A stretch of DNA of 31,061 bases, taken from positions 1 to 31,061 of IMG/VR virus record IMGVR_UViG_3300008216_000049. The stretch is one strand, 5' to 3'. This document shows, one piece after another, positions 1 to 31,061 of this stretch. Source of the DNA: a virus. Under the pieces are notes generated by a model, which saw only the letters and a program-made list of their open reading frames with translations, searched no databases and was not told where the DNA came from. Position numbers and translations under genes: made by a program. The first letter of the stretch is position 1, and each line of letters begins with the position of its first letter.

Positions 1-161
1 TCGCTAACTGCCGGGTTCGCTACGGCCTGCGTGAATGCAGCCTTGGGTGTGCAGCGGTAATCATCAGGGCACTCGAAGTCACCGCCCGCCAGCGTCAAGG
101 CGGCGAGTGTTGCACCAGCAAGCACACCGACTGCGCCGCTTGTCGTCGTTGGCGCGGGCAT
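1..161 (-). CDS. Partial small protein with hydrophobic N-terminus, runs off the left edge
   Basis: The reading frame starts at an ATG that shares one base with the stop of the preceding gene (TAATG), with GAGG 8 bases upstream, and stays open for 53 codons to the window edge. The N-terminus has an alanine/leucine-rich stretch at about residues 10-26 (GVLAGATLAALTLAGG), followed by an acidic, cysteine-containing segment (ECPDDYRC). This looks like a secretion signal or a single membrane anchor. It continues the late operon, where lysis or distal-tail genes could be expected, but nothing identifies a function. Confidence concerns the existence of the gene. Confidence 0.55.
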   Translation of the reverse strand, partial: MPAPTTTSGAVGVLAGATLAALTLAGGDFECPDDYRCTPKAAFTQAVANPAVS

Positions 162-1381
162 TAGGGGAGCCTCGAAATCTCAACGTAGAACTTGCCCTCG
201 CCTTGCGTCGCGTCGCCGGTCGCGGAGAGCGCGTCAACAGTGTCTGCCCCGGTGTAACCATACGACTGCGCGCCGCCAGAACCGGCCGCATAAAGATATG
301 CTCCCTTGTCGTTCGCAGAGGTCCACATCCAACCCAGATTCCCCAGATCCCTAGTCCCGCTGAGAGTTTTCATGCCCATCTCGCCAAACCCGTCATCGTT
401 GTTCCCGTCTCCGAGCTTCAGCGAACCCGAACTGCCGTCCCATACCTCGGTGACCCTGAACAGGATGTTTGTCACCACATCGCCATCGGCCACGGTGAAA
501 CATTGGTTAGTGCCGCCGTCGTGGCTCACTGTGCAAGGCCCCAGCCAGCGGCGCATCTGCCGCACGTAGCCCGAGGCGGGTTCGATGGCAAGATCGCCCG
601 CGCCTGTAGCAATCTCTCCATATTGCTCGCCCAGGTCATCCTCATATGTGAGGCTCAAGTGTCGGGTCCCGGCAGGGATCACGCTGTCCGGGTCTGTCTG
701 TCCCCAGATATAAAAGACGGGATCGTTCTGCTGTACCAGATCATGGTCCTTGTTGCGGTTGGCAGCCAAGGTGAGAACCATCGCATTGCCAGAACTTGCA
801 CCCACAACCATGCGGGTTTCGTCGTCAGCCCAGTCGCCGTGTATCTGGAACTGTGCGGTGCTGTCCGTCGTACCGCTCCGCAGCGAGACAACGGAGTTGC
901 TAGTGCTTGCGATATTCCAATGGTGCGCCTGGAATACATCCCCTTGACCGAAGTGACCCTGACCTCCTGCAACGAAAAAGCGCATGTCGCCGTCTGGAAT
1001 GTTGATCCACCCGTCAGCCTCGTCGTGATATAGGCAGACTGCCTCATCTACGTTTGTAGAGTCGTCTGAAGCCACGCACAGGCGGGTATCAGTGCAGGTC
1101 AGACCCGTGCGATTCACGTCGGCATCCGAAGACACAACAACGCAGGTATCCGCAGTCGTCACCAACGAGAGGTGATCCGTACCCGTCGTCTCCCACCCGA
1201 TCTTGGTGTCAGGACTGCCCGACGTATTGCCAAACCCCAGCGTTGCGTCATCTGCAAAGAAAGTTGAGCCGCCGTCCTTCGGTGGTGTCACGAGAGCGGC
1301 GATAGCCGGGACAGAGGCCCAGAGCACAACGCCCAGGACAACCCCGACCAGCACACCGATGATGAGTCGAGAACCGCCCAT
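161..1381 (-). CDS. Putative secreted or membrane-anchored fibre-like protein
   Basis: A 406-aa protein. The start chosen is ATG at 1381, with GAGGAG 8 bases upstream and a one-base TAATG overlap with the previous stop; a longer version starting 21 bases upstream lacks that ribosome site. Residues 5-34 form a strong hydrophobic segment (IIGVLVGVVLGVVLWASV), a signal peptide or membrane anchor. The rest is Gly/Ser/Thr/Asp-rich with many short alternating segments, as in beta-structured phage fibres, and has several cysteines in the first half. It lies far downstream of the tail tip genes, where host-contact proteins are usual. No enzyme motif is visible. An N-terminal membrane segment is unexpected for a virion protein. 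Confidence 0.6.
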   Translation of the reverse strand: MGGSRLIIGVLVGVVLGVVLWASVPAIAALVTPPKDGGSTFFADDATLGFGNTSGSPDTKIGWETTGTDHLSLVTTADTCVVVSSDADVNRTGLTCTDTRLCVASDDSTNVDEAVCLYHDEADGWINIPDGDMRFFVAGGQGHFGQGDVFQAHHWNIASTSNSVVSLRSGTTDSTAQFQIHGDWADDETRMVVGASSGNAMVLTLAANRNKDHDLVQQNDPVFYIWGQTDPDSVIPAGTRHLSLTYEDDLGEQYGEIATGAGDLAIEPASGYVRQMRRWLGPCTVSHDGGTNQCFTVADGDVVTNILFRVTEVWDGSSGSLKLGDGNNDDGFGEMGMKTLSGTRDLGNLGWMWTSANDKGAYLYAAGSGGAQSYGYTGADTVDALSATGDATQGEGKFYVEISRLP

Positions 1382-1995
1382 TAGATAGCCTCCTCGACAC
1401 ACTGGACGTCAGCGTTGCCCGCCCCGGTGATGTCGTAGATGTAGACGGCGCCGACATCGCTGGTGCTAAAACTGCCGCCCGTGCCGTCGTTCGCAGCTGT
1501 CCCACCGGCAACGATGAGCCCAACCGTCCCGCCAGTCGCCGCACCTACTCGAAAGCGAGCCGTGGTTGTGCCCACCGATTGGCAGGTCACGCTCAAACGA
1601 TTGGCGTTCAGAGCGATATCCGCCGCTGCTTCGTTCTGGTCTGGATCGATGGCCGAATAAGTGCGAGTTGTCGGCCTCGTCTCCGTCACCGACACGATGC
1701 CCGTTGCCGTTGCGCCACCCGCACCCGGCGTTACGATGACGACGCCTTGCCAGTGCTGGGTGCCGCCGCCAGTGTCGCCGTCGAGGGTCCGCAGAGAGCG
1801 TAGATTGGTCCCGTCCGATCCGCCCACCTCAAGAGCAGCTGCAGGTGCAGCCGACCCGATCGCACCCGCCGATCTGTAGAGCGCGTGCGGCCCGATGGCC
1901 CACGCGTTCCGAATCAAGTCTTGCCCAACGACCGCAGCAAGCACCAAGCTCGCACCCACGGCCATCGCCAACGTCCAGCCAATTCGCTTTCTCAT
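1381..1995 (-). CDS. Putative secreted/anchored beta-rich protein
   Basis: A 204-aa protein that starts at ATG with GGAGGAG only 2 bases upstream, an unusually short spacing. Residues 1-28 are a basic start (MRKR) followed by a hydrophobic run (LAMAVGASLVLAAVVG), a typical signal peptide or anchor. The remainder is rich in Gly, Thr, Ala and Val, ends with a short segment like VYIYDITGAGNADVQC, and resembles a small beta-sandwich. It is of the same general type as its downstream neighbour: hydrophobic leader, then low-charge beta-rich body. Function is unknown; a distal-tail, surface or host-envelope role is only an inference from position. Confidence 0.6.
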   Translation of the reverse strand: MRKRIGWTLAMAVGASLVLAAVVGQDLIRNAWAIGPHALYRSAGAIGSAAPAAALEVGGSDGTNLRSLRTLDGDTGGGTQHWQGVVIVTPGAGGATATGIVSVTETRPTTRTYSAIDPDQNEAAADIALNANRLSVTCQSVGTTTARFRVGAATGGTVGLIVAGGTAANDGTGGSFSTSDVGAVYIYDITGAGNADVQCVEEAI

Positions 1996-2015
1996 GTCTC
2001 CTCCGCTTCAGCCAC

Positions 2016-2552
2016 CTAAGGCAGATCGCCCACGGCTAAGGTGTCGTCTCGAATCATCAATCGCCGCAACTCGATCCACACCGCCGATGTCTTCCGTACC
2101 TCGACGGTGATGATCTGCGTTGTCGGCGGTGCGGTGTTCGTCACCGCGATCACCGCTGTTTGCTCTGTCGTCGGACCGAATGCGCCCGTGAAGGTGAACG
2201 TAGCATTCGCCGCAGGCGAAGACACCCGGATCTCGCCAGCGACTCCGCCAGCGTTGCAGCCCGCGTTGATCCTGATCAGCACCCTCGGCATGTGCCGCCG
2301 AGGCGTGATCCGGTACTCGAGCCGAGTCTGGAAGGCGCCGTTCGTCTCACGAAGCGTGCGCTCACCAGCGACGGCGGCGGTCGTCACCCACGACATAGAG
2401 ACGTGAGACTTCGACCGATTCGCCATCAACCAGTTGTGATTCCGGTTGATCGTCTGGAACCCGCCATCACCATCGAACTGCACCGGATCGCCAACGATGA
2501 TCAGATCGCCCGGATCTTGCTCGGTAAAGGTGCCTGGTAACGTCTTCGCCAT
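2016..2552 (-). CDS. Putative distal tail/host-contact protein
   Basis: A 178-aa protein starting at ATG with AGAGGT 5 bases upstream, 3 bases after the preceding stop. It has no hydrophobic leader. The C-terminal half consists of alternating hydrophobic/polar strands (IITVEVRKTSAVWIELRRL), which suggests a beta-sandwich. Its last strands resemble in pattern the ends of the two upstream genes (221 and 265 aa), so the three may be related small beta-domains. Position after the tail tip gene suggests a virion or receptor-contact part. No family is recognised. Confidence 0.6.
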   Translation of the reverse strand: MAKTLPGTFTEQDPGDLIIVGDPVQFDGDGGFQTINRNHNWLMANRSKSHVSMSWVTTAAVAGERTLRETNGAFQTRLEYRITPRRHMPRVLIRINAGCNAGGVAGEIRVSSPAANATFTFTGAFGPTTEQTAVIAVTNTAPPTTQIITVEVRKTSAVWIELRRLMIRDDTLAVGDLP

Positions 2553-2555
2553 TGC

Positions 2556-3221
2556 TTACCTCTGCGGGACCATCTCGTATATCTGGACGCCCCATAGCGC
2601 CACCCGTTCCACGATCGGGCTATCATTCCGAATTTGCACCTGGATCCTCTGCTCGTGCGATGTCGTCAGGGTCGGTGACCACGTGAGCCATTGCGTGGCG
2701 CCCTCCGGCCCGAGCACATCGGCCACGTAGGGGAAGTCAGTGACGCCTTGATCCCGGATCTGCACCATCAGGAAGTCCTGCGGAGACATGCGGAATCGAG
2801 ACCGATGCACAACGGCCATGCTGTCGGTGTACGCGCCGGAGGTTACCCCGTCCAGCCCAGCCGCCACGCCCGCCCCGCCCCGCTCCGAGTAGAACCGCAC
2901 CTCGACTCGATGCGCCAGTTCTAGGTTGACGCCGTTGTCCAACACGTTCTCTGCCGCCGTGGTCGCCAACCAGACAATAGTGCCCCACAACTGCGTCGCA
3001 CCCTGGCTCACCGTCACGAGATACTCCACCTCGTTCGTGGAGAAGACCGCGCCAGGGATGTGCCAGATGTCCTGATCCGCCACGAGTTGCCTGATCTTGA
3101 CACCGTGGAAGTGCTCCGCGTTCAGTTGCAGCCCACGGGACAGGGAGGCTCGCAACGGTGCGCGTGTATAGTAGGACTCATCCGGGAGCGGGAGGTAGTC
3201 TATGCCGTAGCTCTCGGCCAT
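2556..3221 (-). CDS. Putative distal tail protein
   Basis: A 221-aa protein. Its ATG shares one base with the stop of the 265-aa gene (TGATG), so translation is probably coupled. The composition is soluble, with many aromatic residues and alternating strands (LWGTIVWLATT, VEVRFYSERGG, QRIQVQIRNDSPIV), consistent with a jelly-roll or beta-sandwich. Its place in a run of three similar-sized genes behind the 799-aa tail protein suggests a tail-tip or receptor-contact accessory. No motif gives a specific activity, and no close family is recognised. Confidence 0.6.
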   Translation of the reverse strand: MAESYGIDYLPLPDESYYTRAPLRASLSRGLQLNAEHFHGVKIRQLVADQDIWHIPGAVFSTNEVEYLVTVSQGATQLWGTIVWLATTAAENVLDNGVNLELAHRVEVRFYSERGGAGVAAGLDGVTSGAYTDSMAVVHRSRFRMSPQDFLMVQIRDQGVTDFPYVADVLGPEGATQWLTWSPTLTTSHEQRIQVQIRNDSPIVERVALWGVQIYEMVPQR

Positions 3222-4018
3222 CAGAGCCCCAGATTGCCCGTCAGCTCGTCCTCATCAATCGAGAGGGATCGGAGTTGCATCTGTGCCACCGGACGAGCCC
3301 GCCACACGGTCGCGGCAGATCCGACCTCCTCCAACCCCTGATCGTGCTCACCGAAGGCGGGATAGACCGTGCGCTTGTCGTTCGCGTTGACGCGTACGAT
3401 CTGCCGCCAGTCGGTCAGCGGCTCGTTGCTCGCAGGCTCCTCGATCCGCAATGCAAACCCCGTCGTGACACCAGCAAAGCCGCCCGCGTCCACAACGATC
3501 GCGTTGTTCTCTATCGTCTCCACCGTGCCCGTCACGTCGGCGCTCACGCTGCCCTGGAGTCCGCTAGCCGTGAGCACCTCGATCGTCTCCCATGTGCCAG
3601 GGAGCACCTCGATGCCCGCGAACTCGACGTTCTGGACGGCGCCATTGCCCACCCAAACGCCCCAGTTGGCGAGGTTCTCGTGCTGCTCCTGCCGACGCCT
3701 TGCACGAGTGTTGATCGCAACCGCCATGATTCGGCCATTCGTCACGATGCCTCGCATGCTGACCGTCACCGTGTCCTGGTCTGGACTCGTGCGACCCTCC
3801 CAATACGCAACCCGCACCCAGTAGAGAGCGGTCTGGGTGAATGGGCTTGTCAGATCCCACGCGTGCGCCGTCAAGCACCTCCGATGGTACGCATGGATCG
3901 CCCTGTCGTTGTGGACGACCTCCCGCAATGCCCACGACGAGACAGGATGCCCGTCGTCGAACGGCAGATCGTCCAAGGTGTTGACCGCTGCCGGGATCGG
4001 ATAACTGAATACAGGCAC
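3221..4018 (-). CDS. Putative tail-tip associated protein
   Basis: A 265-aa protein with a GTG start at 4018, GGGGAG about 11 bases upstream, and 6 bases after the stop of the 799-aa gene. The sequence alternates hydrophobic and polar residues (YWVRVAYWEG, DTVTVSMRGIV, WETIEVLTASG) and has a conserved-looking VWVGNGAVQNVEFAGIEV stretch, typical of beta-sandwich domains in distal tail proteins. It contains no signal peptide. Role is inferred from gene order only: it follows the large tail protein and precedes two proteins of similar build. Confidence 0.6.
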   Translation of the reverse strand: MPVFSYPIPAAVNTLDDLPFDDGHPVSSWALREVVHNDRAIHAYHRRCLTAHAWDLTSPFTQTALYWVRVAYWEGRTSPDQDTVTVSMRGIVTNGRIMAVAINTRARRRQEQHENLANWGVWVGNGAVQNVEFAGIEVLPGTWETIEVLTASGLQGSVSADVTGTVETIENNAIVVDAGGFAGVTTGFALRIEEPASNEPLTDWRQIVRVNANDKRTVYPAFGEHDQGLEEVGSAATVWRARPVAQMQLRSLSIDEDELTGNLGL

Positions 4019-4024
4019 GCCGGA

Positions 4025-6424
4025 TCAGTCTCCCCAATGATTGACACGGGCTGTCGTGCCGATGGTTGTATTCGTCGCATCGGCGTATGCCCCGTGTTCC
4101 TGCATGTGACTCGTCCATGCCGAGGCCGGATACGATGGCGCCCCAGTGTCGCCACAGTAAATGAGGATATCTCCCGCAACAGGTGCCGTAGCAGGAGCGG
4201 CGTGCAGCGTGACCTTTGTCGCCGTCTTCGCCGTGACCCGAACGACGTTCGCAGACCTCAACGCCCCGTCCTGGTCGATGTGGCAGCAAAGATCGCCAAC
4301 GCCAACGCCGCCCACAGTAAAGCCGTCTGTGTCGTCGGCCACGACTGAACCCCACGCCGTGCCGTCCGTGAATGCGTTTCTCGTAACTGATGCCTGGAGC
4401 GTCACAGCATCCCATCCCGTCACGACCGCGGACGGACCGATATGCACCAGCGTCGGTGAGTCGAGACCCACCCAGAACAACTCCACCTCGACACCTCCGC
4501 CGCCGCCTCGGCCCGAGAGCAGATCCGCCAGCGCTAGCCGACGACGCACCACGACGAACGGTGCCGCCGTCAAGCCCCGAGTCCCCGTCGCTGGATTCGG
4601 GAGCGGGGCATACGTCACGAGCACAGGCTCTCCGAGCGGCAGGAATAACCGATTCCAGTTGAGTTTGAGCGTCACTGTCGGAGGCGGTTCGAGGAAGTGC
4701 CGAAAGAGGAACGCCGCCCGCTCGTGGATGATCGCCTCGCCGCCGCTCCGTCGTGTCAATCCTCGGGCCTCGAATACCGCCGTCCGGTTCTGCACTCCGG
4801 GATAGCGAACCCGAGCCTCGGGCGATAACACCCGGATCTCGTAGGGATCACCGTCTGGGCCTTCGTGATCGATCTTCCAGACTTGGCCGAGGATCTGACC
4901 GTCTAGCCCCCAGTCATAGGATTCCGTTGCTGCGATGATGTCATCATCGTCGAGCGTCGTGGATGTATCCGCCGGGAATATCTCGGAGATCCGTACAGGT
5001 GCGATCAGTCCAACCTCGTCCTGTACCGCTGCGATCCCTAGAGGGCCGAGCAGCTGCTCCTCGGCTAGTCGTTGCAGGGAATCCGGCCCGTCCCATCCGA
5101 TGATCAGGTTCGGCATTCGGGCGCCGAGCGTGCGCCATTTCATCGCCTCCCATTCACCGATATCAAACAGCGTGTGCGGGATGCCCGCCCCGATCCCACG
5201 AGGGAGCACGTCATAGTTGACATCGGTTGCGCCAACGTTCGTCCCTGCGCCCGTCGACAACGCCAGGCACAGGAAGATGTCGATCGGATGATCACTCGCC
5301 TCTGCGGATCCGCCGTGCGGCGTTGGCTTGAACCGCATATGCGGCAACCGAGGATCCGTCGGCCAAACCTCGCGGACCCGAATGATCGGCTCGTCCGAGC
5401 TTGGCAGCCCCGTCCGGGCAACCTCCCAACCCGTGACCGTGACACGCAAAGCACCGACGTTGCGAGCCTCGCCTGCGGCTAGATCGTACTCAATGCAGGC
5501 GTCTCCATACCGGAGATGACCGCCGTTAGCCGAGTCAGGCTGCGGAGCGAATGGATCATCGCTGTCAGGGAGGCCCGCCGACGCATCGCCGGAGGCAAAC
5601 AACGCCAGCGGGATCGGTTGCCCGCCGAAGTCGTCTCGATCGAGTTGGAACCTGTCCCGGCGTGCAAACCAGTTCGAGGCGTGACCGCTGAAGGCGTGCA
5701 TCGCGATATCCGCCGAGAGGCGCCGCTCGATCCCCGTGGTATGGATTCGCCAACGACTCCCGCCCACGAATTCCAGACGGTTGATCAGGAACCGACCGAG
5801 GAGGATCTGATCACCCTCGACGTTGCCCTGAAAGTTGAGATAGAGATCGACTTGTCTTCCTCGCAGGAAGTGCGCTCGATATCTCACCTCACCGTCGCCT
5901 CGTTCTGCGTCCGTGCTATGCGCGATCGCCGTCGTGCCGTACCGGGCGCGGGTTACGTTCAGCCGGTGTCCACCTACGATGACGGCGACACCAGTCACCC
6001 TCAACCGCTCCGTCCCGATGCTGAGCACGTCGTTCGTTGCTGGGATTGCACCCGCCACCGTTGCGACATCCACAGTCGCCGATCCAGCCGTAGCGTTAGC
6101 AAGGAGACGCCCTACCCTTGACCTTTCCCGTGTCGCTAATAATTCAGACAAAAATAATGTCGGGTGCGCTCCCTCGACTAGATCAACGGTTAGACTGCCA
6201 ACGCCCACCTCGCCCGTCACAACGTCCAGCGTCGTCTCCAGATGATCCGGCAGAGATGCGAGGTACGGACGCCACGATCCCGCAATCGCACCAGCGAAAC
6301 CAGGATCGACGTTGCTGAACCGATACGCCACCGCCGTACCTGCGGCATCCGTGTCCGGGCCGAGCCCTTCGATCACGCAATGGACGATCGGCCGCGACGA
6401 CTTATCAGCGACGGTGACAGCCAT
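4025..6424 (-). CDS. Large tail-tip/hub protein
   Basis: A 799-aa protein, ATG start in a TAATG overlap with the upstream gene, GGAGGG 9 bases before it. The middle contains a segment often seen in phage tail proteins: LSIGTERLRVTGV followed by LNVTRARYGTTAIAHS (about residues 135-175). The C-terminal part has another small beta module (VGGVGVGDLCCHIDQDG). Size and position after the tape measure and a distal-tail-like gene fit a hub or central tail-tip protein of a siphovirus that connects the tube to host-contact proteins. Which subfamily it belongs to cannot be said. A poly-glycine tract (RGGGGGV) at about residue 650 is probably a linker. Confidence 0.75.
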   Translation of the reverse strand: MAVTVADKSSRPIVHCVIEGLGPDTDAAGTAVAYRFSNVDPGFAGAIAGSWRPYLASLPDHLETTLDVVTGEVGVGSLTVDLVEGAHPTLFLSELLATRERSRVGRLLANATAGSATVDVATVAGAIPATNDVLSIGTERLRVTGVAVIVGGHRLNVTRARYGTTAIAHSTDAERGDGEVRYRAHFLRGRQVDLYLNFQGNVEGDQILLGRFLINRLEFVGGSRWRIHTTGIERRLSADIAMHAFSGHASNWFARRDRFQLDRDDFGGQPIPLALFASGDASAGLPDSDDPFAPQPDSANGGHLRYGDACIEYDLAAGEARNVGALRVTVTGWEVARTGLPSSDEPIIRVREVWPTDPRLPHMRFKPTPHGGSAEASDHPIDIFLCLALSTGAGTNVGATDVNYDVLPRGIGAGIPHTLFDIGEWEAMKWRTLGARMPNLIIGWDGPDSLQRLAEEQLLGPLGIAAVQDEVGLIAPVRISEIFPADTSTTLDDDDIIAATESYDWGLDGQILGQVWKIDHEGPDGDPYEIRVLSPEARVRYPGVQNRTAVFEARGLTRRSGGEAIIHERAAFLFRHFLEPPPTVTLKLNWNRLFLPLGEPVLVTYAPLPNPATGTRGLTAAPFVVVRRRLALADLLSGRGGGGGVEVELFWVGLDSPTLVHIGPSAVVTGWDAVTLQASVTRNAFTDGTAWGSVVADDTDGFTVGGVGVGDLCCHIDQDGALRSANVVRVTAKTATKVTLHAAPATAPVAGDILIYCGDTGAPSYPASAWTSHMQEHGAYADATNTTIGTTARVNHWGD

Positions 6425-6681
6425 TAGTCGGATCCCTCCGTCGGGCTCATCCTCGCCCGAACGATCAGCGATTCATCCATCACCAACAGACTCCCGATCG
6501 GCACCTCAAGGACACTCGCGACGACACCGAGATCCTGGAGACGGACCACCTCGGGAGGATCGGCTGCCATCAGAGCGTCGATCGTGGACATCGGAAGGCC
6601 GCAGCACTCACGAAGCAGGTCACGCCCGATACCCTGGCGCTCAGCCTCGCCACGGACTCGCAGATAGACACGAGGCGGCAC
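6424..6681 (-). CDS. Small XRE-type helix-turn-helix-like protein inside the tail module
   Basis: An 85-aa protein if it begins at GTG 6681, 4 bases after the preceding stop; an in-frame GTG at 6735 would give 103 aa but overlaps the upstream gene by 50 bases. No strong ribosome site is visible, so coupling is likely. Residues about 18-68 follow the spacing of a five-helix XRE/Cro fold: GRDLLRECCGLP as helix 2, MSTIDALM as helix 3, VVRLQDLGVVASVLEVP as helix 4 and GSLLV as helix 5. A DNA-binding regulator between the distal-tail-like and tail-hub genes is unusual. It could instead be a structural protein with a chance likeness. The existence of the gene is well supported by TAATG coupling to the next gene. 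Confidence 0.6.
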   Translation of the reverse strand: MPPRVYLRVRGEAERQGIGRDLLRECCGLPMSTIDALMAADPPEVVRLQDLGVVASVLEVPIGSLLVMDESLIVRARMSPTEGSD

Positions 6682-6685
6682 AGCA

Positions 6686-7504
6686 TCACGTCGTGTATGG
6701 GCGCATAGGCACAACCACGCGGTAGCGCTCACCACGGTCCATGAGCAACGTCGCGGCCTCCTCTATGTCCTCCATCCAAGGCGTGCCGGGATCGATCACC
6801 GCCGTGGCGGACGCGATCACGCTGGTATCTGGGTGAAACTCAAACCGAATGCCGAGCCGGGCTGCGTCGTAGAAGCCCCGCCACGTCGTCGCCTGATTAC
6901 TCGTCAACGTCTCGTGCAGCGTGCCCACAACCGTCCCGTCGACGTTGCCGTAGCGGATCTTGGCAACTCGCACCCAATCGATCCGGGCGAGAGCGTGATA
7001 ATCAGTCTGCCATTGCTGGACCCATTGCTGGTTTCCTAGCGAGCGCAGGCCGCCCACGATGGCATCCTCCATACGTCTATTGCCGTCCAGGATCCTCTGC
7101 TCGGGATACCACCCGAACCTGTGCTGATTGTCGGATGTATAGGTGTTCGTCCCGGTGTCGTTTGCCGCCGTGCTGAAACCGATCACAGCCCCATCGAATA
7201 GCGGAGCGGTGCCCGTGCTCCACCGCAGCGTAAATGCGCCGGGTGCGGCAATGGTCACTCTTCCGGTTGCGCTCCTCGTCACCGTGTAGACCTGTCCACC
7301 GGCCGCCGTCATCTTCGTGGCGATCTGTTGGACAAGATCCGTGCCCGCAGCACCGCCGCCCCGGATGAACCAATCCCCGAGAGCGATCGCGGCAGTCAAC
7401 TCGCCGCCGCCCTCGTCGAATCGAAGGTTCTGTTGAGCCTCCGAGAGGCCGTCGGATACGGTCGCCACGACGGCGACAGGCCAGATGAAACGCGGATCCG
7501 CCAT
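6686..7504 (-). CDS. Putative distal tail protein following the tape measure
   Basis: A 272-aa protein, ATG in a TGATG overlap with the tape measure stop. It has mixed alpha/beta character with a Trp-rich middle (WVQQWQTDYHALARIDWVRV) and a beta-rich second half (IRFEFHPDTSVIASATAVI). The gene immediately behind the tape measure in siphoviruses commonly encodes the distal tail (Dit) or a tail-tip connector, and size fits. No specific Dit signature is recognised by eye, so the assignment rests mainly on gene order. Confidence 0.65.
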   Translation of the reverse strand: MADPRFIWPVAVVATVSDGLSEAQQNLRFDEGGGELTAAIALGDWFIRGGGAAGTDLVQQIATKMTAAGGQVYTVTRSATGRVTIAAPGAFTLRWSTGTAPLFDGAVIGFSTAANDTGTNTYTSDNQHRFGWYPEQRILDGNRRMEDAIVGGLRSLGNQQWVQQWQTDYHALARIDWVRVAKIRYGNVDGTVVGTLHETLTSNQATTWRGFYDAARLGIRFEFHPDTSVIASATAVIDPGTPWMEDIEEAATLLMDRGERYRVVVPMRPYTT

Positions 7505-9465
7505 CAGGAACGCCGCCGCCGGTTGCGCTCTCGTCCGTATGCCTCCGGCGAGCCTCGGGCCATGCGGCCCATCCCCGTCGCTCCAGTCTCATTGCGGCGC
7601 ATCACCTCGCCCACCCGCCGAGCCACCTGCTCATCGGTCACCACACGCTCGCCCTCGAAGTTTATGATCACGGAGGACTCCCTCGGTGCCGCTCGCCCAC
7701 CGCCGCCCGCGAGCCCGCCTGCGCGGAACGTGCCAACAGCACCACCACCGCCCGCGCCGCCACCGCGCCCGCCGCCCGCACCCTCTCTGGACGCCTCACG
7801 CTGCACCGCCGTCGCACCATAGACCGCTCCGCCCGCCACCGCTGCAAAGCCCACCGAGGCCGCCGTGTGGAATGCTGCCGAGTCAAAGTCTCTGCGCGCA
7901 TAGGCGGCATATGCCTCCGCCGCCTGCTCGCCCGCTCGTGCAGCTGCCCATTTTGCGAGTAGGTTGAGCATCAGGGCGAAGAGTTGGAGCATCGCCTGTT
8001 GGCCCGTTCGAGAGGTCGCGATCATCTGCGCCGACATCAGGGTATATTGTTCAACCGCCGATGCGATGGAAGCCTTGGTTGCCGCCATTGATTCGATCTG
8101 CGCCTGTTTGGCCTTCTCACTGTCAGCGATGAAACGCTGGGTGTTCTTGGCGTTGATCTCTCCGATCGCCTTCGACAAAGCGATCCGCTGCTCGGCCATG
8201 TCACGCTCTGACTGGGCCTTGTCCTCTCGTTTCTTTCTCCCGGCCTCAAGACCCGCCAGAATCTGCAACTCCAGTTGTCCCACCTCCACATTCCGCAGAG
8301 CCGCCTTATATCTCTCCTCATAGGACTTCTTTACTGCCGCGGCATCTTTCTCGCGTTGTTTCTGTTCCGGCGACTTCCCGCCCGTGATCACCATGCCTTC
8401 CGATTCGTTGAAGGCGACCAATCGGCCCTGCGCCTCAAGGATCTTGTCGGCTAGGCTTTTCTGCGCCGCCGCCCATTCCTTCGTCTCCGAGTGTGCCTGA
8501 TTCGCCAGGCGCACATAATCGCCAGCGGCAACGTTGAACTTCGTTGCGATGATGTGGGCAATGTCAACGTTCGCCTCGTTGAAGCGCTTGACCGTGGTCG
8601 TGAAACCCTCCGTCGTCATCGTGCCAGACTGGAGGTTTTTGACGAATGCCTTGACGGCGGCATCGACATCCTCGAACGCGGAGACACCCTTGCGGGTCAC
8701 GTTGAACCAATCCTCTGAGAACTGTAAGAACGAAAGAAACCAACCAGACTTATCCGTTAGGCTGCCCGCCTCCGTCAGCATCTTTCCGAATGCCTCGGTC
8801 ACGTCGCCCATGGTGTTTCTAAGGTTCGCCATTCCTTGCTCTATGGGAGAGATCGCCTTGGCCGCCCCACCGAATGCTCCCTCGATCTCCCTCAGGACTA
8901 GGGCTTGTTTCTCCTGTAGCGTCATCGCTGCGAGCGTGGACTTGCTCAACCCCTGGAGCTTCGGAAGATAGCGAGACAGAACCGAGATATTGCCGCCCAT
9001 GGCTCGGGCAACGAGCCGCGACGCGCTCTCAAGCGACATGCCCAACGCCGTCGCGATGTCCTGCGTGGCGCTAACACCCTTCAGCGCTGCATCGTAGTCG
9101 CCCGTCAGCTGAACGAGCGTCGTCAACACGCTCTTGGTCTGGTCGTCTCCGAACTCCGTGCTTGCCTGTTGAGCCGCAGCGAACTTATTGATCTCGCCCC
9201 TGACAGAGTTATACGAGACTCCGATCTTCTCAAGCGCAAGCGCAAGCCGTCGATTGACCGATTCCTGCTTTGCAGAGAGAGAGACAGCCTTGGCAGCGAA
9301 AGCCAGGAACGCACCGCCCGCCGCCGCCGCCAATAGCGAAGCATTCCGCAACTTCGCCATGCTGTTAGCAAGCCCGCCGACCGATCCCTTGACCTTTCGG
9401 ATCGCAGCACTCGCCCGATCCTTCGCACGGATCTCTGCCCGGAGAACGTCAGCGCTAACAGCCAT
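7504..9465 (-). CDS. Tail tape measure protein
   Basis: A 653-aa protein starting at ATG with AGGAGG 6 bases upstream. It is mostly alpha-helical, with long heptad-like charged stretches (about residues 360-480), two hydrophobic segments (ASLLAAAAGGAFLAFAAKAV near residue 43 and FAAVAGGAVYGATAV near 550) and a Gly-rich linker near 575-600. The N-terminus (LRAEIRAKDRASAAIRKVKG) is typical of tape measure proteins. It sets tail length and helps eject DNA. At roughly 1.5 angstrom per residue the tail would be near 100 nm. It follows the frameshifted chaperone pair and precedes the tail tip genes, the standard order. Confidence 0.9.
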   Translation of the reverse strand: MAVSADVLRAEIRAKDRASAAIRKVKGSVGGLANSMAKLRNASLLAAAAGGAFLAFAAKAVSLSAKQESVNRRLALALEKIGVSYNSVRGEINKFAAAQQASTEFGDDQTKSVLTTLVQLTGDYDAALKGVSATQDIATALGMSLESASRLVARAMGGNISVLSRYLPKLQGLSKSTLAAMTLQEKQALVLREIEGAFGGAAKAISPIEQGMANLRNTMGDVTEAFGKMLTEAGSLTDKSGWFLSFLQFSEDWFNVTRKGVSAFEDVDAAVKAFVKNLQSGTMTTEGFTTTVKRFNEANVDIAHIIATKFNVAAGDYVRLANQAHSETKEWAAAQKSLADKILEAQGRLVAFNESEGMVITGGKSPEQKQREKDAAAVKKSYEERYKAALRNVEVGQLELQILAGLEAGRKKREDKAQSERDMAEQRIALSKAIGEINAKNTQRFIADSEKAKQAQIESMAATKASIASAVEQYTLMSAQMIATSRTGQQAMLQLFALMLNLLAKWAAARAGEQAAEAYAAYARRDFDSAAFHTAASVGFAAVAGGAVYGATAVQREASREGAGGGRGGGAGGGGAVGTFRAGGLAGGGGRAAPRESSVIINFEGERVVTDEQVARRVGEVMRRNETGATGMGRMARGSPEAYGRERNRRRRS

Positions 9466-9476
9466 TGATTGCCCTC

Positions 9477-10303
9477 CTAACGAATCTTGAGACGTGCCCG
9501 ACCGCTACCACCTAAACCGGCCTCTCGTGTCTTTGCGTCCCGCTCCGCTGCCTTCCTCGCCGTCATTGTGACCTGTGTCGAAAGGCACTCCATGGCCTCC
9601 AGATAAACGTTCGGCTGATCGCCCACGCCTCCGGCGAGGAGTAGGTGTCCGTTCTCGTAGTGGCGCCACAGGCGCACCCAGACGAAGACATCCGGCGGGA
9701 ACTCCTCGAGTCTCGTTGCTAATTCTGGGTGGACGCCTCCGCCGAACTCGGCTCGGGTGACCTCGTCGTCGAGGTCGCGCCACCGAGCGAGGAACTCGGC
9801 AGCGCGTCGGAGTTTCCCGACTCTTCCTCCGTCAGCCTCGCCCCGTCCAGAATTGAGTCCGCGACCTCGTAGAGATCCTCTTGCGTGAAGATCGCCAGGA
9901 ACTCCAGCCGATCCGAGTCACGAGACGAACGCATCGCTGGTGCCCCGTTGCCGCCCGCTCCCTCGTCATAGACCTGCTCTCCCGGCTTCGGGTAGCACAA
10001 GGGCTTACCCGCTGGGCCCGGCCCCGCAACGTCCGTCAGGAACCGCAGCAACGCCCGGATCCCATTCCCCTGCGAGTTGCTGACCCAGCGCGTGTTGATG
10101 TCCTCAACGCCAGGCGCACCTCCGCCCGCGTTCTCGCTGGAACCCTCGACCTTGAGATAACCGGCCTGGGATTCAAACTCAGCAATGTCTAGGGGAGTCG
10201 GGTGGCGGTAGTGCCAGACCACCTGATCGGAGGGAGGAAGATTGCGATCAACGGCGAGGACGTAGCGTCCTCCATCTCGGGAGAATTGACGAAAGCGCGG
10301 CAT
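9477..10303 (-). CDS. Tail assembly chaperone, long form made by -1 frameshift (G-T-like)
   Basis: Ribosomes translating the 194-aa frame meet GGGAAAC at 9818-9812, in the phase G GGA AAC, the canonical -1 slippery arrangement; lambda G-T uses GGGAAAG. Slipping back one base after residue 164 leads into a frame that is open to 9477 and reads as normal protein (AAEFLARWRDLDDEV, then FPPDVFVWVRLWRHYENG). The product would be 164+111 = 275 aa. The downstream frame has no convincing independent start; a GTG at 9677 lies within it. It sits between the tail tube and tape measure, exactly where siphoviruses keep this pair. The long form is expected to bind the tape measure and recruit tube subunits. 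Confidence 0.85.
9719..10303 (-). CDS. Tail assembly chaperone, short form (G-like)
   Basis: A 194-aa protein, ATG start with GGAGG 6 bases upstream, translated when no frameshift occurs. The first 164 residues are shared with the long form; the last 30 (Ser/Thr-rich) are a read-out of the zero frame and look like filler, which supports the frameshift model. Family members coat the tape measure and are absent from the finished virion. The body contains a Gly-rich patch (about residues 56-65) and an acidic helix region (FTQEDLYEVADSILDGARL) just before the slip site. Confidence 0.8.
   Translation of the reverse strand: MPRFRQFSRDGGRYVLAVDRNLPPSDQVVWHYRHPTPLDIAEFESQAGYLKVEGSSENAGGGAPGVEDINTRWVSNSQGNGIRALLRFLTDVAGPGPAGKPLCYPKPGEQVYDEGAGGNGAPAMRSSRDSDRLEFLAIFTQEDLYEVADSILDGARLTEEESGNSDALPSSSLGGATSTTRSPEPSSAEASTQN
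9812..9818 (-). promoter_or_regulatory. -1 programmed ribosomal frameshift slippery heptamer GGGAAAC
   Basis: On the minus strand the codons TCG GGA AAC TCC contain G-GGA-AAC, form X-XXY-YYZ. The -1 frame has a continuous protein-like extension of 111 codons beyond it. It lies near the 3' end of the first chaperone frame, as in lambda and most siphoviruses. Confidence 0.85.
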
Positions 10304-10378
10304 GCTGTGCCTCCATGCTAAAAGGACACGCCCGCCCGGAACCGCTTTGCTCTATGCGCTCCCGCGGCGGGCTGAAAG

Positions 10379-10450
10379 CTCGACCCGAGCAACGGAGCAT
10401 GTTCCCAATCCAGTTTGGTCGCACTACATCGGGCCGTTGCCCGAGTCGAG
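10379..10450 (-). promoter_or_regulatory. Long RNA hairpin between tail tube and tail chaperone genes
   Basis: In the minus-strand transcript the arm 10450-10434 pairs over 17 bases with 10395-10379, around a 38-base loop. All 17 positions pair, two of them as G-U wobbles. On the opposite strand those two positions would be A-C mismatches, so the structure favours the coding transcript. It starts about 14 bases after the tail tube stop. No T-run follows, so an attenuator, RNA-stability element or weak terminator that lowers expression after the abundant tube protein is more likely than a simple intrinsic terminator. The 160-base gap 10304-10464 otherwise contains only a CGACT triplet repeat (10444-10458) and GC-rich sequence. 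Confidence 0.6.
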
Positions 10451-10464
10451 TCGAGTCGATAAGT

Positions 10465-11418
10465 CTAGGTGAAAACCAGTTCTAAGGCGTCGTTTCCGGC
10501 GTTACGCCCGATCGAATACGCCATGTCTAGCGTGATGATCCCATTATCCTCTCCGCGGGAGAGGTTCTGAAACTTGATCCCGCCAGTGCCACCGGGACGA
10601 GTGATCGTGCAGATATTGCCCGCGGTTGATCCGAACGTCAGAGACCAATGACTCGCAACGGGAGTGTCAACCGTCCAGAAGTTTTCCGTTGCGATGGCGC
10701 GCTCTTGGACCCGGAAGGTGCCCGCGGGACTGCAGCGGCCCAGCTCAAAGCCCGCCACGCCAAACGTGGAGCCGAAGTCGCCCACGCGGTGGACCTCACG
10801 CTGAAGATCGAGCGTCCAATTCGTGCAGCGAGGCGTGATCCCCGCGTACTGGAACGTCAGCCCTCTACACGGCGCCGGACGCGTCGCGTCGTATGTCGGA
10901 GCGGTGATTGCTGCAACGTCGGTCGGCCTCTCGTATAGGCCCGTGAAACTCCACGAGACCTTGGGGAAACTCGAGACCGAAGCATCGATCGAGAAGGTCC
11001 CATAAACGCCGTGCACCTGGAACTGGAGGGTCGAGTCTTGGATGTAAAACGTGTTGGACTGATATCCAGCTGCCCCGGCACCAAATGCCGATGTCGGTTG
11101 ATATGTCACCGAGGTGGCACCCACGATCACCTCGTCCATACCGCACGCCTTGAACAACGGCCCGATCTCCGGTGCCGTGCCCGCAGCCCCAGAGCCCCAG
11201 AGCGGCGTCTCGAACGAAACCGTCACGAAGACGCTCCCCTCGACGTGAGCATAGCCGTCTAGGAACGCATCGACGCTCTCGATCTCCGCATCCTCGGAGT
11301 TGAAGGTGTAATCGAGGGACCCGATACACCGAACCGCATCAACGCCAGCGGGCGTGGGGTCCGTGCCATATGCCGCCTCGACCTTCGCCAGTAGCGATTG
11401 CCTTGCTTGGATCGCCAT
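10465..11418 (-). CDS. Major tail tube protein
   Basis: A 317-aa protein, ATG start with GAGGG 7 bases upstream and 3 bases after the previous stop. Its N-terminus (MAIQARQSLLAKVEAAYGTD) and repeated aromatic beta strands (FVTVSFETPLWGSG, VSWSFTGLYE, ASHWSLTFGS) match the usual style of phage tail tube proteins, which stack as hexameric rings. It lies after the tail terminator-like gene and immediately before the chaperones and tape measure. Length is slightly above the common 150-250 aa, allowing for an extra surface domain. A strong RNA hairpin follows the gene. Confidence 0.8.
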   Translation of the reverse strand: MAIQARQSLLAKVEAAYGTDPTPAGVDAVRCIGSLDYTFNSEDAEIESVDAFLDGYAHVEGSVFVTVSFETPLWGSGAAGTAPEIGPLFKACGMDEVIVGATSVTYQPTSAFGAGAAGYQSNTFYIQDSTLQFQVHGVYGTFSIDASVSSFPKVSWSFTGLYERPTDVAAITAPTYDATRPAPCRGLTFQYAGITPRCTNWTLDLQREVHRVGDFGSTFGVAGFELGRCSPAGTFRVQERAIATENFWTVDTPVASHWSLTFGSTAGNICTITRPGGTGGIKFQNLSRGEDNGIITLDMAYSIGRNAGNDALELVFT

Positions 11419-11421
11419 GCG

Positions 11422-11616
11422 CTAACCCTCCGACGGCTTTGCAGGTGTTGGCTCGAAGTCCGCAGGCCGAGCCTTGACGGCGTCCGCTTGCGGACTATCA
11501 GGATCGATCTCTCGGACTTCATACTCCGCCGATCCATACCGGGCCGGATGCGTCTCCCAGGGGAAGACCCACACCACGGAGCGTTTGCTCTTGCTCTTGC
11601 TCTTGCTCTTGCTCAT
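11422..11616 (-). CDS. Small protein with an N-terminal Ser-Lys repeat
   Basis: A 64-aa protein whose ATG overlaps the stop of the upstream gene (ATGA), with GAGG just before. The sequence begins M-(SK)5-R, encoded by four AGCAAG hexamers and one AGCAAA, then continues VVWVFPWETHPARYG and ends in a Pro/Ala-rich tail. The basic start could bind nucleic acid or an acidic partner. Small genes at this place are common in siphoviruses but vary; function is unknown. The hexamer repeat could expand or contract without breaking the frame. Confidence 0.65.
   Translation of the reverse strand: MSKSKSKSKSKRSVVWVFPWETHPARYGSAEYEVREIDPDSPQADAVKARPADFEPTPAKPSEG
11581..11616 (-). repeat. Hexanucleotide tandem repeat (AGCAAG)n at a gene start
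   Basis: Five consecutive hexamers, four AGCAAG and one AGCAAA, follow the ATG and encode Ser-Lys five times. Copy-number slippage would change the protein by two residues per unit. Confidence 0.8.
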
Positions 11617-12119
11617 GGCCTCGCCTCGATCTCCATGAACCGCGCCTCAAGAACTGCGCTCTTCACGAGCCCGCCGCCCTCTAGCTCAAACGTCGGACTG
11701 TAGTCTGATCGGGCGATATCCACCTGGAACACCGGATCCTCCGCCACGCCCGTCTCCTCGACCCGCTCCGTGAGCACCCGCCGCAGAGCCTCGACCGTGC
11801 GAAAGAGGCGACGAGTCAACTCAACCGGGTCGGTGTCCTTGATCACGACGACGCAATCCACCTGATGAGAGATGAACTCGTTGATCGTAAAGATCGGATC
11901 GTGGTCGTCCGCTCTCGGGAGCAAGAACAGCGCCGGGTAATTCTGGATCTCAAGCTCGCCCGCCTCTTCAAAGCGCACCGTGACGATGTCGTCAAGCACG
12001 AGCGCATGACCGAACTCCGCGGCATCGGCCACGGCATACTCGGCATCTTCGACGTTCAACGCCGCAGGTAGAAACGTATTCACCGCCGTGCGGATCTCAA
12101 CCAGGACGTCCTCGATCAT
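11613..12119 (-). CDS. Putative tail terminator / neck protein
   Basis: A 168-aa protein, ATG start with GGGAG about 8 bases upstream. The start (MIEDVLVEIRTAVNTFLPAAL), a central strand region (YPALFLLPRADDHD, VDCVVVIKDTD) and a helix (LTRRLFRTVEALRRVL) fit the alpha/beta fold of tail terminator proteins that cap the tube and join it to the head. It sits between the Mu gpG-like gene and the tail tube gene, the expected place. The family assignment is by pattern and position, without a diagnostic motif. Confidence 0.7.
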   Translation of the reverse strand: MIEDVLVEIRTAVNTFLPAALNVEDAEYAVADAAEFGHALVLDDIVTVRFEEAGELEIQNYPALFLLPRADDHDPIFTINEFISHQVDCVVVIKDTDPVELTRRLFRTVEALRRVLTERVEETGVAEDPVFQVDIARSDYSPTFELEGGGLVKSAVLEARFMEIEARP

Positions 12120-12131
12120 GCTGGACGCTCC

Positions 12132-12704
12132 CTAGAGAATGGCCCGCGCTCCCCGGATGCCCACCGTGGCCTCCACGTGCCGCTGGATTACACGGATCCA
12201 CCCTCGGAAGTCGCCACGGGTCAACGCGATGATCGGCCGCTTCGGGAGCGGGATCCGATCATAGGGCTGCATGCCGCGGCCTTCCTGGTGCTTGATCGCA
12301 TAGGGAACCCGTGTCCCAAACATCACCGACAGGCGGCGCGGCTCATAGACGTGATCCGGGTGGCCTGTCCTGACGAGTGACGGATAGAGTCGCTCCCGCC
12401 CCGCCTCCCAGCGCAGCATCCGATCCAATCCGCCGCCGACTGCGATCTTGATCCGCTTATATACAGGCTCGCTGTTGTAACTCTGCCAAGGTGTCCCGCC
12501 CCGCGCGCCCTTCGTCCTATACTGCCCCTTGACGATCTCAACGAACGGCCGGATCCCGCCAGAGAGCAGCGAAGAGTTGCCGCTATGAAGTGCGGCCCAT
12601 GCCGGGCGCAAGTCCTTCACCCGGTCCTCGGCTAGTCCGAGCTTGGCAATGATCGGCTTGTCCCCTACAAGGCCAACGTCGAAGTCTAAGAGCCTCTCGG
12701 CCAT
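12132..12704 (-). CDS. Virion morphogenesis protein, Mu gpG / tail completion-like
   Basis: A 190-aa protein. The ATG at 12704 shares one base with the previous stop (TGATG); a TTG one codon upstream is an alternative. The basic, aromatic C-terminal half has the layout of the phage virion morphogenesis family: LRWEAGRERLYPSL, then RLSVMFGTRVPYAIKHQEG, then PKRPIIAL and a C-terminal helix. These proteins act at the head-tail junction or in tail completion. Neighbours on both sides are connector-type genes, consistent with this role. Confidence 0.75.
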   Translation of the reverse strand: MAERLLDFDVGLVGDKPIIAKLGLAEDRVKDLRPAWAALHSGNSSLLSGGIRPFVEIVKGQYRTKGARGGTPWQSYNSEPVYKRIKIAVGGGLDRMLRWEAGRERLYPSLVRTGHPDHVYEPRRLSVMFGTRVPYAIKHQEGRGMQPYDRIPLPKRPIIALTRGDFRGWIRVIQRHVEATVGIRGARAIL

Positions 12705-13198
12705 CAAAGATCCATGTCCGCCGTGAACGATGGCGTCACAAGGTCGATATCGCCCACCACCGTTGGCGGCGAGTCAGAACTTGATTGGACATGCGTCCGC
12801 AGGAATCCGGCTTGCGAGCCTGTCAGCACGTCGGCCAGGACATCCTTGCGCTTTTGCGGGTCTCGGAGCACCTCTAGGCCCTGGGTCCATTCCGTGCGCC
12901 ACACCGACGCAACACGGCTCGTGTCTCCTCGACCTGTAAAGGCCCGCGCTACGTGAGCAGCTGTGCCAACGAGAACGAGATCCTGGAGCCAGTTGAAGGC
13001 GATCGGCTCGCCCACAACGTCAATGCCCGCAGGCGCCACACCGACCGATGTCAAGATCCCGCTGACCGTTGCCGCCTTCTTGGTGATGATGGCAGCGACC
13101 GCCGTGTTCGTCGGGTTCGAGTTCGCGTCGAAGGTATAGCCGGGGAAGTACTGCTGCTGAAGCAGCACGGCAGTCGAACTGAACTCATTGATCGGCAA
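12704..13198 (-). CDS. Putative head-tail connector protein
   Basis: A 164-aa protein. The start chosen is TTG at 13198 with GAGGG 6 bases upstream; no in-frame ATG is near. It is a mixed alpha/beta protein with a helix around WLQDLVLVGTAAHVARAF and a region QGLEVLRDPQKRKDVLADVL. It precedes the Mu gpG-like gene and follows the head genes, the normal place of neck adaptors. No diagnostic motif is recognised, so this is an order-based call. Confidence 0.6.
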   Translation of the reverse strand: MPINEFSSTAVLLQQQYFPGYTFDANSNPTNTAVAAIITKKAATVSGILTSVGVAPAGIDVVGEPIAFNWLQDLVLVGTAAHVARAFTGRGDTSRVASVWRTEWTQGLEVLRDPQKRKDVLADVLTGSQAGFLRTHVQSSSDSPPTVVGDIDLVTPSFTADMDL

Positions 13199-13213
13199 GG
13201 GCTGCCCTCTTCG

Positions 13214-13828
13214 TTAGTCGTTCACGGAGTTCGCTAGCTCGCGCCAAGATGTCCCGTCGTTGACGAGTGTCAACGTCTCATCATCGGCAGATACGTTGTT
13301 CGCACCGAGGAGATCGATCGTATTCGCTGCGCCCAAGTTGTTGTCGACATAGGTGCAATGAGCATCGACATGTATGAGCACTAGAATCTGACCCGAGATC
13401 CCGCCGGTGATCGTCGTTATAGAATTCCCGCCACCGTCGCAGTCAATCGTCATCACGTTTGTCGTGACAGCGAAGGTCGCGACACCGGCCGCCAATGCGG
13501 CAGGCGCCGCGTGGGTCGTGCCGAAAACGTCGTTGATGCCAATCCCTGCACCTGACGGACTCGACAGGACTGGGATGGGACCATCAAGATCGATCCGCAT
13601 GTCGGTGTTTGCTAAACCACCGGCACCGATAAAGTCGATCATGTCGTCGGTGTCGTTATTGATCGATTCGGCATTCGGCAGGGTAAGCGAACCGTTCCAA
13701 ATTTTCGGCCGGATCAACCGATCGACGTAGGTGGGCGCAGCCTCAAGGACCGACGGCCCAACCCACACGGAAAGCGCGACGAGGAGGCCCGTCAAGACGA
13801 GGCCAACGATTGTACGAATGCGGGTCAT
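13214..13828 (-). CDS. Fibre-like protein with N-terminal membrane/signal segment, in the head module
   Basis: A 204-aa protein. ATG 13828 has GGAG 8 bases upstream; a longer upstream version would overlap the previous gene and lacks a ribosome site. Residues 7-32 are hydrophobic (TIVGLVLTGLLVALSVWV), a signal peptide or anchor. The C-terminal part (ITTITGGISGQILVLIHVDA, then DDETLTLVNDGTSWRELAN) follows a pattern common in phage fibre and spike proteins that form beta-structures. It lies between capsid accessory and connector genes, so it may be a head fibre or a protein displayed on the host envelope. The hydrophobic leader is unexpected for an internal virion protein. Confidence 0.6.
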   Translation of the reverse strand: MTRIRTIVGLVLTGLLVALSVWVGPSVLEAAPTYVDRLIRPKIWNGSLTLPNAESINNDTDDMIDFIGAGGLANTDMRIDLDGPIPVLSSPSGAGIGINDVFGTTHAAPAALAAGVATFAVTTNVMTIDCDGGGNSITTITGGISGQILVLIHVDAHCTYVDNNLGAANTIDLLGANNVSADDETLTLVNDGTSWRELANSVND

Positions 13829-13844
13829 GATCTGTGCTCCGTGT

Positions 13845-14456
13845 CTAGCTTTTCGCCGACTTGCGCGTGCGCCGATAGCGGTTGGCCTTCTCTTTGTCCT
13901 CTTCGTCCTGGCGGTCGGCCACCACCGACGGTCCAGCCTCCCGAGCTTGCTTGACCGCCTTAGAAGTCTCCTCGACCATCCGACGCTCAAAGAACCGATC
14001 GATCGCAACCTTCATCTCGTCCGACAGCACCCGCTCTGGGTTGATCTCGCTCGGCCGCTTATATTCAACGAGCGGCTCCTTGCCCTCTGCTGGTGCGGCG
14101 TGGCCCGCCTGGACCTCGACGCTAGCAGGGAAAAGGGAATGATTCCGCTCTCCGATCTCAACCGGCAGCACGTCACCGGGATGGTAGACGACACCCTTCG
14201 CAGCATGCAGCACGCCGACTCCACGAGGGCCGCCGTTCCAGACGTAGTGCCGATCCTGGAGTGCAACCGGCTCGGCCGCGATCGAGTAACCGTCCCGGAT
14301 CTCGATCGCGTGTGGCGCCACGTCGAAGACGTGACGACCAAGATCGCGCGGCAAGACTGCGCCGGGACGATAGAACTTCTCAGCGTCCAGGTGCAGCATT
14401 CCCACACCTCTCCAGACGTAGTGAGTCTCACGACCCGTCAACGGATTCGATGCCAC
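13845..14456 (-). CDS. Capsid-region protein with two HYVW modules and a basic C-terminal helix
   Basis: A 203-aa protein starting at GTG 14456, chosen because GAGGAGG precedes it closely; the longer version starting at 14519 would overlap the upstream gene. Two copies of a roughly 35-residue module begin with HYVW at residues 12 and 70 and continue to an aromatic residue, PG-VLP and a Gly (FYRPGAVLPRDLG, VYHPGDVLPVEIG). A third copy is the core of the 68-aa neighbour. Residues about 145-203 are a charged helix rich in Lys and Arg. The modules are probably small beta folds; the basic tail could contact DNA or capsid. Family unknown. Confidence 0.65.
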   Translation of the reverse strand: MASNPLTGRETHYVWRGVGMLHLDAEKFYRPGAVLPRDLGRHVFDVAPHAIEIRDGYSIAAEPVALQDRHYVWNGGPRGVGVLHAAKGVVYHPGDVLPVEIGERNHSLFPASVEVQAGHAAPAEGKEPLVEYKRPSEINPERVLSDEMKVAIDRFFERRMVEETSKAVKQAREAGPSVVADRQDEEDKEKANRYRRTRKSAKS

Positions 14457-14484
14457 TGGTTCCTCCTCATGCTTTAGAAGGTGT

Positions 14485-14691
14485 TTACGGTTTGCCAGCC
14501 TGCGACAGGGACGCGTCATGCGGACGCTTGCCCGCCCGCTTCTCTACGCAGTCGGGATGCGCCTTGCCGTATTCGGCAGGAACGACCATCCCCGCGAGAT
14601 AATAACGCCCGCCAACGCACAAGGAACCACGAACCCACACATAGTGTGAACCCTTCGGTTCCTTGGGCGTTGGTGCTGCTTTATCAGCCAT
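14485..14691 (-). CDS. Small single-module HYVW protein
   Basis: A 68-aa protein. Its ATG shares one base with the capsid gene stop (TAATG) and no clear ribosome site is seen, so it is probably translated by re-initiation. Residues 16-45 carry one HYVW module (HYVWVRGSLCVGG, then YYLAGMVVPAEYG) like the two in the next gene. It may be a minor capsid or capsid-stabilising protein made in proportion to the major capsid protein. No function is established. Confidence 0.65.
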   Translation of the reverse strand: MADKAAPTPKEPKGSHYVWVRGSLCVGGRYYLAGMVVPAEYGKAHPDCVEKRAGKRPHDASLSQAGKP

Positions 14692-15662
14692 TATGCGGCG
14701 CAGTTGATCAGAAGGTGACCCTGATCCGGGTCAACGACCACCTCATCCCGATTCTCTCGGACACGAACGACATCCGACAGGATGCCCTCATCCCGATAGG
14801 TCTCAACGACCGTCGGAGATCCGCCGCTGGTACTTGCAAACTGCGCGAACGCTCCCGGCGAACCGTCGCCCTCGGCGCCTTCGCCCTTGCTGTAGAAAAG
14901 CGCGTTGTCAGCCCACGTGAACCCAGCAACCTCGGTTGCGCCCTCTCGCGACGTCACACGGACCGAACGACCGATCATCAGCGTCTCAACCTCGAACGCC
15001 TCCCGCAGATTCGCTGCGAGTTGGAGCTCGGTGAGTTGCCCCACGCGCTGGGCGTCAGGCATCAAGGACTGAAGATCGCCATTCTGAACCGCAACACGGA
15101 AGGTGTCATAGCCCAGGATCGCGGCGTTGGCATCCTGCCCGGAGTTGAGCAGAACGTTCCGCTTACATGTCCAGATATTGCCGAGAGCGTCGCCTGCGGC
15201 GGCGTCCCATTCGGAACCACCCGCTATTGTCGTCTCGGACGTCCAGACACCAGTGACGAAACAGGCAGCCGCAACGCGGACCTCACGGCGAACCATGATC
15301 TCCCGCATGCCTCGGATCGTCGCCAACCGCGACAACTGCATGGGAGTCTGAGACTCCGCCGCCAAGTCGTCGTCGATCGGGATCTCAACTCCGAAGGACT
15401 GCGTTCGGAACGTCGCCGTTGCTAGACCGAACGACAGACGCTCGAACGGTGCACCTGGTGCCCGCTCGATGTCCTGGTTCCCGAATGTACGGAAGCCGTC
15501 GGTAGCACGGAAAAACGTGCCGCTGCTCTCCCCTTCCCGGTAGTCGGGGGGGAATGCGATATCGGCAATGAATGCCGTTTCTCTCTGCGCCTGAACGACC
15601 ATCCATCTTGTGAGGACTGGATCGACCGGGCGCACCGCTGCGCGAGATACTCCTGCGGGCAT
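14691..15662 (-). CDS. Major capsid protein
   Basis: A 323-aa protein, ATG start with AAGGAG 7 bases upstream. The order protease/scaffold, decoration-like protein, this gene, connectors is standard for the major capsid protein, and the size fits HK97-fold shells. Supporting pattern: an N-terminal arm, a strand-rich E-loop-like stretch (RLSFGLATATFRTQSFGVEI), a long helix with MQLSRLATIRGMREIMVRREVRVAAACF corresponding to a spine-helix position, and C-terminal beta segments (SVRVTSREGATEVAGFTW). Head subunits of this kind self-assemble around the scaffold. No close family can be named by eye. Confidence 0.8.
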   Translation of the reverse strand: MPAGVSRAAVRPVDPVLTRWMVVQAQRETAFIADIAFPPDYREGESSGTFFRATDGFRTFGNQDIERAPGAPFERLSFGLATATFRTQSFGVEIPIDDDLAAESQTPMQLSRLATIRGMREIMVRREVRVAAACFVTGVWTSETTIAGGSEWDAAAGDALGNIWTCKRNVLLNSGQDANAAILGYDTFRVAVQNGDLQSLMPDAQRVGQLTELQLAANLREAFEVETLMIGRSVRVTSREGATEVAGFTWADNALFYSKGEGAEGDGSPGAFAQFASTSGGSPTVVETYRDEGILSDVVRVRENRDEVVVDPDQGHLLINCAA

Positions 15663-15707
15663 TGTTCTGCTCCTTGTTTGTCAGGGCGCGAGGCCCGCTG
15701 TTTAACC

Positions 15708-16109
15708 TTACGGGTTGCCGTCGTGGTTCTGCTGGAATCCGGCGACCATCACATCAACCAGGTCTCCCGCCACAGTCGCCGCCTGAAGGGCAACCGCGCA
15801 GACTATATCAGCGGCGGAGGCGACCGGCTCAAGTTGAGCATCGGCCGCCGCCGTCAGTCGGTCGCCCTCGTTGAAGACGGCCCCGGCTTGACCGCGGGTG
15901 ACCCTGCCCGTCATCGCGACGAGGCAAGCGTCTCCGGCAGCGCGTCCGCCATCCTCAAGGATGCCGATCGCGTCGGTGCCAGGGTGACCCGAAAGCACGA
16001 TGTCACCGTTACCGTCGAGCGCTACAACGAGCCCGACATTGGCGGCGGCTGACAGATTCGTTGCTGCCGCGGCAGAGAACGTCTTGGACGGTCCGTGAAA
16101 AGTTGCCAT
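15708..16109 (-). CDS. Capsid decoration protein (DUF2190-like)
   Basis: A 133-aa protein, ATG start with GGAG 8 bases upstream. It is small, Ala/Gly/Val-rich and beta-like, with segments typical of the DUF2190 or head-decoration group: GNGDIVLSGHPGTDAIGILED, ACLVAMTGRVTRGQAGA and AGDLVDVMVAG. Such proteins sit on the outside of the capsid and stabilise it. Its place just before the capsid gene, after protease/scaffold, matches that family. Confidence 0.75.
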   Translation of the reverse strand: MATFHGPSKTFSAAAATNLSAAANVGLVVALDGNGDIVLSGHPGTDAIGILEDGGRAAGDACLVAMTGRVTRGQAGAVFNEGDRLTAAADAQLEPVASAADIVCAVALQAATVAGDLVDVMVAGFQQNHDGNP

Positions 16110-16149
16110 TCTGAATGCTCCTCAATCTTCGTTGCGTCGAGCCTTGGTG

Positions 16150-16830
16150 CTAACTCGCCCTCGGCATGGTGATCACGTTGCCGCCGTAGTGGCGAGACTC
16201 TGCATTGCGGCCCTCGTCGGTGTCCCTGACGGCATCCCATGCCGTGGCATAGTCAACGTCCCGGCCCTCGGCCTGCTCCGCCGCCTGATACGACAGGATC
16301 AAGGAGTCGAGCGTCTTGGGCGCATCGTCGGCAACCATGGCCGCCGGAGCAGCTGCGCTGCGTGTGCCGGAACCGCCCAGATTGATCGTCTCGGGTAGCG
16401 ACTGAATGAACGCCTCCGTCCCATCGGCATCCTTGAGTGCCTGCGAGAGGAGCCAAGGCCGCTGCGACGGAGTGACCCGCGTCGGGTAGCGATCCAGCAA
16501 TGCCTCGGCGGAGTGCCGTTGCTTCTCCAATTCGGCGCCCTGTAGCTTCGCTGACAACGCCTGGATCTCCGACTTCGACGCCTGGAGGTCCGCAGCGAGA
16601 GTATTGACGTGGAGCCGCAAGGCGTCGTCCTGGCCCTGGCCGAGAGCGAGCGCTTGCACGTCCTCAACGGCGACCTTTTCGCCTGCGGCATCCAGCAAGG
16701 CGAGAGCCTTGGTTACCTCGTCGGCGGTGCGCTCGCCGATTGCCTCCAACAATGGAGCCAGTTTTTCCAGCATGGCCTGTGCCTCGGCCACGTTCTCGTC
16801 GACAGGGATCATCGTGCCTTTGTCGGCCAT
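16150..16830 (-). CDS. Nested scaffold protein from an internal in-frame start
   Basis: In-frame ATG at 16830, codon 366 of the protease gene, is preceded by GAGGAG with a 9-base spacer, a stronger site than that of the full-length gene. The 226-aa product begins MADKGTMIPVDENVAEAQ and covers the acidic helical scaffold part. The arrangement matches Mu I/Z and lambda C/Nu3, in which the short form is made in excess and builds the internal scaffold. This is read from the sequence plus family knowledge; expression is not shown. Confidence 0.7.
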   Translation of the reverse strand: MADKGTMIPVDENVAEAQAMLEKLAPLLEAIGERTADEVTKALALLDAAGEKVAVEDVQALALGQGQDDALRLHVNTLAADLQASKSEIQALSAKLQGAELEKQRHSAEALLDRYPTRVTPSQRPWLLSQALKDADGTEAFIQSLPETINLGGSGTRSAAAPAAMVADDAPKTLDSLILSYQAAEQAEGRDVDYATAWDAVRDTDEGRNAESRHYGGNVITMPRAS

Positions 16831-17925
16831 TGTCTTAGTCTCCTCATTCGTGTCGTCGGCAGGATGAAACAGCAACCCGCCACGGGCGATATCTTCGACT
16901 TGGAGCCGTCCGTTACGCTCAACGACTGACGCCCCGTAGTATTCGTTTGTCCGATTGTTGCGGACAATCACGCTCGTGATGTCCTCTGCGATCTGGACAA
17001 GGCTGACCGGCTCATCAGCCTCGCCGCCCTCTTCGACCTCTCCGAACTTGCCCGCCCTCGCCAGGTCGGCAATAGCCGCATGAATCATCGTCGCCACGTT
17101 CGGCGCGTCCGTATCAAGCGCAACCGCCAACGTCTGCCACGACTTCGAGGCCGCAATGGCCTCCATGCCGCCGAGTTGCGGCCGAGCCGTCAGCGCTACC
17201 GCTAGGATGGCAGGACCCTCAATCCATTCGCCTGACTCGAAGTCCAGATAATGCGAGTGAATCTCCGGGCTCGTCTTGTGGAAGTCGCCGCCCTTCAGAA
17301 ACGATGCCGCCCGGTCGGTGAACTCGCCCAAGGCCCAGATCCCGTCACCCGACCTGTGCTCCATCTCAAGGACAAGCCCGGCCTTCCCTGTCGCCTCGGG
17401 ACTGCCCCCACGGATCGAGCCGTGGTTGTAATCGAATATCGTATCGTGACCGTGATCGCGCCGATGCTGGAAGACCGACACGATCTGAGAGGCTCGTCCG
17501 TCCGTCAGCTCATAGGGCTCGTCATAGCCTTCGACCGGCTGGATCCCGATCTTTGCGATCTGGAGCCAACGCCGGAAGGGCACATCTGACTCGCCTGTCT
17601 GGGCCGAGGCGTCCTCCGCACGATCCAACAGGAACGGGATCGGCTGTCCAGCGAAGGACAGGCACAGCGCAGCATCGCCCACGGCCTCCTCGAACTCGAT
17701 CACCTCATACTCGTGATCGTCTAGCCACGTCTTCGCCTCGTCTGCCGAGAACTTGTCCGAGGCAAACCGGATCGCCTGCAACTCCACGACCTCGCCGCCG
17801 TCCTCGTCGTCCTTCACCCCGTAGATCAGGTCTACGCCGGGACCTCCCGCCGCGTTATCCCGGCGGAAGCGCTTAAAGCCTCCCGGAGAGGCAAGCCGCG
17901 CTGCGTGTTCGTTAGCAAATGGCAT
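16150..17925 (-). CDS. Mu gpI-like prohead protease fused to scaffold
   Basis: A 591-aa protein, ATG start with GAGG 4 bases upstream, 9 bases after the portal stop. The N-terminal half resembles the Mu I protease family: PFRRWLQIAKIG, FDYNHGSIRGG near residue 163, and SPEIHSHYLDFESGEWIEGP running to a TARPQLGGMEAIAAS segment. The C-terminal part (from about residue 366) is acidic and helical with a coiled-coil region (LHVNTLAADLQASKSEIQAL), typical of scaffold. In Mu and lambda, protease and scaffold are encoded by nested genes, and an internal start is visible here too. It degrades scaffold during head maturation. The catalytic residues were not identified with certainty. Confidence 0.8.
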   Translation of the reverse strand: MPFANEHAARLASPGGFKRFRRDNAAGGPGVDLIYGVKDDEDGGEVVELQAIRFASDKFSADEAKTWLDDHEYEVIEFEEAVGDAALCLSFAGQPIPFLLDRAEDASAQTGESDVPFRRWLQIAKIGIQPVEGYDEPYELTDGRASQIVSVFQHRRDHGHDTIFDYNHGSIRGGSPEATGKAGLVLEMEHRSGDGIWALGEFTDRAASFLKGGDFHKTSPEIHSHYLDFESGEWIEGPAILAVALTARPQLGGMEAIAASKSWQTLAVALDTDAPNVATMIHAAIADLARAGKFGEVEEGGEADEPVSLVQIAEDITSVIVRNNRTNEYYGASVVERNGRLQVEDIARGGLLFHPADDTNEETKTMADKGTMIPVDENVAEAQAMLEKLAPLLEAIGERTADEVTKALALLDAAGEKVAVEDVQALALGQGQDDALRLHVNTLAADLQASKSEIQALSAKLQGAELEKQRHSAEALLDRYPTRVTPSQRPWLLSQALKDADGTEAFIQSLPETINLGGSGTRSAAAPAAMVADDAPKTLDSLILSYQAAEQAEGRDVDYATAWDAVRDTDEGRNAESRHYGGNVITMPRAS

Positions 17926-17934
17926 AGAACCTCA

Positions 17935-20202
17935 TTATTCGACCATGCCGGACGTGCCCTTTGATCCCACAAATACGAAGATACACCGACACCGCCCCCG
18001 CCCATCACAACTCTGATAGGGAGGCTTGAGCCGGAGATACTCCGCCGATCCATAGGGGAACTCTTGCCCGTCCTCGTCTCTGCATGGTCCACACGATGCC
18101 TCGTCGAGCACCGATGAAAACATCACATAATCAACGTCTTCGATGCCCTGGGCCTCGAGTGCTGCCTGCGAGGCCGTCTCCCTCGCCTGTGCAATCACCG
18201 CAGCCGTGGGCGATGCGGCGTGCTTCCGGTAGAAGGCAGAGGCACGCACCGCAACTCGGTCCAGGTCAGACACCGCAGCCGCCGCAGCCTCGGCACCTAG
18301 CGTCGCCGCCCTGGCACCTGCGTCCCGCGCACCGAGCAACACCTCATCAATGAGCCGAACTGCCGTCAGCATGGCCTGGGCCTCTGCGATGGCGTCCATG
18401 GATTCGACCGCAATGGCCCGAACCGGGATCGGCACCCTAGAGCGGCGGCCCTTGCCGATCTTCTGGCCCTTCTGGAGTCCGCCCTTCGTGAGTTGGCGGT
18501 TGACCTCGTCCGTCGTGAGCTTGGTCGTCTGCTTGCCAACCTTGTCCAGGTACGACGCCACCGCCGAGCGTACCGCAAGCCGTGTCCCAATCGACGCCTG
18601 AACCTCTGCGATCTCCGTGACCTGTATCGCAAGCTCAGCGTCCGAACTGATGATCGATCGGATCCGCTTGGCAACGTCAGCCCCAAGAGCCTCCAGAGCA
18701 CCGGACACCGCCGACTCAAAGTCAGCCCCGCCTTCGTCGAAGATCCGACCGAGTGCCGCATATGCTACGCAGACCTCGGGTCCTTGCAGCTGACGTCTCG
18801 TTTGTATCCGCTCGCCGTTGCCGTCTAACTCCATGAACAACGGCCCGCCTAGCGCCATCGGCACCGCCGCCGTCTCGTCCTCGTCCGTCTCTGTGCCCTC
18901 GGCGCCGCCCGAATCCTGCGAGGGATTCACCATGCCCGGTTCGGAATCCTGATCCGTCTGCATCTCCATCGGAGACAGATCCGCCAGTCGCCGGACGTGG
19001 TTTGCATCGTCGTCCGTCCACCGGCCGAGCGCCCCAGCCTGGAACGCCGTGATGATCGACCCGATCGCCTTGCTCACGTCCACGTCGGACAGGCGGCCGA
19101 TCCTGAACATCGGATAGCGTCCCTGAGGTTGCGGACCCCAGTTGAAGTCCACAAGCCTCTGAATCGGACCGCTCACCGTCAGGCCGCCGCGGGCATTCAT
19201 CACGTCCTCGACGTAATCCGCCTCCGAGCGCAACGCACCGAGGAAGTTTGACCGTAGCTCTTTCGCTAGGGCCTGCGTCCCGCTCGGCGTCAGGCCCAGT
19301 TGCAGGAACGTCGCCATGAAAGCGGACACCATCTGCTGATCCAGGTAGTCCAACCACCGGACCCGATCCCCGATCGGAATCTGCGGGAACTCGAACTCCA
19401 TCGTCACGCCGAACGGAAGCGCAGCGAAGGCGTCCTCATTCGTCCGCCAGTTGATCGCCGTCTCCTCGATGAGGTCCAGATCCCGATCGCGCCAATCGCC
19501 CGGCGTTTCCTTGCTGAACTTCATGTAGCCGTGACCGGCTCGTTCGATGTCGATCGTCGTGCCGCGTAAAACCTGCCGTTTTGCCGTCCAGAACGTGAAG
19601 GCAGGCCGCAAGAGCGAAACGCCCTCAAAGTTGTTGCCCTCTTGGTTGCGGACGAAAAGCGTCAGGTTACGGGCATCGAGTTCGTATGTCTTCCAGTCCG
19701 AGCCACCGAACGGCGCCCGAAACTCGACGCCCTTGAGCTTGTCCGTGGCCTCGTCCACGAGCCATCGCTGGACCGTGGTCTGCAAGCGCGGCTCGAACGC
19801 CTCCCAAGATACTCGCCCGTCCGGTTGCTTGCGGTAGACCTCCTCGAAGGCGGCGAACCCAAAGTCCAGATAGGTCAGCAACTCTCGATAAAAGCGGCGA
19901 GGGCCGCCGTCGAGTCCATGAAGCGACGCCTCAACGAACTCGGTGATCTCAATCTCGGTATCATCGGCGTCGTCCGGCGGGACGATCCTGATCTCTGCTC
20001 CGAGGATCGGCGCTTTGACCGACGCCAGAAGGGCCGCCAGTTTCGGATCCTGGCGGCGCATCTTGTCGAAGACGCCGGGCTCGCTGGGTGTGCCGCGTGC
20101 CAGGTCATGCCGTAGCTTCCGGTTTTCCTCGACGCCAGCGATCACGCCATGGGCAATATACGTCCCGGCGACACCCTGCCTCGTCGTTTTCTGCTTCGCC
20201 AC
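17935..20202 (-). CDS. Portal protein (DUF935-like) fused to MuF-type head protein
   Basis: A 755-aa protein with GTG start and GGAGG 5 bases upstream. Residues 1-430 resemble Mu gp29-type portals: DPKLAALLASVKAPILGAEI, then RFYRELLTYLDFGFAAFEEVY, and AGHGYMKFSKETPGDWRDR. After an acidic linker (about 440-470), the second half is helical and ends like MuF proteins: DYVMFSSVLDEASCGPC with Cys 704 and 707, then QSCDGRGRCRC with Cys 732, 738 and 740, a zinc-site-like layout. Portal forms the dodecameric DNA gate; MuF is a minor head protein. In Mu these are two genes; here one frame without a stop covers both. Confidence 0.8.
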   Translation of the reverse strand: MAKQKTTRQGVAGTYIAHGVIAGVEENRKLRHDLARGTPSEPGVFDKMRRQDPKLAALLASVKAPILGAEIRIVPPDDADDTEIEITEFVEASLHGLDGGPRRFYRELLTYLDFGFAAFEEVYRKQPDGRVSWEAFEPRLQTTVQRWLVDEATDKLKGVEFRAPFGGSDWKTYELDARNLTLFVRNQEGNNFEGVSLLRPAFTFWTAKRQVLRGTTIDIERAGHGYMKFSKETPGDWRDRDLDLIEETAINWRTNEDAFAALPFGVTMEFEFPQIPIGDRVRWLDYLDQQMVSAFMATFLQLGLTPSGTQALAKELRSNFLGALRSEADYVEDVMNARGGLTVSGPIQRLVDFNWGPQPQGRYPMFRIGRLSDVDVSKAIGSIITAFQAGALGRWTDDDANHVRRLADLSPMEMQTDQDSEPGMVNPSQDSGGAEGTETDEDETAAVPMALGGPLFMELDGNGERIQTRRQLQGPEVCVAYAALGRIFDEGGADFESAVSGALEALGADVAKRIRSIISSDAELAIQVTEIAEVQASIGTRLAVRSAVASYLDKVGKQTTKLTTDEVNRQLTKGGLQKGQKIGKGRRSRVPIPVRAIAVESMDAIAEAQAMLTAVRLIDEVLLGARDAGARAATLGAEAAAAAVSDLDRVAVRASAFYRKHAASPTAAVIAQARETASQAALEAQGIEDVDYVMFSSVLDEASCGPCRDEDGQEFPYGSAEYLRLKPPYQSCDGRGRCRCIFVFVGSKGTSGMVE

Positions 20203-20298
20203 CGCAGCCTCCGCGGGGCCTCGTTGCGCTCTTTGTCCAGTGTGCCCGAATCCTGCGAGGTTCCCGACACGCGGTCAAGCGGCGAACATCACCTGCCG

Positions 20299-20562
20299 TC
20301 AACCTGCGGGACACCTCGCCCGCTTGCACACTAGCGCAGCCCTCATTCTACTTGCGCGAGCCCTCGTTGCCTTTCCTCGCCGCGTTCGCAGGTATCGCCA
20401 AACAGACTGACCGACGATTGAACGTTGAGGCCCGGAACCATGGCTCTCGATGTGCCCGCCAGCGATCAACCGATAGACGGTGAACCTGGAGACGTCCATG
20501 ATGGCCGCGACCTCTGGCACCCTATAGGACGCCTTCGGCGGCGGAGTCTTGCGGCTTCTCAA
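20299..20562 (-). CDS. Excisionase/MerR-type helix-turn-helix protein
   Basis: An 87-aa protein if it starts at TTG 20562, which overlaps the previous stop (TTGA) and has AGGA 7 bases upstream; the longer open frame to 20691 lies over the upstream gene and reads as noise. Residues 12-35 (SYRVPEVAAIMDVSRFTVYR) are the classic winged HTH of the excisionase/AlpA family, followed by a Gly turn and the wing-like SIVGQSVWRYL. The C-terminus is very basic. It may bind DNA as a regulator or packaging accessory. Position directly upstream of the portal gene is odd for a recombination factor. Confidence 0.65.
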   Translation of the reverse strand: MRSRKTPPPKASYRVPEVAAIMDVSRFTVYRLIAGGHIESHGSGPQRSIVGQSVWRYLRTRRGKATRARASRMRAALVCKRARCPAG

Positions 20563-20993
20563 GAGACGATCCTGGAGCGATGGATCCGGCCGGTGCCGAT
20601 CCCGTTGCGCTGACCGCCTTGGATTTTCTTCTCGATGCTGTCGGCAAGGTTGCGAAGGATCATCGGCATCGACGCCGCCAGCGCGCAGCACTCGGCCTCC
20701 ATAATCTCTTCGGCGTACTGTTGCGGCTCCGAGTCCACGCCAACGGCGTGCAGTATCACCCGCGGCTTGACCTTCCGCTGAAACACGCCCGGCAGTTGAT
20801 AGAGCAGGGCGCCATCTCCCGAGAGCGTCAGAGCACCTCGGGCCATCGGCAAGCCCGCCTCGCGCATCGCCTCGGCCAGCCTGTCCACGAGGAGGGCGCC
20901 CCGCAGTTTCATCCGGCGCTCCAGGTCAACGATCTCGATCTGGGAGAGCGGACTCCCCGAGGCAAGGTCAGCAGCTGCTCGCTGTTCCTTCAT
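20559..20993 (-). CDS. Uncharacterised 144-aa late protein
   Basis: The ATG overlaps the previous stop (ATGA) and has an excellent GGAGGAG 8 bases upstream, so the gene is convincingly expressed. It appears mostly alpha-helical (LRGALLVDRLAEAMREAGL, then QQYAEEIMEAECCALAASM) with a short strand segment (KPRVILHAVGVD). No hydrophobic span long enough for a membrane helix. No family is recognised. It lies among small genes between terminase and portal, a place where phages keep variable accessory genes. Confidence 0.65.
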   Translation of the reverse strand: MKEQRAAADLASGSPLSQIEIVDLERRMKLRGALLVDRLAEAMREAGLPMARGALTLSGDGALLYQLPGVFQRKVKPRVILHAVGVDSEPQQYAEEIMEAECCALAASMPMILRNLADSIEKKIQGGQRNGIGTGRIHRSRIVS

Positions 20994-21835
20994 CTTGTGA
21001 TCTCCTCCCTATCCCTCACGATCTCTGCCGACTGCATCCGTAGCGCCGAGCGCAACCGGGACAACGACCGGCGGATCAACCGCTCTGCCCGCTTCTCTGC
21101 CGCTGACGTATCGTCCCAACCAAGACCAAGTGCCACCTGACGATAACTGCGCTCCTCGATCTCCCGGAGGTGCAACGCCTTTCGCTCCGTCAGCGTCAAC
21201 TTTGCTCGTCGCATGATCCCCGAGGCACGGGCCACGCGAAGGCCCGTCTCTTGGACAGCGTTAGGGATCGCCTGCCCGCCGTTGACCCTCCCCGCGATCC
21301 TCTCGTAGTCGATGCCCTGCATGTCCATGATCGAACCGTTGGCGCTAGCGCCACGCACGACAGCACGAACACCGAGGAAGTCTGCTCTCTGGATCACGTC
21401 GCGCAGTACCTTGTCGATGATGGAGGCCATGTCCGCCTTGTGCTTCCGACGCCGAGCGGAGACGGAGGCCGACAACAGCAAGCGCTCCTCGATGTCCGAG
21501 ATCCGGCGGACGGCGATGCCGTGATGCTCTGCGATCCCGATGTCGGTCTGCACGTCGGGATCGTCGGGGCGACAAGCCCACACCTCGGACGCCCTAGCAA
21601 CGAGCCAGGGACCGGGGCTCCAGTTCGGACCCATCGGCCCGCCGTCGCCTTGCCGACGCGGTGCTATGTCTCCCAGAATGCGACGCACTCGGGACATCTG
21701 CGACGAGGCGACGCCATGCCGGAACGATCGGGCCGGATGCAGCAACCCAGCACCCTCGACCATCAGAGAGGCAAGCGCGGCGTTGTCCTCTGGACCCGGA
21801 GCACGACTGACCGGGTGGGCTATGTAAACCGTCAC
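20990..21835 (-). CDS. DUF4406-like domain joined to a sigma-70 region-4-like HTH
   Basis: A 281-aa protein; GTG start overlapping the previous stop (GTGA). The N-terminus (MTVYIAHPVS) and residues 77-112 (WLVARASEVWACRPDD, IGIAEHHGIAVRRI) follow the pattern of the nucleoside 2-deoxyribosyltransferase-like DUF4406 group. Residues 213-265 read as a sigma-70 region-4 or phage late-regulator HTH: LTLTERKALHLREIEERSYRQV, then a basic helix ending RRSLSRLRSAL. The middle (residues 115-210) is helical. The frame is uninterrupted. It may be a late-transcription regulator with a nucleotide-sensing domain; that combined function is inference. Each half is recognised by pattern only. Confidence 0.6.
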   Translation of the reverse strand: MTVYIAHPVSRAPGPEDNAALASLMVEGAGLLHPARSFRHGVASSQMSRVRRILGDIAPRRQGDGGPMGPNWSPGPWLVARASEVWACRPDDPDVQTDIGIAEHHGIAVRRISDIEERLLLSASVSARRRKHKADMASIIDKVLRDVIQRADFLGVRAVVRGASANGSIMDMQGIDYERIAGRVNGGQAIPNAVQETGLRVARASGIMRRAKLTLTERKALHLREIEERSYRQVALGLGWDDTSAAEKRAERLIRRSLSRLRSALRMQSAEIVRDREEITR

Positions 21836-22119
21836 CTGAGCGCAGCCTGCATCGCCTCGGAGAACTCACGGACCGACTTCGGCGGCATGCTTCCGCTCCC
21901 AGAGGACGCCATCGATCCATCGTAGACACCGAGGCATCGGGCGAACCGAGACTCGATCTCGTCCTCGCCCGTGTATGCAGACTCCGTGAAAACCTCGCCC
22001 CGCATTGTCGCGAGCCAGTACGCATCCAGGTATTCGACGAAGCTCGAAGTCTGCCGGTCGTCAGACAGATCCCGCCACGCATCGACGGTTAGCGGCACGA
22101 GGCGTGCGCCTTTCGGCAC
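21832..22119 (-). CDS. Uncharacterised 95-aa protein
   Basis: The open frame begins with GTG at 22119, or with an in-frame GTG at 22098, which has AAAGG 10 bases before it and would shorten the overlap with the lipoprotein gene from 31 to 10 bases. The product is acidic, with SFVEYLDAYWLATMRG and a C-terminal helix (SVREFSEAMQAALR). Its stop overlaps the next gene (GTGA). No family is recognised. Confidence 0.55.
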   Translation of the reverse strand: MPKGARLVPLTVDAWRDLSDDRQTSSFVEYLDAYWLATMRGEVFTESAYTGEDEIESRFARCLGVYDGSMASSGSGSMPPKSVREFSEAMQAALR

Positions 22120-22337
22120 ATCTCAACAGTGCCGTCGGACCTCTGGCACGCCCAGCCATGCCGAGACTCGCTCTCGATGATCTCGCCGGGGCAGTTCTCA
22201 AGACTCGAGGAGATCGCAAAGTCTTCGCAGACGAAGCACGACGCCGGACGAAACGGCACAGCCTGACCGCCACCGCCACCGACGGCGCAGGCTCCTAGCG
22301 CCAACCCCGCAAACAACACCACAATCATCGCTCGCAT
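22089..22337 (-). CDS. Small Cys-rich lipoprotein
   Basis: An 82-aa protein starting at ATG 22337 with GAGGG 5 bases upstream; a TTG at 22349 overlapping the terminase stop is an alternative. Residues 1-17 are a textbook lipoprotein signal: MRAMIVVLFAGLALGAC, with Cys17 as the lipidated residue. The mature part has six more cysteines in a small Gly/Ser/Glu-rich body, enough for three disulfides, so it is likely periplasmic or surface exposed. It is expressed with virion genes. Possible roles include superinfection exclusion or a spanin-like envelope function; neither is shown, and no cognate inner-membrane spanin is adjacent. Confidence 0.65.
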   Translation of the reverse strand: MRAMIVVLFAGLALGACAVGGGGGQAVPFRPASCFVCEDFAISSSLENCPGEIIESESRHGWACQRSDGTVEMCRKAHASCR

Positions 22338-22345
22338 TGCATCCC

Positions 22346-24118
22346 TCAAAACAAGTCATCAAACCGGGCGGAGCCATTGCGGTGACCGTTGCGACGACGC
22401 CTCGGCGGGTCACCATCGCCCTCCCATCCTCCGTCACCATTCCAGTCAGCGACACGGAGCCGATCCCGGTTCCCGTTGCGGTTGCCGTTCCCGTTGCGGT
22501 GCTTGTCCGGCATGCGGCCCGACCCGTGAGAGAGAGCGTCTTTTAGCATGTGCAGCGCGTCCGGGAAGTCGTCATGGTCGACGGTCGAGCCATCCTCTCG
22601 CAGCGCCAAGAGTTGATCAAGAGCGGATCCCGCCATGCAGCGATGCAACACGATCCGCCCCGATCGGAGGAGAGGTTGCAACGACTGGAGACGGGCATGC
22701 TTGTCCGTGCTCGGCTTGAAGTCCTCAACGGCCATCGGGAGGCCGCGCCGCTGCACCTCGGCCAACAAAGGCGCCGCAAGCAACTCAAAGCCACCGACAG
22801 CCTCCACCCGCAGCATCTCGGCGCCGATGGCCTCGGCCATGTCCACCGCACGCGGAACGATCTGATCCGGCTTCATCCGGGCCACGTCCACGCCTAGCCC
22901 GTAGATCGTGCCGTCCTCCGCAAGCCCTCCGCCTACAATCGCCGTGAAATCTCCACCCTGCTTTCCCATGGAGGGATCCACGACCACAGCCCGAAACCCA
23001 AGACTCCCCGCCTCGCTGCCGTGCCAAGAGCCCTCACGTGGCCGCCAGTCGTCCGTCTCGTCGTCGTTCCACCATGAAAGCTCATCGGCGTACACTAAAG
23101 CATCCTCGCCCGACCGCGGATCGTTCTGCTTCTCCGAGCCGTGAGCACCTGGCCCGTTGACGACGAGAAACTCCATGTTCGAGTACAAGTCATCGCCAGC
23201 CCAGAGCACCTCTGCGCCCTTGTCCATGGCCGCACGGTGGCCCTCGTAGAACGCCCGAGCCTCGGCATGGCCCGGCGTATCGTCTGCCGAGTAGATGTCC
23301 TCCCAATGCCTCCAGAGGCCGTCGCGCTCGTCCGGCCACCGCTCGACCGCTCGGTAGGTGTGCCCGTTCCAGCCGACGGCGTCCTGGGCGAGCCACGCGA
23401 TCACGGCGTCGGTGTCAACCCTCGTTCCGAAGGCGAGGACGTGCATGGGACGGGCGGTGTCGGACAAACCCATCAGGGCTCGCTCCAACCATCGGCGCAG
23501 CTTGACACGGGCCTGCCGGGAGACGGCGTCCTTGTCGAGGTCGTCCACGATGGCGAGCTGCGGCCGGTACGGTCCCCAACGGAGACCACGCATAGCCGTA
23601 TCGGCGCCGATGGCCTGGACCCTGACGCCTGTCGTTGTAATGAAGTCGCCCCGGTTCCAGTCGGACGTACGAAGATCGCCGTAGACGCCACGGATCTGCC
23701 GGTTCGTGGCGAGCACGTCTCGGATCTCCGCTACCTGCTCCTCCGCTAGCCGGTACTTGACCCGCACGACGAGGATGTATCGGATGCCGTACAGGTCGGG
23801 CTCCAGGCAGCAAGCAAGTGGCAGGAGGAGGCCTCCGATCACCGACTTGGCATGCCCTCTGGGTGCCTCCCATGCCGTGCGGACTGCACCCGCGGCGCCG
23901 GGCAGGGATCGGAGCGTGGCGAAGATGGCCTCATGGAACGCCGAGGAGCCTCGTGCCTGGTCGAAGTAGTCGGGGAGCGCCTCGTAGGCCAGCGTCTTGA
24001 TGTCCTTCCACCGAGCCCGACGGACACGACGGAGGAGGGACTCCCTCGCCTGCGGCGGCAGTTCTGCGATCTGGTCGGTGAGTTCTCCGAGGGACGGGGC
24101 GGTGCGTTCAGTCTCCAA
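22346..24118 (-). CDS. Terminase large subunit
   Basis: A 590-aa protein from a TTG start that overlaps the methyltransferase gene by 11 bases. ATPase: Walker A-like APRGHAKS at residues 85-92, Walker B LAIVDDLD at 188-195 and a coupling motif LAFGTRVDTDAV near 245. Nuclease: first acidic site VVVDPSMGKQGGDFTAIV near residue 390 and a late acidic site DHDDFPDALHML near 530. It drives DNA into the prohead and cuts the concatemer, with the small subunit encoded upstream. The last 50 residues are a low-complexity Asn/Gly/Arg tail (NGNGNRNGNRDR), unusual for the family and perhaps a flexible DNA- or portal-binding extension. Confidence 0.93.
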   Translation of the reverse strand: METERTAPSLGELTDQIAELPPQARESLLRRVRRARWKDIKTLAYEALPDYFDQARGSSAFHEAIFATLRSLPGAAGAVRTAWEAPRGHAKSVIGGLLLPLACCLEPDLYGIRYILVVRVKYRLAEEQVAEIRDVLATNRQIRGVYGDLRTSDWNRGDFITTTGVRVQAIGADTAMRGLRWGPYRPQLAIVDDLDKDAVSRQARVKLRRWLERALMGLSDTARPMHVLAFGTRVDTDAVIAWLAQDAVGWNGHTYRAVERWPDERDGLWRHWEDIYSADDTPGHAEARAFYEGHRAAMDKGAEVLWAGDDLYSNMEFLVVNGPGAHGSEKQNDPRSGEDALVYADELSWWNDDETDDWRPREGSWHGSEAGSLGFRAVVVDPSMGKQGGDFTAIVGGGLAEDGTIYGLGVDVARMKPDQIVPRAVDMAEAIGAEMLRVEAVGGFELLAAPLLAEVQRRGLPMAVEDFKPSTDKHARLQSLQPLLRSGRIVLHRCMAGSALDQLLALREDGSTVDHDDFPDALHMLKDALSHGSGRMPDKHRNGNGNRNGNRDRLRVADWNGDGGWEGDGDPPRRRRNGHRNGSARFDDLF

Positions 24119-25490
24119 GGGCGCCCGATCCTGGGTCCACGCCGTGAGCCTCGGCGTACCGTGTCCACCGACGGCGTATCACGTCCACGTAGCGGGGACT
24201 GATGTCCATACCCACGCATACGCGGCCGGTCTGGGCGGCTGCGATCAGGGTGGTGCCGGAGCCCAGGAAGGGGTCAAGGATAACATCGCCCTCGTCACTG
24301 TACGCCTTGACAAAGAACTCGGGTAGGGCGACGGGGAAGGCCGCTTCATGCTGCTCTCCGTGGTTGGCAGGGTTGTTTGGGATGTCCAGATGGTTGCCGG
24401 GGCGCGCCGTCCCGTCCGTGCGTTGCACGTCGCCGCCGTGCCAACCCTGGTTGCCCGTGCGATTCGTCCCGCTAACCCTGCCGCCTTCGTGGAACATCGA
24501 CGCGCTCTCATGCCCCACCGCCAGCGGATGGAACTTCGGCGCACCTACAGTGAAGTGGTAGACCGGCTCCCACGCGTTCTTGAAGCGGTTGGGCCATGTC
24601 CCTGGCAGACCGCGATGCGTCCAGCACAGCTCGTCCACGAACCGCCACCCCCACCGGCGGACGTGGGAGAGCACGAGGTCCATCACGTAGAGCACCCGCT
24701 GCCCGTCCTCGCAATGCGCCTTGATGTTGACGAACCAGGAGCCGTCGTCGGCGAGCACGGCCCGTACGTTCGCCTGGACGTCCTCGAACCAGTCGACGTA
24801 TTGCTCCGCAGGGATCGGCTTGAATCCACTTGACTCGTCGTACTTCCGCTGTGAGGCGTATGGAGGCGAGGTAAACGCCACGTTGACTCGCTCGCCCTGG
24901 AGCAGGGAAGCAACCGCTGACCCGGCCCGACAGTCGCCCACCATCACCCGGTGCGGACCCAGCTCGTAGATCTCGCCGAGCTTGCTGTCGGGCTCGCCCT
25001 CTTCGTCTAGGGCCGGCACGTCATCCTCATCCACGTCAACCGGCAGACGAGGCAGCGAGTCCTCCAACTCGTCCAGCCGTAGCGACTCGAACAGGACGGC
25101 GTCGGCCTCCCGAATGCGCTCCAGGATCGGGCCTACGTCGTCGGTGAACGCCCCGGCGATCTGCGGGTTGTTCGCTGCGACGTTGGCAGCCCGCTCTCTG
25201 TCCTCGTCCCAATCGACGATCCGAACGGGGAAGCGCGCACCGTCCGGCGTGACGATGGCGCCGTCTTCGAGCTTCAGCCCGCCGTCGTGATTCTTCTTGA
25301 GTCCGGCGACTCGCTGGTGACCTGCAACGAGATGGCCGGTGCGCTCATTCCAGACGATGCCAGCGATGTCTCCGAACTCCGACATGGACACCCGAAGACC
25401 GGCGTGAGCAGCGTCAGAGATCGCCCGAGGATTCCACGGGGCGCCCTTCAGATCCTCGACGGTTCGGGGAAAAGCGGCTGGTGTGTCCAT
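24108..25490 (-). CDS. ParB-like nuclease domain fused to DNA methyltransferase
   Basis: A 460-aa protein. ATG 25490 is preceded by AGGAGGT with an 8-base spacer, which decides the start. Residues 10-110 are a ParB/sulfiredoxin-like domain with WNPRAIS and GHLVAGHQRVAGL. The C-terminal 270 residues are a beta-class adenine-N6 or cytosine-N4 methyltransferase: motif IV AFTSPPY near residue 205, then motif I DPFLGSGTTLIAA near 415. TSPPY is common in N4-cytosine enzymes, but substrate is not fixed by it. The gene separates the two terminase subunits, as in many phages, and may protect phage DNA or mark it for packaging. Confidence 0.9.
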   Translation of the reverse strand: MDTPAAFPRTVEDLKGAPWNPRAISDAAHAGLRVSMSEFGDIAGIVWNERTGHLVAGHQRVAGLKKNHDGGLKLEDGAIVTPDGARFPVRIVDWDEDRERAANVAANNPQIAGAFTDDVGPILERIREADAVLFESLRLDELEDSLPRLPVDVDEDDVPALDEEGEPDSKLGEIYELGPHRVMVGDCRAGSAVASLLQGERVNVAFTSPPYASQRKYDESSGFKPIPAEQYVDWFEDVQANVRAVLADDGSWFVNIKAHCEDGQRVLYVMDLVLSHVRRWGWRFVDELCWTHRGLPGTWPNRFKNAWEPVYHFTVGAPKFHPLAVGHESASMFHEGGRVSGTNRTGNQGWHGGDVQRTDGTARPGNHLDIPNNPANHGEQHEAAFPVALPEFFVKAYSDEGDVILDPFLGSGTTLIAAAQTGRVCVGMDISPRYVDVIRRRWTRYAEAHGVDPGSGALGD

Positions 25491-25494
25491 TGGT

Positions 25495-25575
25495 TCACAC
25501 CTCCTCGACGGCCAGCAAACAACGGCCAGCCGCATCGCCTACACCGGACCTTGACAACCACACTCTCTTACCCAT
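25495..25575 (-). CDS. Possible 26-aa microprotein or leader ORF upstream of the methyltransferase
   Basis: ATG at 25575 has GGGAG 5 bases upstream. The frame encodes 26 residues (MGKRVWLSRSGVGDAAGRCL...) and stops 4 bases before the methyltransferase ATG, so the downstream SD is embedded in its last codons. This arrangement suggests translational coupling. The peptide may matter only as a leader. Otherwise the 119-base gap between the small terminase and methyltransferase genes has nothing. Confidence 0.4.
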   Translation of the reverse strand: MGKRVWLSRSGVGDAAGRCLLAVEEV

Positions 25576-25609
25576 TGGATCTCCCTCGCGCTCGCTTGCC
25601 TCCGTAGGA

Positions 25610-26107
25610 TCAAGCACCGTCATCGTCTTCGCCGGGGGTCGTGGGCACACCGATGAGCCCAAGCTCAGCAAGCGCGGCAGCGATCTCCTCGGCATCGGCC
25701 CGCGCATTCCCGCTGGACACAAGGGGCGAGCCGCCAGGCCCGGACGCTTCGACACGCGCCGGAGCATCGAGGCCGAGGTAGCGGGCACGTCGATCCATGG
25801 CCTTGAAGATCCGATCGATCGATCCTAGATGGCCTTGCCGTACCTGCGGCGAGAGCCGGACGATGATGTCATCGAGGCGTTGCAACTCCATCGTTCGGAC
25901 CTGCTCGGCGTTCTCGTGTGTCCGTTCTCGGATGTCGGTCAGGGCTTTGACCACGTGGCGGTGTGCGGACTGGCGCGGGATGCCCACCTCCTCTCCGATC
26001 TGACGGTAGTTGAGCCCCATCTTGCGGAGTTCGAGGCACTTATCGCGCACCGCCGCCGCTCTACTGTCCTGCGGTTTAGTCCTTGCGGAGCCGTGTTTTC
26101 CGGGCAT
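25610..26107 (-). CDS. Terminase small subunit (HTH type)
   Basis: A 165-aa protein, ATG start with AAGG 7 bases upstream. Residues 33-56 form a helix-turn-helix (NYRQIGEEVGIPRQSAHRHV), followed by a helical oligomerisation-like region (QVRTMELQRLDDIIVRL, then IDRIFKAMDRRARYLGLDAP) and an acidic tail. The last motif is typical of phage small terminase subunits, which bind the packaging site and recruit the large subunit. It is the first gene of the long late operon. A hairpin-rich, repeat-containing non-coding region lies just upstream. Confidence 0.75.
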   Translation of the reverse strand: MPGKHGSARTKPQDSRAAAVRDKCLELRKMGLNYRQIGEEVGIPRQSAHRHVVKALTDIRERTHENAEQVRTMELQRLDDIIVRLSPQVRQGHLGSIDRIFKAMDRRARYLGLDAPARVEASGPGGSPLVSSGNARADAEEIAAALAELGLIGVPTTPGEDDDGA

Positions 26108-26340
26108 GTCGCAGCCTTATAGCGTCACGTTGACGATAGGGGCGGAGCGGCGTCGTGTCTAGGGTCAGGCTCGAATCGTTGTCAGGATAGGGCCTCGGGG
26201 CGAGGTGCTAATTATTTGAAACAAATTCGCCGCGTGGTTTTGCCCGTCTCTGGTCGGGGGGCTAAACTCCGTCGAGTTTTGCCCGACCGTGCCAACTCGT
26301 TACAGCACGCGGCTTTGCAACGCGTCGGCCCAGTTTGACG
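26108..26340. other. 233-base non-coding region next to the terminase gene
   Basis: No convincing reading frame. It contains an AT-rich patch (26210-26228) in GC-rich surroundings, two 10-bp direct repeats GTTTTGCCCG (26237-26246, 26276-26285), two copies of GTCAGGCTCG (26164-26173, 26340-26349) and a strong hairpin at 26252-26288. It is expected to hold the late-operon promoter, though no clear -35/-10 pair was found, and it could include a packaging site. Confidence 0.5.
26252..26288. promoter_or_regulatory. Stem-loop between small gene and terminase operon
   Basis: A 14-bp stem with a CGTC tetraloop (26270-26273): AAACTC/GAGTTT, one T-T mismatch, GGGC/GCCC, a 3-G bulge, then GGTC/GACC. 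Neither side is followed by a T-run, so it is not a standard intrinsic terminator. It could be a U-less terminator for transcripts from the 68-aa gene or a protein-binding site. Confidence 0.5.
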
Positions 26341-26547
26341 TCAGGCTCGCCTTTCGAGAGTCTTTGCTCTCTGATCCCGTCGCCTGGATTCGTCTTGGTG
26401 CCATGCTGCGCCCTCGTCGTCATCGAGTCGTTCGAGCATGACGGCGAGTCCGTGGTATCGGTCTGCCTCTCGGCTGCATGCGTCTGGGCCGAGGCCGTCG
26501 TAGTAGTTGTGACTCCTTGGGAATCGGTCGTCCTTGGTGCGCGGCAT
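26341..26547 (-). CDS. Small charged protein next to the control region
   Basis: A 68-aa protein. The start is decided by AGGAGGT with a 5-base spacer, one of the best ribosome sites in the window; a longer 115-codon frame over the same bases reads as noise. The protein is hydrophilic and probably helical (READRYHGLAVMLERLDDDEG), with a basic C-terminus (RRRDQRAKTLERRA). It is transcribed away from the 82-aa gene on plus, and an 11-bp palindrome lies 20 bases before its start. It may be a small regulator, but no fold is recognised. Confidence 0.65.
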   Translation of the reverse strand: MPRTKDDRFPRSHNYYDGLGPDACSREADRYHGLAVMLERLDDDEGAAWHQDESRRRDQRAKTLERRA

Positions 26548-26567
26548 GTCCCACCTCCTACATGGTA

Positions 26568-26578
26568 GACGTGGCGTC
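26568..26578. promoter_or_regulatory. Candidate operator, palindrome GACGTGGCGTC (copy 1)
   Basis: GACG-TGG-CGTC is an inverted repeat with 4-bp arms. This copy lies 20 bases before the start of the 68-aa gene, where a repressor would block it. An identical copy sits at 26669-26679. Confidence 0.55.
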
Positions 26579-26657
26579 TGGGCATCGTCTGACAGCCAGC
26601 GCAGGACATGGGGGAAGAGGAAAAGCGACGCCGGGCGTGTTCCGTTGAAATAAACCC

Positions 26658-26686
26658 TTGACTCGTCGGACGTGGCGTCCTATTCT
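26658..26686 (+). promoter_or_regulatory. Sigma-70-type promoter for the 82-aa gene
   Basis: -35 TTGACT (26658-26663, 5 of 6 consensus bases), 17-base spacer, -10 TATTCT (26681-26686, 4 of 6, fits TANNNT). The predicted transcription start falls about 26693. The spacer holds the second palindromic operator. Confidence 0.65.
26669..26679. promoter_or_regulatory. Candidate operator, palindrome GACGTGGCGTC (copy 2)
   Basis: Identical 11-mer to 26568-26578, placed inside the -35/-10 spacer of the plus-strand promoter, so a bound protein would exclude RNA polymerase. Two copies 101 bases apart between divergent genes suggest one regulator controls both. Confidence 0.6.
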
Positions 26687-26722
26687 TCGTTTATGGCAAG
26701 GAACACCACACTGGAGAACACG

Positions 26723-26971
26723 ATGAGCAACGCAACGAACGCCGCTGATCTAACCCGCATCGCCGACGAGGCCCGAGCCCATTCGATGGCGCTCTATACG
26801 CCCTGGAATGAGGCAACGAAGGCGTACAACAACCCGCTCGATCCTCGACCGATCGCCGATCGGATCGCCATCATGAACGCCGCACTCGAGGTCTGGAATG
26901 TGGCCCGAGATGCTCGCAGCGTTGCTGAATATAACGAGACCGCCATCGCCCGTGGATGGCCGCTGCGCTAG
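26723..26971 (+). CDS. Small helical protein under the operator-controlled promoter
   Basis: An 82-aa protein. ATG 26723 has GGAG 6 bases upstream. An in-frame ATG at 26693 coincides with the predicted transcription start and could give a leaderless 92-aa form. The protein is soluble and mainly helical: AADLTRIADEARAHSMAL, then RIAIMNAALEVWNVARDARS. No family is recognised. As a monocistronic gene with its own regulated promoter at the border of early and late regions it might be a regulator or an anti-host protein, but nothing in the sequence proves it. Confidence 0.65.
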   Translation: MSNATNAADLTRIADEARAHSMALYTPWNEATKAYNNPLDPRPIADRIAIMNAALEVWNVARDARSVAEYNETAIARGWPLR

Positions 26972-26987
26972 CCGCGTCGGCTCTCAC

Positions 26988-27037
26988 CTCCCAGAAGGCG
27001 GCGCCCAGCTCATCGAGCCCCGCCCGCCTTCTGGGAG
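26988..27037. terminator. Hairpin terminator between convergent genes
   Basis: A perfect 14-bp stem (26988-27001 with 27024-27037, CTCCCAGAAGGCGG and its complement) around a 22-base loop. It lies between the plus gene ending at 26971 and the minus gene ending at 27010; the minus gene's last codons form one arm and its stop is in the loop. No T-run follows on either side, so it would act as a U-less bidirectional terminator. Confidence 0.65.
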
Positions 27038-27966
27038 TCCTTGATCCGCTTGTCGTTCTCGCTCTGCCATCTCGCAAGATGCGCCTCGAACTCCTCATCA
27101 GACCATGCCGCGATCCGGTTGCCATTCTTGGCGGCGCGGTAATGCTTCATAGTTGCAGGCTTTGAGACGACGGCGAGGAGATACGGCACCGCCTCGACGG
27201 GATCGCCGTGAAACTTCGCGACGAACCGACCGCCGAGGAGATGCTGGACGGTCCAGGCGACGTATACAGCCGCGTCCTCGATAGTCCGACCCTCCCGCCC
27301 GTGCTTGACGAAAAACCGCTTGAGTTCGCCGGACAATGCGCCGTAAAGGGCCTTGGCCTCCCGTGAGCCGGAGGGAGGCAGAGTGAACCCTGACTCATCG
27401 AGGGCGGCAGCGATGGGTGTGAGCCAGGTCGTCTTGCCGTTGCGCCTCTTGCTGGGTGACGCGGACCGACTCCGCGGAGAGGGCTTGTCCCTCGGAGCGG
27501 AGTCGTACTCCTCTCCGTCTGTCTGTGGGTCGGTCTGTCGGTCTGTCGGTCCATCCACGCGTGACCCATTATCTCCCACGCGTGCCCCCGGCGTGCCCTC
27601 TTCGTGGTGCACGCGTGACCCACGTTTGCTTGATCTCCTGCGCGCCTTTTCCGCCTGCGCTCTGCGGTAGGATTCTGCCCGTTCCAGCCAACCGTGGACG
27701 ATCCAGCGTCCCTCCTCAACGTCAAGGAGCCCTGTTTGCAGAAGGGCGCCCACAAGATCGCCCGCGCTGCCATCCCAGCCGCATGCGAGCGCTACATCAT
27801 CCGAATCCCACCCATCGAGGTCGCCGTCTGGAGCATCGGCCACGACGGTGCACCAGAGCCCCATGACGAGGCCGCGAGCTTCGAGCAGGTTGACTCCGAG
27901 TTTCCTCGTGAGCTTTCGGATTTTCCGATGGTTTGCTGCGGACTCTTCCAATCTGAACCAGGCCAT
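27010..27966 (-). CDS. Replication initiator/organiser-like protein with winged-helix N-terminus
   Basis: A 318-aa protein, ATG start with GGAG 6 bases upstream inside a small hairpin. Residues 1-100 resemble the N-terminal winged-helix domain of phage replisome organisers or DnaD-like proteins: WFRLEESAANHRKIRKLTRKLG, then ALLQTGLLDVEEGRWIVHGW. Residues 105-165 are a basic and low-complexity linker with repeated GSRV and TDRQTDPQTD. The C-terminal part (residues 175-318) is helical (AKALYGALSGELKRFFVKHG). Such proteins bind origin repeats and load helicase. The linker-encoding DNA contains iteron-like repeats, as in lambda O. It is monocistronic and ends at a convergent hairpin. Confidence 0.65.
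   Translation of the reverse strand: MAWFRLEESAANHRKIRKLTRKLGVNLLEARGLVMGLWCTVVADAPDGDLDGWDSDDVALACGWDGSAGDLVGALLQTGLLDVEEGRWIVHGWLERAESYRRAQAEKARRRSSKRGSRVHHEEGTPGARVGDNGSRVDGPTDRQTDPQTDGEEYDSAPRDKPSPRSRSASPSKRRNGKTTWLTPIAAALDESGFTLPPSGSREAKALYGALSGELKRFFVKHGREGRTIEDAAVYVAWTVQHLLGGRFVAKFHGDPVEAVPYLLAVVSKPATMKHYRAAKNGNRIAAWSDEEFEAHLARWQSENDKRIKDSQKAGGAR
27529..27552. repeat. Three tandem 8-bp repeats GTCGGTCT
   Basis: Two exact copies and one with a final C occur head to tail, inside the initiator-like gene. They encode part of the TDRQTDPQTD segment and lie 3 bases from the CACGCGTG repeats. Confidence 0.75.
27556..27622. repeat. Iteron-like repeats CACGCGTG(A)CCC, candidate replication origin
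   Basis: CACGCGTGACCCA occurs at 27556-27568 and 27610-27622, and CACGCGTGCCC at 27577-27587. The 8-bp core CACGCGTG is a palindrome. Start-to-start spacings are 21 and 33 bases, near whole helical turns. The repeats lie inside an initiator-like gene, the arrangement of the lambda O origin. Confidence 0.5.
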
Positions 27967-27970
27967 GGGG

Positions 27971-27986
27971 CGCTCCTTTTGGAGCG
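27971..27986 (-). promoter_or_regulatory. Hairpin enclosing the ribosome site of the initiator-like gene
   Basis: The minus transcript forms CGCUCC-AAAA-GGAGCG, a 6-bp GC-rich stem. GGAG in the 3' arm is the Shine-Dalgarno of the ATG at 27966, so the stem would hide it. A second GGGGAGGT lies just upstream and may serve as a standby site. Confidence 0.55.
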
Positions 27987-28014
27987 TCCACCTCCCCGAA
28001 TGGCCGCCCCGCTC

Positions 28015-28044
28015 ATTGTAAATCGGCTGGCTCGGGCCCGTGAA
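28015..28044 (-). promoter_or_regulatory. Possible promoter for the initiator-like gene
   Basis: On the minus strand -35 TTCACG (28044-28039, 4 of 6), 18-base spacer, -10 TACAAT (28020-28015, 5 of 6). It would give a leader of about 42 bases including the ribosome-site hairpin. Confidence 0.4.
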
Positions 28045-28174
28045 CCCATGAGCGGAACGAACAGCCCACGAGCCCCGAGCCTAGCCTACCCCGGAGATCA
28101 ACCGAGGCCCGGCGATATTGGTCGTCTTCCGGCCGTCGTGTCAACCCGGCAACGTCAACCGGCCGAGCGTAAAC

Positions 28175-28196
28175 CGTTCAAACAAAAAGTTGAACG
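28175..28196. promoter_or_regulatory. Inverted repeat, candidate operator of the early operon
   Basis: CGTTCAA and TTGAACG are exact 7-bp arms around an 8-base A-rich centre. The right arm contains the -35 box of the early plus-strand promoter, so a bound XRE protein from the first gene could repress its own operon. Confidence 0.55.
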
Positions 28197-28218
28197 TTAC
28201 CCCGCCATGCGCTACCGT
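28190..28218 (+). promoter_or_regulatory. Possible early operon promoter
   Basis: -35 TTGAAC (28190-28195), 17-base spacer, -10 TACCGT (28213-28218), a weak match that fits TANNNT. The start point would be about 25 bases before the first gene. Confidence 0.35.
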
Positions 28219-28249
28219 ATGCGGCAAGCCACATTCATCGAGGACGCCC

Positions 28250-28504
28250 ATGAAACGGCCCGCACGGCAAGCAAAACGAGAGGCATTCGGCCGCCGGTTG
28301 AGAGACGCCAGAGAGGCCCAAGGGATGCGGGTGAGCCAAGCTCGTGATCAGCTGCTTGTTGACCATGGGATCTCCGTCGTCGTGTCAACTTGGTGGCATT
28401 GGGAAAACGGCGTTTCCGAGCCCTCGGCAACCCTCCTGCCGTCCGTTGCCGCAGTCGTCGGCGTGGCGCCCATGGATCTCCTCACCGAGGCCGAGGGCGC
28501 ATGA
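28250..28504 (+). CDS. XRE-family repressor-like protein
   Basis: An 84-aa protein; ATG 28250 with GAGG 6 bases upstream. The sequence follows the Cro/CI helix-turn-helix pattern: FGRRLRDAREAQGMRVSQA, ISVVVSTWWHWENGVSEPS (recognition helix and the WENG/P turn), then LPSVAAVVGVAPMDLL. It is only a DNA-binding domain, with no peptidase or dimerisation extension. As the first early gene, facing a divergent initiator gene across a palindrome, it probably acts as an autoregulator or Cro-like switch. Its stop overlaps the next start (ATGA). Confidence 0.8.
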   Translation: MKRPARQAKREAFGRRLRDAREAQGMRVSQARDQLLVDHGISVVVSTWWHWENGVSEPSATLLPSVAAVVGVAPMDLLTEAEGA

Positions 28505-28740
28505 ACACCGCCGAAAGGATCGAGGCGTCGTGGATACACCTGCGACGAGTCCTCGATCTGACAGATAGCGCCCAGACGCTAGTGACCGAGCATCTCCGAG
28601 AGGCCGCGCACATCGGCCGACTGGAAGGATACCGAAACGGATTCGCCAAGGCCGATGCGCTGTCGTGCTCGGCGTGCGGATTCACAATGACGAAGGGAAC
28701 CGACGATGAGCATCGACGAGACCGCGTGGACCTGGGTTGA
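28501..28740 (+). CDS. Small helical protein with a Cys pair
   Basis: A 79-aa protein, ATG overlapping the repressor stop by 4 bases. It appears helical in its first 50 residues (WIHLRRVLDLTDSAQTLV, REAAHIGRLEGYRNGFAKAD) and then has a CSACGF knuckle-like pair. A single Cys pair could bind metal only as a dimer. The last part overlaps the following gene by 35 bases. No family is recognised. Confidence 0.55.
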   Translation: MNTAERIEASWIHLRRVLDLTDSAQTLVTEHLREAAHIGRLEGYRNGFAKADALSCSACGFTMTKGTDDEHRRDRVDLG

Positions 28741-28879
28741 CGACCTAGCACAAGACTCCGAAGACCTGGACAGCCTGTCCGACGATAGCCCGGCGGAGCC
28801 GGACACGACGACGACTGCCGCCCCTTGGTGGTGGACCGAAGGGGATCGCCTTGGTATCGACGAAGGGACAACGGCATGA
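28706..28879 (+). CDS. Acidic 57-aa protein
   Basis: ATG 28706 with AAGGG 8 bases upstream, ending in an ATGA-type overlap with the exonuclease gene. The protein is strongly acidic (WVDDLAQDSEDLDSLSDD), with a Thr run and a PWWW motif near residue 40. Acidic aromatic microproteins can mimic DNA, but that is speculation. The gene exists by ribosome site and tight coupling. Confidence 0.55.
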   Translation: MSIDETAWTWVDDLAQDSEDLDSLSDDSPAEPDTTTTAAPWWWTEGDRLGIDEGTTA

Positions 28880-29616
28880 GCCTCACCGCAGCCTATACCA
28901 AAGGCAGGCACCCGACCGTTGCTCTCGACATCGAGACCGGACCCGACCCGGATGCCCTCGAGTGGCTACTCGCTGATCCGCCAGCCTTCAGCCCGCCCAA
29001 GCATTACAAGGATCCGCAGAAGATAGCCGACCACGTGGCGGCGAAGCGGGACGAATGGCTGCGGAAGACCAAGGCCGAGGCGTCGCTTGACCCGCTGACC
29101 GGCATGGTCGTCTCGATCGCATTCGCACAGTCCGGCGGGAGTCACGCCATGGCGACGACGATCAGCGATTCGGGGAGCGAGCGCTTGCTGATCCAGTCCG
29201 CATTCGAGGTGCTCTCAGACATTCGCTGCGTCGTGACCTTCAACGGCACCGAGTTCGATCTCCCATTCCTGCTCATCCGAGCCGCCAGGTACGGGATCAC
29301 GCTGCCGCATTGGATCAAAGACGGCATGCGGCGATACAGCACGATCCCGCATTGCGATGTCCGCGGCGTCCTGTCCGCCTGGAATCCGAGGCGTAGGGGC
29401 ACGCTCGCCGTCTGGTATCGGCACCTGTTCGGAGAGGTCCCGCCCGTCGTGGAATACGAGGGCGAAGAGGTCAACGGCGCCATGGTTGCGAGGTTGATCG
29501 CAGAACAGGCATGGGACGTCCTGGCCGAGTACAACGCCGCCGACGCCGGGGCAACGCTGCGGATCTATTCACGACTGGACGAGATTGGCGCAATCAAAGC
29601 GAGGGAGCAACGATGA
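28876..29616 (+). CDS. 3'-5' exonuclease, DnaQ/PolB-type
   Basis: A 246-aa protein; ATG 28876 overlaps the previous stop, with AAGGG 8 bases upstream. Motif ExoI is ALDIETGP (Asp18, Glu20), ExoII is FNGTEFDLPFL (Asn123, Asp128), and ExoIII is YNAAD (Tyr219, Asp223), the YxxxD form of family-B-type proofreading domains (DNA_pol_B_exo2-like). No polymerase domain is attached. It hydrolyses DNA from 3' ends and likely serves phage replication or recombination with the adjacent genes. Length fits standalone members. Confidence 0.85.
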   Translation: MSLTAAYTKGRHPTVALDIETGPDPDALEWLLADPPAFSPPKHYKDPQKIADHVAAKRDEWLRKTKAEASLDPLTGMVVSIAFAQSGGSHAMATTISDSGSERLLIQSAFEVLSDIRCVVTFNGTEFDLPFLLIRAARYGITLPHWIKDGMRRYSTIPHCDVRGVLSAWNPRRRGTLAVWYRHLFGEVPPVVEYEGEEVNGAMVARLIAEQAWDVLAEYNAADAGATLRIYSRLDEIGAIKAREQR

Positions 29617-30464
29617 GCAACAAATTCGCAATGACTGACTACGTGGACGTTGCCACCCGCCTCGTCGAGTTCAGAGAGAAGCACCCTGAGGGATCACTTC
29701 AGCCCGCCATCCTCGACGCCCCGTATGTCATCGAGATAATCGGAGACTTGACGTTCGTCGTCTACACCGCCGCCGCATACCGGACGCCGGATGACCCGAG
29801 ACCTGGGATCGGTTGCGCGTGGGAACCGTTCCCCGGCCGCACGCCCTACACCAAGAATAGCGAACTCATGAACGCCGAGACCTCGGCATGGGGAAGGGCG
29901 ATCCTTGCCGTCCTCGCCGCCGACGCCCGCAAAGGGATCGCCTCGGCCGAAGAGGTCCGCAACCGGGCCGCAGAGCCTACGAGTGCCCCGAGAGCCCGCC
30001 CGCAGGGCAATAGGCGTCCTGCGCCGCAGGATGCCCCCAACGGAGACCCGAGGCCAAGCCCCCCATGCGACAAGTGCGGAGGATCTTCCGAGCCCAATCC
30101 GGCCCATGCCAAGAACGACCGAGCACCAGAGTTTCGATGCACCGGATCGTGTGAAGACGTGCTGTCAGACGGTCGCGCCTTCCGACACGGGATCAGTTAT
30201 GCCACGGAAGGCCAGATCAGGGCATCGGGCGCCGCACTCGGAGAATGGGCAACGGAGGTCGTGGACGCAGGGGAATCGGCCACGACGAAGGAGGCACTTG
30301 AGGACAAGATCCGCCCCGTGCTGATCAACGTGCTCGGCCTGCCGGAAACTCGCCGCGCCTGGTCACGGGCGCACGCTTCCAAACTGCTCGACGCATGGGA
30401 TGGAGACCGGGCCGGTATGATCAAGTGCGCGCTCGACGGCGGCACAGATGACATCACATGGTGA
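29613..30464 (+). CDS. Putative recombination/ssDNA-binding protein with Cys-pair insertion
   Basis: A 283-aa protein, ATG in an ATGA overlap. Residues 8-118 (DYVDVATRLVEFREKHPEG, GIGCAWEPFPGRTPYTKNSE, LMNAETSAWGRAILAVLA) follow a pattern seen in phage proteins near exonucleases and resolvases and resemble ERF/Rad52-type annealing proteins, for which NAETSAWGRA would match their conserved helix. A Pro/Arg-rich linker follows (residues 121-150), then Cys152/155 and Cys176/180, which could bind zinc. The C-terminal 90 residues are helical. The annealing role is an inference from neighbours. Confidence 0.6.
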   Translation: MSNKFAMTDYVDVATRLVEFREKHPEGSLQPAILDAPYVIEIIGDLTFVVYTAAAYRTPDDPRPGIGCAWEPFPGRTPYTKNSELMNAETSAWGRAILAVLAADARKGIASAEEVRNRAAEPTSAPRARPQGNRRPAPQDAPNGDPRPSPPCDKCGGSSEPNPAHAKNDRAPEFRCTGSCEDVLSDGRAFRHGISYATEGQIRASGAALGEWATEVVDAGESATTKEALEDKIRPVLINVLGLPETRRAWSRAHASKLLDAWDGDRAGMIKCALDGGTDDITW

Positions 30465-31030
30465 ATAGGCCGCCCACGATCCTCGCAATCGATCCCGGCT
30501 TTGCCTCGCTGGGCTACAGCGTGATCGATGTCGGTGGAGACGTGCGAGAGTTGGGAGTGCTGCGGACGAGGCCGAGCCCCAAAAAGCGGCGAGTACGATC
30601 GGTTGACGACTCGGAGCGCAGGCTGAAAGAACTATTTGAGGCCCTCGATCAGATCCTCCAGTCGCACGATCCGGCCCTCGTCTGTCTTGAGGCTTTCAGC
30701 GCTCCGCGTCATGCGTCAGTCGCCGCGAAAATCGCCTTGGTCTATGGAATGCTGCTCACGATGGCCCACCATCGGCAGATCCCGATCCGATCCGTCACGC
30801 CGCAGGAGGTGAAGCGGGCTGTCTGTGGCGTTCGGAACGCATCGAAAGAGGCCATCGCGGCAGCCCTGATCCGCCAGTATGGACCCTGCGCCCGAGCTTG
30901 GGATCGTGGCCTCGAACGAACGGGCGGATTCCCCGATGGGTGCCTTGTGCATGGCTGGGATGCGCTCGGCGTCGCCCATGCGTGCCACGGTGACGAGTTG
31001 GTGCAGACTTTGCGGAGACAGAGCAGATGA
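30458..31030 (+). CDS. RuvC-like Holliday junction resolvase
   Basis: A 190-aa protein; ATG 30458 overlaps the previous stop by 7 bases, a GTG at 30461 being the alternative. The RNase H-like fold of RuvC is visible: AIDPGFASLGYSVID with Asp12, VCLEAF with Glu78, VTPQEVKRAVCG and SKEAI typical of the middle, and HGWDALGVAHAC with His165 and Asp168. It cuts four-way junctions at branch points, preparing concatemers for packaging. Length equals cellular RuvC. It belongs with the exonuclease and recombination-like genes upstream. Confidence 0.85.
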   Translation: MVNRPPTILAIDPGFASLGYSVIDVGGDVRELGVLRTRPSPKKRRVRSVDDSERRLKELFEALDQILQSHDPALVCLEAFSAPRHASVAAKIALVYGMLLTMAHHRQIPIRSVTPQEVKRAVCGVRNASKEAIAAALIRQYGPCARAWDRGLERTGGFPDGCLVHGWDALGVAHACHGDELVQTLRRQSR

Positions 31031-31061
31031 CCATCGGCATCATGATCCGCCACCTTGCCGA
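31027..31061 (+). CDS. Start of the next early gene (partial)
   Basis: ATG 31027 overlaps the resolvase stop (ATGA) and 11 codons are seen before the window ends (MTIGIMIRHLA). Too short for a function. Confidence 0.4.
   Translation, partial: MTIGIMIRHLA

Follow-up and report, generated by a model that had tools for sequence, protein, structure and literature searches.

Repeats in the linker-coding part of a phage initiator gene have the architecture of an intragenic iteron origin

Introduction

Can the gene for a phage initiator carry, within its own coding sequence, the DNA on which its product acts? The question was raised by a minus-strand gene in IMG/VR record IMGVR_UViG_3300008216_000049, all 31,061 nt of which were analysed and are called the window here. 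An initial annotation of this DNA had proposed that repeats clustered in the gene form a replication origin in the manner of lambda gene O. We examined the protein, the repeats and the corresponding genes of related phages.

The gene encodes a phage initiator

The gene and the predicted layout of its product are as follows.

27010-27966, minus strand: initiator gene, 318 aa (PHROG profile matches, AlphaFold2 layout)
Residues about 1-120 of the initiator: N-terminal helical/winged-helix-like domain (AlphaFold2)
Residues about 123-186: disordered linker (AlphaFold2)
Residues about 187-318: C-terminal part, poorly modelled (AlphaFold2)

The gene had been called initiator-like from its letters, and profile matches over the N-domain bore this out: the protein matched phrog_9474 (E 2.9e-22) and phrog_2447 (E 1.4e-12), both annotated 'replication initiation protein', and this sequence evidence places it in the phage initiator family phrog_9474. 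Using tblastn, we found N-domain relatives in Paenibacillus phage Harrison ('primosome'), FP_Lagaffe, Shimadzu, nd4 and Microcystis/Synechococcus phages. The Harrison, Lagaffe and Shimadzu matches are annotated primosome/replication initiation, and SSB, ERF or DnaC-like genes lie near most of these relatives' initiator genes. In the AlphaFold2 model, pLDDT was 94-98 for residues 11-90, 86-91 for residues 91-120 and below 50 for most of 131-186. The top structural matches of the predicted N-domain were, weakly, initiator N-terminal domains (4pql/4pt7/5kbj, Z 5.3-5.5); the RepA domain, among the top rows and below Z 8, gave Z 5.5 with 3.1 Å over 83 residues, and the DnaD N-terminal domain 2vn2 gave Z 4.9. 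The family profile matched the DnaD domain 2i5u weakly (E 0.6). Foldseek of the structure against the PDB returned no match with E below 0.3, and no Pfam family, RepA_N (pfam06970) and DnaD included, matched the protein at E up to 1.

PHROG recognised no helicase loader downstream in the window, where the next minus-strand ORF (26262-26609) had no PHROG match. Among relatives, one contig alone is close (L005/G001); it shares 99.9% identity with the window and brings no independent evidence; by eye, its 1.4 kb past the window end held no obvious helicase or loader. It has 6 bp in place of the 198 bp at 26523-26720, which points to recent gain or loss of this stretch, located upstream of two small ORFs. 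Elsewhere in the window, 24108-25535 encodes a protein whose N-terminal part resembles ParB (phrog_620) and is joined to an N6/N4 DNA methyltransferase (PF01555). A perfect 14-bp inverted repeat, CTCCCAGAAGGCGG / CCGCCTTCTGGGAG, with arms 22 nt apart, lies at 26988-27037 between convergent genes at the 3' end of the initiator gene and is possibly a bidirectional terminator lacking a T run. Five perfect TTGCTC hexamers (11585-11614) stand just beyond the 3' end of the minus-strand gene 11613-12119. Searches of the whole window for tRNAs and Rfam RNAs found none. The GC skew changes sign near 26-30 kb; it cannot place the origin, since transcription switches strand at the same place.

Phased iterons adjoin a short-unit tandem array

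The repeats had been placed in the linker-coding part of the gene, and most of the repeat region indeed falls within the predicted disordered linker; residues 116 to about 152, comprising the end of the N-domain helix and linker sequence, are encoded by repeats. The elements are listed in the coding direction.

27603-27624, unstranded: imperfect palindrome around iteron 1, CGTGGTGCACGCGTGACCCACG, arms 86% complementary (repeat search)
27610-27621, minus strand: iteron 1, first in the coding direction, GGGTCACGCGTG, encoding GSRV, residues 116-119 (exact copy)
27588-27599, minus strand: degenerate iteron, 9/12, in 11-bp register with 27577 and 27610 (score scan)
27577-27588, minus strand: iteron 2, GGGGCACGCGTG, encoding GARV
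27556-27567, minus strand: iteron 3, GGGTCACGCGTG, encoding GSRV
27513-27552, minus strand: module 2, (GACC/GACA)n tandem array, period 4/8, strand-asymmetric (tandem score, TRF)

The three CACGCGTG repeats reported earlier are exact copies at 27556, 27577 and 27610, with the 12-mer forms CACGCGTGACCC, CACGCGTGCCCC and CACGCGTGACCC, so that the linker-coding part of the gene contains at least three iterons. CACGCGTG is the only non-low-complexity 8-mer with three copies inside 80 bp in the whole 31 kb. Random scatter of this 8-mer, which had been named as evidence against an origin, was not seen: it has one further copy in the window, at 3858. The degenerate iteron (scores of 9/12 or better occur at 0.14% of positions) has its start exactly 11 bp away from that of iteron 2 and 22 bp away from that of iteron 1; the starts 27556, 27577, 27588 and 27610 are thus spaced by 21, 11 and 22 bp, or 2, 1 and 2 helical turns. 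The earlier reading of GSRV twice and of TDRQTDPQTD in the translation was right, with GARV once besides, and the three full iterons are all in one reading frame. Exact searching of viral contigs for GGGTCACGCGTG twice within 3-32 bases found none, which is weak evidence because records of this phage itself were possibly excluded and the outer pair in the window is 42 bases apart.

The tandem array had been described as three GTCGGTCT units. Those at 27529 and 27537 are exact, and the third, at 27545, reads GTCGGTCC with one mismatch; a (GACN)n repeat read on the coding strand fits the array better and covers about 27513-27552 (TRF call, 27517-27551). Five successive GACN units have 0 expected chance occurrences, and the off-frame tandem score was 15 vs about 6 in synonymous shuffles. 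The coding strand of the array contains no T, and 27510-27552 has 65% GC. We found no AT-rich tract near the repeats, the lowest 40-mer within 27400-27700 having 57.5% GC. The DnaD single-strand recognition motif, TnnT (PMC10201434), which occurs as pairs on one strand, is absent from the array, and there is no AnnA on its coding strand.

We compared these repeats with 4000 synonymous shuffles, in which the protein sequence was kept fixed. The size of the iteron family was reached in 37-42 shuffles (p about 0.01), the array score in 9-13 (p about 0.002-0.003) and both jointly in 1-5. Furthermore, less used codons of the window, TCA (8%), CGA (15%) and ACA (11%), fall inside the repeats. Because the three full iterons share one frame, the window by itself leaves some doubt whether selection acted on DNA or protein, and its case against a protein-level repeat rests mainly on codon choice and the period-8 array.

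Relatives carry different repeats in the same place

By family alignment, 80 loci were taken from viral contigs, giving 61 non-redundant genes, namely the window and 60 further relatives, six named phages included; these are not phylogenetically independent. The initial annotation had held that absence of the repeats from relatives conserving the gene would speak against an origin. Instead, these relatives carry different repeats in the same place. Most have, at the same linker position, DNA repeats above synonymous-codon expectation, many of them out of frame, and dozens of distant relatives show the same two-part layout in other letters. Across the 61 genes, linker repeat coverage was 40.1 vs 22.2 per 100 bp in synonymous shuffles for all repeats and 20.1 vs 6.6 for out-of-frame 8-mers, whereas N-domain coverage was 3.1 vs 2.9. 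Out-of-frame coverage was significant in 34/61 linkers vs 4/61 N-domains. The best tandem array exceeded the synonymous null in 52/61 genes, with a period that was not a multiple of three in 37 of the 52; periods of 5, 6, 10 and 11 dominated. When the lowest-complexity 115 residues in each of 133 neighbouring genes served as control, significant out-of-frame arrays were found in 46/61 initiator linkers vs 1/133 neighbours.

The nearest N-domain relative (L022; 42% identity, 49% GC) has GTCACGCG, the same core as GGGTCACGCGTG of the window, in 11-bp steps and in three reading frames, giving CHA, VTR and SRG. In Harrison this position is taken by GTCACG repeats together with a CCTAAC array. In 29/32 genes the commonest iteron occurred in at least two frames or orientations. 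Distances between repeated 7-mers outside the array peaked at 11 bp (30 genes; null, 4.4) and 22 bp (24; 3.4), with further peaks at 33 bp (14; 6.9), 43 bp (11; 1.5) and 54 bp (10; 3.9). Such an 11-bp ladder does not arise from codons, and proteins bound on one face of the DNA can yield it. Since the tandem score and the 11-bp spacing statistics had been chosen after the first relatives were seen, we ran them again on 27 held-out genes, which came from other scans and from bacterial genomes: 17/27 had out-of-frame arrays, and the distances recurred at 11 bp (11 vs 1.9), 22 bp (7 vs 0.9) and 43 bp (4 vs 0.4). These data settle, as far as sequence comparison can, the question of DNA versus protein level for the family.

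The second module was equally regular. In 42/49 genes the iterons were followed by a tandem array with units of 4-6 nt or multiples of these, and the array lay a median of 51 codons past the HDW motif (IQR 45-63.5). Units among the relatives include CCAGAG, ACCCA, ACCGT and AGAGT, compared with GACN in the window. The period tracked N-domain type (5/10 vs 6/12; Fisher p 6e-6, uncorrected for phylogeny). The median difference between array GC and gene GC was 0.00, so the array is not just DNA that melts readily. Many arrays are T-free on the coding strand; T-depletion was rejected as a DNA-level signal, being within synonymous expectation and explained by amino acid composition. Iteron type tracked N-domain divergence no more closely than background DNA did, with a Mantel r of 0.146 in the linker and 0.155 in N-domain DNA. 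A search of mostly non-subscription literature returned no description of the two-module pattern in phrog_9474-type initiators.

Tandem CCAGAG hexamers were also seen in 15/88 initiator genes that have diverged widely, the majority being of the VHDWxEH type (for example L017, L066, L092, L124 and L128). Some linkers hold an inserted domain: an HNH endonuclease in L057 and L090 (Pfam), similar sequence in L053 (by eye), and in L060 a MUG113 domain, which we take to be GIY-YIG-like. These four, like some other genes, have few repeats or none where the repeats usually lie, and in L060 an array (GCCTAA) is present after the insert. The inserts are possibly mobile domains that landed in the origin.

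As positive controls, lambda O, with its proven origin, passed the same synonymous-shuffle coverage test, and TP901-1 rep, which contains its origin, was not significant and showed no repeat excess in the test used. The repeat test is thus not universal, and absence of the signal does not exclude an origin.

Alternative explanations and proposed mechanism

Judged from sequence, the window has an intragenic iteron origin architecture of the lambda-O/RepA_N style. The family of the protein, the linker position of the repeats and the multi-frame, helically spaced repeats of relatives support the earlier proposal of an origin inside the initiator gene, and we consider that about 27510-27625, in the linker-coding part, is probably the replication origin or, at the minimum, the cognate site of the initiator (rough probability 0.83).

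The same repeats might exist for the sake of the peptide, with GSRV and TDRQTD selected in the linker and the DNA merely following. That the iterons of the window are all in one frame would fit this, as would the naturally low complexity of hydrophilic linkers, from whose amino acid composition a T-poor coding strand follows. However, repeats exceed those of synonymous shuffles, one core appears in several reading frames, spacings track the DNA helix, periods of 8 here and of 5, 10 and 11 in relatives are not multiples of three, and the window repeats use the less used codons TCA, CGA and ACA. A purely protein-level repeat is therefore rejected for the family on the shuffles, multi-frame cores and helical spacing; for the window it is unlikely, and overall we hold it to be very improbable. 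Replication slippage would leave functionless arrays in disordered linkers that tolerate microsatellites: short tandem units like those of module 2 are its typical product, and period and letters differ between phages, yet it does not make dispersed, helically phased palindromic iterons. Nor would it readily give arrays that are near-absent out of frame from the lowest-complexity parts of 133 neighbouring genes, that occupy so narrow a position in a near-constant order, and whose period follows clade. Neutral slippage accordingly seems to us another very improbable account.

The iterons could instead be operators through which the initiator or another regulator controls transcription, with no origin present. 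Autoregulation is common among initiators, 8-bp palindromes are the kind of site that a dimeric repressor would bind, and a divergent CII-like/HTH regulator lies 0.6 kb away; but the sites are about 350 nt inside the gene, away from its promoter, and the adjoining tandem array and conserved order would be left unexplained. We regard this as the least probable of the three.

For the origin reading, we infer by analogy that initiator binding, opening of the array, helicase loading and the start of replication would take place here. Binding of the N-domain, probably as an oligomer on one DNA face, would be to the helically phased iterons (GGGTCACGCGTG and the degenerate copy); the complex may then strain or open the adjoining (GACN)n array, which lies on the C-terminal side in the coding direction; the initiator or a partner would hold the array DNA as a single strand, and recruitment of the replicative helicase would follow at the opened array. 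The array occupies the position of lambda's AT-rich tract, and we propose that it would be read as a single strand. For the family, we tentatively suggest a two-module origin, possible rather than probable, in which phased iterons are joined to a 4-6 nt array that acts as a sequence-specific single-strand binding/opening element and not as an AT-rich region. The array period (5/10 and 6/12 in two clades, 4/8 in the window) would then be set by the protein that coats it. If this is true, these phages represent a separate solution to origin melting. The origin reading itself suggests an alternative to AT-rich melting that can be tested, and it would account for the odd linkers of low complexity in these proteins (EPEPEP, RVDKSRVDKSR, PNLTVPN) as origin DNA in disguise. 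It would also supply a sequence-only rule for phage origins, namely initiator-linker DNA repeats beyond codon expectation with helical-turn spacing, applicable to a large family of mostly uncultured phages.

Comparison with known systems

Intragenic iteron origins are already known from lambda O (PMC7466680) and pSK41 RepA_N (PMC5703833), so the earlier description of a new origin type was too strong. In lambda O, iterons lie mid-gene, between the DNA-binding N-domain and the C-terminal part (PMC7466680), and in both lambda and the window a second tract comes after the iterons in the coding direction. This tract is AT-rich in lambda, whereas that of the window is a GC-neutral 4/8-nt array; the iteron sequences are unrelated, with no sequence relation demonstrated between window and lambda, and lambda has a P loader gene, whereas no P-like loader gene was recognised adjoining the initiator of the window.

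The layout is nearly identical to that of RepA_N plasmid initiators (pSK41, pTZ2162 RepA). The pSK41 Rep protein has 319 aa, its N-terminal domain (1-120) binds Rep boxes in the rep gene, and its linker (121-199) is ori-encoded and dispensable (PMC5703833). RepA_N repeats converge on a poly-A tract (PMC7145576); the window differs in its GC-rich palindromic iterons, its extra short tandem array and its phage gene, with no Pfam match and a weak Z. Given no Pfam match, Z of 5.5 and 4.9 to the RepA and DnaD N-terminal domains and no AT-rich tract, we liken the 318-aa protein to RepA_N and lambda O by architecture and assign it to neither. The predicted N-domain also weakly resembles the DnaD N-terminal domain (2vn2) and recalls DnaD-like organisers (TP901-1 Rep, the Harrison 'primosome'), whereas the array lacks the TnnT motif of DnaD. 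Finally, bacterial oriC, with DnaA boxes and DnaA-trios, likewise sets double-strand sites beside a short tandem element; initiator and sequences are different and the arrays here have units of 4-6 nt rather than 3, making the likeness one of analogy only.
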